Assembly (NCBI RefSeq): GCF_030682845.1
Contig: NZ_JAUXNK010000096.1
Span: forward strand, 1 to 64,000
Length of the DNA: 64,000 nucleotides
From: Methanolobus sp.
Lineage (GTDB): Archaea; Halobacteriota; Methanosarcinia; Methanosarcinales; Methanosarcinaceae
Direction: 5' to 3'
Shown in pieces: positions 1 to 64,000 of the stretch (the stretch's first letter is position 1; each line of letters begins with the position of its first letter). The translations under genes and the position numbers were made by a program. The notes under the pieces are model-generated. The model was given only the letters and a program-made list of their open reading frames with translations. It made no database searches and had not been told where the DNA came from.

Positions 1-877
1 CCTTGAACTTATCAACCATTTCTGCCAGGGGTTCCTGAGGACCTTTGAGGGCCGCTACTCCCCCATGCTGCACAAAAGTGGTCGTGTTACTTATAGAGTG
101 CGACTGTATCTTGAGCATGTTCTCGAATATATCAGGCCTGGCACATACATATCCCAGCCTCCACCCTGTCATTGCATAAGCTTTGGAGAAACCATTGACT
201 GTAATGGTCCGGTCCTGCATGCCTTCCATTGAGCCAATGCTCACATGCTCCTTATCATAGATGATCTTCTCATATATTTCATCCGAAAGTACAAGGAGAT
301 CGTGGTCAATGGCCAGATCCGCAATATTTTTCAGGGTCTGCCTGTCATATACGGCACCTGTGGGATTGCCCGGGCTGTTGACAACTATCAGCCGGGTCTT
401 ATCAGTAATGTATTCTTCCAGGTCCTGAGGCTTGAAACGGTCGTTGGCATCGGTCGGAACCCACACAGTATCCGCACCTGCGAACTTAATAGCAGAATCA
501 TAGGAAACCCATGCAGGGTCAAAGAGAATTGCCTCGTCATGATCGTCGAGGACTGTCAGCATGACTTCAAAGATAGCCTGCTTCGCACCCGGAGTTACAA
601 TTACATCTGATCCTTTTACGTCAAGCTTGTTCTCGGTCCGGAGCTTTTCGGCGATGGCCTCCCTGAGTTCAGGAATACCGGCAGGGGGGGTGTAATGGGT
701 CTCACCCCTGTACATCGCCTGGCATGCAGCATCACATATATGTTTAGGAGTATCAAAATCCGGCTCACCCAGACTGAAACTGACGACATCTACGCCCTGT
801 TGCCTTAATTTTGTAGCCATGTTTGCAACTTTTATAGTTGCAGACTCTTCCACCCGTTTTAACCTTGATGATGCCAT
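1..877 (-). CDS. Aspartate-type PLP aminotransferase, C-terminus cut by window edge
   Basis: This is a fold-type I, class I/II aminotransferase that would move an amino group between aspartate (or another amino acid) and a 2-oxo acid using pyridoxal phosphate in the cytoplasm. It is absent from the ORF track because it runs off the left edge; I translated it from the ATG at 877 (MASSRLKRVEESATIKVANM). Family motifs are visible: SLGEPDFDTP near the N-terminus, the NSPGNPTG loop, the DEIYEKIIYD stretch, and the PLP-lysine motif GFSKAYAMTGWRLGY. About 292 of an expected 380 or so residues are present. It is last in a minus-strand run with ribH, 44 bases downstream of its stop. The family is certain; substrate specificity cannot be read from sequence. 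Confidence 0.93.
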   Translation of the reverse strand, partial: MASSRLKRVEESATIKVANMATKLRQQGVDVVSFSLGEPDFDTPKHICDAACQAMYRGETHYTPPAGIPELREAIAEKLRTENKLDVKGSDVIVTPGAKQAIFEVMLTVLDDHDEAILFDPAWVSYDSAIKFAGADTVWVPTDANDRFKPQDLEEYITDKTRLIVVNSPGNPTGAVYDRQTLKNIADLAIDHDLLVLSDEIYEKIIYDKEHVSIGSMEGMQDRTITVNGFSKAYAMTGWRLGYVCARPDIFENMLKIQSHSISNTTTFVQHGGVAALKGPQEPLAEMVDKFK

Positions 878-921
878 GGAAACCCTTACCCGTTTACATA
901 GTATTTAAGCATATCTCTTTT

Positions 922-1326
922 TCAAAGACGCTGAACAAGCTTAACGGCAGCTTCTACTGCGCGTTTTCCATAATCAACACGTTCGTGGGCTTCCATTCTT
1001 GTCATACCGGGTCCCGCGATACCCAGAGTCACCGGCTTGTTATATTCCAGAGAAAGGTCGGTTATCTTCCTTGCTGCTTGCTGAACAACTATCTCATCGT
1101 GCTGCGTAGCACCCTCGATCACTATTCCCATGGTAACCACTGCATCGATATCTTTCCTTTCGCACAATCTTTTGATCGCGAGCGGCATATCATATACACC
1201 CGGTACCAGTATCTTTGCCACTACCTCAGCCCCGAGGAACTTTGCATGCTCATCGCCAAGCAATTCCATCTGGTAGGTAAGATCCCTGTTGAATTCAGCT
1301 ATTACAAATCCTAATCTGATGGTCAT
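922..1326 (-). CDS. ribH: 6,7-dimethyl-8-ribityllumazine synthase
   Basis: Lumazine synthase condenses 5-amino-6-ribitylamino-uracil with dihydroxybutanone phosphate, the penultimate step to riboflavin (and so FMN, FAD and, through a shared precursor, F420). The 134-residue protein has the family core: [10 protein letters not shown] at the N-terminus, [13 protein letters not shown], and [14 protein letters not shown] with the catalytic-region histidine. The ORF track starts at a GTG at 1335. I prefer the ATG at 1326 because GTGAT lies about 4-9 bases upstream as a Shine-Dalgarno, and MTIRLGF matches the usual family start. It follows riboflavin synthase by 24 bases, so the two final riboflavin steps are encoded together. 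Confidence 0.95.
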
Positions 1327-1350
1327 ATCAATCACTGCTGTATCCCTAAT

Positions 1351-2983
<1,633 letters not shown>

Positions 2984-3181
2984 GCAAATCTCCTAATACT
3001 TTGTGAAAGCGTGATTGACAGATTTCCTGTGATTAAACGGGCTAAAGACATGTAGATTGGGATCCTGACCCCTTTAAGGACAGTGCAATACCTGCCTGAT
3101 TACGTAAGACTATTATATAATCCTGACTGGCCCTGTTTTAAGATATTATTTAGAGATATCCGATCAATGCTTTCCGCTGGA

Positions 3182-3739
3182 TCATCCATTAAGCATCTGC
3201 ATCACATCATGCTTGGTGACAACCCCTACCACCTGGCCTTTTTCAAGTACCAGGACCGCGGGATTCTTTTCAAGGATATGGGATATTACCTTGATATCAG
3301 CATTGGGGGAAACTGTAGGAAATGAATCACCCATCATTTCCTTGATCATCATCTGCGAGACCATGGCTTTCTTTTTGTCAGCCAGGGACCTCACGACCAT
3401 CTCCTCGGAGATGCTCCCCACCGGAACCCCGTTGGATATGACCGGTATCTGAGAAATGTGATACTTACCCATTATCTGTACCGCAGCGTCTACATGCTCT
3501 TCCGGAGAAACTGAGATCACATCGGTGTTCATGATGTTTACCACCAGGATATCCTCTTTTTCCGCGTCCTCGAACACCTCGATTATCTTCCTGAGAGTAG
3601 ATAAACGTGGATCTACATCCCCTGATTCTATGCGTGCTATCAAAGGCTGGCTGACTCCCGCGCGTTTTGCGAGGTCACTCTGAGTCAGGCTCAGTTCTAC
3701 CCTTTTTTGTTTTATCTCATCAGGCGTAGGAAGTTGCAT
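3182..3739 (-). CDS. HTH (XRE) transcriptional regulator with two CBS domains
   Basis: The 185-residue protein has an N-terminal Cro/C1-type helix-turn-helix (residues about 7-60, LTQSDLAKRAGVSQPLIARIESG) joined to a pair of CBS domains (about 68-185; second-motif regions ISQIPVISNGVPVGSISEEM and PAVLVLEKGQVVGVVTKHDV). This architecture is common in Euryarchaeota, and CBS pairs usually bind adenylyl ligands, so ligand-responsive transcription control is likely; its target is unknown. A TATA-like stretch lies about 25 bases before the ATG and no Shine-Dalgarno is visible, so the mRNA is probably leaderless. The gene stands alone between the riboflavin cluster and the ABC transporter. Confidence 0.9.
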   Translation of the reverse strand: MQLPTPDEIKQKRVELSLTQSDLAKRAGVSQPLIARIESGDVDPRLSTLRKIIEVFEDAEKEDILVVNIMNTDVISVSPEEHVDAAVQIMGKYHISQIPVISNGVPVGSISEEMVVRSLADKKKAMVSQMMIKEMMGDSFPTVSPNADIKVISHILEKNPAVLVLEKGQVVGVVTKHDVMQMLNG

Positions 3740-3775
3740 AATTATTACTGATAGTTATTATAATATTTAAGCCAT
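3740..3775 (-). promoter_or_regulatory. Promoter of the HTH-CBS gene, probably leaderless
   Basis: Read on the minus strand, TTAAATATTATAATAAC lies so that its TATA centre is about 25 bases before the ATG at 3739, the usual archaeal TATA-to-start-site distance. No GGTGA/GGAG element precedes the ATG. Transcription would then begin at or next to the start codon. Confidence 0.5.
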
Positions 3776-3849
3776 TACCTTTGAACCGGAATATGCGATA
3801 TATAAAATAAAATATTGAAAGACTCGCAGAGAGCAGCCTGGATTTGCGT

Positions 3850-4527
3850 TCATTCTGGCACCATTCCACCAAGCGATGCATTCTGCATATCCCTGAAAGC
3901 AAGCTCGTTATACAGGCCTGCATTATTTATCCGGGATAGACATATAACCTCATGGCATACCTTTTTCAGCAGGTTCTTTTCATGGCTCACAACCAGGATC
4001 CCGATATTCAGCTTTTCAGCAATATCAAGGATGCTCTCCCATATCTGGACCTGTGTGATAGCATCCACCATTGTAGTTATCTCGTCAGCTATCAGGAACT
4101 TCGTTTCAGGGCTCAGGGCCCTTGCAAGGGCAAACCGCTGAAGCTCACCGCCGGAAAGCTCGTTGGGCCATCTTTCAAGCCAGCTCGTCTTTATTCCAAA
4201 AGAGCTTAGAACATCCTGTGAGACTACGTGCCCCTCATTCAAGATATCTTTCATCTTCCATCTTGGATTCACAGCCTTTTCCGGGTGCTGGAATATAAGC
4301 TGGACGGGGTTATATGCGTTTGAGGGCATTTTCTTCCCATCTATACTTACAGTTCCCTGATAGTTCTTCTCATACCCGGCAAGTATCTTGCATAGAGTGG
4401 ATTTACCGCTTCCGCTGTCTCCCACCAGCCCTAATACTTCCCCGCTGCCTAAAGATATGTCCACATTGTTCAATATCAGGTCATCCTTCCTATATCCAAA
4501 GCTTATATTCTCACCTTTAAGATACAT
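3850..4527 (-). CDS. ABC transporter ATPase (NikE/DppF type)
   Basis: This is the second ATPase of a nickel/peptide-type importer, powering substrate uptake at the inner face of the membrane. The 225-residue protein has a Walker A at about residue 37 (GDSGSGKSTL), the Q-loop LIFQHP, the ABC signature LSGGELQRFALARAL, the Walker B FLIADEITTM and the switch histidine in LVVSHEKNLL. It is shorter than typical DppF/NikE and lacks the C-terminal oligopeptide extension. A GAGGTG Shine-Dalgarno lies just before the ATG, which overlaps the end of the upstream ATPase gene by 11 bases, indicating translational coupling. Glu-to-Thr variation after the Walker B aspartate (DEITTM rather than DEPTSA) is mild and leaves the catalytic Glu in place. 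Confidence 0.9.
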   Translation of the reverse strand: MYLKGENISFGYRKDDLILNNVDISLGSGEVLGLVGDSGSGKSTLCKILAGYEKNYQGTVSIDGKKMPSNAYNPVQLIFQHPEKAVNPRWKMKDILNEGHVVSQDVLSSFGIKTSWLERWPNELSGGELQRFALARALSPETKFLIADEITTMVDAITQVQIWESILDIAEKLNIGILVVSHEKNLLKKVCHEVICLSRINNAGLYNELAFRDMQNASLGGMVPE

Positions 4528-5494
4528 TATTGCACCTCACTAAGCCCTCGCCTATCCTTTTCAACTGAGGGATATCTTTTGAGCAATCCTCGGTCCTGAT
4601 AGAGCACCTTTCAAAGAACACACATCCCCCGTTAAGCTCATCCTGCATCGGCTGATGGCCTTCCATTTTCTGGAATCTGTTCTGGGGAAGGGCGTTCCAC
4701 AGGGCACGTGTGTAGGGATGTCTCAGATTCTCCCCTTCATTTGTAAAATCCTCAATCCTAGCCTCCTCCAGAATAGTGCCGGCATAGAATATTGCGATCC
4801 TGTCAGATATCTTCAATGCGGCCTCTATGTCATGGGTTATCAGTATAACTGCGCACCCTTTTTTCGCCATGTCCTTGAAATATCTCAGAGTCTCATCCAG
4901 ACTCCTCTCATCCAGTCCGGGAGTCGGCTCATCTGCAATTATGAGCTCTGCAGAGCTCATCAGGGCAGTTGAGACCAGGACCCTTCTGGCCATACCACCT
5001 GACAGTTCATGAGGGAGCATTTTGCCGACATCTGGTCGCAAATTATACCTTTGGAAGGTATCCCTCTGCCGCTCTCGCATCAACCCCTTATCCTTTTTTT
5101 CAACGCTTCCCGTCACCTGATCGGAAATTCTCATTAAGGGGTCCAGATAGGTCGTCGACTGGGGTATAAGAGATATTTCCTTACCTCGGAGTTCTTCTTT
5201 TTTCTCTTGTGTAAGACTCTGGCCCTTATACTCCATACTACCTGAAAGCCTGGAGTTAGAAGGCAAGATTCCCAGGATAGCATGCGCCAGAAGACTTTTG
5301 CCAGACCCGCTTGAACCTACGACAGCCAGAACCTCTCCACTGTAAGCTTCCAGGTTCATATTGGAGATGATTCGCAGTTCTGTCTGGCGAAGTCCTGAAG
5401 TATATTGAAAGAAAGAAAGTGAAAGATCCCTTACTTTCAAAAGAGCTTCAGAGCCAGACCCATCTATAATATTTGTCATCACTTCACTTTTCAT
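4517..5494 (-). CDS. ABC transporter ATPase (NikD/DppD type)
   Basis: The 325-residue ATPase is the D-type partner of a family 5 solute importer. It has the Walker A GSSGSGKSLLAHAILG, the signature LSGGMARRVLVSTAL, the Walker B LIIADEPTPGLD, and the C-terminal oligopeptide/dipeptide module with NLRHPYTRALWNALP followed by a Cys-containing tail (GGCVFFERCSIRTEDCS) typical of DppD/OppD/NikD. That tail binds an iron-sulfur cluster in some relatives; here four cysteines are visible. AGGTGA lies five bases before the ATG at 5494. The gene follows the second permease by 61 bases. Nickel is the favoured substrate from context, but peptides or opines are possible. Confidence 0.9.
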   Translation of the reverse strand: MKSEVMTNIIDGSGSEALLKVRDLSLSFFQYTSGLRQTELRIISNMNLEAYSGEVLAVVGSSGSGKSLLAHAILGILPSNSRLSGSMEYKGQSLTQEKKEELRGKEISLIPQSTTYLDPLMRISDQVTGSVEKKDKGLMRERQRDTFQRYNLRPDVGKMLPHELSGGMARRVLVSTALMSSAELIIADEPTPGLDERSLDETLRYFKDMAKKGCAVILITHDIEAALKISDRIAIFYAGTILEEARIEDFTNEGENLRHPYTRALWNALPQNRFQKMEGHQPMQDELNGGCVFFERCSIRTEDCSKDIPQLKRIGEGLVRCNNVS

Positions 5495-5555
5495 AATTCA
5501 CCTGCTTTAATTGGTCACTTATTCTCTTTTCATGACTAAATTCCTGATACTAGCT

Positions 5556-6413
5556 CTACTCATGGGCTTTCTTGGGGTCCATAAGCTTTCCGAGATTCTC
5601 TCCTAAAATGTCAACTGCCAGAACTACGATCAGCAAGGATAATCCGGGGAATAGTGCAAGCCACCAGTATCCTGCTGACAGGTACTTCATAGACTCAGAT
5701 AGAATAATACCAATTGCTGGTTCGTGTGGTGAAAGACCGAAACCTAAGAAAGTCACAGAAGCTTCGTGCAGAATTGCATGTGGAAATATTAATATTGTAC
5801 CTAGCATGAACTTTGGGATCAAGTGAGGAAGAATATGTTTTCTGGCCACCCACACGTATGACTTGCCGAAGTTCCTGGATATGTGGATATAGTCCTGAGT
5901 TTTTATTTGTTTGATCTCTGCTCTTACAACTCTTGTAAGGCCTGCCCAGTGCGTTAATCCAACCCCTATTATGACTCCTGTAGCACCTCCTCCCAATCCT
6001 ATCGAGACAAGGATAATCAGCAGCAGATGAGGTATTGAGAGGAACAGGTCCACCAGCCATGATACAATAGAGTCTGCTGTTTTTCCCATACTGGAAAACA
6101 AACCTAGAAACACACTTATTAAAGTACTTATTGTAGAGGCAAATATCCCAACCATTATGCTTAAGCCTAGTCCGGCGAGAGTTCTTGCAAGCATATCTCT
6201 TCCCATCCAATCAGTCCCAAAAGGATGTTCAAGAGAAGGAGCAAGATTCTTGGAACCAAAATTAGTAGACAATAATTCGCTGTCCATATAAAGGCTTGAT
6301 GTCAGAATTGTTATCACTAACAACGACATGAGGATTATCAACAGAATGGTCCTTTGCCTGAGGTTCAGTGGTCTTAACAGTCCCTTATTATTCATTGGAA
6401 AAGCAGTGCTCAT
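5556..6413 (-). CDS. ABC transporter permease (NikC/DppC type)
   Basis: The 285-residue membrane subunit has an N-terminal cytoplasmic segment, a first membrane helix at about residues 22-44, an HPFGTDWMGRDMLARTL motif characteristic of DppC/NikC permeases, and further helices. The EAA-type cytoplasmic loop that docks the ATPase is visible around VRAEIKQIKTQDYIHISRNF. Its ATG overlaps the stop of the upstream permease (ATGA), and GGAGAT precedes it. It forms the translocation channel with the NikB-type partner. Confidence 0.9.
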   Translation of the reverse strand: MSTAFPMNNKGLLRPLNLRQRTILLIILMSLLVITILTSSLYMDSELLSTNFGSKNLAPSLEHPFGTDWMGRDMLARTLAGLGLSIMVGIFASTISTLISVFLGLFSSMGKTADSIVSWLVDLFLSIPHLLLIILVSIGLGGGATGVIIGVGLTHWAGLTRVVRAEIKQIKTQDYIHISRNFGKSYVWVARKHILPHLIPKFMLGTILIFPHAILHEASVTFLGFGLSPHEPAIGIILSESMKYLSAGYWWLALFPGLSLLIVVLAVDILGENLGKLMDPKKAHE

Positions 6414-7405
6414 GCTTCCATCTCCTGTTGTCTTATCCGGGGGTCCACGAACTGATATATTATATCAGCGATCAGATTCCCAACAAAGACAAACAGAGTA
6501 CTTATGAGAACAATTCCTAGAAGCAGAGGCACATCGGACCTTATGCCTGCCTCTACCGCGGCCCGACCAAGTCCCGGATAGGAAAAAACCTGCTCCACCA
6601 GAAGAGCCCCTCCGAACAATTCACTGAATCCTAAGAACTGGAGCGTGATAGCCGGAAGAGCCACATTTCTAACACCGTGTCTTAATACCAAGCCAAATCC
6701 TTTTTCACCCCTTGCCTTTGCAAATAATACATAATCACTCGACATGACCTCTATTAGTTTTTCACGGGTGAACATTGCAATTGGGGCGACTCCCAGCAAG
6801 CCCAGGGCTATTGCAGGGAGAATCAAATGCTTCAGACGATCAAGAACTGTCACTTCTTCAGCTGCAACACCGATGGGTACACCCAACCCTACAGGGAACC
6901 AGCCCAAATGCACTGAAAACACAAGCATCATGACCAATGCCAGCCAGAATGTCGGAGTGGCAAGCAGGATATAGCAGTAAGTCTTTATTATTTTATCTAC
7001 CCACGTCCCATTTTTCATTCCTGCCACTATCCCCAGAACAAAACCTAGTACCCCGGATAGTAGCCAAGCTGAGGCCATCAGGGCCAGAGAAGCAGTGAAA
7101 CGTTCTTTAATGACATCACTTACAGGCATCCTGTATATCAATGAATCACCCAAGTCCCCTTTAAGCACGTTTCCAAGCCAGTTGAGGTATTTTTCATGGG
7201 CTGGAGTGTTGACTCCCCAGTATTCCTCCAATATTGCCTTTTGCTCCGGTGTGATGCTCATTGCTCCGATGTAAATACTGACAGGATCTATTGGGGATTG
7301 ATCGACAAGCCAAAGGCTGGCAATAGAAACAACTGCCATGAGGCATATCAATTTGAGAATTTTTTTTGTTGTGAAAATAGCTAGTTTTTTGCTTTCAGCT
7401 TTCAT
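6410..7405 (-). CDS. ABC transporter permease (NikB/DppB type)
   Basis: The 331-residue permease has an N-terminal membrane helix, the DppB/NikB-family periplasmic segment around YWGVNTPAHEKYLNWLGNVLKGDLG, five more predicted helices, and the EAA docking loop TREKLIEVMSSDYVLFAKARG. GGGTGGA lies directly upstream of the ATG. It is the first gene after a 129-base gap that carries a hairpin downstream of the binding-protein gene, and it overlaps the next permease by four bases. Expression of the membrane and ATPase genes probably depends on read-through of that hairpin. Confidence 0.9.
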   Translation of the reverse strand: MKAESKKLAIFTTKKILKLICLMAVVSIASLWLVDQSPIDPVSIYIGAMSITPEQKAILEEYWGVNTPAHEKYLNWLGNVLKGDLGDSLIYRMPVSDVIKERFTASLALMASAWLLSGVLGFVLGIVAGMKNGTWVDKIIKTYCYILLATPTFWLALVMMLVFSVHLGWFPVGLGVPIGVAAEEVTVLDRLKHLILPAIALGLLGVAPIAMFTREKLIEVMSSDYVLFAKARGEKGFGLVLRHGVRNVALPAITLQFLGFSELFGGALLVEQVFSYPGLGRAAVEAGIRSDVPLLLGIVLISTLFVFVGNLIADIIYQFVDPRIRQQEMEA

Positions 7406-7487
7406 TATCCACCCTATTCACGGTCATTCTATCGCATTTAAGGTACAATCATGTGAGAAAACGTCTATACATCTAACAATATATTAG

Positions 7488-7510
7488 GCTGAGGATTTCC
7501 CATCCTCAGC
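7488..7510 (-). terminator. Intercistronic hairpin after binding-protein gene 1
   Basis: GCTGAGGAT and ATCCTCAGC form a perfect nine-base-pair stem around a TTCCC loop, 24 bases beyond the stop of the binding-protein gene and before the permease genes. On the minus strand it is followed by an A/T-rich tract rather than a clean U-run. It may be a partial terminator or an mRNA 3' stabiliser that raises binding-protein levels over the permeases. A near copy follows the second binding-protein gene. Confidence 0.6.
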
Positions 7511-7534
7511 TCTATTTCAGTTCATGCTTCAGCT

Positions 7535-9148
7535 CTAAATTCGCTCCCATTCAACTACGTTTCCCAATATGTCAGAACCAAAGGGCTGTATCAAGGGAGT
7601 TCCGATGTCCAGATCTTCATTCACTAGATATACACAATTGACTGTTGCCAGCCACATCCATGCAGCATCTCCATTCTGAGAGAATCCGGTCTGTCCGTCC
7701 CATGCAGCCAGTTGCCAGTTTTCATTGGCCATATCCTGATCAGAACTTGTCATGGCAATTTCAATATACTGGTCCACTTTTGAGTTGTTGTACTTTATAA
7801 CATTGTTCCAGTTTGCCGGGTCGTAAGACTCGCTATGGTATCTGAAATACAGGTCGGAAGAATCTAGTTTACCCCATCCCCAAATGACCGGAGTCGAAGG
7901 AGCTAAGGCGTTTATCTTGTTCCAGCTTCCACCTTCCGGTTTAATGCTGATACCCATTTTTTTGGCTTGCTCGGATATAGAAAGTGCTAAAGCCTGTCTT
8001 TCCTGTGCACTTGCGGGATATAGCAAGGTAAATTCAGCTTTTACTCCGTTCTTCTCACGGATCCCATCACCGTCAGTATCCACCCAACCTGCCTGGCTCA
8101 AGATCCTTCTGGCTTCGTCAATGTTCCCGTCTTCAAAAATTGCTTCCCTGCTTCCCCAAGGCAGCTTATCAACACCCGAAAATTCCGGCTGGCCATGTCC
8201 GTTCAAAGGCCCATCGACTAAGACTTGCCTGTCAATTCCAATGTTCAGGGCTTTTCGTATTGCAATATCAGAAGTTACATCATTTCCAAGCGGATGACCA
8301 TGTGGTGTTTTTTTGCCTGTGTTTGGCTCAAACGGGAAGCTGATTCCACGAGCAGAAATGCTATCAAGAGATACAATCCTCATTCCATTCACATTTTTAT
8401 CAGCAAGTGATGATGGAATTTCGGCTATGTCAACTTTTCCTGCCTTGGCAGCAGCAAAAGCAGTATCTCCCGTGATAAAGAGTATTGTCAGCTTTTTGAA
8501 GTAAGGTTCCTGGCCATAATACTCAGGATTTGCTTCTAAAATTAACTGCTGACCTTTATCCCACTGTTTGAAGATGTATGGGCCGGACCCTATGGGGTTC
8601 TGACCGTAAGCCCCGGTATAGGAGTGTTCGGGAACTATCCCCATTTCTACAAGTCTATGAATGAATATAGATCGGGGTTCAAATAATTTAAATTCAATTG
8701 TATTGTCATCAATGGCAGTTGCTTTTTCCAGCATGGTCATATCAACTACAGTAGCGGCATTTGCTGCTGTATTGAACGTGAATGCTACATCCCTGGCTGT
8801 CAGTGGCACACCGTCATGGAATTTTACGTCATCCCTTATATCTACAGTCCAGGTCAGACCATCCTCACTGATAGTGTAACCTGTAGCCAGGTCATTGATC
8901 ACAACTGCGTTGCTATCTCTTTTAAAAAGAGTGCTCTGAATCAATGGTTCATGGTCATAGCCCCAGCCAGTAATGGGATTGAAGCCATCCTGAGGCTCTC
9001 CTAGATGTGTTCCTACAGCTGCAATTAGCCCATCAGATGCAACAGTGTCAATTGACTTTGCTTTTCCTGACACGTCTACGCATCCGAGAACAGAGACGGT
9101 TCCAATCATTACTACAAATATCAATAAAAGATCTAACAACTTTTTCAT
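7535..9148 (-). CDS. Family 5 substrate-binding lipoprotein 1 (nickel/peptide type)
   Basis: This 537-residue solute-binding protein captures substrate outside the cell for the adjacent ABC importer. The signal peptide ends in a lipobox (SVLGC, Cys23), so the mature protein should be lipid-anchored. The SBP_bac_5 hallmarks are present: WTVDIRDDVKFHDGVPLTARDV near residue 90 and NPIGSGPYIFKQW. The C-terminal half carries a DTDGDGIREKNG segment common in NikA/DppA-like proteins. AGGAAG precedes the ATG, and TATA-like stretches lie at about 9190-9200 and 9251-9258. It is clearly a tandem paralogue of the gene at 9747 and has exactly the same length. Nickel is suggested by nearby CODH, CooC and CooT genes, but this is inference. 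Confidence 0.9.
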   Translation of the reverse strand: MKKLLDLLLIFVVMIGTVSVLGCVDVSGKAKSIDTVASDGLIAAVGTHLGEPQDGFNPITGWGYDHEPLIQSTLFKRDSNAVVINDLATGYTISEDGLTWTVDIRDDVKFHDGVPLTARDVAFTFNTAANAATVVDMTMLEKATAIDDNTIEFKLFEPRSIFIHRLVEMGIVPEHSYTGAYGQNPIGSGPYIFKQWDKGQQLILEANPEYYGQEPYFKKLTILFITGDTAFAAAKAGKVDIAEIPSSLADKNVNGMRIVSLDSISARGISFPFEPNTGKKTPHGHPLGNDVTSDIAIRKALNIGIDRQVLVDGPLNGHGQPEFSGVDKLPWGSREAIFEDGNIDEARRILSQAGWVDTDGDGIREKNGVKAEFTLLYPASAQERQALALSISEQAKKMGISIKPEGGSWNKINALAPSTPVIWGWGKLDSSDLYFRYHSESYDPANWNNVIKYNNSKVDQYIEIAMTSSDQDMANENWQLAAWDGQTGFSQNGDAAWMWLATVNCVYLVNEDLDIGTPLIQPFGSDILGNVVEWERI

Positions 9149-9225
9149 AATTCTTCTTCCTAATTCGTTCTTACCGTATATACAACGCTTATTATATACC
9201 TTGATAAAACACTTTGCTTTTGGAC

Positions 9226-9258
9226 ATACTTTTATTTCTACTTTACGTTACATATATA
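9226..9258 (-). promoter_or_regulatory. Promoter-region motif shared by both binding-protein genes
   Basis: ATACTTTT, a 13-base spacer, then GTTACATATATA. The same ATACTTTT...GT(A/T)ACA layout occurs twice upstream of the other binding-protein gene (11497-11550). On the minus strand the right end doubles as a TATA-like ATATATATG about 105 bases before the start codon. A common regulator is plausible but unproven. Confidence 0.4.
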
Positions 9259-9573
9259 TGCCACAATCCACATAGTGGAACATAACGAAGTACATTCCTA
9301 GTTATCTATTGATTTTCTATTAATGGTGTCATGGTTTTGTGCTTTGGCCAATATGTTTGGTATATAACCATACATCCCTAGTCAGACCTGTTCTTAGCGA
9401 TAGAATAATGCTGATTAAGGTAAACACATTAGCAAATGTAGTAATTCTTTGTAGGATATATACCCTTGGGGCAGCAATCAAAACTGTTAGCATATACTCC
9501 AAATATCAAGCTTTTATCACCTATCAGCTCGTGAGATGTATATTTCCTGCAGTCAAAATACTTGATTCTTAAT

Positions 9574-9588
9574 TTGGTGTGACACCAA
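9574..9588. promoter_or_regulatory. Perfect palindrome, operator-like
   Basis: TTGGTGT-G-ACACCAA is a perfect seven-base inverted repeat with a one-base centre. It lies about 425 bases upstream of binding protein 1 and 160 bases past the stop of binding protein 2. It could be a regulator site; no nearby plus-strand gene would use it. Confidence 0.35.
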
Positions 9589-9707
9589 TAAACAAACCAC
9601 AACACATTTTTTCATTAAAGCGGGGTAATAGATAATCTCTTTTTGAAGCCAGAATCCGGAATATGCATTCATAACCGTATCAATGGACAGTCCGGAAATA
9701 TTTTAAA

Positions 9708-9728
9708 CTGAGGATGGGAAGTCCTCAG
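9708..9728 (-). terminator. Hairpin after binding-protein gene 2
   Basis: CTGAGGA and TCCTCAG form a seven-base-pair stem with a seven-base loop, 18 bases beyond the stop codon. On the minus strand it is followed by TTTAAAATATTT, so it resembles an intrinsic terminator. It is nearly the same sequence as the hairpin after the paralogous gene. Confidence 0.6.
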
Positions 9729-9746
9729 CTTCATTAAGATTATGCT

Positions 9747-11360
9747 TTAACTGTCAATTCGCTTCCATTCCAGAATGTTGCCGAAGATATTACCGCAATG
9801 AGGCTGTATTACAGGGGTTCCGATGTCCATATCCTCATCCATTATATAGAGATAGTTAATGGATGCCATCCACAACCATGGAGCATCGCCTTTTTCAGAG
9901 TATCCGGTCTCTCCGTCCCACGCGGCCAGCTGCCAGTATTCAACGGCTGTTTCCTCATCGGGGCTTGTCATGGCATTTTGCAGATAAGCATCTACAACAG
10001 GATTGCTGTATCTTATCATGTTGTTCCAGTTAGAAGGATCGTAACTCTCACTATGGTACCTTAAGTATACATCAGTCGGATCGATATCACCATACTTGAA
10101 AACAACTGGAGTGGAAATTGCCATATTCTGGATCTTGTCCCAGCTTGCGCCTTCTACTTTAATCCTGATACCCAGTTCTCTGGCCTGCTCGGACACAGCA
10201 ACCGCTAATACCTGCCTGTCCTGTGCACTGGACGCATATAGCAGAGTGAATTCGGCTTTTACTCCGTCCCTCTCAACGATCCCGTCACCGTCAGTATCTA
10301 TCCATCCGGCATCACGTAAGATCCTCTTCGCCTCAGTAATATTCCCGTCATCAAAAATAGCTTTCTTGTTCCCCCAGGGCAGCTTATCTACACCTGTGAA
10401 TTCTGTTGCGCCATGCCCGTTCAAAGGCCCGTTTACCAGGGACTGCCGGTCAATTCCAATATTCAGGGCTTTTCGTACTGCAATATCAGAAGTCACGTTG
10501 TTCCCGACAGGATACCCGTCTTCTGTCTTTTCACCGGTGTTTGGTTCCGTTGGCAGGGTAACCCCGCAGGCTTCAATAGTTTCGAGGGATACGATCCTCT
10601 TTCCATTAACTACCTGATTTGCATATGTATGCGGGATCTCAGCTATGTTCACCCGCCCTGCCTTCGCTGCGGCAAAAGCAGTATCTCCTTCCATAAAGAC
10701 GATTGTCAGCTTTTTGAAGTACGGTTCCGGTCCATAATAGTCCGGGTTTGCTTCGAATATTACCTGTTGACCCTTATTCCATTGTTTGAATATGTATGGG
10801 CCGGATCCTATAGGATTTTGACCATAAGATCCAGTATAGGCATATTCAGGAACTATACCTACTCCAATGAGCTTATTGATGAAGGTAGACTGGGGGTTAC
10901 GCAGTATTAACTCAACTGTATTATCATCAATAGCTGTAGCTTTTTCAAGCATGGTCAGGTCCACTCTGCCAGCGGATGCTGCCGCTTTGTTGAATGTGAA
11001 AGCTACATCCCCGGCTGTTAGTGGCATACCATCATGGAATTTTACGCCATCCCGTATAGTTACAGTCCAGATCAGGCCATCCTCACTGATAGTATGGTCT
11101 GTTGCCAGATCATTGACCACAGCTGCATCACTGCCTCTTTTAAAGAGGGTGCTTTGAACCAGCGGTTCGTGATTATAGCCCCAGCCGGTGATGGGGTCAA
11201 AACCGGACTCCGGCTCTCCCCCATGAGTACCGACGGCCACAATCAGTTCATCTGGTGCCATATAGACACCTGTCTTTTCGGTTTTATCAGCACATCCGGA
11301 GACTGATACCAATCCTAGCATCAATATAATTAACAGCAAAAAATTCAATGGTTTTTTCAT
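9747..11360 (-). CDS. Family 5 substrate-binding lipoprotein 2 (paralogue of protein 1)
   Basis: This second solute-binding lipoprotein is 537 residues, the same length as its neighbour at 7535, with many shared blocks (for example NPIGSGPYIFKQWNKGQQVI and VRKALNIGIDRQSLVNGPLN), so a tandem duplication is evident. Its signal peptide ends SVSGC with Cys23 as the lipidation site. The track starts at 11429, but MKKPLNFLLLI at 11360 has an AGAGGA Shine-Dalgarno and a normal signal peptide. The two proteins differ in the putative binding half (for example ETIEACGVTLPTEPN against DSISARGISFPFEPN), so they may deliver different ligands to one shared importer. Confidence 0.9.
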   Translation of the reverse strand: MKKPLNFLLLIILMLGLVSVSGCADKTEKTGVYMAPDELIVAVGTHGGEPESGFDPITGWGYNHEPLVQSTLFKRGSDAAVVNDLATDHTISEDGLIWTVTIRDGVKFHDGMPLTAGDVAFTFNKAAASAGRVDLTMLEKATAIDDNTVELILRNPQSTFINKLIGVGIVPEYAYTGSYGQNPIGSGPYIFKQWNKGQQVIFEANPDYYGPEPYFKKLTIVFMEGDTAFAAAKAGRVNIAEIPHTYANQVVNGKRIVSLETIEACGVTLPTEPNTGEKTEDGYPVGNNVTSDIAVRKALNIGIDRQSLVNGPLNGHGATEFTGVDKLPWGNKKAIFDDGNITEAKRILRDAGWIDTDGDGIVERDGVKAEFTLLYASSAQDRQVLAVAVSEQARELGIRIKVEGASWDKIQNMAISTPVVFKYGDIDPTDVYLRYHSESYDPSNWNNMIRYSNPVVDAYLQNAMTSPDEETAVEYWQLAAWDGETGYSEKGDAPWLWMASINYLYIMDEDMDIGTPVIQPHCGNIFGNILEWKRIDS

Positions 11361-11932
11361 ACATATTCCTCTGATATTACTTTTGAAAACACGGCCTGTT
11401 CCTGTAGCAAATAAATTCCAACGGTGCAATGAATAATTATTGCAGGATTAAGTTTATACAATATTACAAATACACAGTTTCTGTAACTTAATGTAGATAC
11501 TTTTACTAATTCAATAGTAACATATAATACTTTTGATTGGATTAGTAACACGAAAAATAGATATGCTGCTTGCTACAAAAATCAACCCTGCAGACAACCT
11601 GCCAATCAGTACAACTTAACATAAAACAATACTTCATCATCCGAGCAGCATCCAGTTTCACTGTTTCTGATATGTGCTCGCAGATATAACATCCCAGGAT
11701 GACCACATCCCGAATATGCAATGGATGCAAAAGACTGAAGCTCTCAACGAAAAGCAGAATTCCGGGATAATTGGTTCACAATTGGTTTACATTAGAGCTG
11801 AAATGCAGAAAATAGAAGAAAATGGTTAAAAAATTACATATGCCCTTAGTCCTGCTGCGCACCTTATCTGCGTAACAAGAACAAAGAACACTTTTATCAC
11901 CCTCAGAGCTGAAATTGAAGCGTCCAGGATAT
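11361..11932. other. A/T-rich intergenic region upstream of binding protein 2
   Basis: About 570 bases without a supportable gene; the short minus-strand frames here have no family features. It contains the promoter of binding protein 2 with its repeated motif (11497-11550), and a direct repeat AATTGGTTcAC/AATTGGTTtAC at about 11769-11790 of unknown meaning. Confidence 0.55.
11497..11550 (-). promoter_or_regulatory. Operator-like repeats around the TATA of binding protein 2
   Basis: Two imperfect direct repeats (ATACTTTT...GTAACA at 11497-11522 and 11527-11550) flank a minus-strand TATA-like TATTATATG. The outer ends also form an inverted repeat, TTACTAAT (11503-11510) with ATTAGTAA (11541-11548). 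A protein bound here would cover the TATA box. The leader to the ATG at 11360 would be about 135 bases. A nickel-responsive repressor is a guess only. Confidence 0.45.
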
Positions 11933-12382
11933 CTAATTGTTAGTATTGATCTCTGTAACAGTACCGTCCTCTGCCACAAATCTCATCTTTCCGTCCTTCA
12001 TGGTCATCTCACTTACCAGATTGCCGTCTGCATCATAGTACTTCCAGCTGAATCTCTCGCTGTCCTCAGACCACATGTAGTAGATCTTGGCATATTCATC
12101 ATCAGGATTGTTGGAGTTGAACTCGGCCTTGCACATCTGCACTCCGTCAATCTCCTCAGTCCCGGTAATCTTCATAGAGACCTCTTCACCTGTGCCGGGA
12201 TTTGACGATGCCCAGGAACTTCCCACGGGACACCAATCGTCCTCACTACCTGCGGATGCAGTGTATTCGACCGTTACACCATCTTCCTCATACGTCACCG
12301 TTTCATCATCGCTGCCTGTGCAGCCGGACACTGCCAATGCAAGGACAACCATCACCAGAACAAATAACCATTTTGTTTGCAT
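11933..12382 (-). CDS. Small exported lipoprotein, function unknown
   Basis: The 149-residue product has a signal peptide with lipobox (ALAVSGC, then TGSDDE), so it should be anchored outside the cell membrane. The mature part is acidic, contains two cysteines (DDWCPVGSSW and VQMCKAEF) that could form a disulfide, and resembles a beta-rich secreted domain (DGVTVEYTASAG, FSWKYYDADGNLVSEMTMKDG). The track begins at a GTG three codons earlier; I prefer the ATG at 12382. It stands alone between the transporter locus and a cation exchanger. I do not recognise the family. Confidence 0.75.
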   Translation of the reverse strand: MQTKWLFVLVMVVLALAVSGCTGSDDETVTYEEDGVTVEYTASAGSEDDWCPVGSSWASSNPGTGEEVSMKITGTEEIDGVQMCKAEFNSNNPDDEYAKIYYMWSEDSERFSWKYYDADGNLVSEMTMKDGKMRFVAEDGTVTEINTNN

Positions 12383-12442
12383 AGTAACCACACTTAATGC
12401 TCGTGACAGGATAGATTTAAAGGTATCGATTTATTCACAGAG

Positions 12443-13390
12443 TCACCTGAAATATACGAAAAGGCCAGCGAGGTATGCGAAATAGACCCCAAGGATCAGG
12501 CCGCCTTCCCACCTGTCCAGTTTACTCTTTGTAATGCCAAAGATGACCAGAAGCACCATTATCAGCAGCATTGCAGGGAAATCGTATGTTATGGACTGAG
12601 GCAGGATTTCCAGTGTCCTAATCTGGGAAGATACACCGAGGATTAGAGTGATGTCCATTATATTAGCACCCAGGATATTGCCAATGGAAATATCCTGGTG
12701 TCCTTTCAGGAGTGATGAGACGGCAGTTATCAGTTCCGGAAGAGAAGTGCCAAGGGCTACAAGTGTCAGGCCTATCAGCATCTGAGGTACTCCAAGCCAT
12801 TCTGCGACAGCTATACCGGCATCGACAAGTATGCGACTGCCTATCACTACCATGAGCGAACCTGTAACGAAAAGAAGGATGTCCCTCTTCATTTCCCGCA
12901 GAGGGGTGCGCTCACGCCTGCCCTCATCTCCGTCAAACACCGCACGCTGCAATTTATAGTTGTAGTACATGAACCCCACGAACACTGTAAGGAGGAGCAA
13001 GCCATCAATTGGCGAAAGCTTCCCATCAAGGGTGAGCAGGATGAGCAAGATAGCGGATAAAAGCATAAAGGCGCCCTTGCGTAAAAAACCATGCTTATCG
13101 ACAGGTATAGCCTTAATAGCAACGATAAGACCCAGAACAAGACCAATGTTGCATATCGCTGAACCTACTGCATTGCCTACGGAGAGTTCCACATGCCCCA
13201 TGTATGCAGCTGTCACAGATACAGCGAATTCGGGAGACGTTGTGGCAAAACTTACGATCGTAGCACCTACGATGATCTTGGGGATACCGCTCTTCTCAGA
13301 GATCGAGACTGCCGATTCCACGAACCAGTCAGCTCCTTTGGTTATCAGCAGCAGGCTTAAGATAAGTAATACGGCAGTTTCCAGCACCAT
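12443..13390 (-). CDS. CaCA-family Ca2+/Na+:H+-type exchanger
   Basis: This integral membrane antiporter of about 315 residues has the two inverted alpha-repeats that define the CaCA superfamily: GATIVSFATTSPEFAVSVTAA with GNAVGSAICNIGLVLG in the first half, and GLTLVALGTSLPELITAVSSL with GNILGANIMDITLILG in the second, each carrying the ion-binding Glu/Asn. About ten helices are expected, with a charged loop near the middle (FDGDEGRRERTPLREMKRD). The track starts at a GTG at 13408; MVLETAVLL at 13390 fits family N-termini better, though no clear Shine-Dalgarno supports either. It probably moves calcium or sodium against protons or sodium. Confidence 0.9.
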   Translation of the reverse strand: MVLETAVLLILSLLLITKGADWFVESAVSISEKSGIPKIIVGATIVSFATTSPEFAVSVTAAYMGHVELSVGNAVGSAICNIGLVLGLIVAIKAIPVDKHGFLRKGAFMLLSAILLILLTLDGKLSPIDGLLLLTVFVGFMYYNYKLQRAVFDGDEGRRERTPLREMKRDILLFVTGSLMVVIGSRILVDAGIAVAEWLGVPQMLIGLTLVALGTSLPELITAVSSLLKGHQDISIGNILGANIMDITLILGVSSQIRTLEILPQSITYDFPAMLLIMVLLVIFGITKSKLDRWEGGLILGVYFAYLAGLFVYFR

Positions 13391-13570
13391 GAGACAGGTA
13401 ATAGACACTATGTGAATTTAAACATGCTCCATGTTGTGCATCCTGTTACAATGATGTAAGCTTACTTTTAAGAGACACACAAAGCTTTTTTATCATTTCT
13501 GATATTAGCAGGGTTGTACTAAATTCACTTAGAATACGCAACTTAAGTTAGTGATAACAGAGATGATCCA

Positions 13571-14446
13571 ATGAAAGTCCACCCGCGATGCACATACTGT
13601 CTGCTCTCAAGGATACACCTGGAAGCGGAACTGTCCACAAATGACGAGGAACTGACCCACAAAGCCATCAGAGGTGGGATAGAAGTCCTTAGCAGCACAT
13701 ACAAGCCCGGCATGCCTGCAGCAGCCCTTTCCACAGTCATGCACAGGAAAGCCTATGAGATACTCAATGACAACGATCCTTACAGGGAAAAAAAAGAACT
13801 GAGCAGCAGGACTGCAGAAAGATTCCTTCCCGTTATAAGGTCGCATGTGTTCAACGGGGACTGCGATGATGCGGCCACCTTCAAACGTGCTGTGCTTGCC
13901 GCAGTCATCGGGAACTATTTTGATTACGGAGTCATGGGACTGGATGTGCCTATAGACATCTTTGACAGGACATTCACCGAGCATTTCAAGCGCGGCCTGG
14001 ATATCGACGATACAGGGAAGATGCTTGGCAGACTGGACAATGTGGTCTACCTTGCGGACAACTGTGGAGAGATACTTATTGACACGCTGGTGTTTGAGGT
14101 GATCAGGAAGATGGGCGGGAAGATCACGCTGGTCGTACGCGGTGCCCCTATCCTGAATGATGCGACCATGGAGGACGTTGAGCGTTTCGAACTCGCACAA
14201 AAGGTGGACCATGTGCTTACCACCGGCTCTAACGCAATCGGTGTCTGCCTGGAGGAGGCACCGGCAGAACTTAAAGAGGCACTTGCAAATGCGTCCCTTA
14301 TCATTAGTAAGGGTATGGCCAACTATGAGACCATGTCAGAAGAGAGTTATAGGCCTATAGCATACTTACTAAAGGTCAAATGTGATCCTGTGGGAGAGGA
14401 CATCGGTGCCCCGCTGGGATGCTCTGTTGCCAGGATATTCGAATAA
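13571..14446 (+). CDS. DUF89 (ARMT1-like) damage-control metal-dependent phosphatase
   Basis: The 291-residue protein belongs to the DUF89 family, whose members are metal-dependent phosphatases acting on damaged or surplus phosphometabolites. Family features visible here are the N-terminal Cys pair (CTYCLLSR), the metal/substrate motif YLADNCGEILIDTLVFE, the VRGAPILNDATMED loop and ISKGMANYETMSE. It is the archaeal short form. The gene begins a plus-strand run and is followed 13 bases later by cooT. The co-location with a nickel protein is noteworthy because DUF89 enzymes are often activated by nickel or cobalt in vitro, but a shared role is inference. Confidence 0.88.
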   Translation: MKVHPRCTYCLLSRIHLEAELSTNDEELTHKAIRGGIEVLSSTYKPGMPAAALSTVMHRKAYEILNDNDPYREKKELSSRTAERFLPVIRSHVFNGDCDDAATFKRAVLAAVIGNYFDYGVMGLDVPIDIFDRTFTEHFKRGLDIDDTGKMLGRLDNVVYLADNCGEILIDTLVFEVIRKMGGKITLVVRGAPILNDATMEDVERFELAQKVDHVLTTGSNAIGVCLEEAPAELKEALANASLIISKGMANYETMSEESYRPIAYLLKVKCDPVGEDIGAPLGCSVARIFE

Positions 14447-14459
14447 AGGAGGTAAGGAA

Positions 14460-14648
14460 ATGTGTGAACTGAAAGTGCTGCTGCTCAAAGATGGTGAGCG
14501 TAAGACAATTATGGAATCCGTTACAAAGATGGTTGTTGTGGGTGGCTCAATAGAACTTTATAGTATTCTTGGCGAAAAGGAAACCGTAGCAGGTTCTATA
14601 AAAGAGGTTGACTTTTCAAAAGGGGAAACTATAATAATTGGAAAATGA
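14460..14648 (+). CDS. cooT: CooT-family small nickel-binding protein
   Basis: This 62-residue protein starts MCELKVLLLKDGERK and ends FSKGETIIIGK. In the characterised homologue CooT, a small dimeric protein linked to CODH maturation, the cysteine right after the initiator Met (Cys2) binds nickel, and Cys2 is present here. The track starts the frame 78 bases earlier inside the DUF89 gene, but AGGAGGT lies seven bases upstream of the ATG at 14460. It probably serves nickel storage or delivery for the CODH encoded 7 kb away. Its frame ends just before the GAPDH leader. Confidence 0.85.
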   Translation: MCELKVLLLKDGERKTIMESVTKMVVVGGSIELYSILGEKETVAGSIKEVDFSKGETIIIGK

Positions 14649-14758
14649 TATACCCACTCAAAAAGTTTGTATTCTGGAAGACTAAAGATACAGATACGGG
14701 TTTTGATTTCTCATTACAAAACATCAATATGTCAAATGCTAAACGGAAGGGACAAAAG

Positions 14759-15766
14759 ATGTCGAAAGTAAAAGTGGCTATAAACGGTTACGGTACCATA
14801 GGTAAAAGAGTTGCAGATGCTGTAAACCTGCAGGACGATATGGAAGTCATAGGTATTTCCAAGACCAGACCTAACTTTGAGACCCAACTTGCATATCAGA
14901 AGGGTTACCCTGTATATACTCTTGCAGACAAGATGGATGCAATGAAAAAAGCCGGCATACCTGTGGCTGGCAGCATTGAGGACATGGTTGCAAATGCCGA
15001 TATTGTGGTTGACTGCACTCCCGGGGGAGTTGGAGAAGAGAACAAGAGCTTATATGAGAAGGCTGGCGTCAAGGCCATCTGGCAGGGCGGGGAAGAGCAC
15101 GAGCTTGCTGGTGTTTCCTTCAATGCGACAGCCAATTACGAGGAGGCCTTCGGTAAGGACTTCGTAAGGGTAGTCTCGTGTAACACCACAGGTCTGTGCA
15201 GGGTCATCTATCCTCTGGACCAGCAATTCGGCGTCAACAAGGTAAGGGTCACCCTTATGAGAAGAGCAGCCGACCCCGGAGATATCAAGAAAGGACCTAT
15301 CAACGCAATAGTGCCAAACCCTATCAAACTCCCTTCACACCACGGCCCGGATGTCAAGACCATCTTACCTCACATCAATATAGTGTCAACTGCAGTAAAA
15401 CTTCCTACGACGCTCATGCATGTACACACACTCAATATCGAGCTCGATAAAGAATGCTCTGCGTCTGATGTAAGAAGCATCTTTGAGAAGCAGTCCCGCA
15501 TAAGGCTCATAGGACAAGGCATTAACTCCACTGCAGAGATAATAGAGCTTGGCAGGGACCTCGGACGCCCGAGGAACGATATGTGGGAGAACTGTGTATG
15601 GGATGATTCCATCACAATGCACGAAGGAGAACTCTATTTCTTCCAGGCCATCCATCAGGAATCCATCGTTATACCGGATAATGTGGATGCAATCCGTGCA
15701 ATGACGGAACTTGAGAAGGACGGCGCAAGATCCGTAGCTAAGACCAACAAGGCAATGGGTATCTGA
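14759..15766 (+). CDS. gap: Type II (archaeal) glyceraldehyde-3-phosphate dehydrogenase
   Basis: The 335-residue phosphorylating GAPDH interconverts glyceraldehyde 3-phosphate and 1,3-bisphosphoglycerate with NAD(P); in methanogens it works mainly in gluconeogenesis. The N-terminal Rossmann motif VAINGYGTIGKRVADA and the catalytic cysteine in VVSCNTTGLCRVI (residue about 140) are clear, and the architecture is the archaeal type, not the bacterial one. The track extends to 14645, but the ATG at 14759 is preceded by GGAAGG and MSKVKVAINGYG is the standard start. It is followed at once by an FBPase/IMPase gene and NAD kinase, forming a gluconeogenic group. Confidence 0.96.
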   Translation: MSKVKVAINGYGTIGKRVADAVNLQDDMEVIGISKTRPNFETQLAYQKGYPVYTLADKMDAMKKAGIPVAGSIEDMVANADIVVDCTPGGVGEENKSLYEKAGVKAIWQGGEEHELAGVSFNATANYEEAFGKDFVRVVSCNTTGLCRVIYPLDQQFGVNKVRVTLMRRAADPGDIKKGPINAIVPNPIKLPSHHGPDVKTILPHINIVSTAVKLPTTLMHVHTLNIELDKECSASDVRSIFEKQSRIRLIGQGINSTAEIIELGRDLGRPRNDMWENCVWDDSITMHEGELYFFQAIHQESIVIPDNVDAIRAMTELEKDGARSVAKTNKAMGI

Positions 15767-15780
15767 TACCCATTTTCTTT

Positions 15781-16596
15781 ATGGAGGATGATTATTATTT
15801 TCTGGGGCTGAGCAACCGGATAGCTGATGCTGTGCACGACCGTATAAAGGATATTACGGGAACGCTCAGGGCCAGCGATACTCTTTATATGGGAGCTGAC
15901 GGTACCCCTACTAAATTTATCGATGACATCGCGGAAAAAGTGATCCTGGAAATACTCTCAGGAGAAGGAAGATCCATAAGAATCCTCAGTGAGGAATGTG
16001 GTGAGAAGATAATAGGTGACTCTCCACAATACACAATTATAGTTGACCCTATTGACGGGACCTACAATGCATGCTTTGGGATCCCATTTTACAGCATATC
16101 TCTGGCATTCAAGCACGCGCTTGAGGAAGAGATGTGTTTCGGGTATGTGAAGAACCTCGCCACCGGAGACATATTTCATGCCCGTCGGGGCAAAGGGGCT
16201 TTTCTTAATTCAGGAAGAATAGAAATATCTAATAAGTCGGACATAAGTAAATTCTGTGTAAGTATCTATGGTTACAGGCCCCACGTCAAAGAAACCACCA
16301 TGCTTTGCAGGAAGGTCAGAAGGGTACGAATACTTGGTAGCGTGGCTCTTGAGTTGTGCTACACAGCTGCAGGGAAGTTCGATGCATTCATCGATGTAAG
16401 GGGATCACTGCGCCTGACTGACGTTGCAGCCGGCAAATTGATCATAGAAGAGGCAGGCGGGGTTGTCACTGATGGGTCCGGTGCTCCTCTGCTTCTTGAG
16501 GACAGTATAATAAACAAAGTACACATGGTTGCATCCAACGGGCATGCGCATGAAGATATATTGAAGCTTTTGGCAGGAAGTTCGCATGAAGGTTAA
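15781..16596 (+). CDS. Fructose-1,6-bisphosphatase/inositol monophosphatase family enzyme
   Basis: The 271-residue Mg2+-dependent sugar phosphatase has the family motifs LSEECGEK, the metal-binding IIVDPIDGTYNACFGIPF, and the second metal-site region RLTDVAAGKLIIEEAGGVVTD. Archaeal members (FBPase IV type) often hydrolyse both fructose 1,6-bisphosphate and inositol 1-phosphate, supplying gluconeogenesis and inositol lipids. One difference from the common motif is Tyr-Asn-Ala after DGT where Thr/Phe-Asn-Phe is usual. The gene overlaps nadK by 11 bases; in some archaea these two activities are fused in one protein, which supports a functional link. Confidence 0.9.
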   Translation: MEDDYYFLGLSNRIADAVHDRIKDITGTLRASDTLYMGADGTPTKFIDDIAEKVILEILSGEGRSIRILSEECGEKIIGDSPQYTIIVDPIDGTYNACFGIPFYSISLAFKHALEEEMCFGYVKNLATGDIFHARRGKGAFLNSGRIEISNKSDISKFCVSIYGYRPHVKETTMLCRKVRRVRILGSVALELCYTAAGKFDAFIDVRGSLRLTDVAAGKLIIEEAGGVVTDGSGAPLLLEDSIINKVHMVASNGHAHEDILKLLAGSSHEG

Positions 16597-17419
16597 AAAG
16601 ATCGGCATTGTATCACGCTATGATAACCTGGAAGCCCTGGAGATGGCAGGGACAATTTTGCAGACCTTTGAGAAAAAGGTCGAAATCGTGCTGTCTCCCA
16701 AAACCGCAGAACACCTGGGAAAAAGCAACCTGGCTGTCCCTGTTGAGAACATGAGGAGTGCCGGGGCCGAATTTGTTATATCCATCGGCGGGGATGGAAC
16801 CGTACTGCGCAACATTTCAAAGATGGAAGACCCGTTACCTGTCCTGGGAATAAATATGGGCACATTGGGATTCCTTGTTGATGTACAGCCCGGAGAGGCC
16901 ATCACCGCCATTGAGGATGTGCTCAGAGGATTCACATACACAGAACGCAGCCGACTGGATGTGTCATTCAATGCGGAAACACTTCCTCCTGCAACCAATG
17001 AGGTTGTGCTTATCACTGCAAGGCCTGCAAAGATACTTACTTTCCGAGTATCACTGGATGAGTCGCTGATGGAAGTGATTCGGGCTGACGGAGTAGTCAT
17101 TGCGACCCCCACTGGGTCGACAGCTTATGCGATGAGTGCAGGCGGCCCCATAGTTGACCCAAGAGTTAACGCCACCCTGATAGTACCCCTGGCACCTTTC
17201 AAGCTTTCTGCCAGACCGTGGGTGGTCCCGGCTGCAAGCACTATCAAAGTTGAGATGATAATCCCTGAAAAGGAAGCAGTGATAGTCATTGATGGCCAGC
17301 ACTCTTACAGCATTAAGGCCAACGATGTTGTCACACTTACAAGAGCAAAGAACCCTGCAAGGTTTGTCAGCAGTTCTGTCAACGGATTCTATGAAAAAGT
17401 GCAGAGCAAACTTGCCTAG
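16586..17419 (+). CDS. nadK: NAD kinase
   Basis: NAD kinase phosphorylates NAD to NADP in the cytoplasm and sets the NADP pool. The 277-residue protein contains the diagnostic GGDGTVLRN motif (residue about 70), the GTLGFLVDV stretch, and the conserved glycine-rich segment TPTGSTAYAMSAGGPIVDP. Its start overlaps the preceding phosphatase gene by 11 bases, so translation is coupled. A weak GCAC...GTGC hairpin lies just after the stop. Confidence 0.95.
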   Translation: MKVKKIGIVSRYDNLEALEMAGTILQTFEKKVEIVLSPKTAEHLGKSNLAVPVENMRSAGAEFVISIGGDGTVLRNISKMEDPLPVLGINMGTLGFLVDVQPGEAITAIEDVLRGFTYTERSRLDVSFNAETLPPATNEVVLITARPAKILTFRVSLDESLMEVIRADGVVIATPTGSTAYAMSAGGPIVDPRVNATLIVPLAPFKLSARPWVVPAASTIKVEMIIPEKEAVIVIDGQHSYSIKANDVVTLTRAKNPARFVSSSVNGFYEKVQSKLA

Positions 17420-17643
17420 GCACTTTAAGGTGCTAAATGTAAGTACATACACACGGGCAACTTCAAAAGAGAGGCAATGCTTGAGCAGGATTAGCAAAGG
17501 TGCAGGCATTTACCTTCCTTTCACTTGATAAAGATTACCGTTTGTGGGTAGATACTGCAGTACCGCATCATAGCAAAAAGGTCTTCGAATCCTAAAACTT
17601 AAATATGTAACAGGGATTTTCCTCATTCACAGGAAAAAAGAGC

Positions 17644-18816
17644 ATGTCACAAATCGAAGCATATTCAAGGAATAAACTTGTCGATTACCTTAATCTGAAG
17701 CCTCTTGATATTGAGATCTGCGATGTCACACTGCGTGATGGTGAACAGACACCAGGGGTTGTTTTTACAAGGGAAGAGAAGATAGCACTTGCAAATGAGC
17801 TTGATTCTATTGGTGTTGAGATCATTGAAGCAGGTTTCCCTGTAGTGTCCTCTGCTGAAAAATCAATAGTGAAAGAAATAGCAAACATGGGCCTGAATGC
17901 CAAAACCTGCTGCCTTTCACGTTCTGTTATCAGTGATGTAGAGGTTGCCGTTGAATGTGATGTAGATTTTATCAGCGTGTTCATAGCCATGTCAGACCTT
18001 CATCTCAAATACAAGTATCACAAGACCTACGATGAGATGTTTGCCAGCGCAATGGAGGCTGTCCAGTACGCTAAGGACCACGGGGTCGGTGTAAGGTTTG
18101 CAGCCGAGGACGGCTCAAGGACCGATATCGAGGTACTGAAGAAAGCTTTCAGGGCTGCAGAGGAGTATAAAGTGGACTACGTCAGCATTGCTGATACCAT
18201 TGGAATACTTTCTCCAAGCACCACCTATTACCTTGTCAGCGAGATTAAGAAAGTAGTGCATACACCCATCTGTATCCATTGCCATAACGACCTGGGAATG
18301 GCAACTGCAAACACGCTGGCTGCTGCCGAAGCCGGAGCAAAGCAACTCCATACGACTGTAAATGCTATCGGGGAAAGAGCTGGTAATGCTTCCCTGGAAG
18401 AGATACTTGTTTCCCTTCGGGTCCAATACGGAATTGAAAGGTATGATACCACAAAACTGGTGGAGCTTTCAAGAATGGTCAATGATTTCTCAGGTATCAG
18501 GCCAGCCATCACCAAGGCCATAGTAGGGGAACATGCATTCTCGCACGAGTCAGGCATACATGTCTGTGCCATTCTGGAAGAGCCAAGGACCTATGAGCTC
18601 TTCAGCCCTGAAATGGTTGGAGGAACCCGACACCTTATAGTTGGTAAACACACAGGCATGAAAGCACTGAGGGGCATTGTTAAAAGTATGGGATATGATC
18701 TCGAGAAAGAGCAGCTCTGTGCCCTGCTTGAGAAAATAAAGAACTGCACAGAGGCAAAGAAAGGAATATCCCCGAAAAGACTGAAAGAAATGATCAATGA
18801 TGTCAGCGGGGTTTAA
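17644..18816 (+). CDS. aksA: AksA-type homocitrate synthase (coenzyme B biosynthesis)
   Basis: This 390-residue enzyme belongs to the LeuA/homocitrate synthase family (TIM barrel of the DRE type): DVTLRDGEQTPGVVFTREEK at the N-terminus binds the divalent metal and 2-oxo acid, and the HCHNDLGMA metal motif and SHESGIHV catalytic segment follow. In methanogens AksA condenses 2-oxoglutarate and its longer homologues with acetyl-CoA to build the 7-mercaptoheptanoyl chain of coenzyme B. Sequence and length match AksA better than LeuA, which carries a longer regulatory domain. Citramalate synthase is the main alternative. A TATA-like CTTAAATATG lies about 45 bases upstream. Its last four bases overlap the end of the convergent gene. 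Confidence 0.85.
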   Translation: MSQIEAYSRNKLVDYLNLKPLDIEICDVTLRDGEQTPGVVFTREEKIALANELDSIGVEIIEAGFPVVSSAEKSIVKEIANMGLNAKTCCLSRSVISDVEVAVECDVDFISVFIAMSDLHLKYKYHKTYDEMFASAMEAVQYAKDHGVGVRFAAEDGSRTDIEVLKKAFRAAEEYKVDYVSIADTIGILSPSTTYYLVSEIKKVVHTPICIHCHNDLGMATANTLAAAEAGAKQLHTTVNAIGERAGNASLEEILVSLRVQYGIERYDTTKLVELSRMVNDFSGIRPAITKAIVGEHAFSHESGIHVCAILEEPRTYELFSPEMVGGTRHLIVGKHTGMKALRGIVKSMGYDLEKEQLCALLEKIKNCTEAKKGISPKRLKEMINDVSGV

Positions 18817-19412
18817 TACTCCACAACCGTACCTTTTTTCCTATGGGAGCCTGACACTGTATCCTTCTCTGCCACTTCAAGTGGCCGCTCTCCTCCACCA
18901 TTCTCGGGAACATAATCATCATGGTAGTTCATGCGATTATTCTCAAGGATGATAACATAATCAGCAGAGTTGCGAAGAGCGGTTGAAAAACCTGGCTCGA
19001 CCCCAAAGATGATGGTTTCCTTACCATGTTCGTTAGCTTTGTTCAGGAGAGGCTTGAAATCAGCATCTCTTGTGACCAGGGCAAGAGTATCTATGGTAGG
19101 ATTGTACACAAGCTCCATCCCCTCCACCGCAAGCCTGACATCTACGTCGCTTGAACAGATTATCGGCTCAAAGCCGTTATTCTCAATGGCCTCCACAAGT
19201 TTATCGGATGCATACTGGTTAAGGAAGACACGTCCTATCTTGACATTACCGTATTCCTTTAACACATCCCTTATCTCTTCAAGGTTGACATTGAACTCTT
19301 TCCTGAGCACGTTGGGGCCATCGACAAGAAGACCGATACTGCGTCTGCCAGTTTCTTTCTTTGTACTAAGATATTTAACGATAGAATTCAGTCCGGTTTT
19401 CACGTTGGCCAT
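18813..19412 (-). CDS. NYN-domain (LabA/DUF88-like, TIGR00288-type) protein
   Basis: The 199-residue protein has the NYN/PIN-like nuclease fold signature: SIGLLVDGPNVLRKEF with the first acidic metal ligand, SSDVDVRLAVEGMEL and LALVTRDADFKPLLNKANEHGK with the later acidic residues. Proteins of this kind are predicted metal-dependent RNases; the cellular role in archaea is unknown. GTGAGGA precedes the ATG. The C-terminal tail is charged and probably flexible. The gene converges on aksA with a four-base overlap. Confidence 0.85.
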   Translation of the reverse strand: MANVKTGLNSIVKYLSTKKETGRRSIGLLVDGPNVLRKEFNVNLEEIRDVLKEYGNVKIGRVFLNQYASDKLVEAIENNGFEPIICSSDVDVRLAVEGMELVYNPTIDTLALVTRDADFKPLLNKANEHGKETIIFGVEPGFSTALRNSADYVIILENNRMNYHDDYVPENGGGERPLEVAEKDTVSGSHRKKGTVVEY

Positions 19413-19603
19413 GATTCCTCACTATAAGTATTACAAGGTGCATATAAATATAATATTCCTATATCAACTGTTTCCAATGTTGAGATACCAGATAGATAAT
19501 CGCCATAGGCACTATAATTGCAGGTAAATCTTAATCCTGATAGCATATAATTGTTACTGACTGCCATAAATATTATGCCAGTTCCTTAAACCTTTCCCGG
19601 GAA

Positions 19604-20023
19604 TCAAAGAAGGTCAGAGAACAATCTTGCCTTGACACTCTTTTGTGATATGCGGCCTTCCTCTAAAAGGAAATAATTGATTAACCGTTCCCCTACCTTC
19701 TTCCTCGTATATCGAATTTCTCCACCATGTCTTATAAACATATCCATGATGCACTCAAACTGGGACTTCTCCATCTCTGACAATTCAATAAGACTTTCAC
19801 CTTCAAGAAACCAGTTGTAAACACGAAGGAGAGTCACATCCCTTACCCTTTTCAAGCCCTCTGTATCCTTAAAATCATCCACGTAAACCGAACGTTTAAG
19901 CCGCGGGGACCAGCCTGCCAGTTTCTGTTGCATGTCAATGAACTGGATAGGGATCTCTTCGTTTTCTTCAGGCCTTGGGAAGAGGCATTTCATACGAGTC
20001 ATACCCTTATCCAGCAGGATCAC
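19604..20023 (-). CDS. Conserved-looking protein of unknown function, next to rhomboid gene
   Basis: I do not recognise this 139-residue soluble protein. It has no membrane segment or signal peptide, is rich in charged residues, and has a mainly helical look in its second half (LSEMEKSQFECIMDMFIRH, KKVGERLINYFLLEEGRIS). It begins five bases after the stop of the upstream rhomboid gene, so the two are probably co-transcribed. The track start is a GTG at 20023; an ATG two residues into MTRMKCLF with GGTGAT upstream is an alternative. Confidence 0.7.
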   Translation of the reverse strand: MILLDKGMTRMKCLFPRPEENEEIPIQFIDMQQKLAGWSPRLKRSVYVDDFKDTEGLKRVRDVTLLRVYNWFLEGESLIELSEMEKSQFECIMDMFIRHGGEIRYTRKKVGERLINYFLLEEGRISQKSVKARLFSDLL

Positions 20024-20028
20024 CTTCT

Positions 20029-20904
20029 TCAGTAACGGTAGGGATCATGCCATCCAGACCTTTGCTGACTCTTTTTGATCCTCAGTCCCATAAGAAGACC
20101 TACCAGTATGCCTGTGAGGTGGGCAGTGTGAGCCACCATATCGTTAGACCCTATCAGTAAGAAGTCAACCAGTGCGAACAGGATCAAAGCATGCACTATC
20201 CTCATAGGGATGAAATACACATAAACGCGGATTTCCGGTGCAATGACTGCGAGAGCTGCAAACACACCCATTATGGCACCACTTGCCCCGACCACGCCGA
20301 TATGAGGTTGCGAAGTGGTTAGAGAGTAACCTAAAACCGCAACGACACCTGCAATGAAGTAGACCCGTAGGAAGGTAGCTTTACCTGCTCTGCGCTCAAG
20401 TTCCGGGCCGAAAAAGAACAGTACCATCATATTGAAAAACAGATGAAAGAAACCGTTGTGAAGGAACATATGAGTGATTAAAGTCCATGGCTGTGCCAAG
20501 AAGTTTATAGGTACAAACATAAAAAATTGAGCATAATTTATGCCCATTGGGTCCAGCACCATTTGTAAGAGGAACGAGAACAGGCAAAGATATATAATTG
20601 CCATGGAAGGGCTGCTTCTCATGGAGTAACTTACATTGTTCCTGATTCCTCGGAACGCACTCTTTGCGGCATATTTGGCAGTGCTCTTTAGCACATCTTT
20701 CATGATATCATCTGTTCCAGACTGTCTGTTCGCGCGGTTTGAACCGTCTGCACTGTGTTGTTTCACTTTCTCAAGGCCCGCGCATGCATGCTGCTCAGGA
20801 AGCCTGTGCTGAGAACAGAATACGTTTCCACAAAAACGGCATTTGAAAGGTAAGTGCTCTTCCCTGCCGCATATCCAGCATTTTTTATCCAATGTTTTCA
20901 CCAT
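20029..20904 (-). CDS. Rhomboid intramembrane serine protease with N-terminal AN1-type zinc finger
   Basis: The 291-residue protein joins a zinc finger (residues about 9-42: CWICG, CRFCGNVFCSQH, HAC; AN1-like spacing) to a six-helix rhomboid domain. The catalytic serine lies in GVVGASGAIMG and the partner histidine in HTAHLTGILVG; the HMFLHNGFFHLFFNMM segment is typical of loop 1 and helix 2. It should cleave membrane-spanning substrates, with the zinc finger on the cytoplasmic side perhaps recruiting them. A TATA-like CCTTATAAG only about 15-20 bases before the ATG suggests a leaderless transcript, divergent from the cdh promoter. Confidence 0.9.
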   Translation of the reverse strand: MVKTLDKKCWICGREEHLPFKCRFCGNVFCSQHRLPEQHACAGLEKVKQHSADGSNRANRQSGTDDIMKDVLKSTAKYAAKSAFRGIRNNVSYSMRSSPSMAIIYLCLFSFLLQMVLDPMGINYAQFFMFVPINFLAQPWTLITHMFLHNGFFHLFFNMMVLFFFGPELERRAGKATFLRVYFIAGVVAVLGYSLTTSQPHIGVVGASGAIMGVFAALAVIAPEIRVYVYFIPMRIVHALILFALVDFLLIGSNDMVAHTAHLTGILVGLLMGLRIKKSQQRSGWHDPYRY

Positions 20905-21258
20905 GACAAATAGTGACGCTTATAAGGTTCGCATCAGATAAAACGATTTCCAGGGATAGATGGTAAAACACGCTGCTGATTGTCAAGAATAATCATGATA
21001 AATATCGTAATACTTATATGTGAAAGTTGCTTATCAACCTTGGGCCAAAACAATTATTATTGATTATTTCTCTAAGTATCTGGAGCTAGATACCATTGTC
21101 ATAAATAATCGTGATAGATTCTGGAAATCTATTTATAGGATGATATTGTTAGAGCCCTCAATAAAACTGTTTCAAGTTTATTACGTACTGAGCGGATATT
21201 AACATTATCTCATACGATTACAGTGATTAATAACACACCTACAGGAGAACAAGATACA
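20905..21258 (+). promoter_or_regulatory. cdh operon promoter and structured leader
   Basis: This 354-base intergenic stretch holds a TATA-like CTTATATG at 21013-21020, giving a likely transcript start near 21040 and a leader of roughly 220 bases. Two perfect hairpins lie in the leader: GTATCT-GGAGCT-AGATAC (21076-21093) and ATAGATT-CTGGA-AATCTAT (21114-21132). In Methanosarcina thermophila the cdh operon is known to be controlled partly through a long leader affecting elongation; the same layout here suggests similar control. A short frame at 21020-21202 is not convincing as a gene. Confidence 0.6.
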
Positions 21259-23667
21259 ATGAGCAAGATATCAACCGGACATTTTTCCATTGAAGACCTG
21301 GAAAATGTCCAGATCACGATCGGGAAGATAGTCGGCGCTATAGAAGAAAAGGTGGCGGAAGAAATAGATATGGGACCAACTCCTAAACCCAGTGTCTCCG
21401 CACTCAGGGACTGGGATCACCAGTTGCTCACCCGCTATCAGCCAGTATACACCCCGCAGTGTGACCAATGTTGTTACTGTACTTTCGGGAAATGCGATCT
21501 GGGAGGAAACAAGGAAGGAGCCTGTGGCATTAACCTGGCTGCCCACCAGTCCCGCGAGTTCCTGCTCAGGGTAATCACCGGCGCAGCTGCCCACTCCGGA
21601 CACGGCAGACACCTCCTGCACTATCTGATAGAACGTCACGGACGTGACCATCCTCTTGACGTAGGACCATCAAACCTGCTTGCACCCAATGTCCAGATGG
21701 TTACGGGCATCAAGCCAAAGACCCTTGGAGACCTCGAAGCTGCAATCGAGTATGTGGAAGAGCAACTCACGCAACTGCTTGCGACAGTCCACATGGGGCA
21801 GGAGGGTGCAGCCATAGACTTCGAATCAAAGGCAATGCATGGCGGAATGCTGGACCATGTAGGCATGGAGATCTCCGACCTGGCCCAGATGTCCTGTATG
21901 GGAATGCCAAAATCCGACCCGGAGGCGCCGCTGGCTGAGATAGGCATGGGGTGCATAGATGCCACCAAACCCATGTTGCTGGTCATCGGACACAACGTTG
22001 CAGGTGTAGCAAACATGATAGATTACATGCATGAGAATGACCTCTCGGACAAGATAGAGCTGGGTGGCCTGTGCTGCACTGCCATTGACATGATCCGCTA
22101 CCAGATGGACAAGGGTGGACAGCCCTATGCAAAGGTCGTGGGAACCCTTGCAAAGGAACTCAAGATGATACGTTCGGGTATACCGGATGTCATCGTCGTA
22201 GACGAGCAGTGTGTCAGAGCAGACGTACTGGATGAAGCTAAGAGACTTTCCATCCCGGTCATCACCTGTAATGAAAAGATCATGTACGGACTGCGCAACC
22301 GCTCAAAGGACAAGGCTGACAACATCATCGAGGACCTTGTCAGCGGAAAAGAGGCAGGGGCACTCATACTTGACCTGGACCTGCTTGGCGAGGTTGCCCC
22401 GAGGCTTGTAATGAAAGTGGCTCCCCTGCGTAAGGAAAAGGGCATTAAGGCGCTCCCGAGTGATGAAGAGCTCACCGCGCTGGCTGGAAAGTGCGTACAC
22501 TGCGGTGCATGCGAACTGGTCTGTCCTAACAACCTTCCGATCATGGATGCAATGAAAGCCTGTGTCGAAGGTGACCTGACAAAATTCGAAAGCCTGCATG
22601 ATCACTGCGTTGCCTGCGGAAGGTGCGACCAGGCTTGTCCGAAGGATATACCGGTCCTGGATGTCATCGAAAAGGCTTCACAGAAGGCCATCAGCCAGGA
22701 GAAGGGCCTGATACGCTCCGGAAGGGGACAGATAAGCGACCCGGAGATCAGGCAGGAAGGTGTCAATCTGGTCATGGGAACTACACCAGGAATCATTGCC
22801 CTGGTAGGCTGCTCCAACTATCCGGAGGGCACCAAGGACCTGTATAAACTTGCCGAGGAGATGCTCAAGAGGAACTACATCATGCTCACATCAGGCTGCT
22901 CTGCAATGGACCTGGGGATGTACAAGGATGAGGACGGCAAAACCCTGTATGAGAGGTATCCTGCAAAATTCCTCGGAGGCAACCTTATTAACGTAGGCTC
23001 CTGCGTATCCAACTCACATATAACCGGAACTGCGATCAAGGTGGCAGCCATATTCGCCCAGCGCAACATCACCGGAAACTACGAGGAGATCGCCGATTAC
23101 ATCATGAACCGTATTGGTGCTGTTGGTGTTGCATGGGGTGCCTATTCACAGAAAGCAGGCTCTATTGCAACCGGATGTAACAGGCTTGGAATCCCGGTGG
23201 TTGTCGGACCACATGGTTCAAAATACAGGAGAGCCCTAATAGGCAAGCCGTATGAAGAAGAGCACTGGAAACTCTATGACGCAAGGAACGGCGAGGATCT
23301 GCCAATACCTGCCTCACCCGAGTTCCTGCTTACGACTGTTGAGACTGTCGAGGAACTTATGCCCATGCTTGCAAAGAACTGCATACGCCCATCCGACAAC
23401 AACATGGGAAGGATGATCAAGCTGACCCACTATATAGAGCTCAGCCAGAAATACCTTGGGCAGATGCCAGATGACTGGCACAGGTTCGTCAGGACTGAAA
23501 CGGATCTTCCGCTGGCAAAGCGTGAAGAGCTCCTTAAGATACTTGAAAAGGACCATGGATGGGAGATCGACTGGAAGAGGAAGAAGATCCTGTCCGGTCC
23601 GAGGATGAAGTCAGATGTCTCAGCCCAGCCTACAAACCTCAAGAGACTTTGCAAGGGAGAGTGCTGA
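21259..23667 (+). CDS. cdhA: CODH/ACS complex subunit alpha (Ni-Fe carbon monoxide dehydrogenase)
   Basis: CdhA carries the CO dehydrogenase active site that interconverts CO2 and CO within the acetyl-CoA decarbonylase/synthase complex. The 802-residue protein shows the cluster ligands near the N-terminus ([12 protein letters not shown], from residue 68), two ferredoxin-type 4Fe-4S motifs specific to the archaeal enzyme ([12 protein letters not shown] near 412 and [12 protein letters not shown] near 450), and C-cluster cysteines ([42 protein letters not shown]). The track start is 12 codons early; AGGAG lies about ten bases before the ATG at 21259. It forms the alpha-epsilon unit with CdhB, encoded three bases on. 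Confidence 0.97.
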
Positions 23668-23669
23668 AA

Positions 23670-24182
23670 ATGGTAGATACGACCAAGAACACACTTATGT
23701 ATACCACCTGGGGAACGAAGACCGCAAAGCCGGTCAACCCCAATGTTGCAGCTAAGCTGATATCAAAAGCAAAGAAACCACTTCTGGTAGCTGGCGCTGA
23801 GATCGTTGACAACGAGCAGCTTGCACAGAGGGCTATTGCTATTGGAAAGAAGGGCGTGCAGATAGCTGCGACAGGCCATGCCATCACTGTCTTCCATGGC
23901 AAGGGCGTGAATGCAAAATACATCAACATCCATGCACTGGCCCATTACCTCGGGGACAAGAACTGGAAGGGACTTGACGGGCAGGGTTCATATGATATGA
24001 TAGTCTTCCTTGGACACAAGAAATACTACCTGGACCAGGTACTTTCAGGCTTCAAGAACTTCTCGGACCTGAAGACCATTGCAATCGAAAGGCATTTCAT
24101 GCAGAATGCGACTTTGTCCTTTGGTAACCTCAGGCCGGATGTGCACATTGAAGCGCTGGACGAATTTATCGAGAATCTTTGA
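23670..24182 (+). CDS. cdhB: CODH/ACS complex subunit epsilon
   Basis: CdhB is the 170-residue epsilon subunit that packs on CdhA in the alpha2-epsilon2 component; it has a DHS-like nucleotide-binding fold and no metal cluster of its own. Visible family features are [20 protein letters not shown] and the C-terminal [14 protein letters not shown]. The track frame begins 37 codons upstream inside cdhA; the ATG at 23670 sits two bases after the cdhA stop and is served by AAGGGAGAG, so the genes are tightly coupled. Confidence 0.95.
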
Positions 24183-24212
24183 TCATTGAATGCTAAACGT
24201 GGAGAACTAATC

Positions 24213-25634
24213 ATGGCAGATGAATTTCCTTTTGAGATATCTCCTATGTTCGAGGGAGAGAGAATAAGAAAAGAAGGTATGCATGTCGAGCTTGCAGGTC
24301 CGAAATCCAAGGGTTTTGAGCTTGTAAGGGCTGCAGATATGAATGATGTTGAGGATGGCAGGTTCACACTCATCGGACCCGATCTTTCGGATATGGAAGA
24401 GGGTTCACGATACCCGTTCGCAATGATCTACAGGATCGCAGGTGAACTTGTGGAAACAGACCTTGAGTCCATAGTAGAAAGAAGGAACCACGAATTCCAG
24501 AACTACATCCAGGGCATGATGCATCTCAACCAGAGAGATGATGTGTGGATCAGGGTGGGTAAGGAAGCTGTCAGCAAAGGGCTGAATTCCTTTGAGCATA
24601 TCGCAAAAGCGGTGATGATGCTCTTCAAGAACGAACTCCCGTTCATAGAGAAGGTCGAGGCTATCTATATCACCGATATGGAAGAGATAGAGAAAGAGAT
24701 CGAGAACACAAGGGCAGTCTACAAGGCAAGGGACGAGAGGACACGCGGCCTGCATGATGAGGATGTTGACACCTTTTATGGGTGTACATTATGTGCCTCC
24801 TTCGCACCCACTAATGTATGTGTCGTTACCCCTGACAGGATATCCCTTTGTGGTGCCATCAACTGGTTTGACGGAAGGGCAGCCGCAAAGGTGGACCCCG
24901 AGGGACCACAGTTCGCTATCCCTAAGGGAGAGCTTCTGGATGCGGAATCAGGAGAGTACTCAGGCGTAAACGAGTTTGCAAAGAAGCTTTCAAGCGGTGA
25001 ATACGACCGTATCAAACTGCACTCTTTTATGGAATACCCACACACTTCCTGCGGCTGCTTTGAAGTTGTAGGATTCTATATCCCTGAAGTTGATGGAATC
25101 GGCTGGGTAGACAGGGATTTCGCAGGCACGGCACCCAACGGGCTGCAATTCTCCACAATGGCAGGACAGACCGGCGGAGGAAAACAGGTAGTAGGTTTCC
25201 TCGGAGTAGGCGTCAACTACTTCCGCTCACCCAAATTCATCCAGGCCGACGGTGGCTGGAACAGAGTGGTATGGATGCCAAAGATGCTCAAGGAAAAAGT
25301 ATTCCAGGATATGCCCGAAGACATACGTGAGAAGATTGCTACCGAAGATGATGCAAAGGATATTGATTCCCTCAGGAATTTCCTGAAAGAGAAGAATCAT
25401 CCGATACTGGAGAGATGGGTGGAAGAAGAAGCAGAGGAAGAGGTTGAAGATGAAGCACCTGCAAAGGCACAGGCAACTCCCCAGGCAGGATTTGCTGCAC
25501 CGCAGATGATGCAGATTCCATCCAACTTCATGCCGGCCATGCCAATGATGGGCGGCGGCTCCGGTGGGGTCAGGATCATCCTGAAGAATGCAAAGGTGAC
25601 CGTTGACAAGATCACCATCCTGAAAGAGGATTAA
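24213..25634 (+). CDS. cdhC: CODH/ACS complex subunit beta (acetyl-CoA synthase, A-cluster)
   Basis: CdhC makes or cleaves the C-C and C-S bonds of acetyl-CoA on its Ni-Ni-[4Fe-4S] A-cluster. The 473-residue archaeal form lacks the N-terminal CODH-binding domain of bacterial ACS. Cysteine ligands are visible in YGCTLCASFAPTNVC (from about residue 191) and HTSCGCFE (about 280 and 282). The C-terminus has an acidic linker followed by a Met/Pro/Gly-rich stretch (MMQIPSNFMPAMPMMGGG). The ATG at 24213 is preceded by GTGGAG; the track start nine codons earlier is less likely. Confidence 0.97.
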   Translation: MADEFPFEISPMFEGERIRKEGMHVELAGPKSKGFELVRAADMNDVEDGRFTLIGPDLSDMEEGSRYPFAMIYRIAGELVETDLESIVERRNHEFQNYIQGMMHLNQRDDVWIRVGKEAVSKGLNSFEHIAKAVMMLFKNELPFIEKVEAIYITDMEEIEKEIENTRAVYKARDERTRGLHDEDVDTFYGCTLCASFAPTNVCVVTPDRISLCGAINWFDGRAAAKVDPEGPQFAIPKGELLDAESGEYSGVNEFAKKLSSGEYDRIKLHSFMEYPHTSCGCFEVVGFYIPEVDGIGWVDRDFAGTAPNGLQFSTMAGQTGGGKQVVGFLGVGVNYFRSPKFIQADGGWNRVVWMPKMLKEKVFQDMPEDIREKIATEDDAKDIDSLRNFLKEKNHPILERWVEEEAEEEVEDEAPAKAQATPQAGFAAPQMMQIPSNFMPAMPMMGGGSGGVRIILKNAKVTVDKITILKED

Positions 25635-25645
25635 AGAGGTATTCT

Positions 25646-26398
25646 GTGGCCAGGATCATTGCAGTGACAGGCAAGGGCGGAACAGGGAAGACTGCAACGT
25701 CGGCCCTTCTGATACGCCAGCTTGCAAAGGGGAACAAAGTCATCCTTGCAGTCGATGCCGACCCCGATACAAACCTTCCCGAAACCCTTGGCTGCGAGGT
25801 TAGCAAGACCATCGGCGACATCAAGGAGTTCATGCACAGCGAGCGAGATAACCTGCCTCCTGACTCCAACAAGGAGTCGGTGCTCAAATCAAAGCTGTAC
25901 GAGATCATCGAAGAAATGCCAAAGTATGACCTGCTGGTCATGGGCAGACCCGAAGGTGCAGGTTGTTATTGCTACGTCAATAACCTCCTGCGCGGCATCA
26001 TGGACAAGCTTGTGGACAACTATGACATCCTCATCATTGACGCTGAGGCCGGGCTGGAGCACTTCAGCCGCAGGATCTTCCGCAAAGTAGACGACCTGAT
26101 CGTGGTGACGGATGGGTCCCGCCGGGGATTGCGGACTGCTGAGCGCATCCGGGAACTTGTGGATGAGATGGAGACAGATGTATCAAATATTTATGTTATT
26201 GCAAACAAGGTCACAGAAACAAACCGTGAAACTATAGCAGGCACAGCGAAGGAACTCGGGCTGGAGCTTATAGGGATGATCCCTGTTGACGAGATGCTCA
26301 TCCGCAAGGATCTTGCCGGGGAGCCATTGTTCGAGCTTCCTGACGATTCGGCTGCAGTCCGGGAAATTGAGAAAATAGCTGCAAAACTGGGTTTGTGA
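25646..26398 (+). CDS. cooC: CooC/AcsF-type nickel-insertion ATPase
   Basis: This MinD/SIMIBI-class ATPase is expected to load nickel into CODH or ACS. The 250-residue protein has a deviant Walker A with signature lysine ([15 protein letters not shown]), the DADPDTNLP switch, the CooC-type metal motif [10 protein letters not shown] (Cys-x-Cys that binds Ni/Zn at the dimer interface) and the Walker B-like [12 protein letters not shown]. It starts at a GTG with GAGGT just upstream, 11 bases after the cdhC stop. Position between cdhC and cdhD is the usual archaeal arrangement. Confidence 0.93.
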
Positions 26399-26441
26399 TC
26401 AGGTTTCTAACTCAAGAGTATCATTACATGGTGGAATGCAC

Positions 26442-27773
26442 ATGACACAGAAAATGAAGTTGACGCAACTTACTGAGATGTTGCAGGAACTCAATATAGA
26501 GTCTCTCGAAGGAGTGACCATTGAAGGCGACATCGAACTGAATATCACAGGTGGCGGAGGGCTTAACCCTGCGCTGGCCTATGCGCTTGGAAGCGAGATA
26601 TCACAGATATCCCTGCACATGGCCAATATAGGAAGGATGCTCGGATTCCCTGCGGAACAGTTATTCGCATCTGCTTTTGGTATGAATGGCATCCCTGGGC
26701 CCCAGGCACCTTCACTTGGGACTACTCCGAGGATGCAGGAACTACTGGCCTCTAAGTTCGAGGTCGCAAAGATGAGCAACTGGAACAACCCCATCCAGGA
26801 AGTGACATTAGGTGCCACATCAGCAGACGGAGGTTCCAGGAAGAGCACAGTGACAATTGGCGGAGAGAATGCGCTTCCTTATTATTTCGACGCCGCAATG
26901 CCTCACAGGAACTACGTGACAATGGACGTGTTTGACATGCCCATTGGAATGGCAAAGGCTGTCAAGTCCAATTATGATGATGTTATCAATGACCCTGCGG
27001 AATGGGCCAAGAAGGTTGTTCGTGACTTCAATGCGGACATGGTGACCATTCACCTCATCTCCACTGATCCGCTCATCAAGGATACTTCTGCGCGGGACGC
27101 TGCAAAGGTTGTAGAGGACGTATTGCAGGCAGTGGATGTACCTATTGTCATCGGCGGTTCAGGAAATCCTGAGAAAGACCCTGAAGTGCTGGAAAAGGCC
27201 GCAGAGGTTGCAGCCGGTGAGCGTGTGCTGCTTGCTTCCGCAAGCCTTAATCTGGACTATGAGAGGATTGCAAGGGCTGCTGTGGAACATGGCCATGTTG
27301 TGCTCTCATGGACACAGCTTGAGATCAATGCCCAGAAAGAACTTAACAGGAAGCTCATGAAGCAGTGCAAGGTCCCAAGGGACAGCATTGTAATGGACCC
27401 GACAACCGCAGCACTGGGATACGGACTTGACTACGCATACACCAACATGGAGCGTATAAGGCTCGCAGGTCTAATGGGCGACGACGAGCTGACATTCCCT
27501 ATGTCCTCCGGTACCACCAACGCCTGGGGCGCCCGTGAGTCATGGATGGTAGCATCCCCGCTGAAGCAGGACTCGGACTGGGGCCCGAGAGAATATCGTG
27601 GCCCTATTTGGGAAATTGTCACAGGCCTTGCACTCTCGCTTGCAGGTAACGACATGTTCATGATGATGCACCCGACATCTGTTCAGGTGCTCAAGGAAAT
27701 AACCCAGACACTCTATGGCTCCATCGAGGCTGAGGAGCTGGACATCAGTAACTGGATCGGAGCGGAGGTGTAA
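26442..27773 (+). CDS. cdhD: CODH/ACS complex subunit delta (corrinoid Fe-S protein small subunit)
   Basis: CdhD with CdhE forms the corrinoid iron-sulfur protein that passes a methyl group between tetrahydrosarcinapterin and the A-cluster. The 443-residue protein has an N-terminal leader region rich in Gly ([20 protein letters not shown]) and a TIM-barrel domain like methyltetrahydropterin methyltransferases ([58 protein letters not shown]). I start at 26442 because GGTGGA lies six bases upstream of that ATG; the track uses an ATG two codons earlier. Confidence 0.95.
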
Positions 27774-27776
27774 AAC

Positions 27777-29183
27777 ATGAAGATCAACAGCCCTCTTGAG
27801 GCTTACAAGTACCTGCCCGGTACAAACTGCGCAATATGCGGTGAGCAGACATGTATGGCATTTGCCTCGCACCTGATAGACAGATCCAAGAAACTCAGTG
27901 AATGTACCCCGATGCTCGAGGACAAGTTCAGGAAAAAACTCGATCAGCTTCAGGGACTGCTCGCACCCGAGATCAGACAGGTCGAGATCGGTGTCGGTGA
28001 AAAGGTCGTGAAGATCGGCGGCGATGATGTGCTCTACCGCCACAAGCTGACATTCTTCAACCAGACTGCACTGGCCTATGATGTATGGGACACCATGGAC
28101 GAGAAGGATCTTGTGGAAAGAGTGAATAAGATACAGGGTTTTAAGAAATTCTATGTAGGCAACTTCCTGACAGTTGACATGGTAGCTGTGCGCAGCACGT
28201 CCAACGATCCCAAAAAGTTCGCATCTGCGGTGAAGAAGGTCGTTGAGACAACAGACATGCCTTTAGTGCTCTGTTCATTCAACCCGGAAGTGCTGAAGGC
28301 CGGACTTGAAGTTGCAAAAGACAGGAACCCGCTGCTATATGCCGCAAACAAGGACAACTGGCAACAGGTGGCTGCCCTGGCTCTCGAGTACGATGTGCCT
28401 GTAACTCTCTTCGCACCCAATGACCTCGATCTGCTGAAATCACTCGCAAAGACCTTTGCTGAGATGGGCACCGAGAAACTTGTGCTCGACCCGGGAACAT
28501 TCCCCTCAGGAAAACAGCTTAAAGAAACTTTCAGTAACTTCATCAAGATACGCAGGGCAGGTATAGACGGCGACCGGGAGATAGCATTCCCGCTCATGGC
28601 AGTTCCACTGACAGCCTGGATGGTCCACGACGATCCCGTAAGTGCATCATATTGGGAAACTGTTGTCGCTTCAGTTTTCACCATAAAGTATGGAGACATA
28701 ATGATTCTCCATAGCATCGAACCTTATGCGATGCTGCCGGAGCTTCACATCCGTGATACGATATACACAGATCCAAGAAAGCCTGTGAGCGTTGACCCCG
28801 GGATGTACAAGATCGGGGCTCCTACAAAGGATTCACCTGTGTTCGTGACGACAAACTTCGCCCTTACATACTACACTGTGGAGAGCGACATCTCTTCCAA
28901 CAAGATAGACTGTTTCCTATGGGCTATCGACACCGATGGTATAGGTGTCGAGGCTGCGGTGGCAGGTGGCCAGCTTACGGCTGCCAAAATAAAGAAGGGG
29001 ATCGAAGAGTCCGGATTCAATATGAAGGATGACACATCCCATAACACCATCATCCTGCCTGGACTTGCTGCACGTCTGCAGGGAGATGTTGAGGATGAGA
29101 CCGGGTCCAAGATCCTTATAGGGCCCGCGGACTCAGGCCGTATACCAGGCTGGCTGGAGAAGAACTGGCCTCCGAAGAAGTAA
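27777..29183 (+). CDS. cdhE: CODH/ACS complex subunit gamma (corrinoid Fe-S protein large subunit)
   Basis: CdhE carries the low-potential [4Fe-4S] cluster and binds the cobamide that shuttles the methyl group. The 468-residue protein opens with the cluster motif GTNCAICGEQTCMAFA followed by a fourth Cys (LSECTPML), then a TIM barrel and a C-terminal cobalamin-binding region (GIEESGFNMKDDTSHNTIILPGLAARL). GGAGGTG lies immediately before the ATG, and only three bases separate it from the cdhD stop. It is the last gene before a strong terminator hairpin. Confidence 0.96.
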   Translation: MKINSPLEAYKYLPGTNCAICGEQTCMAFASHLIDRSKKLSECTPMLEDKFRKKLDQLQGLLAPEIRQVEIGVGEKVVKIGGDDVLYRHKLTFFNQTALAYDVWDTMDEKDLVERVNKIQGFKKFYVGNFLTVDMVAVRSTSNDPKKFASAVKKVVETTDMPLVLCSFNPEVLKAGLEVAKDRNPLLYAANKDNWQQVAALALEYDVPVTLFAPNDLDLLKSLAKTFAEMGTEKLVLDPGTFPSGKQLKETFSNFIKIRRAGIDGDREIAFPLMAVPLTAWMVHDDPVSASYWETVVASVFTIKYGDIMILHSIEPYAMLPELHIRDTIYTDPRKPVSVDPGMYKIGAPTKDSPVFVTTNFALTYYTVESDISSNKIDCFLWAIDTDGIGVEAAVAGGQLTAAKIKKGIEESGFNMKDDTSHNTIILPGLAARLQGDVEDETGSKILIGPADSGRIPGWLEKNWPPKK

Positions 29184-29201
29184 ATAAATTCAACGGTTGA
29201 T

Positions 29202-29240
29202 CTCCGTGCCTTAACCACACGGAGGTCTATACTATTTTTT
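29202..29240 (+). terminator. Terminator of the cdh operon
   Basis: CTCCGTG and CACGGAG form a perfect seven-base-pair stem around a nine-base loop, followed ten bases later by TTTTTT. It begins 19 bases after the cdhE stop and fits transcription ending after the operon. Confidence 0.75.
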
Positions 29241-29304
29241 CCTATACGCTAAAAAGGAATCACAATACTATTATAGAGCTTGTGGAATTCTAATATGTGA
29301 AACC

Positions 29305-29652
29305 ATGGAACTTATCGTACGAAGTGAGAAAAGCCTTGAGCTTACAAAAAACGGTAAGCACTGCACAATAGTAGGAGATGTTGCAGATATCACAGATGAA
29401 CATATACGCAAGCTTGCAGAATGGGCAGATACATTATGGAATTATGATAAGATAAGCATGTGGAAAAAGTCAGATTCCATGGAGCCCGGATACTTCATCC
29501 GCGATAGTGCCGGTGGAAAGTACAAAGTCCATGTACTTGACAGAGAGCAGCTCGAAGCTCTTTTTGATGCCTCCCGCAAGGATAGTCCGGCTAAGCTGCA
29601 CAACTGGCAAAAGAGAGATATCATGGCCTATGTAGACTGGTTCATCCAGTGA
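29305..29652 (+). CDS. Small soluble protein of unknown function downstream of cdh
   Basis: I do not recognise this 115-residue protein. It has no signal peptide, membrane helix or Cys motif (one Cys). A short N-terminal beta-like part (MELIVRSEKSLELTKNGKHC) precedes a Trp-rich region (LAEWADTLWNYDKISMWKK) and a C-terminal helical part (DIMAYVDWFIQ). GTGAA lies just upstream of the ATG. It lies after the cdh terminator, so it is probably a separate transcript. Confidence 0.7.
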   Translation: MELIVRSEKSLELTKNGKHCTIVGDVADITDEHIRKLAEWADTLWNYDKISMWKKSDSMEPGYFIRDSAGGKYKVHVLDREQLEALFDASRKDSPAKLHNWQKRDIMAYVDWFIQ

Positions 29653-29679
29653 CACACACGTTTCTCGAAGAAGCCCTTA

Positions 29680-29859
29680 TTAAAGACCACAGTCAGTAGC
29701 AGACATCTCCTGAACCAGATCTTTTGCAAGGTCAACTGTGACCTTTGACTCAAGATACCTGAGATATTCGCACTTACCCGTTTTCCTATAAATGATGCAA
29801 CTGGTACAGTACATCAACTTGTTCTCTTTCGAGTACCCCATCGTTTCTATTACACACAT
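29680..29859 (-). CDS. Very small Cys-rich protein (59 aa), third of a mini-operon
   Basis: Too short for the ORF track; translated by hand. The 59-residue product starts MCVIETMGYSKENKLMYC and has cysteines at positions 2, 18, 21, 30 and 57, including CTSC and a later KCEYL, so it may bind a metal. Its ATG lies inside the end of the upstream small gene (ten-base overlap) with GGTGGGA two bases before it, indicating translational coupling. Function is unknown. No signal peptide is visible, so it is probably cytoplasmic. Confidence 0.65.
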   Translation of the reverse strand: MCVIETMGYSKENKLMYCTSCIIYRKTGKCEYLRYLESKVTVDLAKDLVQEMSATDCGL

Positions 29860-30017
29860 GCTCCCACCATACTACAATCTGCTCCTACTAAGGCAATGTC
29901 GTTTCCTGAAGTGATCCTGCCGCACCTTTCACAGTAGTAGAACACATTCGATCCTACAGACTGTCTCTTAAGCCCGGTGCCACAGTACTCACACGACGTA
30001 CCGTCCCTTCTGCTCAT
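29850..30017 (-). CDS. Very small zinc-ribbon-like protein (55 aa), second of a mini-operon
   Basis: Too short for the ORF track. The 55-residue product has two CxxC knuckles 17 residues apart (SCEYCGTGL and YYCERCGRI), a classic zinc-ribbon layout, plus two further cysteines near the C-terminus (ADCSMVGACV). AAAGGGG lies about six bases before the ATG at 30017. Such proteins in Methanosarcina-type genomes may bind nucleic acid or protein partners; nothing here shows which. It overlaps the next small gene by ten bases. Confidence 0.7.
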   Translation of the reverse strand: MSRRDGTSCEYCGTGLKRQSVGSNVFYYCERCGRITSGNDIALVGADCSMVGACV

Positions 30018-30052
30018 ATGAAGCCCCTTTCATTGTCCGGTTTTCCCCAGCT

Positions 30053-30205
30053 TTACTTTGAGCCAATACCGCCTATCATGAACCGGATCAAATCCAACTC
30101 ATCAGCATCCACACACTTTTCGTATTGACCATTTACAATGGACATATATTCGGTCTCCATCTTCTGACACTTATATGTTTTTACACACTTTTGAACGTTT
30201 CGCAT
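30053..30205 (-). CDS. Very small protein (50 aa) with three cysteines, first of a mini-operon
   Basis: Too short for the ORF track. The 50-residue product starts MRNVQKCVKTYKCQKMETEY and has cysteines at 7, 13 and 31, with a hydrophobic-glycine C-terminus (LIRFMIGGIGSK). AAGGAG lies ten bases before the ATG, and a TATA-like AAATATATC lies about 50 bases upstream. It is separated from the zinc-ribbon gene by 35 bases. I do not recognise the family. Confidence 0.55.
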   Translation of the reverse strand: MRNVQKCVKTYKCQKMETEYMSIVNGQYEKCVDADELDLIRFMIGGIGSK

Positions 30206-30393
30206 AATTCATTACTCCTTTTCTCTCTTACAGAGTATAGAATTGCTTCTGAATAGATATATTTGATGTAAATAATCTGTATATACCAATATTGAATATA
30301 TAGGCACTATAGAAACACACCGGATGCTAAAAAAGAGAAGGTCAGGATGCACATACATATACTCAGAAGAACATTAACGACAGAGGAATACAG

Positions 30394-31449
30394 ATGAGCG
30401 ATGTTTTTTTCAAACCTGCGGAAAGTATAGGTGCTGATGAGACCCAGATAGACCAGATCACCGCCCTGTTCCCAAAGATATCGCCTGTTCAAGAAGGAGA
30501 TATCGTTGCTGTGAAGATACACCCGGGAGAGTATGGGAACACCACACACATACACCCGATACTTGTCAAAACAGTGGTCGACCTTGTAAAGGAAGCTGGT
30601 GGCATACCTTTTGTCACCGATACCACGGTATTATATAAAGGCAGGAGGTTCAATGCTGCGGACCTCATCTGTACCGCGGCATCGAACGGATTCTCACATG
30701 CAGGTATGGGAGCTCCTTTTATTTGTGCCGACGGGCTTCATGGTGATGACAGTATAGTCGTCAGGATCAACGGAACAAAGCTCGATGAGATAACGGTTGC
30801 CTCAGCTATCGCTAAGGCAGATTCAATGATAATGCTGTCTCATTGCAAAGGCCATCCTGCTTCCGGCTTCGGGGGCACCGTAAAGAACCTGGGCATGGGG
30901 TGTCTGGATAAAGCAGGCAAGACCCTTGTCCACAAACCGGGCGTACCTGACATAGACCCCGAAAAATGTACAGGCTGTAGCAAGTGCATATCAGAGTGCC
31001 TGTGGGGTGCACTGTACATGGAGGGCGACACAGCCAGGGTGAATACGGAGTTGTGCAAAGGCGACCTTTCGTGCGCAAATAGCTGCAGGTATGGGGCAAT
31101 TGTGCCACCTGAAGGATTCACCGATGAGATGCAGGCCCGGCTTGGAGAGGCGGCTCTGGGACCTGTAAAGGCCCTTGGGGGAAAGATAGGATACATCAAC
31201 TGGATATTCAACCTGACCCCGGGATGTGACTGTTTTAACTTCTCCGCACCCACGTTCGCTGGCGATATAGGGATACTTGCATCAAAGGATCCCGTTGCAA
31301 TAGATGTGGCAAGCATCGACCTTATTAACCGGAGAATGAAGCATGACCATGTGGGACAACTCACCAGTGTGTGGAACGTAGACCCGGTCATCCACGTTGA
31401 GTATGCTGCGAAGATAGGAGCAGGCAGCCTGCAATATTCCCTGCGCTGA
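30394..31449 (+). CDS. DUF362-type iron-sulfur protein with ferredoxin domain
   Basis: The 351-residue protein has a DUF362 core (VAVKIHPGEYGNTTHIHP at the N-terminus and LSHCKGHPASGFGGTVKNLGMG) interrupted by a ferredoxin insertion at about residues 185-230 with CTGCSKCISECLWGA and CKGDLSCANSC cysteines, enough for one or two [4Fe-4S] clusters. DUF362 proteins are widespread in anaerobes; their redox partner is unknown. No signal peptide is visible. It stands upstream of NMD3 by 57 bases. A role in electron transfer is likely, the pathway is not. Confidence 0.88.
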   Translation: MSDVFFKPAESIGADETQIDQITALFPKISPVQEGDIVAVKIHPGEYGNTTHIHPILVKTVVDLVKEAGGIPFVTDTTVLYKGRRFNAADLICTAASNGFSHAGMGAPFICADGLHGDDSIVVRINGTKLDEITVASAIAKADSMIMLSHCKGHPASGFGGTVKNLGMGCLDKAGKTLVHKPGVPDIDPEKCTGCSKCISECLWGALYMEGDTARVNTELCKGDLSCANSCRYGAIVPPEGFTDEMQARLGEAALGPVKALGGKIGYINWIFNLTPGCDCFNFSAPTFAGDIGILASKDPVAIDVASIDLINRRMKHDHVGQLTSVWNVDPVIHVEYAAKIGAGSLQYSLR

Positions 31450-31506
31450 ACAGGCAGAATGAAAATAAGCGAAAATATTATAAATCGGCTCAAGGATTGA
31501 AAGACA

Positions 31507-32574
31507 ATGAACGATATCACCTGTCCCAAATGCGGGGGACTTACACAGGGACTTATTGACGGTCTCTGCAAAGATTGCTTTTTTAAAGCATCCCATCTGA
31601 TAGAAGCACCTTTGGTGCTGTATGCTAAAATATGCCCGACCTGCGGAGCACAGCTTCTCAAAGGCAAATGGAACAATGACTACACGATCCCGGAGATTGT
31701 GATACAGACAGCAGAGGATGCACTACTTATACATGATAAGGCGGATGATATTGAATTATGCATTGAGCCAAAACAGATGACTCCACACGTGTATCGTGTA
31801 AAGATCGAAGCCTCTGCCACCATCCTTGGAGAACCGGTGCAGCAGAGCATTGAAACTGAAGCGCGCATAACCCGCATAGCCTGCGATATGTGCAGCAGGA
31901 TGTCAGGCAATTACTTTGAGGCAATACTCCAGATAAGGGCAGCCAGCCGTCATCCGACCGAAGAAGAAAAGAAAAGATGCATGCAGATAATAAACAACAC
32001 GCTGGACAAAATGCAGAAGAAGGGTGACAGGACAGCCTTCATAACTAATTCCGCGGAGGCAAGGGATGGTATTGACCTTTATATGGGATCTGCCAATGCG
32101 ACCAGAATTATTTGTAAAGAGATAGTCGCTGAGCTTGGAGGAGGCTTTGCTGAATCTTCTTCCCTTTTTGGAAGAAAGGATGGAAAAGAAGTTTACAGAA
32201 TGACATTCTCTCTCAGGCTTCCTGAGTTCATGCCTGGGGATATAATCGAGTTCAAGGATAAGGTTGTCGAAATAAAGAAGTTCTCAAAAAGCGTGACCGG
32301 GACGGATCTTATCAAAAGTGGCAGGTTCATTTCATCACCAGACGACATGAAAGGTTTCGTGCTCATCGCAAAGAGGAGCACTGCTAAAAAGGCAGTAGTC
32401 GTTTCCATAGAGAAAGATGAAATGATGCTGCTTGACCCGGATAATTTTGAGACGGTCACGGTTAAGATACCTGTTCCTTTCAGTGCTTCAGAAGGAGATG
32501 AAGTTCCTGTAATAAAAGCGAGTATCGGCCTTGTGGCGCTGCCTGATGAAACATCAAGAAAAAACGATCTTTGA
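31507..32574 (+). CDS. nmd3: Archaeal NMD3-family protein
   Basis: The 355-residue protein is the archaeal homologue of eukaryotic NMD3, the large-subunit ribosome export adaptor. It opens with paired zinc-binding motifs (CPKCGG, GLCKDCFF, then CPTCGAQ and later CDMCSRMSG), followed by beta-rich domains resembling eIF5A/L14e-like folds. Archaea have no nuclear export, so a role in 50S maturation or quality control is inferred. AAGGATTGA precedes the ATG. It is followed 12 bases later by an ATP-grasp gene. Confidence 0.88.
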   Translation: MNDITCPKCGGLTQGLIDGLCKDCFFKASHLIEAPLVLYAKICPTCGAQLLKGKWNNDYTIPEIVIQTAEDALLIHDKADDIELCIEPKQMTPHVYRVKIEASATILGEPVQQSIETEARITRIACDMCSRMSGNYFEAILQIRAASRHPTEEEKKRCMQIINNTLDKMQKKGDRTAFITNSAEARDGIDLYMGSANATRIICKEIVAELGGGFAESSSLFGRKDGKEVYRMTFSLRLPEFMPGDIIEFKDKVVEIKKFSKSVTGTDLIKSGRFISSPDDMKGFVLIAKRSTAKKAVVVSIEKDEMMLLDPDNFETVTVKIPVPFSASEGDEVPVIKASIGLVALPDETSRKNDL

Positions 32575-32586
32575 ATATCCTCATAC

Positions 32587-33756
32587 ATGAAAAACATACT
32601 TGTAATAGGATTCAGTACCCGCAACGCGGTCTGCTCGGGATGCCGTGCAGGCTACAATATGTTCGCAATTGACGCTTTCTGTGATCAGGATATGCTGAAA
32701 TGTGCAAACGCAGCAAAGAAACTTGAAACTCAAGGACGCTTTAACAGCAAGGGTATTGAGCCTGCCTTGCTGACGGAAATGATCAACACTTTTGGAGTGG
32801 ATTTCGATGCTATCATACCCGCATCCGGGTTTGAGACACTGGAACTGCCGGAAAGCAGATTTCCCGTGCTGCATAACAACCCTTCGGCAATGAGACAGGT
32901 TTCGGACAAATCCAGATTCTCAGAACTCCTTGAATCGATAGGGATGCCACATCCGAGAACTTACTCCCGCCCGGAGCTTCAGAATGCCCCGTTTCCGCTG
33001 ATGGTCAAACCTGCATGTGCAGGCGGGGGGATTTTCAATCGCGTGCTATACAGCCCGGAAGAGCTGGACGACTACATGCTTTTTTTGGAAAATGCACAAA
33101 TCCCCCTGAAAAAAGAGGACATGGTATTCCAGGATTACCTCACCGGCACCCCTGCCAGTGTTTCGGTCATATCGACACAGGATAAAGCCTGCACTGTAGC
33201 GGTGAATGAACAACTTATCGGAGTACCTTGGCTTACAAAACTTCCATTTGCGTATTGCGGCAATGTGACACCGATTATTACCCCATATGCCAACCAAATG
33301 AAAAATATAGCTGAAGAGCTAATATATCAACTTGGACTGATAGGGTCCACGGGAGTGGATTTCCTCATTACGGATAGTGGTCCCGTTGTAATAGAAGTAA
33401 ATGCCAGGTTCCAGGGAAGCATGGATACAGTTGAACTTGCAACCGGAACAAATCTATTTGGGGAACATATGGAAGCCTTTGAAGGCAACATTAAACAGGA
33501 AAGAACCCGAAAGCCTGTCTATAGACAATATGCCGCCCGGGCAGTGATGTACGCGGATCAAAGAAGAGTTGTTACAGAACATGCAATGGAGGGAATAATT
33601 GCAAAGAAGACTGCGGATATCCCCAACAGAGGCGATGTTATAGGAGAGAATGAGCCGGTAACATCAGTAATATCCACGGGTGACACCAGAAAAAAGGTAA
33701 TGAGTGAGATCGAACAAAGCGTCATGTTTATACGTCAACGCTTAAATGTAGACTAG
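32587..33756 (+). CDS. ATP-grasp family carboxylate ligase, substrate unknown
   Basis: The 389-residue protein has a preATP-grasp domain (NILVIGFSTRNAVCSGCRAG) and an ATP-grasp core: FPLMVKPACAGGGIFNRV (ATP-binding lysine and glycine loop) and DFLITDSGPVVIEVNARFQGSMDTVELATG (Mg-binding Glu and Asn). It resembles the archaeal group of predicted carboligases related to biotin carboxylase (COG2232-like). Such enzymes join a carboxylate to an amine or thiol through an acyl phosphate. Substrate is unknown; cofactor biosynthesis is a reasonable guess. It lies 12 bases after nmd3. Confidence 0.82.
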   Translation: MKNILVIGFSTRNAVCSGCRAGYNMFAIDAFCDQDMLKCANAAKKLETQGRFNSKGIEPALLTEMINTFGVDFDAIIPASGFETLELPESRFPVLHNNPSAMRQVSDKSRFSELLESIGMPHPRTYSRPELQNAPFPLMVKPACAGGGIFNRVLYSPEELDDYMLFLENAQIPLKKEDMVFQDYLTGTPASVSVISTQDKACTVAVNEQLIGVPWLTKLPFAYCGNVTPIITPYANQMKNIAEELIYQLGLIGSTGVDFLITDSGPVVIEVNARFQGSMDTVELATGTNLFGEHMEAFEGNIKQERTRKPVYRQYAARAVMYADQRRVVTEHAMEGIIAKKTADIPNRGDVIGENEPVTSVISTGDTRKKVMSEIEQSVMFIRQRLNVD

Positions 33757-33876
33757 TCCTGTGAACATGTTCCGGGAAGGTAAAATGCTTGTGTGTGATT
33801 TAATTACAGAGGCTTTTACCAAAACTTAATATTGTAATACATTGCATAAGCATACATTTCACGAGGTGAATGTTTT

Positions 33877-34371
33877 TTGATAGATCTGAATAATCCAGTT
33901 ATCAGGGGATATCTTATCCGGCTGGTGGGCGAAGAAGGGGTGGAAATGATCCGGAATATGCCCGAAGGCGAGGTTACGGATGAACAGATTGCACAGGCGA
34001 CAGGAATACTGCTTAATATCGTGCGCCGGACACTATTCATTCTCAACGAGAACAAACTGGCTGTCTGCAGGAGGGAGCGCGACTCCAGCAGCGGATGGCT
34101 GACATATCTCTGGACATTAGACATGTCAGATATTGAGCCCCAGCTTGTCAAAGAGAAAAAAAGGCTTGTTAAGAACCTCAGGACACGCCTTTGCTTTGAA
34201 GAGGATAATGTATTTTACAGCTGCCCGGAAGGATGCACTCGCATGAACTTCAACGAAGCAACAGAATGTGAATTCCTCTGTCCCCTCTGTGGAGAGGACA
34301 TGATGTTTGAGGATAACCAGCCATTCACAGGCAGGATCCACAAAAGGCTTGAACTGTTTGAAAAAGACTGA
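33877..34371 (+). CDS. tfe: Transcription factor E (TFE alpha), TTG start
   Basis: TFE helps RNA polymerase open promoters with TBP and TFB. The 164-residue protein has the N-terminal winged helix (residues about 1-85, VTDEQIAQATGILLNIVRRTLFIL) and a C-terminal zinc ribbon (YSCPEGC and LCPLCGEDM). It starts with TTG: a strong GAGGTGA lies eight bases upstream, and the ATG between them is out of frame and stops after seven codons. One base separates it from the following HD gene. Confidence 0.95.
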   Translation: MIDLNNPVIRGYLIRLVGEEGVEMIRNMPEGEVTDEQIAQATGILLNIVRRTLFILNENKLAVCRRERDSSSGWLTYLWTLDMSDIEPQLVKEKKRLVKNLRTRLCFEEDNVFYSCPEGCTRMNFNEATECEFLCPLCGEDMMFEDNQPFTGRIHKRLELFEKD

Positions 34372-34372
34372 T

Positions 34373-34879
34373 ATGATCTCACGTGAGATGGCTTTGAAGA
34401 TCCTGAAAGATTCAGGATGCAACAATGATGTCATAGCGCATTGCATTGCAGTCTCTAAGCTTGCAGTCGATATTGCCGGAAAGTTCTCATCTAAAAAAGA
34501 GTATCCGGACATGGAACTCATAGAATTGGGAGGATTGCTGCATGACCTGGGACGCGCCAGGACACACGGTATTGCCCATGCCATAGAGGGCGTGGCCATT
34601 GCCCGGGAGCTTGGTCTTGACAAGCAGCTCACAGAGATCATCAAAAGGCATATCGGTGCAGGTATCAGCACTGAAGAGGCTGTCCGGTTAGGCCTGCCGG
34701 AAGATGACTACATGCCCCGGACGATCGAGGAAAAGATAGTTGCTCATGCGGATAACCTGATAGTCGGGACAAGAAGGATAACTATGGACGAACGCATTGC
34801 AATGATGACAGAAAAGAATATCGATATTGAGAGCATCAAGAGAGTCAGAGCGCTTGCTGATGAAATTGGCATTCAGTAA
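34373..34879 (+). CDS. HD-domain hydrolase (TIGR00295-type)
   Basis: The 168-residue protein has the HD metal-phosphohydrolase signature: HCIAVSKLA, GGLLHDLGRARTHGIAHAIEG with the HD doublet, IIKRHIGAG, and a downstream KIVAHADNLI. It likely hydrolyses a nucleotide or phosphoester; the substrate is unknown. The track extends the frame 22 codons into tfe. The ATG at 34373 lies one base after the tfe stop, so translation is probably coupled. Confidence 0.88.
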   Translation: MISREMALKILKDSGCNNDVIAHCIAVSKLAVDIAGKFSSKKEYPDMELIELGGLLHDLGRARTHGIAHAIEGVAIARELGLDKQLTEIIKRHIGAGISTEEAVRLGLPEDDYMPRTIEEKIVAHADNLIVGTRRITMDERIAMMTEKNIDIESIKRVRALADEIGIQ

Positions 34880-34989
34880 GACACAAGGGATAATTATTTA
34901 TATAAAAATCACTAATGGGTAGCTGTGCAATAAATGCATAACACGTTTTTATCATATCACTTACTCATTTTTAGCTAGAGGTATAACTA

Positions 34990-35622
34990 ATGACCGATGA
35001 TAAGTATTTAAAAGGTACAACCACAGTTGGGATAGTATGCAGTGACGGTGTCGTTATGGCGACCGAACAGCGTGCAACAATGGGGCATCTTATCGCAAGC
35101 AAGACTGCAAAGAAGATATACCAGATCGACGACTTCGCAGCAATGACAACTGCTGGCTCCGTGGGAGATGCTCAGCAAATCGTACGTATCATAAGCGTTG
35201 AATCAAAGCTGTACAAAATGAGACGCAAAGAATCAATGACAATCAAAGGGTTAACAACGATGTTATCAAATCTCCTGAGCGGACAGCGCTACTATCCACT
35301 GATGGTGCAGCTGCTGGTAGGAGGTTATGACAAGCATGGCCCTGAACTATACTCAATTGATGCTCTCGGCGGGAACATTGATGAGAAGAGGGTTGTTGCG
35401 ACAGGTTCCGGTTCACCCATAGCATACGGTGTGCTTGAGGACAGGTATAAGGAGAACATGACCACCCAGGAAGGTGTGGAACTGGCTGTCAGGGCACTTC
35501 ATAATGCCATGAAAAGGGATTCCGCGTCAGGGGATGGGATCGATGTGGTCATCATAACGAAGGATCAGTTCACAAGGCTCGAACTCGAGGATGTGAAGAA
35601 GGTCAGGGAATTACTTAACTGA
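34990..35622 (+). CDS. psmB: Proteasome beta subunit
   Basis: PsmB is the proteolytic subunit of the archaeal 20S proteasome. The 210-residue precursor has a nine-residue propeptide (MTDDKYLKG) removed to expose the catalytic Thr10 ([15 protein letters not shown]); Lys in [10 protein letters not shown] and the conserved GSGS and SGDGID segments complete the active site. A TATA-like sequence lies within the 110 bases upstream. It is followed by fttA, an arrangement conserved in many Euryarchaeota. Confidence 0.97.
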
Positions 35623-35737
35623 CGCTTACTGATCTTTACTATACATCAAAATGTTCAAGTAATGTTAAATTATGTAATTTTAAAAAATTACACTTTTTAA
35701 ACCCAATTTTTTACTTTTTTACAGGAAGGCTGTTTTA

Positions 35738-37648
35738 ATGGCGGTAGAAGAAGTACTATCTGATCTTAAGAAGAAAATCGAAGAGAAGTTGCCAAGCGGC
35801 ACGACTATTTCTAGTGTTGAATTTGAAGGTCCGCAGCTTGTTATTTATACAGAAGAGCCCAAGAAATTCGCAGATAACGGTAACATTGTCAGGAATCTGG
35901 CAAAAGTACTCAGGACACGCATTGTAGTGCGCCCTGACCCTAAAGTGCTTACACCTCCGGAGGAATCCATACAGAGAATTGCTGAGACAGTGCCTGAGGA
36001 AGCGATGGTATCAAACTACCATTTTGACCCGGATGTCGGGGAAGTCATCATCGAAGCTGAAAAACCAGGCCTTGTTATAGGAAAACACGGTGAGACCCTC
36101 AGAGAGATCACCAAGAAGATCGGCTGGACACCAAAAGTGGTCAGAGCACCACCAATCAAATCAAGGACCGTAAAGAACATCCGTGAGTTCATGCGTACCA
36201 ACCACAAGGAAAGGAAAGACATCCTTAAGGCCGTGGGAAGGAAGATCCACAGAGGATGCACTTCCAAGGACCATTGGGTAAGGATAACATCCCTCGGTGG
36301 GGCAAAGGAAGTTGGTCGTAGTTGCTTTATCATCTCAACCCCTGAGTCCAGGATCATGGTAGACTGTGGCGTCAATGTCGCTTCTGATGACAACATGTCG
36401 CCTTACCTCTATGTTCCCGAGGCTTTCCCTATAAACCAGATAGATGCAGTTGTGCTGACACACGCCCACCTGGACCATCAGGGTCTTGTGCCGTTACTAT
36501 ATAAGTATGGTTTTGAAGGTCCGGTGTACTGTACTCCCCCCACACGCGACCTTATGGCACTGCTGCAGCTTGACTACATAGACGTAGCTGCAAAAGAAGG
36601 TAAGAGGCCACCATACTCTTCAGCAGATGTAAGGGAAGTTCTTAAACACACTATCGTGCTGGACTATGAAGAAGTGACCGATATCGCACCGGATGTCAAG
36701 CTTACTTTCCATAATGCCGGGCATATCCTCGGGTCAGCCGTGTCCCACTTCCACATAGGTGACGGGCTGCATAATGTGGTCTTTACGGGTGATTTCAAGT
36801 ACGAGAAGACCAGACTGTTCGATGCAGCAGTGAATAAGTTCCCCCGTGTGGAAAGTGTAGTGATGGAATCGACATATGGAAGTGCTAATGCTATGCAGCC
36901 TTCCCTCCTGGAAGCTGAGAACAATCTCAAGAACGTGATCAATACAACCCTGAACAGGAATGGTGTGGTTCTTATCCCTGCATTTGCGGTTGGAAGGAGC
37001 CAGGAAGTAATGATAGTCCTTGAGGATGCAATTCGCAAAGGGGAAATACCCAACGTCCCGGTCTATCTCGACGGCATGATATGGGAAGCAACGGCAATTC
37101 ACGCCACCTATCCCGAATACCTGAACAACGATCTGCGCAAGCTTATCTTCCAGAAGGGAGAAAACCCGTTCCTGGCAGAATGCTTCAAGCCTGTGGACTC
37201 CAACGAACTGAGACAGAAAATCCTTCAAGAGCCAGAGCCTTGTGTGATTCTCGCCACCTCAGGTATGATGAATGCAGGCCCGGTTATAGAATATTTCAAG
37301 AAGTTCGCAGACGATGAGAAGAACACCCTTGTGTTCGTAGGTTACCAGGCAGACGGAACCCTGGGTCGCAGGATACAGAAAGGGTGGAAGGAGATTCCTC
37401 TCTCTACCAGCAATGGAACGCATGTTATATCCATGAACATGCAGGTAGAAGTGGTTGACGGCTTCTCAGGCCATTCAGACAGAAGACAGTTGATGGATTA
37501 CATCAAGAAGATGAAGCCACGCCCCGAAAGAGTGTTCACGGAGCACGGTGACGAGCGCTCCTGCCTTGACCTTGCAAGTTCGATACACAAGAAGAACAAG
37601 CTTGAGACAAGAGCACTGACAAACCTTGAAACAGTACGGCTGGTATAA
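35738..37648 (+). CDS. fttA: FttA/aCPSF1 beta-CASP ribonuclease, transcription termination factor
   Basis: This 636-residue protein has two N-terminal KH domains (residues about 1-145; [20 protein letters not shown]), a metallo-beta-lactamase domain with the metal motif THAHLDHQG (near residue 242), and a beta-CASP domain ([31 protein letters not shown]). Its archaeal homologue cleaves nascent RNA at U-rich sites and drives polymerase off the template. AGGAAGG precedes the ATG. Its own 3' end is followed by a series of U-rich tracts. Confidence 0.95.
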
Positions 37649-37696
37649 CCGTACCGTGTTTCTCTTTTCTTATACCTTGTTTTCTTATTTTTAATT
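37649..37696 (+). terminator. U-rich 3' end after fttA
   Basis: Right after the stop come several T-runs (TTTCTCTTTTCTT, GTTTTCTTATTTTTAA) with no strong hairpin. Consecutive U-tracts are the sort of signal used by FttA-dependent termination in archaea. The convergent HAD gene ends at 37691, inside this tract. Confidence 0.5.
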
Positions 37697-38362
37697 CGTT
37701 CGCTGACCAGGATCTTCTGATACAGCCAGCCCTTTGAGATAAGCAATAAGTGAGGGATGGTCTTTGAAAACCCTGTCAGCACCGGCTACTTTTTCAGTAG
37801 GTATGTATGTTGCAACTGCTACGCAGTACATACCGGCTTTTTTAGCAGACTGCACCCCAAGAGGAGCGTTCTCAACAACCATACACTCCACAGCGTCAAT
37901 GCCAAGCCTACCGGCAGCCTTGACATAAGGTTCCGGGTCAGGTTTCCCGTTCTCTACGTCCTCTCCCGTGATGCGCACATCAAAAATACCAGGATAGAAC
38001 CTGTCCATAAGGTCGTTCACGATGGTCTTGTCTGCACCTGAAGCAACTGCAAGCTTATAACTGCCTTTCAATGACTGAAGGCACTCAAGCATTCCGTCAA
38101 AAGGCTCTGCCTTGCTATTTTTCATGAAATGCTCCCTTTTTTTAGTGAGAAGGGAATCGTAATTATCTTTTCCGGGCTTTTTATCAGTCTTCCTGAAAAT
38201 AGTATTGATCACACCAACATGGTTTGCTCCTTCCACTTCATATATTTCCTCTTTACGCACATCTATGCCTTCTTCTTTGAAAACCTGCACCCAGGCCTGT
38301 GCATGGTAAGGCATGGAATCCACAAGTACCCCATCCGAATCGAAAATAATTCCCTTTAACAT
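37691..38362 (-). CDS. HAD-superfamily phosphatase/phosphomutase-like hydrolase
   Basis: The 223-residue protein is a subfamily IA haloacid dehalogenase-like enzyme. The nucleophile motif is FDSDGVLVDSM (Asp8 with acid-base Asp10 in the DxD pattern), motif II is LAVASGADKT, and motif III/IV is ENGKPDPEPYVKAAGRL with VVENAPLGVQSAKKAGM. It resembles beta-phosphoglucomutase and phosphoglycolate phosphatase. Motif IV has VEN where many members have EDS. Substrate is unknown. Confidence 0.88.
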   Translation of the reverse strand: MLKGIIFDSDGVLVDSMPYHAQAWVQVFKEEGIDVRKEEIYEVEGANHVGVINTIFRKTDKKPGKDNYDSLLTKKREHFMKNSKAEPFDGMLECLQSLKGSYKLAVASGADKTIVNDLMDRFYPGIFDVRITGEDVENGKPDPEPYVKAAGRLGIDAVECMVVENAPLGVQSAKKAGMYCVAVATYIPTEKVAGADRVFKDHPSLIAYLKGLAVSEDPGQRTN

Positions 38363-38504
38363 ATTGAATGGTATTGCAGCCTATCTTAGAATAAGTTTAC
38401 CAGCAAAATATGAGATGATAGATCATGCATTGAAACTAAATGCAGAAAAAGGAACATGTCAGACATAGGAGCCTGAATCCATCACGAATAATAATTGGGG
38501 TTAA

Positions 38505-38540
38505 CAACAATTATATACGGGTAATGAAATCTTACATGGC
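38505..38540 (+). promoter_or_regulatory. mrp operon promoter, possibly leaderless
   Basis: TTATATA at about 38509-38515 lies about 27 bases before the mrpA ATG, and no Shine-Dalgarno is visible. This spacing puts the transcript start at or next to the start codon. Confidence 0.5.
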
Positions 38541-40910
38541 ATGGATTTGTTTACAGCAATTACACTGGCGGTTTTTTTGCCATTTATCATGGCCGGTATA
38601 TTGCCTGCTGCAGAAAAGGTCCTGAAGAACAGGATTGGATGGTATGCAACAGCAACAGCTTTCCTGTCTTTGCTGCTGGTGGCACTGGCTGTGCCGTCTG
38701 TAGTGAACGGAGAGAACGTCCAGGGTTCTGTTGCATGGCTTCCATCATTGGGAATCGAGATGTCCTTCTACGGAGACGGACTCAGTATAATGTTTGGGCT
38801 GATAGTTTCCGGAATTGGCATACTTATAATGGCATACTCCAATGAATACATGTCAAAGCGCGAAGACCTTTCCCGTTATTACAGGCAGTTGCTCATGTTC
38901 ATGGGATCTATGCTTGGGATGGTCTTTTCGTCCAATATTATCCAGCTGTTCATATTCTGGGAGCTTACAAGCATCACATCCTTCATGCTTATCGGATACT
39001 GGCGCAACCGCCCCATGTCCGTTTACGGAGCTACCAAATCCCTGCTTATAACAGCCAGTGGTGGGATTTTCATGCTTGCTGGCTTCCTGGTACTAAATAT
39101 CATCACAGGCACCTTTGACATTGCCACTGTCCTGCAAAACGAGTCCATGATAGAGACAATAAAAGGACATGAGTTCTTTCTCTTTGCACTTGTCCTCATC
39201 CTGATAGGAGCGGCCGCAAAATCGGCGCAGGGACCTTTCTATATATGGCTCCCCAACGCAATGGAGGCACCAACTCCTGTAAGCGCATTCCTTCACTCAG
39301 CCACCATGGTTAAGGCAGGCATCTACCTTGTTGCCAGGATACACCCGATATTTTCCGGAACTGATGCATGGTTCATCCTGGTAAGCGGACTGGGGATCAT
39401 TACCATGCTGGCAGCAGGGTTCCTTGCTTTCCGCCAGACGGATATCAAGGGAATACTTGCCTATTCGACCATCAGCCAGCTGGCCTATATGATGGCCATG
39501 TACGGCTACACCACCTACCAATACCCTGGCATAGGAGTGGCAGCTGCAACATTCCATCTGCTCAATCATGCAACTTTCAAGGCATGTCTTTTCCTAGTTG
39601 CTGGTATCGTAGCCCATGAGACAGCTACAAGGGATATAACAAAAATGGGCGGGCTTCGCAAGGATATGCCCGTGACGTTCATCATCGGCTCAATAGCTGC
39701 CCTTGCCATGGCAGGCGTACCGCCTCTTAACGGTTTCCTCAGCAAGGAGATGTTCTATGAAAGCTCACTGGAGATGGGACATCTGCTGGGAGGACCGCTA
39801 GAATACCTGATACCTGCAGCCGCAGTTCTTGGAGGTGTCTTTACATTTGCCTATTCGATCAGGTTCATAGACGGTATATTCCTTGGAAAAAGGCGCAGTG
39901 AACATCTTCCTAAACATATGCATGAGCCATCTCTGATCATGCTCGTCCCGCCCGCATTCCTGGCGGTTCTTGTCATCCTTATAGGCCTTTTCCCCTCTGT
40001 TGCAGTCCACTATATAATCGAGCCGGCAGCAGCAGGTATATTGCTTCAGGAAGTGCACCTTCACGTGTCACTCTGGCATGGGTTCACAACAGCACTCATG
40101 ATGACGATCATAACCTTCATCGCAGGTATTGCATTATACACAAAGTATGATACCATTGCAGCCTGGCAGGATCGGATGAATGCTCGATACCCCTGGTTCA
40201 GTATCAACTATGCCTATGACAGGATAGTGAACGGGGCACCGGGAAAAAGTGCGGCCTTTGCAGCCGTTATGCAGCCAGGACCTGTAAAACCGTATCTTGT
40301 TGCACTCCTGCTATTGTTCCTGGTTCTCGGGGCCATACCTGCCATGCTGGTTGCAACCACACTGGTTCCGGCTGACCTTAACTTTAACGTACCCCCTTAT
40401 GAAGGAATCCTTCTCGGTCTTATTGTACTAGCTGCTCTTGGTACGGCAATCCTCAGGAAGTACCTGCATGCTGTAATTGCAGTCTCTGCAGTTGGATATC
40501 TCATAAGCCTAGTGTTCATATACCTGCAAGCGCCTGATCTGGCAATGACACAGATCCTTGTAGAAACCCTTTTCACCATAATCTTCCTGCTGGTCATACT
40601 AAAGATACCCCAGACATTCAGGGAGAATCTCACAAGATCAGTCCTGGCGAGAGATCTGCTGATATCTTCTGCAGTGGGTATCACGGTACTGGTACTGCTG
40701 CTTAACGCAACCCAGGGGATAGCATCTCCTTTTGAATCAATATCATACTACTTTATCGAGAACAGTGTTCCGCTTGCAAGAGGGCACAACATGGTAAATG
40801 TGATACTGGTCGATTTCAGGGGATACGATACCCTGGGAGAAATAGTAGTACTCTGCCTGGCAGGGCTGGGGGTTTATAACCTTATTAAAAGCAGGAGTGA
40901 TAGCAAGTGA
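38541..40910 (+). CDS. mrpA: Mrp Na+/H+ antiporter subunit A
   Basis: MrpA is the largest subunit of the multi-subunit Mrp cation/proton antiporter, related to complex I NuoL. The 789-residue polytopic protein has the proton-translocation core (HSATMVKAGIYLVAR with the key Lys, LLNHATFKACLFLVAG) and a C-terminal extension of several helices (FRGYDTLGEIVVLCLAGLGVY) that equals the MrpA C-terminal/MbhE-like part. In Methanosarcina relatives Mrp exchanges Na+ and H+ during energy conservation. It overlaps mrpB by four bases. Confidence 0.95.
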   Translation: MDLFTAITLAVFLPFIMAGILPAAEKVLKNRIGWYATATAFLSLLLVALAVPSVVNGENVQGSVAWLPSLGIEMSFYGDGLSIMFGLIVSGIGILIMAYSNEYMSKREDLSRYYRQLLMFMGSMLGMVFSSNIIQLFIFWELTSITSFMLIGYWRNRPMSVYGATKSLLITASGGIFMLAGFLVLNIITGTFDIATVLQNESMIETIKGHEFFLFALVLILIGAAAKSAQGPFYIWLPNAMEAPTPVSAFLHSATMVKAGIYLVARIHPIFSGTDAWFILVSGLGIITMLAAGFLAFRQTDIKGILAYSTISQLAYMMAMYGYTTYQYPGIGVAAATFHLLNHATFKACLFLVAGIVAHETATRDITKMGGLRKDMPVTFIIGSIAALAMAGVPPLNGFLSKEMFYESSLEMGHLLGGPLEYLIPAAAVLGGVFTFAYSIRFIDGIFLGKRRSEHLPKHMHEPSLIMLVPPAFLAVLVILIGLFPSVAVHYIIEPAAAGILLQEVHLHVSLWHGFTTALMMTIITFIAGIALYTKYDTIAAWQDRMNARYPWFSINYAYDRIVNGAPGKSAAFAAVMQPGPVKPYLVALLLLFLVLGAIPAMLVATTLVPADLNFNVPPYEGILLGLIVLAALGTAILRKYLHAVIAVSAVGYLISLVFIYLQAPDLAMTQILVETLFTIIFLLVILKIPQTFRENLTRSVLARDLLISSAVGITVLVLLLNATQGIASPFESISYYFIENSVPLARGHNMVNVILVDFRGYDTLGEIVVLCLAGLGVYNLIKSRSDSK

Positions 40911-41323
40911 CAACCCTGATAACCAAGACCGTATCAAAGGCATGCGTGCCCATAATCATATTATTCTCCGTCTCCCTGCTGTTTGCAGGGCATGATCTTC
41001 CCGGAGGCGGATTCATAGGAGGGGTGATGTTTGCTTCTGCAATCTCCTTACTGTATGTGGCTTTCGGATTGAAATATATTGATTCCATTTACAGTTACCA
41101 GTGGGACAAATGGTTTGGCGCTGGCCTGCTGCTTGCCTCCCTTACAGGCTTTGGAGCCATGCTCTTCGGATATAATTTCCTCAGAAGCTTATATATGCTG
41201 GTCAGCCTGCCATTGTTAGGTGATGTCAAGCTGCTATCAACAACCCTTTTTGACATAGGGGTATATCTTGTGGTCATTGGCAGCCTGCTTTATGTGTTCA
41301 AGGGTACAGGTGAGGATGAATGA
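40907..41323 (+). CDS. mrpB: Mrp antiporter subunit B
   Basis: The 138-residue membrane subunit has about four helices and the MnhB family motif FAGHDLPGGGFIGGVMFASA. It starts with GTG, overlapping the mrpA stop as GTGA, with AGGAGTGAT upstream. It overlaps mrpC by four bases. Confidence 0.94.
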   Translation: MTTLITKTVSKACVPIIILFSVSLLFAGHDLPGGGFIGGVMFASAISLLYVAFGLKYIDSIYSYQWDKWFGAGLLLASLTGFGAMLFGYNFLRSLYMLVSLPLLGDVKLLSTTLFDIGVYLVVIGSLLYVFKGTGEDE

Positions 41324-41739
41324 ACAATACACTGCTCTCTGTTTGCATAGCGCTGCTTTTTGCGATTGGTACATTCATGATCCTCAGAAGAGACATGATA
41401 AAAGTAGTCATAGGTATCACGGTCCTTTCCCATGCAACAAACCTTCTTATTGTATCAACAGGAGCTTTTCTTGGAGGGAGGGCACCCATAATCACCAGCG
41501 ACGATGCAGGCAGCCCATCAGGCATCATTTTCACAGACGATCTTGCAAGCGGTATTCTTGCCCCTGTTATCCCAGAAGGGACAGAAATGGTGTTTGTAGA
41601 CCCTCTGGTACAGGCCCTCACGCTCACCGCAATAGTGATCAGTCTTGCTATAACTGCTTTCCTGCTAATACTTTGCTATCGTATCTACCAGGAACATGGC
41701 ACAACTGATGTGAGTGAGATCAGGAGGCTGAAAGGATAA
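41320..41739 (+). CDS. mrpC: Mrp antiporter subunit C
   Basis: The 139-residue NuoK-like subunit has three helices with the family stretch VVIGITVLSHATNLLIVSTGAF and DPLVQALTLTAIVISLAITAF. The start and stop overlap its neighbours by 4 and 1 bases. The middle loop (APIITSDDAGSPSGIIFTDD) is longer than in many MrpC proteins. Confidence 0.94.
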   Translation: MNNTLLSVCIALLFAIGTFMILRRDMIKVVIGITVLSHATNLLIVSTGAFLGGRAPIITSDDAGSPSGIIFTDDLASGILAPVIPEGTEMVFVDPLVQALTLTAIVISLAITAFLLILCYRIYQEHGTTDVSEIRRLKG

Positions 41740-43277
41740 TGGATACAATGCAACAAGTCCCCATGATCCTGATTGCCCTGCCCATAATATTCGCAGCGAT
41801 AACTGTGCTTTTCAGATCAAAGTCGGGCTTACAGAAAGCTCTTAACATAGGCGTGTTTGCCATTCTGTTTGTCATGAGCCTCAGTCTTTTATTCCATGTA
41901 TGGAACAATGGTATCCTTGTTTATGAGGTCGGCGAATGGGGCAAATACGGCATACTGCTTGTTGCAGACCTTCTTGGTGCAGGCATGGTGGTCCTCAGTT
42001 CCCTGATATCCCTGATGGCCATGATATATGCCACGGACTATATGGACAGAAAAGCCCTGGATGCCACATTCTTCCCGCTTTTCAATCTGATGGCTGCGGG
42101 CCTTAACGGCATATTCCTCACGGGGGATATATTCAACATGTTCGTCTTCTTTGAAGTTCTGGTGCTCTCTTCCTGCGGGCTTATAGTCCTGACAGGCAGG
42201 GGTGACCACACAAAAATGGCAGACAAGCTGGAGGCCATATTCAAATACCTGATACTTAACATGGTGAGCATCATCCTGATGCTGGTTGCCATTGCTTCTC
42301 TCTATGCAACCGTAGGCACGCTCAATATGGCAGATATTGCGGTCAAAATAGCATATCTGGCTGAGACAGGAACGCTTCCCTGGCACATCCACGTCATTGC
42401 AATGATGCTTATTGTGGTCTTTGGATACAAAGCAGCCTTGTTTCCCCTGCACTTCTGGCTTGCGGATGTGCATCCATCAGCACCTGCACCTATCCATGCA
42501 ATGCTTAGTGGAATGGTGATCAAGGTCGGAGTGTATGGTATCCTTAGGGTCCACTACCTGATATTCCAGGAGTCCATGTTCATGCTTCAACCAGTGCTGA
42601 TCCTGCTATCGCTTGTGACAATAGCAGTGGGAGCTACTTCAGCAGTGGGTCAGTATGATCTTAAAAGGCTGCTTGCGTATTCAAGTGTAAGCCAGATAGG
42701 TTATGTGCTGCTTGGGGTAGGCATGGGAACTGCTTATGCGCTGACTGCAGCTATGGTTTATCTCGTCAACCACGCCATTGCCAAATCCATGCTTTTCCTG
42801 GCTACGGGAGAAACGCTTTACCATGCAGGTACAAAGGACATAAGAAAGATGGGAGGGTTCGTCCAGTCAGCCCCCTTCCTCAGTGTCATATTCCTGATCG
42901 GTGCCATGTCAATTGCAGGACTTCCACCCACAGGAGGGTTCTTTGCCAAGCTTGTGCTCTTTGATGCAGGTCTTGGCGCGGAGTATTATATTCCCATCGG
43001 GATAGCACTTGTATTTGCAATTTTCACACTCTTCTATCTGTTCAGGACATGGCTGTCCATCTTCTGGGGAGAGGTAAAGGAACATGACAAAGAAGATACA
43101 TATAAATCCCGTAATCCGACCATTGCGATCAAGATATCCCTTGCCCTGCTGGCCTGTGTGGTCATATTCCTGGGAGTGTATCCCGAACCCCTGATAGTAC
43201 TTTCAAGCACAATAGCAGAGCAATTGCTTGACCCGCAGCCATATATAGCAGCCGTACTTGAGAGGAGTGTACGATGA
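41739..43277 (+). CDS. mrpD: Mrp antiporter subunit D
   Basis: MrpD is a NuoN/NuoM-like antiporter subunit. The 512-residue protein has about 14 helices with the proton channel residues in VFFEVLVLSSCGLI (Glu), HAMLSGMVIKVGVYGILR (Lys) and YLVNHAIAKSMLFLATG (Lys). It overlaps mrpC and mrpE, so expression is tightly coupled. Confidence 0.95.
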   Translation: MDTMQQVPMILIALPIIFAAITVLFRSKSGLQKALNIGVFAILFVMSLSLLFHVWNNGILVYEVGEWGKYGILLVADLLGAGMVVLSSLISLMAMIYATDYMDRKALDATFFPLFNLMAAGLNGIFLTGDIFNMFVFFEVLVLSSCGLIVLTGRGDHTKMADKLEAIFKYLILNMVSIILMLVAIASLYATVGTLNMADIAVKIAYLAETGTLPWHIHVIAMMLIVVFGYKAALFPLHFWLADVHPSAPAPIHAMLSGMVIKVGVYGILRVHYLIFQESMFMLQPVLILLSLVTIAVGATSAVGQYDLKRLLAYSSVSQIGYVLLGVGMGTAYALTAAMVYLVNHAIAKSMLFLATGETLYHAGTKDIRKMGGFVQSAPFLSVIFLIGAMSIAGLPPTGGFFAKLVLFDAGLGAEYYIPIGIALVFAIFTLFYLFRTWLSIFWGEVKEHDKEDTYKSRNPTIAIKISLALLACVVIFLGVYPEPLIVLSSTIAEQLLDPQPYIAAVLERSVR

Positions 43278-43768
43278 GACAATATATTGCTTATGCACTG
43301 GCCCTGGGAATCGTCTGGTGTTTTGTCAGCGGAGAAGCCAGTATATTGAATTTTATGGTTGGCTCTGTGCTGGGTATTCTGATCATCTGGTCTCTGAGGA
43401 AGCTATACCAGCCTGATGAGGAAGTGCCTTACAAGAACATCTTAGCACGCATTCCAAAAATTGCAACCTTCTTTGCCATCCTCACGATAGAGATCACAAA
43501 AGCAAGTATCCTGATAGCAAAGATAGTCCTGTGGCCAAAGCTGGATATCAAGCCCGGAATAATAGCGGTTCCCATACGTGCAACAAAGGACGTGTCCATT
43601 ACAGCTATTGCAAATACGATCAGCCTTACCCCCGGGACAATCACGATAGATGTATCGGATGATCTGACAAAGATCTATGTCCATTCAATAGATGCTTCGG
43701 ATCCTGAGGCACTTAAGGTATCTATCCGCGACAAACTCGAAAAATATGTACTGGAGGCCTTTGAATGA
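43274..43768 (+). CDS. mrpE: Mrp antiporter subunit E
   Basis: The 164-residue MnhE-family subunit has two to three N-terminal helices and the cytoplasmic C-terminal domain with the hallmark ITAIANTISLTPGTITIDVSDD. The ATG overlaps the mrpD stop (ATGA) and its own stop overlaps mrpF in the same way. Confidence 0.94.
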   Translation: MRQYIAYALALGIVWCFVSGEASILNFMVGSVLGILIIWSLRKLYQPDEEVPYKNILARIPKIATFFAILTIEITKASILIAKIVLWPKLDIKPGIIAVPIRATKDVSITAIANTISLTPGTITIDVSDDLTKIYVHSIDASDPEALKVSIRDKLEKYVLEAFE

Positions 43769-44025
43769 ATTTACTTGACGTGGCCCTTGTTATAATGAGC
43801 ATTTCACTAATTCCCTGCATATACAGGATCATAGTCGGACCGACACTTCCTGACAGGGTCGTCGGGCTTGATGCGCTGACCCTTGTCATGGTGGTAGCTC
43901 TGGGAGTATATTCATATGTGCAGGAATCTCCGTTTTTCCTGGATGCTGCCCTTGTACTATCCATCATAAGTTTTGTAGGGACTATTGCTATAGCCAGGTA
44001 CATTGATGAGGGGGCGATATTCTGA
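43765..44025 (+). CDS. mrpF: Mrp antiporter subunit F
   Basis: The 86-residue subunit has three helices and the family motif IVGPTLPDRVVGLDALTLVMV. It starts in an ATGA overlap with mrpE. Confidence 0.94.
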   Translation: MNLLDVALVIMSISLIPCIYRIIVGPTLPDRVVGLDALTLVMVVALGVYSYVQESPFFLDAALVLSIISFVGTIAIARYIDEGAIF

Positions 44026-44030
44026 GCATA

Positions 44031-44387
44031 TTGACAACTGCAATCGACATTATCGGCAATGTGTTCTTTTTAGCAGGTATATTGTTCGTGTTCGTGGGAA
44101 TGGTGGGCCTAATGCGGCTGCCTGATGTGTATAACCGTCTCCATGCAACCACGAAGATAGCGACGCTTGGTACCTTTGGTGTCATGCTCGCAATCGCAAT
44201 AAAGGCCGGCTTTTCGACAATGGGTCTAAAAGCCATAACTGTCGGCATATTCCTGCTCCTGACAGCTCCTGTAGCAGCACACATGATAGCAAGAGCTGCC
44301 CACAGAAGTGGAGCCAAGATGTGGACGGGCTCTGTAACTGATGAGTATGAAGAGGATAATAAGAGAGAGAAAGAGAGCCAAACCTAA
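44031..44387 (+). CDS. mrpG: Mrp antiporter subunit G
   Basis: The 118-residue subunit has three helices and the MnhG motif VGLMRLPDVYNRLHATTKIATLG. No ATG or GTG is near the expected start: the track uses TTG at 44031. A CTG at 44022 would overlap the mrpF stop as CTGA, like the other junctions, lies better spaced from GGGGGCGAT, and adds LSI, which fits homologous N-termini. The true start is therefore uncertain by three residues. Confidence 0.92.
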   Translation: MTTAIDIIGNVFFLAGILFVFVGMVGLMRLPDVYNRLHATTKIATLGTFGVMLAIAIKAGFSTMGLKAITVGIFLLLTAPVAAHMIARAAHRSGAKMWTGSVTDEYEEDNKREKESQT

Positions 44388-44808
44388 CCTTCACAGCGGC
44401 ACTCAAAACATATTTTCATTTCAGATTTTAGTTCCTGACTGTTTGAATCCTGGAGAGGCACACTTTATAATGAAGGATGGATCTAAACTATCTCTTTTGG
44501 GAAACTTAATTTTAGATACTTCATCTCCGTTACTTTACCCCGAGTATTATTGTGAGCGGGTTGGGGAGTGGGGGTTAGTGTGGGAGTGGGGTTAAAAATA
44601 GACCCGCTCACTGAGAGCATAGAAGTCATTATCGTATATAAGCATTGTTATTTTGTTTTGCCGAAAATTATGAAAGAAGAGCCACTATTGCGTATAGTTT
44701 AGAATGAATGGGACCATATATGAATGAAGTGCAGGTGAACACAAAATTTATCTGCCTGTTAATGCATAATGGGCTCGACAGAAATGCCGTTTTTGAAAGA
44801 ACAGACCC
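44388..44808. other. Intergenic region between mrpG and the Sua5 gene
   Basis: About 420 bases without a supported gene; the frame at 44341-44595 looks accidental. It contains a G-quadruplex-like tract (44558-44591) and a TATA-like CGTATATAAGC at about 44633-44643 that could serve the Sua5 gene with a leader near 140 bases. Confidence 0.55.
44558..44591 (+). other. G-quadruplex-forming motif
   Basis: Five G-runs of three to five bases are separated by 2, 3, 7 and 3 bases (GGGTTGGGGAGTGGGGG, then GGGAGTGGGG). This meets the usual G3+N1-7 rule for an intramolecular quadruplex in the mrp 3' region RNA and on the plus DNA strand. Nothing nearby on either strand is as G-rich. Confidence 0.6.
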
Positions 44809-45858
44809 ATGACAAGAACCCGAATATTCCCCATCAATAAAATCAACTTCCATGACACTTTAAAGGAAGCTGCAGCCATCATTGATGATGGGGGATTGGT
44901 GGCTTTCCCGACTGAAACGGTCTACGGTCTGGGAGCTAATGCACTTGATACAAAAGCTGTGAGGGGTATTTTTGAAGCAAAGGGCCGGCCGGCTGATAAC
45001 CCTCTCATAGTGCACATTTGCTCAAAGCAGCAATGCTGCGAGCTTGCCCGCAATATCCCTGAGAAAGCTTTTAAGCTTATGGAGAAATTCTGGCCTGGCC
45101 CTCTCACGCTTATTTTAGAAAGACAGGAAATCGTGCCTGATGTGACAACAGGCGGACTGGATACAGTTGCCCTGAGAATGCCCGACAACGAAATAGCACT
45201 CGGGATAATAAGGGTATCAGGAAAACCCCTCGCGGCCCCCAGCGCCAACCTCTCCGGAAAGCCAAGCCCTACGACCGCGCAGCATGTCATTTCAGACCTC
45301 TGCGGCAGGATAGATGCGGTTATTGACGGCGGGACCGCAGAGATAGGCCTGGAGTCAACAGTCATAGATATGACATTGCAGGTACCTGCCATACTCAGGC
45401 CCGGCAGGATAAGCCGGGAGGATATAGAGAAGGAGATAGGGAGTATAACAACAGGATATCTGGATGGAGGTCATCCGGACTCAGCGGCTGTTCGTTCCCC
45501 GGGAATGAAGTACACACATTATGCGCCCGATGCAACCGTGATACTCATCGAAGGAGCAAGTGTCAACGTAGCCCGCAGGATACAGGAGATGCTTAAGACA
45601 TATGAATCCGCAGGACTGAAAGTAGGACTGCTTTTAACGGACGAGAGCAATATGACCATCCATCAGGATGACCAGCTCTCACTGGGTAGCAAGGACAAGC
45701 CTGCTGAACTGGCCTTCAACTTATTCTCAGGACTGCGTTCCCTGGATGCAAGAGGTGTGGACATTATACTCGTTGACGGTTCTTTCAGCCGCCACGGCAT
45801 CGGTGAAGCCGTCAGTAACAGGATACGTAAAGCAGCCCGCTCGATCATAAAAGTTTGA
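44809..45858 (+). CDS. L-threonylcarbamoyladenylate synthase (Sua5 type)
   Basis: This enzyme makes threonylcarbamoyl-AMP from Thr, bicarbonate and ATP for the t6A37 modification of ANN-decoding tRNAs. The 349-residue protein has the YrdC domain (FPTETVYGLGANALD, KGRPADNPLIVH, PSANLSGKPSPTTA, GLESTVIDM) and a C-terminal Sua5 domain joined by SPGMKYTHYAP. The two-domain form is Sua5 rather than the short YrdC. Confidence 0.93.
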   Translation: MTRTRIFPINKINFHDTLKEAAAIIDDGGLVAFPTETVYGLGANALDTKAVRGIFEAKGRPADNPLIVHICSKQQCCELARNIPEKAFKLMEKFWPGPLTLILERQEIVPDVTTGGLDTVALRMPDNEIALGIIRVSGKPLAAPSANLSGKPSPTTAQHVISDLCGRIDAVIDGGTAEIGLESTVIDMTLQVPAILRPGRISREDIEKEIGSITTGYLDGGHPDSAAVRSPGMKYTHYAPDATVILIEGASVNVARRIQEMLKTYESAGLKVGLLLTDESNMTIHQDDQLSLGSKDKPAELAFNLFSGLRSLDARGVDIILVDGSFSRHGIGEAVSNRIRKAARSIIKV

Positions 45859-45883
45859 AAACAGAACAACTGGAGGAAAGAAA

Positions 45884-46126
45884 ATGAAAACAGAAAAAAA
45901 ACAGGTCATGCAGGAAAAACAAAAGAACATTGCGATTCTTTACAGGAACAGAAAACTGATAAGGATCAATCTGCTGATATTAAGTTCCGGACTTGCACTT
46001 TCCTATCTTGAATATGAAATCATGGAATATGAGATCGGTGAGCCTTTGCTCTGGCTTGGGATCATCATCTTCGTATATACCCTGGTAACTAATTATATTG
46101 CAAGATCAGCACTGAAGAAACTCTGA
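45884..46126 (+). CDS. Small two-helix membrane protein, unknown function
   Basis: The 80-residue protein has a basic N-terminus (MKTEKKQVMQEKQKN) and two membrane helices (INLLILSSGLALSYLEY and PLLWLGIIIFVYTLVTNYI) with a short acidic loop. TGGAGGAAAG lies just before the ATG, giving good support for translation. It follows the Sua5 gene by 25 bases and may be co-transcribed. I do not recognise the family. Confidence 0.75.
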   Translation: MKTEKKQVMQEKQKNIAILYRNRKLIRINLLILSSGLALSYLEYEIMEYEIGEPLLWLGIIIFVYTLVTNYIARSALKKL

Positions 46127-46133
46127 TCTGAGG

Positions 46134-46180
46134 TGGCATTCATGGCACTGTAAGAAAAACAATGCCATGCGGACTTTTTT
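46134..46180 (+). terminator. Hairpin plus T-run after the small membrane protein gene
   Basis: TGGCATT (46134-46140) pairs with AATGCCA (46161-46167), or CATGGCA with TGCCATG in an alternative fold, followed by TTTTTT at 46175-46180. The loop is long (15-20 bases), so efficiency is uncertain. Confidence 0.5.
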
Positions 46181-46966
46181 GGGCTGCACAATATGGTTGC
46201 ATAGAATATCAGGAGAATATAACAGTTGTTAGTAGCAATGTTTCTTACCCATTTATTGCCACATGAAACAAATAAAATCTGGTGGTCAGTGTTGTCCTGA
46301 GATATCTCAGAGATTGATATAGTTACCACCAAGTACCACCTTACTGCGAAACATGGAGTTGGGAAACAGGCGTGAGAACATACGCTTGTTTCCTTTTTTG
46401 TAGGTTCGATTTTCCTGTTTAAGGTAATTGCCACCGGCAAGACCACACCTGCGATGCCTGACCAAGCCCATCTTAGTGGTAATACTACATGTTCCTTTTA
46501 GTTTTATATACCTACCCCGTTGCGCCTGGAGAAAAGCCCTGATGTATTCCAACCGTCGTGTGCTTTTCTCAAACCCCGGACAAGACAGGCAGTATCCTTA
46601 TCAGCTTCAAGAAAGTATGAATGAATTTTTGTTTCTTACATATCATAAGTAACTAAGATTCTTACTTATTTATTAGATTAAATTCCATATACTCTACGGG
46701 ATTAGAAGAAGGGTATTGGACGGGATAAGTGGGGAAGGCGGCGTAAAGTGATGGCCTTATTATCATTTGTCAGATAACCAGGAGCAAACGGAACTTCCGG
46801 CATTCACATAGGCAATAAGGCTTCACTTTACAGAATATGCACGATGTTGCAAACCGACCCAATGCTCCTGTGGAGGCCTTACAGAAAGTATAGCCTACCA
46901 TTGCAAGCATCAGCAATACATTGTTCAGTTTCAGCCTCACTCCAGATTGTTGATCCAAACGGAGAT
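46181..46966. other. Long weakly coding region with an inverted repeat
   Basis: Nearly 790 bases without a gene I can support. Short frames on both strands show no family features; the minus-strand frame at 46307-46552 is basic and resembles nothing I know. The region contains an inverted repeat with 18/17-base arms at 46744-46830. Confidence 0.5.
46744..46830. repeat. Near-perfect inverted repeat with internal hairpin
   Basis: TAAAGTGATGGCCTTATT (46744-46761) is the near reverse complement of AATAAGGCTTCACTTTA (46814-46830), differing by one mismatch and one extra base. The 52-base interior contains a smaller palindrome, CGGAA-C-TTCCG. It could be a small RNA, a decayed miniature mobile element, or a terminator-like structure. 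Confidence 0.55.
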
Positions 46967-47200
46967 GTGATTCATATCAGAAGAAGTAGAACTGCCATCA
47001 GCGTGGAAATATTAAGGGCTGCCATGGAGGGAGCAAAAAAGACCCATATAGTCTATCGTGCAAACCTTAACTTTGAAGTTGTCAACAGATATCTTACAAT
47101 GTTAGAAGAAAAGGGGCTTATAGAGAAGAAGGACAGCCTCTATGTGACAACTGAGAAAGGAAAGGAATTCCAGGAAATTGCACAGGAACTTGGATTATAA
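46967..47200 (+). CDS. Winged-helix DNA-binding protein
   Basis: The supported part is a winged-helix domain of about 77 residues: SRTAISVEILRAAMEGAKKT (first helix), IVYRANLNFEVVNRYLTMLEEKG (helix-turn-helix), and LYVTTEKGKEFQEIA (wing and last helix), like the archaeal COG3432-type regulators. The track begins at 46844, but those first 41 residues look unlike the family. I place the start at GTG 46967 (VIHIRRSR) with low certainty because its GGAGA is only two bases away. It lies 226 bases upstream of sufC. Confidence 0.7.
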   Translation: MIHIRRSRTAISVEILRAAMEGAKKTHIVYRANLNFEVVNRYLTMLEEKGLIEKKDSLYVTTEKGKEFQEIAQELGL

Positions 47201-47352
47201 GAAGAGATATTCATCAGTACCACCTGATGAGATCCTTCCACCGGCGATGGCTGTTAATCTATTCTAAGACTTCCATTATTGTCAGGCAATGCATTACCCG
47301 GCCAGGGATAGCCCGAGGTTATAAGAATCTCAATACCTTTTTAACTCATAAC

Positions 47353-47376
47353 CAGTATTATCCTATGTCAATACTG
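47353..47376 (+). promoter_or_regulatory. Inverted repeat upstream of sufC
   Basis: CAGTATT (47353-47359) and AATACTG (47370-47376) form a perfect seven-base inverted repeat with a ten-base spacer, about 50 bases before the sufC ATG. This is a good candidate operator for Fe-S homeostasis control; the bound protein is unknown. Confidence 0.45.
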
Positions 47377-47426
47377 TATTAATCCATGTCCTTGCATTGA
47401 TAAAAGTTAAAGGAAGGAACATACTA

Positions 47427-48173
47427 ATGCTGGAGATCAACAATCTGACAGTCGAAGTCGGCGGTCGCAGGGTGCTGAAAGGTGTAGACCTCAAAGTCGA
47501 TGCCGGCTACACCAATGTACTGTTCGGGCCAAACGGCGCGGGCAAGTCCGTACTTCTTATGACCCTGATGGGATTCAGCGGTTATAATGTTATTAGCGGA
47601 GAGATTATTTTCAAGGGTGAGGATATCACCCGCCTGTCTGTTTCCCAGAGAGCACAGATGGGAATGGGCATCATGACCCAGAGGCCTCCTAACCTCAGTG
47701 GCGTCAGGCTGCATGACCTCCTGAAGGTGATATCAAAAGATCCGAAAGAAACAGAAGAGCTTGCAGAGTCAATTGATATGGTAAGGTTCTTTGACAGGGA
47801 TGTCAATGTAGGGTTTTCAGGCGGCGAGATAAAGAGATCGGAGCTTCTCCAGCTGTCAGCGCAAAATCCAGATTTCCTCCTGCTTGACGAACCCGAATCA
47901 GGAGTGGACCTTGCAAGCATCGAGCTTCTGGGAAACACGATCAATACTCTCCTGAACAGGGATTGCAAATGCCCGGGAGACAGGTGCAGGCATGGTAAAT
48001 CAGCGCTTGTGATAACCCACACCGGACAAGTTCTGGACTATATTGAAACCGACAGAGCTTACATTCTTTGCAACGGGACTGTGATGTGTTCGGGTAATCC
48101 ACGCGAAATGCTCAGCGAGATCAAAGAACAGGGATATGAGGAGTGTATCAAATGCAAGCTGATGCAGATATGA
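47427..48173 (+). CDS. sufC: SufC-type Fe-S assembly ATPase
   Basis: SufC is the soluble ABC ATPase of the SUF iron-sulfur scaffold. The 248-residue protein has Walker A FGPNGAGKSVLLMT, Q-loop IMTQRPPNL, an altered signature FSGGEIKRSELLQLSA typical of SufC, Walker B FLLLDEPESGVD and switch His VITHTG. A Cys-rich insert (DCKCPGDRCRHGK) and a C-terminal CIKC are present. AAAGGAAGGA precedes the ATG at 47427, so the track start ten codons earlier is unlikely. It overlaps sufB. Confidence 0.93.
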   Translation: MLEINNLTVEVGGRRVLKGVDLKVDAGYTNVLFGPNGAGKSVLLMTLMGFSGYNVISGEIIFKGEDITRLSVSQRAQMGMGIMTQRPPNLSGVRLHDLLKVISKDPKETEELAESIDMVRFFDRDVNVGFSGGEIKRSELLQLSAQNPDFLLLDEPESGVDLASIELLGNTINTLLNRDCKCPGDRCRHGKSALVITHTGQVLDYIETDRAYILCNGTVMCSGNPREMLSEIKEQGYEECIKCKLMQI

Positions 48174-49378
48174 GGAAGAAGGCAGAAGACGCCCTCGGGA
48201 AAAGCGCCGCTTACGGAGAGGACTTCAATCTTGATGAATACAGCGCAGGTGCTACCGATGTCCGGTACGAGCAAAACCTGACAGATCTTACGGAAGAAGA
48301 CAAGAGGACACTGCTTAATGTAGGCTTCACTCCGGGAGAGGAGAACAGGTCAGGAAGCCTCATAATGGTCGATAATACCATAGCCCATACATCGCTGCAT
48401 GATAAAGACGGTGTCGAATTGATGTCTCTCCGGGATGCAATGAAAGTTCACAGCTGGGTAAAGGATTATATGTGGAAGCTCATAAAGCCGGATGCAGACA
48501 AATACACTGCGATGAGCTATCTGCAGGATGCTAACGGCTATTTCATCCGGGCCCCGGCAGGCAAGAAGTCAAAGATGCCCATACAGACATGCCTCCTCAT
48601 AGGCTCAAAGCAGGTTTCGCAGACAGTGCACAACATAATTATTGTAGAAGAAGGAGCCGAGCTTGAAGTGATAACTGGCTGCTCTACAAAGCATGGAGTG
48701 GAAAAAGGCCTCCACCTTGGTATTTCAGAGATGTATGTGAAGAAGGGGGCAACACTCAATTTTACAATGATCCACAACTGGGCTGACCAGATAGGTGTCA
48801 GGCCAAGAACTGTCGTTCATGTTGAGGAGAATGGCAAATACATTAGCAATTATGTGACCCTGAAGCCAGTCAAATCTATCCAGGCTTACCCGACAGTTCT
48901 CCTGGAGGGGAAGGGCGCGTTCACAAGGCTCAATACGATAGCTGTAGCTCATCCGGGTTCGGAGCTGGACCTTGGAAGCCGGGTCATCTTCAATGCAGAG
49001 GACACATCAGCCGAGCTGATATCGCGAACCATCACAACAGGTGGCGTATCCATTGCAAGAGGAGAAATGATAGGTAATGCCAATGGTGCCAAAGGCCATC
49101 TGGAATGCCATGGGCTCGTGCTGAGTGACAAGGGCACACAGAGAGCCATCCCCATACTTGAGGCAAATGTCCAGAACATAGAGCTTTCCCATGAAGCTGC
49201 CGTTGGCCGCATCGCCAGGGAGCAGATAGAGTACCTGATGGCCCGCGGACTTACCGAGGAGGATGCAATCGGCATGATTGTCAGGGGCTTCCTTGATGTT
49301 GGCATCCAGGGCATACCCGATGAGCTCAGAGCAGATATTGACGAAACCATTGCAAAGATCGGAGAGAACGCGATCTGA
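48152..49378 (+). CDS. sufB: SufB/SufD-type Fe-S assembly scaffold
   Basis: The 408-residue protein is the beta-helical SufB-family partner of SufC, where clusters are assembled. Family features include ITGCSTKHGVEKGLHLGISEMYVKKGA, FTMIHNWADQIGVRPRT, AKGHLECHGLVLSDKG and HEAAVGRIAREQIEYLMARGL. Archaea commonly run this minimal SufBC system without SufA, D, S or E. The ATG at 48152 has GAGGAGTG seven bases upstream; it overlaps sufC by 22 bases. Confidence 0.93.
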   Translation: MQADADMRKKAEDALGKSAAYGEDFNLDEYSAGATDVRYEQNLTDLTEEDKRTLLNVGFTPGEENRSGSLIMVDNTIAHTSLHDKDGVELMSLRDAMKVHSWVKDYMWKLIKPDADKYTAMSYLQDANGYFIRAPAGKKSKMPIQTCLLIGSKQVSQTVHNIIIVEEGAELEVITGCSTKHGVEKGLHLGISEMYVKKGATLNFTMIHNWADQIGVRPRTVVHVEENGKYISNYVTLKPVKSIQAYPTVLLEGKGAFTRLNTIAVAHPGSELDLGSRVIFNAEDTSAELISRTITTGGVSIARGEMIGNANGAKGHLECHGLVLSDKGTQRAIPILEANVQNIELSHEAAVGRIAREQIEYLMARGLTEEDAIGMIVRGFLDVGIQGIPDELRADIDETIAKIGENAI

Positions 49379-49433
49379 ACCACATATAATGTGTAGTTAC
49401 CTTTAATAAATTAACTTTAACAAGAGGATATTA

Positions 49434-50288
49434 ATGAACCAAAAATTAATAGGCATCTTTCTGGCTGCCATTATGCTAATGTCGGTAGGGACATTCTTTT
49501 TTGCCGGCCCTCTGTCCAACCAGAGCAACAATGGGAATGATGCCTCACAGGCACCCGGATTTGAAACTATACCCGGGACAAAGATGAGCCATGAACTGAA
49601 CTCACTTCAGGACGGGCTGGCCATTACACCGGCGGGTGTGACAATCGTTAGTTATGTCGATTATTCCAGGGTATATGGGACACCACTCCAGATACTGGCA
49701 CCCAATATCACCGATGTATACTCGGTTTACAACTCGATGATCATTAAGAGGTATTCCGCATATAATACTGCCGAAGATTTTGCATTCGAAGCTCATGTGA
49801 TAAACCCAGAGGTTATAAATTTCAATTATATGCTTGCAGAACAGCCATATAATGGGTATTACATGTTATCCCGAAATGGTCAGGTGTATAATATTGTAGG
49901 CAATCCGATGCTGCTTGGTCCACAGGAATCACTCCAGCAGGTAATTGACGTAAAATCCGGCACTCTTGAAAGCTCCGGGGATTTTGAGAGAATAATGCCT
50001 TATATCGAAGCTGGTGCTGAATACCAGATGCTCACTTCCGCGGACAGACTTGCTGGCCAGCACTATATGGAGTTCAGGTATACAGCTGACGGGAACTATA
50101 CAAGGACAGAGGTATTTGTTGAGCCAGAGCAAAGCCTGCTTGACAATATAACGGCCCTGGGTGCAAATAGTTCCGAGCGCGGACTCGCGTACAATGTAAC
50201 TACGCATGATGACGCAAATATAACAAAGGTAACTGTAACGACCAATGCCTCGAACTTTTACAGTCTGGCACTTGAACAGTTCTGGTGA
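49434..50288 (+). CDS. Exported or membrane-anchored protein, unknown function
   Basis: The 284-residue product has an N-terminal signal or anchor helix (LIGIFLAAIMLMSVGTFFFAG), then a low-complexity Asn/Ser linker (NQSNNGNDASQ) and an extracytoplasmic domain with several N-glycosylation sequons (NITDV, NYTRT, NASNF). No lipobox, Cys or enzyme motif is seen. An AAGAGGA site precedes the ATG. I do not recognise the family, though the layout is typical of Methanosarcinales surface proteins. A strong terminator follows. Confidence 0.75.
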   Translation: MNQKLIGIFLAAIMLMSVGTFFFAGPLSNQSNNGNDASQAPGFETIPGTKMSHELNSLQDGLAITPAGVTIVSYVDYSRVYGTPLQILAPNITDVYSVYNSMIIKRYSAYNTAEDFAFEAHVINPEVINFNYMLAEQPYNGYYMLSRNGQVYNIVGNPMLLGPQESLQQVIDVKSGTLESSGDFERIMPYIEAGAEYQMLTSADRLAGQHYMEFRYTADGNYTRTEVFVEPEQSLLDNITALGANSSERGLAYNVTTHDDANITKVTVTTNASNFYSLALEQFW

Positions 50289-50316
50289 GTTCATACCAGA
50301 GATTATCAGGAATTTC

Positions 50317-50344
50317 GGTGGGAGTCATTCTCACCACCTTTTTT
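50317..50344 (+). terminator. Intrinsic-type terminator after the exported protein gene
   Basis: GGTGGGAG pairs with CTC-A-CCACC (one bulged A) around a TCATT loop, and TTTTTT follows at once. It isolates the exported-protein gene from the ribosomal-protein operon. Confidence 0.78.
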
Positions 50345-50595
50345 GGTAAGATTGCGCCTTTTGCCACAAGATTTATACATGAATAGATTGTTTTGGAATC
50401 AAACCGCTATTTGCCGAAAGATATATATCTGAATGCAACGGTTGATAGCCATTACTTTGGCATATAACAGTGTCAGTTAGTGATATTAATTTGTAGCAAT
50501 CATAAAATTGGCCAAATTAGTTTCAGGCTACTGTCCTGACCTGCAATGAATAATGAAAAACCGCATTTCTCGCGGTTTCGAAGGAGATTAATAAT
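50345..50595 (+). promoter_or_regulatory. Tandem promoters and leader of the rpl7ae operon
   Basis: Two similar promoter-like segments lie exactly 50 bases apart (TTTGCCACAAGATTTATAC from 50360 and TTTGCCGAAAGATATATAT from 50410). The leader ends in a perfect hairpin, AAACCGC-ATTTCTC-GCGGTTT (50558-50578), directly before the GAAGGAG ribosome site of rpl7ae. CTGA and TGA elements just upstream could belong to an L7Ae-binding kink-turn, but I cannot confirm the fold. Confidence 0.5.
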
Positions 50596-50952
50596 ATGGC
50601 AGCAAAATTTGACGTTCCAGAAGAATTAGCAAACAAAGCACTTGAGAGCGTAGAACTCGCAAGGGACACAGGAAAACTGAAGAAAGGCACAAACGAAGTG
50701 ACAAAAGCAATTGAGAGAGGTATTACAAAACTCGCAGTCATAGCTGAAGATGTAAGCCCTGCTGAAGTCATAGCCCACCTTGCACCACTCTGTGAAGAGA
50801 AGAACACTCCGTACATATTCGTCAAGCAGCAGAAAGAACTTGGTGCAGCTTGCGGCATCGGAGTAGCCTGTGCAGCTGTTGCCATCATTGATACCGGCAA
50901 GGGCAGCGGACTTGTTGAAGACATAGCACAGAAAATAAGTGCATTGAAATAA
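50596..50952 (+). CDS. rpl7ae: Ribosomal protein L7Ae
   Basis: The 118-residue protein binds kink-turn RNAs in 23S rRNA, box C/D and H/ACA guides and RNase P. Family features: [24 protein letters not shown] and the C-terminal core [23 protein letters not shown] lies just upstream. It heads the rpl7ae-rps28e-rpl24e-ndk operon. Confidence 0.97.
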
Positions 50953-50973
50953 TCTGATACATGAGGTATCATT

Positions 50974-51189
50974 ATGGCAGATGAAGATACAGGCTATGCG
51001 GCTGAAGTCATTGATGTTATCGGCAACACCGGTATGCATGGCGAAGCTAGCCAGATACAGTGCCGTGTGCTTGAAGGGCGCGACAAAGGCCGTATAATCA
51101 CCCGCAACTGTGTAGGGCCGATCAGAGTAGGAGATATATTGATGCTGATCGAAACATCCAGAGAAGCCAAGAAGCTAACTACCAGGTGA
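50974..51189 (+). CDS. rps28e: Ribosomal protein S28e
   Basis: The 71-residue 30S protein has the family core [21 protein letters not shown] and [20 protein letters not shown] ending in a basic tail. It lies 21 bases after rpl7ae; its 3' end supplies the AGGTGAT ribosome site for rpl24e. Confidence 0.96.
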
Positions 51190-51194
51190 TTATA

Positions 51195-51383
51195 GTGGAA
51201 CAAAGAAAATGTTCTTTTTGCGGCAAACTCCTTGAACCGGGAACAGGCAAGCTCTTTGTGAAGAGGGATGGATCAACTTATTTGTTCTGTTCTTCAAAAT
51301 GCGAGAGCAACTTTGATCTTGGAAGACTTCCAAGGCGCACTGAATGGACCGAGCAGGGCAGAATACATTTGAAGAAGGCTTAA
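51195..51383 (+). CDS. rpl24e: Ribosomal protein L24e
   Basis: The 62-residue 50S protein carries a treble-clef zinc finger ([13 protein letters not shown], then CSSKCESNF) and a basic tail. I start at GTG 51195 because AGGTGAT lies four bases upstream; the track starts three codons earlier at the GTG inside that element. Confidence 0.95.
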
Positions 51384-51396
51384 CCCGGTGTCAGGC

Positions 51397-51846
51397 ATGG
51401 AACAGACATATATTATGATCAAGCCCGATGGCGTACAGCGCGGGCTCATCGGAGAGATAATCTCAAGGATCGAGAAGCGCGGCCTGAAGGTTACAGCCAT
51501 GCGCCTGAATGTGATGAGTTCCGAGAGTGCAAAAGAGCACTATAAGGAACATGCAGAGAAACCATTCTTTGCATCCCTCATAGAGTATGTCACATCAGGA
51601 CCTTCAGTCTCAATGGTGGTTGAAGGAAAGAATTCAATCGCCATCATGCGTGCGGTCAATGGGGCAACCAACCCTGTAAATGCACTTCCGGGCACCATAC
51701 GGGGAGACTTTGCCATCGAGACCGGAAGGAATGTTGTCCATGCATCCGATTCGCCGGAATCGGCCAAACGTGAGATCTCGATCCACTTTAAGGATACAGA
51801 GATTGTCAGTTATTCAAAGATAGATGAGGTTTGCCTTTACGAGTAA
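51397..51846 (+). CDS. ndk: Nucleoside diphosphate kinase
   Basis: Ndk transfers gamma-phosphate between nucleoside triphosphates through a phosphohistidine. The 149-residue protein has [18 protein letters not shown] and the catalytic histidine in [23 protein letters not shown] six bases upstream supports ATG 51397 over the GTG at 51388. It ends the ribosomal-protein operon. Confidence 0.96.
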
Positions 51847-51858
51847 ACTTTAAGACAA

Positions 51859-51892
51859 TTCCGGGCACCTTCTTTTTAGATAATGCCCGGAA
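51859..51892 (+). terminator. Hairpin between ndk and infB
   Basis: TTCCGGGCA and TGCCCGGAA form a perfect nine-base-pair stem around a 16-base loop that contains TTTTT. It starts 12 bases after the ndk stop. It may mark the mRNA 3' end; there is no long T-run after it, so termination could be partial. Confidence 0.55.
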
Positions 51893-51941
51893 CATCTTAA
51901 TAGATTAGTACCGGCAGTCAATCATATTTGAAGGGATGCAC

Positions 51942-53717
51942 ATGGCAGTCAAGGGAAACTTACGCACACCAATTGTCTCTGTAATGGGACATGTAGATCA
52001 TGGAAAGACTACATTGCTTGACAAGATCAGAGGCAGTACTGTTGCTGACGGGGAGGCAGGCGCCATTACCCAGCACATAGGTGCGACCGAAGTTCCCATT
52101 GATATTATAGTAAATAAGTGTGGCAATCCATCGCTCCGGGATAAGTTCATTGTGCCCGGCCTTTTGTTCATTGACACACCGGGGCACCATGCTTTTACTT
52201 CACTCAGGAGTCGCGGTGGAGCTCTTGCGGATCTTGCCATAGTTATCGTGGATATAAACGAAGGTTTCAAGCCACAGACTATAGAAAGCCTCCAGATCCT
52301 TAAAAGGTTCAAGACACCTTTTGTGGTCGTTGCGAACAAGATCGACAGGATACACGGCTGGAACCCGCAGAAGAACTCCACTTTCGTGCAATCATATAAC
52401 AAGCAGATCGAAAGGGTAAGGACCGACCTGGACAGGAAGTTCTATGAGATCGTAGGGGAGCTGTATAAACTGGGATTCAACTCCGAAAGGCATGACAGGA
52501 TCAACGATTTCCAGCGGAACATTGGGATAATCCCAATCAGCGCTATGACAGGAGAGGGCATTCCTGACGTTTTGATGGTGCTTCTGGGACTTGCCCAGAG
52601 ATTCCTCGAGGCAAATCTCCATTATGACGCAAACATCCCCGGAATTGGCACCGTCCTTGAAGTAAAGGAAGAGAAGGGGCTTGGGACAACGATAGACGTC
52701 ATTCTTTATGACGGGACCCTTAAAAAGGGAGATACTATAGTTGTCGGAAGCCTTGGAAAACCTATCCAGACCAAGATCCGTGCACTATTGAAACCTCGCC
52801 CGCTTACCGAGATAAAATCCGAAGAGAGATTCGAGCAGGTCCCATTCGCTACAGCAGCCATAGGCGTGAAGATATCTGCACCCGGGCTTGAAGGTGCACT
52901 TGCCGGGTCTCCCGTCAGGGTCGCAACGCCTGAGACTATCGATGACATCACCCAAGAGGTACAGAGTGAGATAGAAGATGTCCAGATAGACACTGACTCA
53001 ATGGGAATTACAATAAAAGCGGATACTATAGGTTCTCTTGAGGCCATTGTCAACGAGCTGAGGAAAGAGAATATACCCATCAGAAAAGCGACCGTGGGAG
53101 ATGTATCCCAGCGTGATGTTGTGGAAGTTTCAGCCATCGAGGACCATTCCTATGGAGTGATCATCGGATTCAACATAAAGGTGCTTCCAGATGCAAGAGA
53201 CAAAGTGCAGGATACACATGTCAGGCTTTTCCAGAATGATGTCATATATCGTTTGATAGATGACTACAAGGACTGGGTGCAGGAGCAGAAAGAACTGGCT
53301 GAGAAGGAGATGGCTGACACTATCATAAAACCAGGAAGGTTCCAGATATTGCCAAACTGTACATTCCGGCAGAGTAAACCTGCTGTCGTAGGTGTGAAAA
53401 TAATCGGGGGAGTCGTCAGGACAAAACTCGATATAATGGCACTTGATGGTACCATCGTCGGTAAGGTTAAAGGCCTTCAATCCAGCGGTGAAAATATTTC
53501 GGAGGCAAAGGTCGGCATGGAAGTTGCCATGGCAATAGAAGGCCCGACTGTCGGAAGGCAGATCAAGGAAGGAGATACCCTCTTTATCAACGTCCCGGAA
53601 CGGCATGCTAAGAAGATGGAAAATGAAATTAACGACTCATTGACGGCAGATGAATTAGAGACACTTGAGGCGTTCCTTGAATTCAAAAGAAGGGGTAATC
53701 CCTTCTGGGCAAAATAA
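51942..53717 (+). CDS. infB: Translation initiation factor aIF5B
   Basis: The 591-residue GTPase promotes ribosomal subunit joining. The G domain shows GHVDHGKTTLLD (G1), DTPGHHAFTSL (G3) and VVANKIDRIHG (G4), followed by beta-barrel domains II and IV and the C-terminal helix region. Length fits archaeal aIF5B, which lacks the long eukaryotic N-terminus. No intein is present. GAAGGGA supports the ATG at 51942, two codons into the track frame. Confidence 0.96.
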   Translation: MAVKGNLRTPIVSVMGHVDHGKTTLLDKIRGSTVADGEAGAITQHIGATEVPIDIIVNKCGNPSLRDKFIVPGLLFIDTPGHHAFTSLRSRGGALADLAIVIVDINEGFKPQTIESLQILKRFKTPFVVVANKIDRIHGWNPQKNSTFVQSYNKQIERVRTDLDRKFYEIVGELYKLGFNSERHDRINDFQRNIGIIPISAMTGEGIPDVLMVLLGLAQRFLEANLHYDANIPGIGTVLEVKEEKGLGTTIDVILYDGTLKKGDTIVVGSLGKPIQTKIRALLKPRPLTEIKSEERFEQVPFATAAIGVKISAPGLEGALAGSPVRVATPETIDDITQEVQSEIEDVQIDTDSMGITIKADTIGSLEAIVNELRKENIPIRKATVGDVSQRDVVEVSAIEDHSYGVIIGFNIKVLPDARDKVQDTHVRLFQNDVIYRLIDDYKDWVQEQKELAEKEMADTIIKPGRFQILPNCTFRQSKPAVVGVKIIGGVVRTKLDIMALDGTIVGKVKGLQSSGENISEAKVGMEVAMAIEGPTVGRQIKEGDTLFINVPERHAKKMENEINDSLTADELETLEAFLEFKRRGNPFWAK

Positions 53718-53788
53718 GTATTCAGGGTAACGCATGATCATAGATATCACAGGAACGTAGGAACGAACAAAAAATTGGAGGAATAAAT

Positions 53789-54187
53789 ATGGCAGATTTC
53801 AAAATAGTAGTATCAGACCCGAAGACAAAATCATATCAGTTCAATGTGACAGGACCGGAAGCTAACAAGCTTGTCGGAAAATCCATAGGCCAGACCGTTG
53901 ACGGCGCAATCGTCGGACTCCCAGGCTATGCATTGAAGATTACAGGCGGAAGCGACAAGAGCGGCATGGTCATGAGACCTGAGATCCCCGGTCCAAGGAG
54001 ACAGAAAGTACTTGTTGCACAGGGTGTAGGTTACTCTCCTGTCGCAAGCGGTGTCCGCCGTAGAAAAATGATGCGCGGAAGGGAAATTGCACCGGACATA
54101 ATACAGGTCAACACAGTTGTCGTTGAATATGGTGACAAGGCCATCGAAGTCATCGTTGGTGGCGGAGAAGCAGCAGCAGAAGAGTGA
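53789..54187 (+). CDS. rps6e: Ribosomal protein S6e
   Basis: The 132-residue 30S protein has the family stretches [42 protein letters not shown] and [22 protein letters not shown] precedes the ATG. It follows infB by 71 bases, a common archaeal pairing. Its stop codon lies inside a terminator stem. Confidence 0.96.
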
Positions 54188-54226
54188 GCAACTCACTCTT
54201 CATACTAATTTTTATCACTTTTTTAC
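54179..54226 (+). terminator. Strong terminator overlapping the rps6e stop codon
   Basis: GAAGAGTGAG-CAA-CTCACTCTTC is a perfect ten-base-pair stem with a three-base loop, followed by two T-runs (ATTTTTATC and ACTTTTTTAC). The TGA stop is within the 5' arm. It separates rps6e from the convergent membrane-protein gene. Confidence 0.8.
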
Positions 54227-54260
54227 TCGTTTGCTTCCTTTTACTTGTCTACTTTCTATT

Positions 54261-55601
54261 TTAATTGATCTTATGGGCGCCAAGCACAAGCGGCTCTTTC
54301 CTGCAGAGAATACCATTTACCTCAAAAGATACATTCAGGTTTCCAAGGTCTGCCTTTCCACGTGTCATAGGCCTGATAGCAATGGAAACATAACGCGAAG
54401 CTGAGGGTAGTAACCTCTCAATAAGAACTGTCGGGACATCACACTCGATCTGTGAAGAGAAGCAGCTAGAGAGAGTTATATTGATCAGTGGTTCATCCGA
54501 GCGGTTCTCTACAATGAAACCGAGAGATGCAGGGATGCCCTTGTAAAGGGTTTCCGGCGTATTCATCCTGACATTCAGCTCCGGAGCAAATATCCGGCGA
54601 ACATCGAATCCAAGTGGTCCCGCATTGCAGACATTACCATTCATCCTGTACTCGACACTTAAATGACCTACACTTATCTCGCCGATAGTCTTAGGAGTTA
54701 TGTTAATAGCCAGTGCCTGCCCGGACCCTGCCTGCATATTACCAATACTAAATGATGTCACATCCGGGTCTATGTCGTCCCTGAAAGAACACTTTACCTG
54801 TATATCATCCAGAGAAAAGGAAAGCCTGTTCATGATATATATCCCCAGGGGAGCCTCTTCCCCGAATTGCAAGGTATCCGCAATACTGGTATTCACATAC
54901 AGGCAGGAGCAGATAACATTACACAAACCAATCGGAAGGTTGGTCTTTGTGTATTTCTGCCCACGTATCTCAAAATACAGGTCCGCTGTGCCCATGGAGC
55001 TCTTTCCTGTATGCAGAGGGATAAAAGGCATTGATACGTATCCTGAAGACCCTCCTGCAATGGTGCCAAGAGGAAGTTGGGAGCCAGCGCACTTGAAAGA
55101 GCCATGGAACACCCATCTAAGCCATACGTTATTGATATCGGTGTCAGTAGGGTTGTTAACACTTAAAGTCAATGCACACGGAAACCCTGCTTCCGTACTT
55201 GCAGGATGGTCATACTCCACGGCCACCGCATCACATACCTGCATCCCAAGGAACCTTCTCTTGCTTATTCCCCAAGTCTTCTCATATACCCAGAAAAGAT
55301 AGATTGGCGTGTAAGGAAGTATGACAAACACGAGTAAAGCCAGCATAAAAACTGGCACTGATAATGGCATAACTTCCAACATTAAGGATGAAATGCTAAG
55401 GGGCATCAGGGAATAAGCAAGGGCTTGCAGGCCAATGCCAAAAGACAAAGGATGTAACATTCCCACTAAAAAGAAAGCCAGCCACATTACCCATACAAGA
55501 GAGTATATCTGAAAAATGGCTCCACTTGTTCCACCGGCCCTGTTGAAAAGAGCATAGGAAAGAGAAAACGTGAATCTATTAGTTATTCTAGACAGCCTCA
55601 T
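54261..55601 (-). CDS. Membrane protein with three repeated extracytoplasmic domains
   Basis: The 446-residue protein has three or more N-terminal membrane helices (about residues 29-110; FILPYTPIYLFWVYE end) followed by three beta-rich repeats of about 90-100 residues that resemble CARDB/Ig-like adhesion domains. The repeats end alike: TADLYFEIRGQKYTKTNLPI, LSVEYRMNGNVCNAGPL and LNVSFEVNGILCRKEPL. Cysteines recur in equivalent places. AGTGAT lies four bases before the ATG, and a TATA-like stretch lies about 55-60 bases upstream. No enzyme motif is visible. A role in envelope structure or binding is inferred; the family is not one I can name. Confidence 0.75.
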   Translation of the reverse strand: MRLSRITNRFTFSLSYALFNRAGGTSGAIFQIYSLVWVMWLAFFLVGMLHPLSFGIGLQALAYSLMPLSISSLMLEVMPLSVPVFMLALLVFVILPYTPIYLFWVYEKTWGISKRRFLGMQVCDAVAVEYDHPASTEAGFPCALTLSVNNPTDTDINNVWLRWVFHGSFKCAGSQLPLGTIAGGSSGYVSMPFIPLHTGKSSMGTADLYFEIRGQKYTKTNLPIGLCNVICSCLYVNTSIADTLQFGEEAPLGIYIMNRLSFSLDDIQVKCSFRDDIDPDVTSFSIGNMQAGSGQALAINITPKTIGEISVGHLSVEYRMNGNVCNAGPLGFDVRRIFAPELNVRMNTPETLYKGIPASLGFIVENRSDEPLINITLSSCFSSQIECDVPTVLIERLLPSASRYVSIAIRPMTRGKADLGNLNVSFEVNGILCRKEPLVLGAHKIN

Positions 55602-55917
55602 TCAATCACTATGTGTAATTATTAAATGAAATTAGATTTGCCTATATAAATATATAACTTACAATATAATACAATGATTACCTGTTCCGGGAGCAGGAAA
55701 AATAAACCAAGAAAACAAACTGAAAATGTTCCTTTACCTAACAGAATCAGGATATAAACAAGTACTTATACTTGAAGTACGTAGCAACTATCGTTATGTT
55801 TTGTCGGACATAACACTCCAAACATTGCTACTTGGAAATGATGTTAGGTTCGCAAGAACCTAACACATTCCGCCCTTCTGAAACAATAAAAAGCAAAACC
55901 ATGAATAGAAAAGTTGA
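55602..55917. other. Intergenic region with several nested hairpins
   Basis: This 316-base stretch has no gene. It holds the minus-strand promoter for the membrane-protein gene (TATA-like TTATATATTTATATAGG at about 55640-55660) and, at 55781-55865, a nested structure: GTAGCAA/TTGCTAC enclosing GTTATGT/ACATAAC, followed by a ten-base-pair hairpin with a GCAA tetraloop. Confidence 0.55.
55781..55865. ncRNA. Candidate structured RNA or complex 3' element
   Basis: GTAGCAA (55781-55787) pairs with TTGCTAC (55825-55831), enclosing GTTATGT (55793-55799) with ACATAAC (55808-55814). Ten bases on, TGTTAGGTTC-GCAA-GAACCTAACA makes a perfect stem capped by a GNRA tetraloop when read on the plus strand. 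On the minus strand the loop would be TTGC. It could be a small RNA, the 3' end of the flavoprotein mRNA, or part of a repeat family. Confidence 0.35.
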
Positions 55918-56325
55918 TCATATCAGCTTCTTTCCGGCTTCAGGTCCACTTTTACATTCAAATACATCTGTTATCTTCATTTTTAGAAGATATCTTGCAG
56001 GGAAGCGGTCACTCTTTGCTTTTACTATCTTGCGCATCTCATCATATTCCTCACCACGGTCTATGGTCTTTATATCGCCTTTTATCTGGAAGCATCCGTT
56101 AATCTCAGGCCCCCATACATAAATAGCACCTTTTGGGTTTGCCCTGAGGTTCTCCATAGTCTTGAGGAAGTAGTTGTCAACGATCCATATTGTCTCAGCA
56201 TCTTCCTGAAGCATGCACATCCCTATAGGGATTACATTTGGTACGCCGTCTTTGGAGGCTGTTGCGAAAGGGAATATCTTCATCTTTGCGAATTCTGCTT
56301 TAATCTCATCTGTTAATTTTACCAT
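55918..56325 (-). CDS. PNPOx-fold FMN-binding protein
   Basis: The 135-residue protein resembles the pyridoxamine 5'-phosphate oxidase-like split-barrel family: MKIFPFATASKDGVPNVIPIG at the N-terminus and TMENLRANPKGAIYVW in the flavin-binding region. It is too short and divergent to be assigned as PdxH; small archaeal members bind FMN or F420 and reduce small molecules. AGAGGTGA five bases upstream supports the ATG at 56325, three codons into the track frame. It lies near the pdxT-pdxS genes, but that may be coincidental. Confidence 0.82.
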   Translation of the reverse strand: MVKLTDEIKAEFAKMKIFPFATASKDGVPNVIPIGMCMLQEDAETIWIVDNYFLKTMENLRANPKGAIYVWGPEINGCFQIKGDIKTIDRGEEYDEMRKIVKAKSDRFPARYLLKMKITDVFECKSGPEAGKKLI

Positions 56326-56447
56326 TGATGTCACCTCTGCATATCAAAATATAAGACTCAGGTAATCTACACATCAATTAAGTTTAAACTTTTTCATCAG
56401 TGATGAATATAGGGAAAAAGAGAAAAGGAAAAACATTGGAAGCAATA

Positions 56448-57041
56448 TCAGAATAACTTGTCAAGGAAATACTGATGCACCCTTGTATCAAACGTAAGTT
56501 CCGGATGGAAAGCCAGTGCCAGGATGTTTCCCTGTTCTGCAGCCACCACCATGCCATCCATCTTTGCCAGGATAGTTACATCCTCCCCGCATCCAACAAT
56601 GCCGGGCGCCCTGATGAAAACGGCATTGTATGGGGAATTAAGGAAAGTAAGCTCAAGCCCGGTCTCAAAAGACTCACGCTGTCTTCCAAAAGCGTTCCTG
56701 TTCACCTTCGTATCCATTATTCCCAGAAGATGCTGATGGGTCTTTCTCACCTGCTCATCACCTTCCTTTGCGAGCAGGATCAGGCCGGCGCATGTTCCCA
56801 GAATGGGTTTCCCTAAGAGATGCATTTGCCTTATCTCATCCGCAATGCCCTCCCGTATAAGCAGACGGCCCAGGGTTGTACTCTCCCCTCCTGGAAGAAT
56901 GAGTGCGTCACAATCGAGTACAATGCCCTTGTGCTTGATGGTCACGATATCGGCAGACTGGCCGCGCTCCTCCAGCGCCCTGACAAGCGCGTCCACATGT
57001 TCGGAAACATCACCCTGTATAGCAATTACACCTATGAGCAT
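56448..57041 (-). CDS. pdxT: PLP synthase glutaminase subunit
   Basis: PdxT releases ammonia from glutamine and channels it to PdxS for pyridoxal 5'-phosphate synthesis. The 197-residue class I amidotransferase has IAIQGDVSEH, LILPGGESTTLGRLL, the nucleophile Cys in LGTCAGLILLA and the His-Glu pair in ALAFHPELT. It follows pdxS by 36 bases. Confidence 0.96.
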   Translation of the reverse strand: MLIGVIAIQGDVSEHVDALVRALEERGQSADIVTIKHKGIVLDCDALILPGGESTTLGRLLIREGIADEIRQMHLLGKPILGTCAGLILLAKEGDEQVRKTHQHLLGIMDTKVNRNAFGRQRESFETGLELTFLNSPYNAVFIRAPGIVGCGEDVTILAKMDGMVVAAEQGNILALAFHPELTFDTRVHQYFLDKLF

Positions 57042-57077
57042 AATGGCTCCGTTATTAAAAAAGATAGAGGATGGATA

Positions 57078-57974
57078 TTACCATCCACGTGTCTGAAGGA
57101 CCTGGTCCTGAGGAATAGTGTCAACACTGATGCCCTTCATGCCAGCACCGATGCCCTTTGATATCTTGGCAAGCACTTCAGGATTGTCGTAATTGTTCAC
57201 TGCCTCGACAATTGCCACTGCCATCTTCTCAGGTATCTCTGCCTTGAATATACCGGAGCCCACAAAAACACCGTCAGCACCCAGGCGCATCATGAGGGCT
57301 GCGTCGGCAGGTGTTGCAACTCCACCCGCTGCAAAGTTAACTACCGGCAGACGCTGCATCTGTGCAGTCTCGACCACAAGCTCAACTGGAGCTTCGATCT
57401 CACGGGCAATCCGTGTCATCTCTTCTCTGGTCATACCCTTAAGTGCGCGTATCTCACCCTGGATCTGCTTCATGTGCTTGACAGCTTCACTGACATCGCC
57501 GGTCCCGGCCTCACCTTTTGTGCGTATCATGGCTGCGCCTTCATTCATACGGCGGAGAGCCTCACCAAGGTTCCTGGCACCACAAACGAAAGGAACAGTA
57601 AAATTGGTCTTATCGATGTGATATTTATGATCAGCCGGGGTGAGCACCTCAGACTCATCGACCATATCAACACCAAGGGCCTGCAGTATCTCAGCCTCTA
57701 CAAAGTGCCCGATACGTGCTTTTGCCATCACCGGAATGGTCACGGTATCAATGATATCGGCGATTATCTGCGGGTCTGCCATCCTTGCGACACCGCCTGC
57801 CTTCCTTATGTCTGCGGGCACTGCCTGCAGAGCCATTACAGCAACTGCTCCTGCCTCCTCTGCAATGCGTGCCTGCTCAGGAGTGGTAACATCCATGATT
57901 ACGCCGCCTTTCTGCATCTTTGCAAAGCCGCGTTTGATAAGTTCCGTACCGTGTCTTAATTTCTCGAGTTCCAT
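57078..57974 (-). CDS. pdxS: PLP synthase synthase subunit
   Basis: PdxS builds PLP from ribose 5-phosphate, glyceraldehyde 3-phosphate and ammonia in a dodecameric TIM barrel. The 298-residue protein contains [20 protein letters not shown], the lysines of [14 protein letters not shown] and [12 protein letters not shown], and [32 protein letters not shown]. The ATG at 57974 has AAGGATGA upstream; the track adds 21 unlikely residues. Confidence 0.96.
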
Positions 57975-58068
57975 AACATCATCCTTATAACATAATCCTT
58001 GTAATTTTATTTTAATAGCTATGCGCGTATAGACCATTAAACATGGTCAATACTTAAAAGCATTTACA

Positions 58069-60585
58069 TTACTCACCGTCTGCCCTTATCCTCGCAACAC
58101 CGACTACTTTATCCTTCTGGCGCACATCCATGATCTTGACACCCTGGGTGTTCCTGCCCTGGATACGTATATCCTTTACAGGTATCCGGATAATAATACC
58201 TTCGGAACTTGTGAGCATTATCTCATCAGTATCCTTTACAGCTTTAACGTTCATGACAGGACCATTCCTCAGGCTGGTCACTATAGTGATGACACCCTGG
58301 CCACCCCTGTGCAATGTACGATACTCACCAAACTCTGTACGCTTACCAAAGCCATTCTCAGTCACTGTCAGAAGGGATGCGCTCTCATCCACAACATCCA
58401 GGCTGACCACCAGATCCCCAGGCTCCAGCCTCATCCCGCGGACACCCCTTGCACTTCTGCCCATCGGGCGCACATCTGCTTCAGAGAACCTGATAGCTTT
58501 GCCGTGCCTTGATACCAGCACCATTTCTTTTGAGCCATCAGTCAATGCCACATTAACCAATTCATCACCCTCATCAAGGTTCAGCGCGATAATGCCTGCC
58601 TTGCGCGGGTTGCTGAAATCGGAGAGGGAACTCTTTTTAACGGTTCCCATGCGGGTAGCCATGAACAGGTAGCTGTCCTCTGAAAATTCGCTCACTGGTA
58701 TCATTGCAGTGACAGACTCTCCTTCGCTTAGTTCCAGCAGATTCACTATGGCCTTGCCTCGGGACTGCCTGCTGCCTTCAGGTATTTCGTAGACCTTCTG
58801 CCAGTAGACCCTTCCCTTGCTGGTAAAGAAGAGGAAGTAATTATGAGTTGAGGCTACGAATATATCGGTCACGAAGTCCTCATCTTTTGTCTCCATGCCC
58901 ATAATACCCTTGCCACCCCTATGCTGCTGGGAATAGGTGTCCACCAGTAGGCGCTTGATGTAACCACTGTTGGTGATAGTGATAACTACTTCCTCATCAG
59001 GTATCAGGTCCTCGTCTTCCAGCTCCATGACAGAGCCCTTGATCTTGGTTCTCCTTTCGTCACCGAAGCGCTCCTTCAGATCGGCAAGCTCAGAGCGGAT
59101 TATTTCATACTTCATCTCATCGCTCTTGATTATCTCGTCCAGTTCGGCTATGAGCTTGAGTATCTCATTATACTCATCCTCTATCTTCTGCCTTTCAAGT
59201 CCTGTCAGTTTCTGCAGGCGCATGTCAAGGATAGCCTTTGCCTGTATCTCATCCAGGCCAAAGTTACTGATGAGGCCTTCACGTGCAGTCTCCACATCCT
59301 TTGAAGACCTGATAAGGGTTATGACCGCATCCAGATGGTCAAGAGCTATCTTCAGCCCCCTCAATATGTGGGCCCTCTCCTCTGCCTTCCTAAGCTGGAA
59401 AAGCGTCCTCTTCTGGATAACCTCTATACGGTGTTCGAGGTAAATGCGCAGCATGTCCTTAAGACTCAATTCCTTGGGGACATTGTCCACCAGAGCCAGG
59501 TTAATGATACCGAAAGTGGTCTGCATCTGGGTATGCTTGTAGAGCTGGTTTAAGACCACATTTGGATTGGTAGTCCGTGTAAGTTCGATAACAACACGGA
59601 TACCATCACGGTCAGACTCATCACGCAGATCTGAAATGCCTATTAGTCTCTTATCCCTGACAAGCTCGGCGATATTTTCAATAAGCTTGGCCTTGTTTAC
59701 CTGATACGGAAGTTCTGTCACGATTATAGCGTTCTTATCCTTCCTGATCTCCTCTATCTCAGCCACAGCCCGAAGATGTACCTTACCACGTCCGGTCTCA
59801 TAGGAATCCCTTATTCCCTGAGACCCGAGGATGACGGCACCCGTCGGGAAATCCGGACCCTTGATGACCTTCATCAGTTCACTGACACTTACATCTGGGT
59901 TATCTATCTGCATGAGTGTAGCGTCAATGACCTCGGTAAGGTTATGGGGAGCCATATTAGTAGCCATACCCACTGCGATACCTGTGGAACCGTTGACAAG
60001 CAGGTTTGGCAGCTTTGCCGGGAGTACAGTGGGTTCCTGAAGTGAACCATCATAGTTGGGACGGGTGGAAACTGTGTCCTTATCAATATCTATGAGCATC
60101 TCATCCGCGATCTTGTCCATGCGTGTCTCAGTGTAACGCATGGCTGCTGCGGAATCACCATCAATGGAACCGAAGTTGCCCTGTCCGTCGATCAGGGGGT
60201 AACGGAGGGAGAACTCCTGTACCATCCTTACAAGGGAATCATAAACAGCAACATCTCCGTGAGGGTGGTACTTACCGAGTACGTCTCCCACTACACGGGC
60301 GGACTTCTTATAAGGTTTATCGGAAGTGATGCCGGCTTCCTTCATTGCATAGAGTATCCTGCGGTGCACAGGCTTGAGACCATCCCTTGAATCGGGAAGT
60401 GCACGCCCCACGATGACACTCATCGCATAGTCCATGTAGGAATTCCTCATCTCATCTTCAATGAGAATGGGGACGATCTTCTCGCCGGTATCTGTCGGCT
60501 GGGTGTCAAGAGGCATCTCATCCACGGGAACTGGAGTGGAAGTCTTGTTATTCTGGTTATTATCGTTATCTGTATTATCTGCCAT
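58069..60585 (-). CDS. gyrA: DNA gyrase subunit A
   Basis: GyrA is the breakage-reunion subunit of type II topoisomerase that introduces negative supercoils. The 838-residue protein has the winged-helix active site ([18 protein letters not shown] and [19 protein letters not shown] with catalytic Tyr) and six C-terminal beta-propeller blades including a QRRGGKG-like GyrA box ([13 protein letters not shown]). The N-terminus carries a low-complexity Asp/Asn tail ([15 protein letters not shown]). Gyrase entered archaea from bacteria; the gene follows gyrB by ten bases. Confidence 0.96.
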
Positions 60586-60595
60586 CTACCTCACC

Positions 60596-62805
<2,210 letters not shown>

Positions 62806-63786
62806 TTAGAACAACCTCATTTTCTTCCCTATTCCCGCGGTCAGTGCCTTGTGATAGACCATGTTTGCTGTCACAAGGTCCTGTACTGCAAGACCTGTAG
62901 AGTCAAATACAGTTATCTCTTCGTCGTTTTCCCTTCCGGGTTTGATGCCTGCAATGACCTCACCGAGCTCTGCATGAATATCAGCTTGCGAGAAAACGCC
63001 AGAGGAGATGGGCACATTGACCTCTCCTGAGTGGGACGCTTGTATTATATCATCAACGACTACCTTGGCCCGTTTAAGCAGAGAAGACCCTATCTCCTGC
63101 TTTCCTGTGGCATCGGCTCCAATGGCATTGATATGCGTACCTTCGCGGATCCATTCGGACTTCACAATGGGACTCCTGACAGGAGTTGTCGTTACAAGGA
63201 TATCGCATTTGCAAACTTCCTTTATGCTTCCAGTGCGGACAAAATCACAATTCACAACCGGAGCCATCTCCTTCTCGAAAGAGGCACAATTGCTGAGGTT
63301 CCTGCAGGTGATCCTGACCTGCTCTATATCCATGGACTGCGAGAGCGCAAGCAACTGGGTACGTGCCTGGTCTCCGGTACCCACCATGCCCACTATATTC
63401 GAATCGGAGCGCGCGAGATATTTTGCAGCAACACCCCCGGCGGCACCTGTACGCATATCGGTCAGGTAGGTACCATCCATGATAGCAAGAGGTGCGCCGG
63501 TTTCGGTGGAATTGAGCACAACGACTGCCATGACAGTGGGGAGGCCCTTTTCCCTGTTATCAGGGTGCACGTTAACTATTTTGACACCGGCTATGTCCTG
63601 ATCCTCCATGAAAGATGGCATTGTGCGCAGGTCTCCATTGTGTCTTTCGAAATAAAGATAGGATTTTGGAGGCATCTGCACCTTCCTGAGACCATGCTCC
63701 CTGAATCCGGACTCTGCAGCCAGCATTGCCGAAGGCATGTCAAGTACGCTTTTAACATCCGATTGGTTAAGCCACAATATATCCAT
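62806..63786 (-). CDS. ala: Ornithine cyclodeaminase/mu-crystallin family; probable alanine dehydrogenase
   Basis: The 326-residue NAD-binding enzyme has family stretches DILWLNQSDVKSVLDM, KIVNVHPDNREKGLPTVMAVVVL, the substrate-site DGTYLTDMRTGAAGGVAAKYLA, and the Rossmann loop VGMVGTGDQARTQLLAL. Archaeal members with this pattern interconvert alanine and pyruvate; ornithine cyclodeaminase or another imine reductase is possible. The track extends 68 residues upstream. I choose ATG 63786 because AAGGAG sits seven bases before it and MDILWLNQ matches the family start. Confidence 0.88.
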   Translation of the reverse strand: MDILWLNQSDVKSVLDMPSAMLAAESGFREHGLRKVQMPPKSYLYFERHNGDLRTMPSFMEDQDIAGVKIVNVHPDNREKGLPTVMAVVVLNSTETGAPLAIMDGTYLTDMRTGAAGGVAAKYLARSDSNIVGMVGTGDQARTQLLALSQSMDIEQVRITCRNLSNCASFEKEMAPVVNCDFVRTGSIKEVCKCDILVTTTPVRSPIVKSEWIREGTHINAIGADATGKQEIGSSLLKRAKVVVDDIIQASHSGEVNVPISSGVFSQADIHAELGEVIAGIKPGRENDEEITVFDSTGLAVQDLVTANMVYHKALTAGIGKKMRLF

Positions 63787-63963
63787 GGACATACTCCTTT
63801 TGACGTATTGAAGGAGCTTGAGCGCTAACTTATAAGATAATTGTGCCTGATGGTCTGCAGGTAAGGCAGCAAAGACAACAGGAAAGGCAGCTTTACAGCA
63901 ACGATGTTGCTGCTCATCCGAACAGATAAATAGTAAAAATATATAATAGGTATGGGGGTTAAC

Positions 63964-64000
63964 ATGAATATACTGTATGTATTCGCACATCCTGAACCGA
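63964..64000 (+). CDS. Start of a flavodoxin-fold NAD(P)H oxidoreductase, cut by window edge
   Basis: Only twelve codons are present (MNILYVFAHPEP). The pattern of a short beta strand followed by AHPEP is the hallmark N-terminus of the NQO1/MdaB/KefF-like flavodoxin_2 family. A TATA-like AAATATATAATAGG lies about 25 bases upstream and GGGGGTT directly before the ATG. Its divergent neighbour is the alanine dehydrogenase-like gene. Confidence 0.6.
   Translation, partial: MNILYVFAHPEP

Follow-up and report, generated by a model that had tools for sequence, protein, structure and literature searches.

Three small genes convergent with cdhE in Methanolobus: a conserved microprotein operon and its relatives in Methanosarcinaceae

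The locus studied here raises the question of whether three very short frames, lying convergent with the cdh genes of CODH/ACS in Methanolobus sp., are genuine genes, and what their products may do. The frames lie in a window of 64,000 nt (the whole stretch of DNA that was analysed) and fall under the length cut-off of its ORF track. A first-pass annotation, made from the letters of the window, had described them as an overlooked operon of small cysteine-containing proteins. In a limited literature search, no paper on these genes was found.

Layout of the locus and conservation in Methanolobus

The three minus-strand frames of 50, 55 and 59 codons, named S1, S2 and S3, were present where they had been reported, each with an ATG start. 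S1 (30053..30205; S1a where it is set beside its paralogue) encodes a microprotein of 50 aa, S2 (29850..30017) a predicted zinc ribbon of 55 aa, and S3 (29680..29859) a protein of 59 aa with the pattern MCxIExxGYS...YCxxCII...GKC. The Shine-Dalgarno sequences AAGGAG of S1 (30215..30220) and AAAGGGG of S2 (30024..30030), and GGTGGGA ahead of S3 (29862..29868), were likewise confirmed on the minus strand, and the GAGA-rich character of the S1 Shine-Dalgarno region is conserved among relatives. The end of S2 and the start of S3 overlap by exactly ten bases (29850..29859, minus strand, ATGTGTGTAA). The tail-to-tail arrangement with the cdh side was also correct: the convergent neighbour is a conserved protein of 115 aa (29305..29652, plus strand), which follows cdhE (27777-29183). 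On the other side, an intergenic region with conserved, AT-rich, promoter-like blocks (30206..30393) separates S1 from a divergent gene for a DUF362-like ferredoxin of 351 aa with two 4Fe-4S motifs (30394..31449, plus strand). No match was obtained in an Rfam scan of 29200-30500, and the 115-aa ORF matched no family above cut-off in Pfam and NCBIfam.

In 24 of 27 Methanolobus genomes, the trio occupied the same place with its order unchanged, flanked by the DUF362-like gene on one side and by the 115-aa ORF with cdhE on the other; all three frames were intact in 21 of the 27. For pairs of Methanolobus sequences, many of which were saturated at synonymous sites, the median dN/dS was 0.28 for S1, 0.16 for S2 and 0.12 for S3; in all usable pairs the ratio was below 1, for the three frames alike. 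Substitutions were 1.7-2.7 times more frequent at third than at first codon positions. The 10-base overlap was retained in every intact S2/S3 pair (22/22), which suggests that S2 and S3 are translationally coupled. Synonymous-biased substitution and frames kept across relatives, proposed in the first-pass annotation as marks of real genes, were thus both found. Freedom from stops and frameshifts in orthologous regions was found in part: S2 or S3 is hit by frameshifts in three Methanolobus genomes (G004, G015 and G016). S2 is missing from G013, both S2 and S3 are missing from G091, and in one or two further genomes the trio is degenerate or absent.

Such disruptions and losses would favour chance ORFs or a decaying region, but this reading is highly improbable, being contradicted by dN/dS values well under 1 in every usable pair, the third-position excess, the kept overlap and the conservation of S3 over six genera. 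We conclude, with near certainty, that S1, S2 and S3 are protein-coding genes under purifying selection. The overlooked operon is real, and a conserved operon had been concealed by a length cut-off. In three Methanolobus genomes the frameshift in S2 or S3 is a single one (loci L006, L021 and L017); L006 and L021 are from metagenome bins of one site, and their frameshifts may be assembly errors.

A tie to CODH/ACS was not supported. The trio is convergent with cdh, this neighbourhood was seen only in Methanolobus and in genus g25, where the 115-aa ORF also adjoins the trio, and the homologues in other genera are not beside cdh. Since the arrangement is convergent and limited to these two genera, closeness to cdh is weak evidence of a shared function, and judged by gene order the trio is not specifically part of CODH/ACS.

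The three protein families and their distribution

In S2, the cysteines C9, C12, C29 and C32 are invariant and form two CxxC knuckles, in agreement with the original reading of the protein, and by this pattern S2 is a zinc ribbon. With a single domain and 55 aa, it falls within the size of one-domain zinc-finger microproteins (< 70 aa). Weak matches to several zinc-ribbon models of Pfam and NCBIfam were found, none of them above cut-off. A further cysteine, C54, is invariant in Methanolobus and lost in most homologues outside the genus; it is a by-product of the overlap, because the same ATGTGT gives the Met-Cys of S3. The ribosomal protein eS26 was considered for S2 and S3 and rejected, given that the PDB-profile matches reached only E 0.01-0.14 and no S26e model appeared in the Pfam scans.

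S3, described earlier as a small protein with CTSC and more cysteines, proved to be a conserved cysteine protein: Cys2, Cys18, Cys21 and Cys30 are invariant over six genera. The fifth cysteine is at position 57 in Methanolobus only and near 36 in other genera. The S3 family gave no match in Pfam and is, by this comparison, a new family. The AlphaFold2 model of S3, built from a 15-row alignment, was of low confidence (mean pLDDT 60.3), and no fold match was returned for it by Foldseek; PDB sequence profiles gave chance-level matches only. A viral origin of S3 was set aside, the viral contigs holding no relative. From the cysteine patterns, both S2 and S3 may be expected to bind zinc. Another four-cysteine small protein, sORF_06 of Methanosarcina mazei, was detected by Ribo-seq (PMC11456600). 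By description, it shares with S2 and S3 four clustered cysteines; it is translated and occurs mainly in Methanosarcina, with weaker homologues in the family, but it is a stand-alone gene, unlike the S2/S3 operon.

Two minor observations concern S3 in other genera. In the three g8 genomes (L078:4150-4275, L079:10307-10423 and L080:10811-10936), S3 ends in TAG and is followed by an open tail of 24 codons. Pyrrolysine read-through was rejected; the tail has no codon-position bias, so that the TAG is probably a plain stop. In g4, the end of S3 is overlapped by a second ORF starting with Met-Cys, of 112 codons and from an unlisted family (L072:4504-4842, L075:4462-4800 and L082:3997-4335).

The description of S1 as a cysteine-containing protein has to be revised. 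Its cysteines vary across the family and none is conserved; the conserved feature is an exact C-terminus, F-x-x-G-G-x-x-x-K-stop, found in 60/60 copies, which were gathered with a profile containing this motif, although the position of the stop is not forced by the profile. The invariant residues are F(-9), G(-6), G(-5) and K(-1), counted from the stop. The C-terminal stretch shows zero length variation and a fixed distance to the stop, the N-termini are variable, and conservation is limited to about the last 30 residues. No S1 family member had a Pfam match above cut-off, the three window frames had none in Pfam or NCBIfam, and on these profile comparisons S1 is a new protein family; S1 and S3 thus add two families without a Pfam match to the archaeal small proteome. 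The AlphaFold2 model of S1 (15-row alignment) was of low confidence (mean pLDDT 58.6); looked at for a beta-grasp fold, it showed helices and one short hairpin. The C-terminal Gly-Gly of sulfur carriers of the ThiS/MoaD/SAMP type is absent from S1: the GG is not terminal, and four residues follow it in 60/60 copies.

Members of the S1 family were found in 104 of 112 Methanosarcinaceae genomes and in 12 of the 14 genera of the family. With a loose cut-off, S3 was found in seven of the 14 genera, and convincingly in six of these. Among a 295-genome sample of the phylum, neither S1 nor S3 was found outside Methanosarcinaceae. Beyond Methanolobus, the full trio is present in g5 and g25, and in one g25 genome S1 remains at the cdh locus with S2 and S3 lost. 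The other combinations are S1-S2 without S3 in g3, S1-S2 and S3 at separate sites in g8, S2-S3 in g23, and S3 by itself in g4; the pairing of S1 with S2 recurs in five genera.

A paralogue of S1 upstream of sufS

A second copy of S1, named S1b, is present in nearly every genome. At all 22 loci examined, covering eight genera, S1b lies directly upstream of a gene for a SufS-family cysteine desulfurase. The two are 40-46 nt apart, except in genus g6, where the gap is 112-142 nt. Except in the Methanosarcina-type genera g7 and g11, S1b is also divergent from ycaO-tfuA, and both YcaO and TfuA were above the curated cut-off for the McrA-thioglycine type. S1 is a family-wide micro-gene linked to a cysteine desulfurase and, in most genera, also to the McrA-thioglycine genes. 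S1b could be related to ycaO-tfuA instead of sufS, but it stays with sufS even where ycaO is absent. The reading of S1b as a RiPP precursor was set aside, since the adjacent YcaO is above cut-off as the McrA-modifying type.

SufE, IscX and ISD11 are small partners in SufS operons, and S1b is likewise a small gene always beside sufS; no sequence relation between them and S1, which lacks a Pfam match, was found. An LYR-motif desulfurase partner (ISD11) was rejected for S1: many S1b copies carry LYRF, the window copy has LIRF in place of the LYR motif, and the residues vary elsewhere.

At the end of most S1b copies is a hairpin, TGCAGGC...GCCTGCA, whose loop holds the stop codon and which is followed by a T-rich run. 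It was more stable than shuffled sequences at 20 of 22 S1b loci, compared with 1 of 24 for S1a; the window copy has no stop-codon hairpin. The hairpin was seen at L083:5128-5190 and at 21 further S1b loci, and it is kept in most genera. It belongs to S1b and not to the sufS promoter, given that in g6 (L119) it is still at the stop codon and sufS lies >100 nt further on. Placed between the micro-ORF and sufS, it looks attenuator- or terminator-like, and it may explain the Gln at -3 of S1b, which is absent from S1a.

Apart from S1b, the divergent placing of the desulfurase gene and ycaO-tfuA (L083:3946-7486) recurs in most Methanosarcinaceae genera. This arrangement suggests that the SufS-type desulfurase may supply sulfur for the McrA thioglycine. 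To our knowledge, the sulfur route for this modification in methanogens is not settled.

Possible roles of the operon

The reading that we prefer, tentatively and on the basis of gene neighbourhood, is that the trio may be a microprotein module for metal or sulfur homeostasis in Methanosarcinaceae. S2 and S3 would be translationally coupled, small cytosolic Cys4 proteins that bind a metal, most likely zinc. S1 would be a short protein for docking: its exposed C-terminal end, made of an acidic helix followed by FMIGGxxxK-COOH, would bind a partner that S1b uses as well. Because S1b lies upstream of the SufS-type desulfurase at 22/22 loci, this partner would most likely act in sulfur transfer or metal-centre assembly. 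The same position of S1b lends indirect support to the metal or redox handling suggested in the first-pass annotation. A second metal link for S1 comes from a gene for a Nif3-like dinuclear-metal protein, directly downstream of S1 in g6 and adjoining the trio in g5. The module would tune the delivery of sulfur or metal as redox conditions or the metal supply change. No sulfur gene adjoins the operon in the window.

The main rival is that S1 acts in cis as a leader peptide by nascent-chain arrest: as the ribosome nears the stop codon, the conserved last 30 residues would act from within its exit tunnel, and stalling would control the downstream gene, namely sufS for S1b and the S2-S3 pair for S1 in the window. 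The restriction of conservation to this stretch, with four residues and the stop distance invariant in all 60 copies, is in accord with such a role, as are the position of S1, nearly always directly upstream of a gene on the same strand, and the unusually stable hairpin with its T-rich run in S1b. C-terminal conservation, a fixed stop distance and an upstream position are shared with leader peptides of the TnaC/SecM type, and the stop-codon hairpin extends the likeness to S1b (20/22 loci) but not to the window copy. A C-terminal docking motif, however, would yield the same conservation, the spacing from S1 to S2 is variable, and S1a persists by itself in G091, where S2 and S3 were lost. The leader reading accounts better than the protein module for the exactness of the C-terminus and for the hairpin of S1b, but less well for the window copy. 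We lean towards the protein module and regard the leader peptide as a serious rival, possible but on the unlikely side. We know of no arrest peptide of the S1 type in archaea. A further-reaching form of the proposal, in which S1 is the first member of a family of archaeal nascent-chain regulators, appears distinctly unlikely; here the FMxGGxxxK C-terminus would halt the ribosome at the stop codon of S1 itself and so set sufS expression in nearly all Methanosarcinaceae, the duplicate would control S2-S3, and translation would thereby respond to sulfur or metal status. Should S1 prove to be an arrest peptide, it would be a rarity among archaea, and the idea is testable with the existing ribosome profiling data of M. 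mazei.

It is unlikely that S1-S3 are modulators tuning a metabolic complex, possibly CODH/ACS, Mtr or the modification of MCR, as MtrI, MtrR or sP36 do in M. mazei. Small-protein modulators, one of which has a zinc ribbon, have been described from Methanosarcinaceae (PMC12774963, PMC13370731, PMC10714827), S1b adjoins the McrA thioglycine genes ycaO-tfuA, and the trio is beside cdh in two genera, but the cdh neighbourhood is convergent and was not retained in other genera. The zinc-ribbon small protein MtrI (PMC12774963) can be compared by description: like MtrI (MM_2401, 68 aa), the S1-S3 set is lineage-restricted to Methanosarcinaceae, includes Cys4 proteins and varies in genomic context. 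Homology to MtrI was rejected, the profiles of S1, S2 and S3 scoring no more than 6.2 bits on MM_2401, whose sequence was read from a genome that matched a published primer exactly. The four cysteines of MtrI lie within its first 18 residues and are followed by helices, whereas the cysteine spacing of S2 and S3 is different; an N-terminal short Cys4 ribbon with a corrinoid-binding Cys40 helix was not matched by either protein.

It is quite doubtful that S2, and S3 with it, are zinc-ribbon nucleic-acid binders that regulate either transcription or translation and are aided by S1 as an accessory. S2 gave weak matches to the C-terminus of endonuclease VIII (E 2.4e-4) and to the PDB profiles of eL43 and eS26 (E 0.01-0.09), but every match was far below the curated cut-offs; S2 has no DNA-binding domain beyond the ribbon, and S3 has no recognisable binding surface. 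In favour of such a role, haloarchaeal zinc-finger microproteins influence biofilm formation and swarming (PMC6562870). Proteins of the Haloferax HVO_2753/HVO_0758 type resemble S2 in being archaeal, shorter than 70 aa and of one domain with two CxxC knuckles; S2 differs from them in its conserved operon with two unrelated microproteins, and the likeness is one of architecture. Zinc-ribbon microproteins resembling S2, about 40-80 aa long, were also observed elsewhere in most Methanosarcinaceae genomes (L025-L030), among them the window's own genome (G000:C58 and G000:C77).
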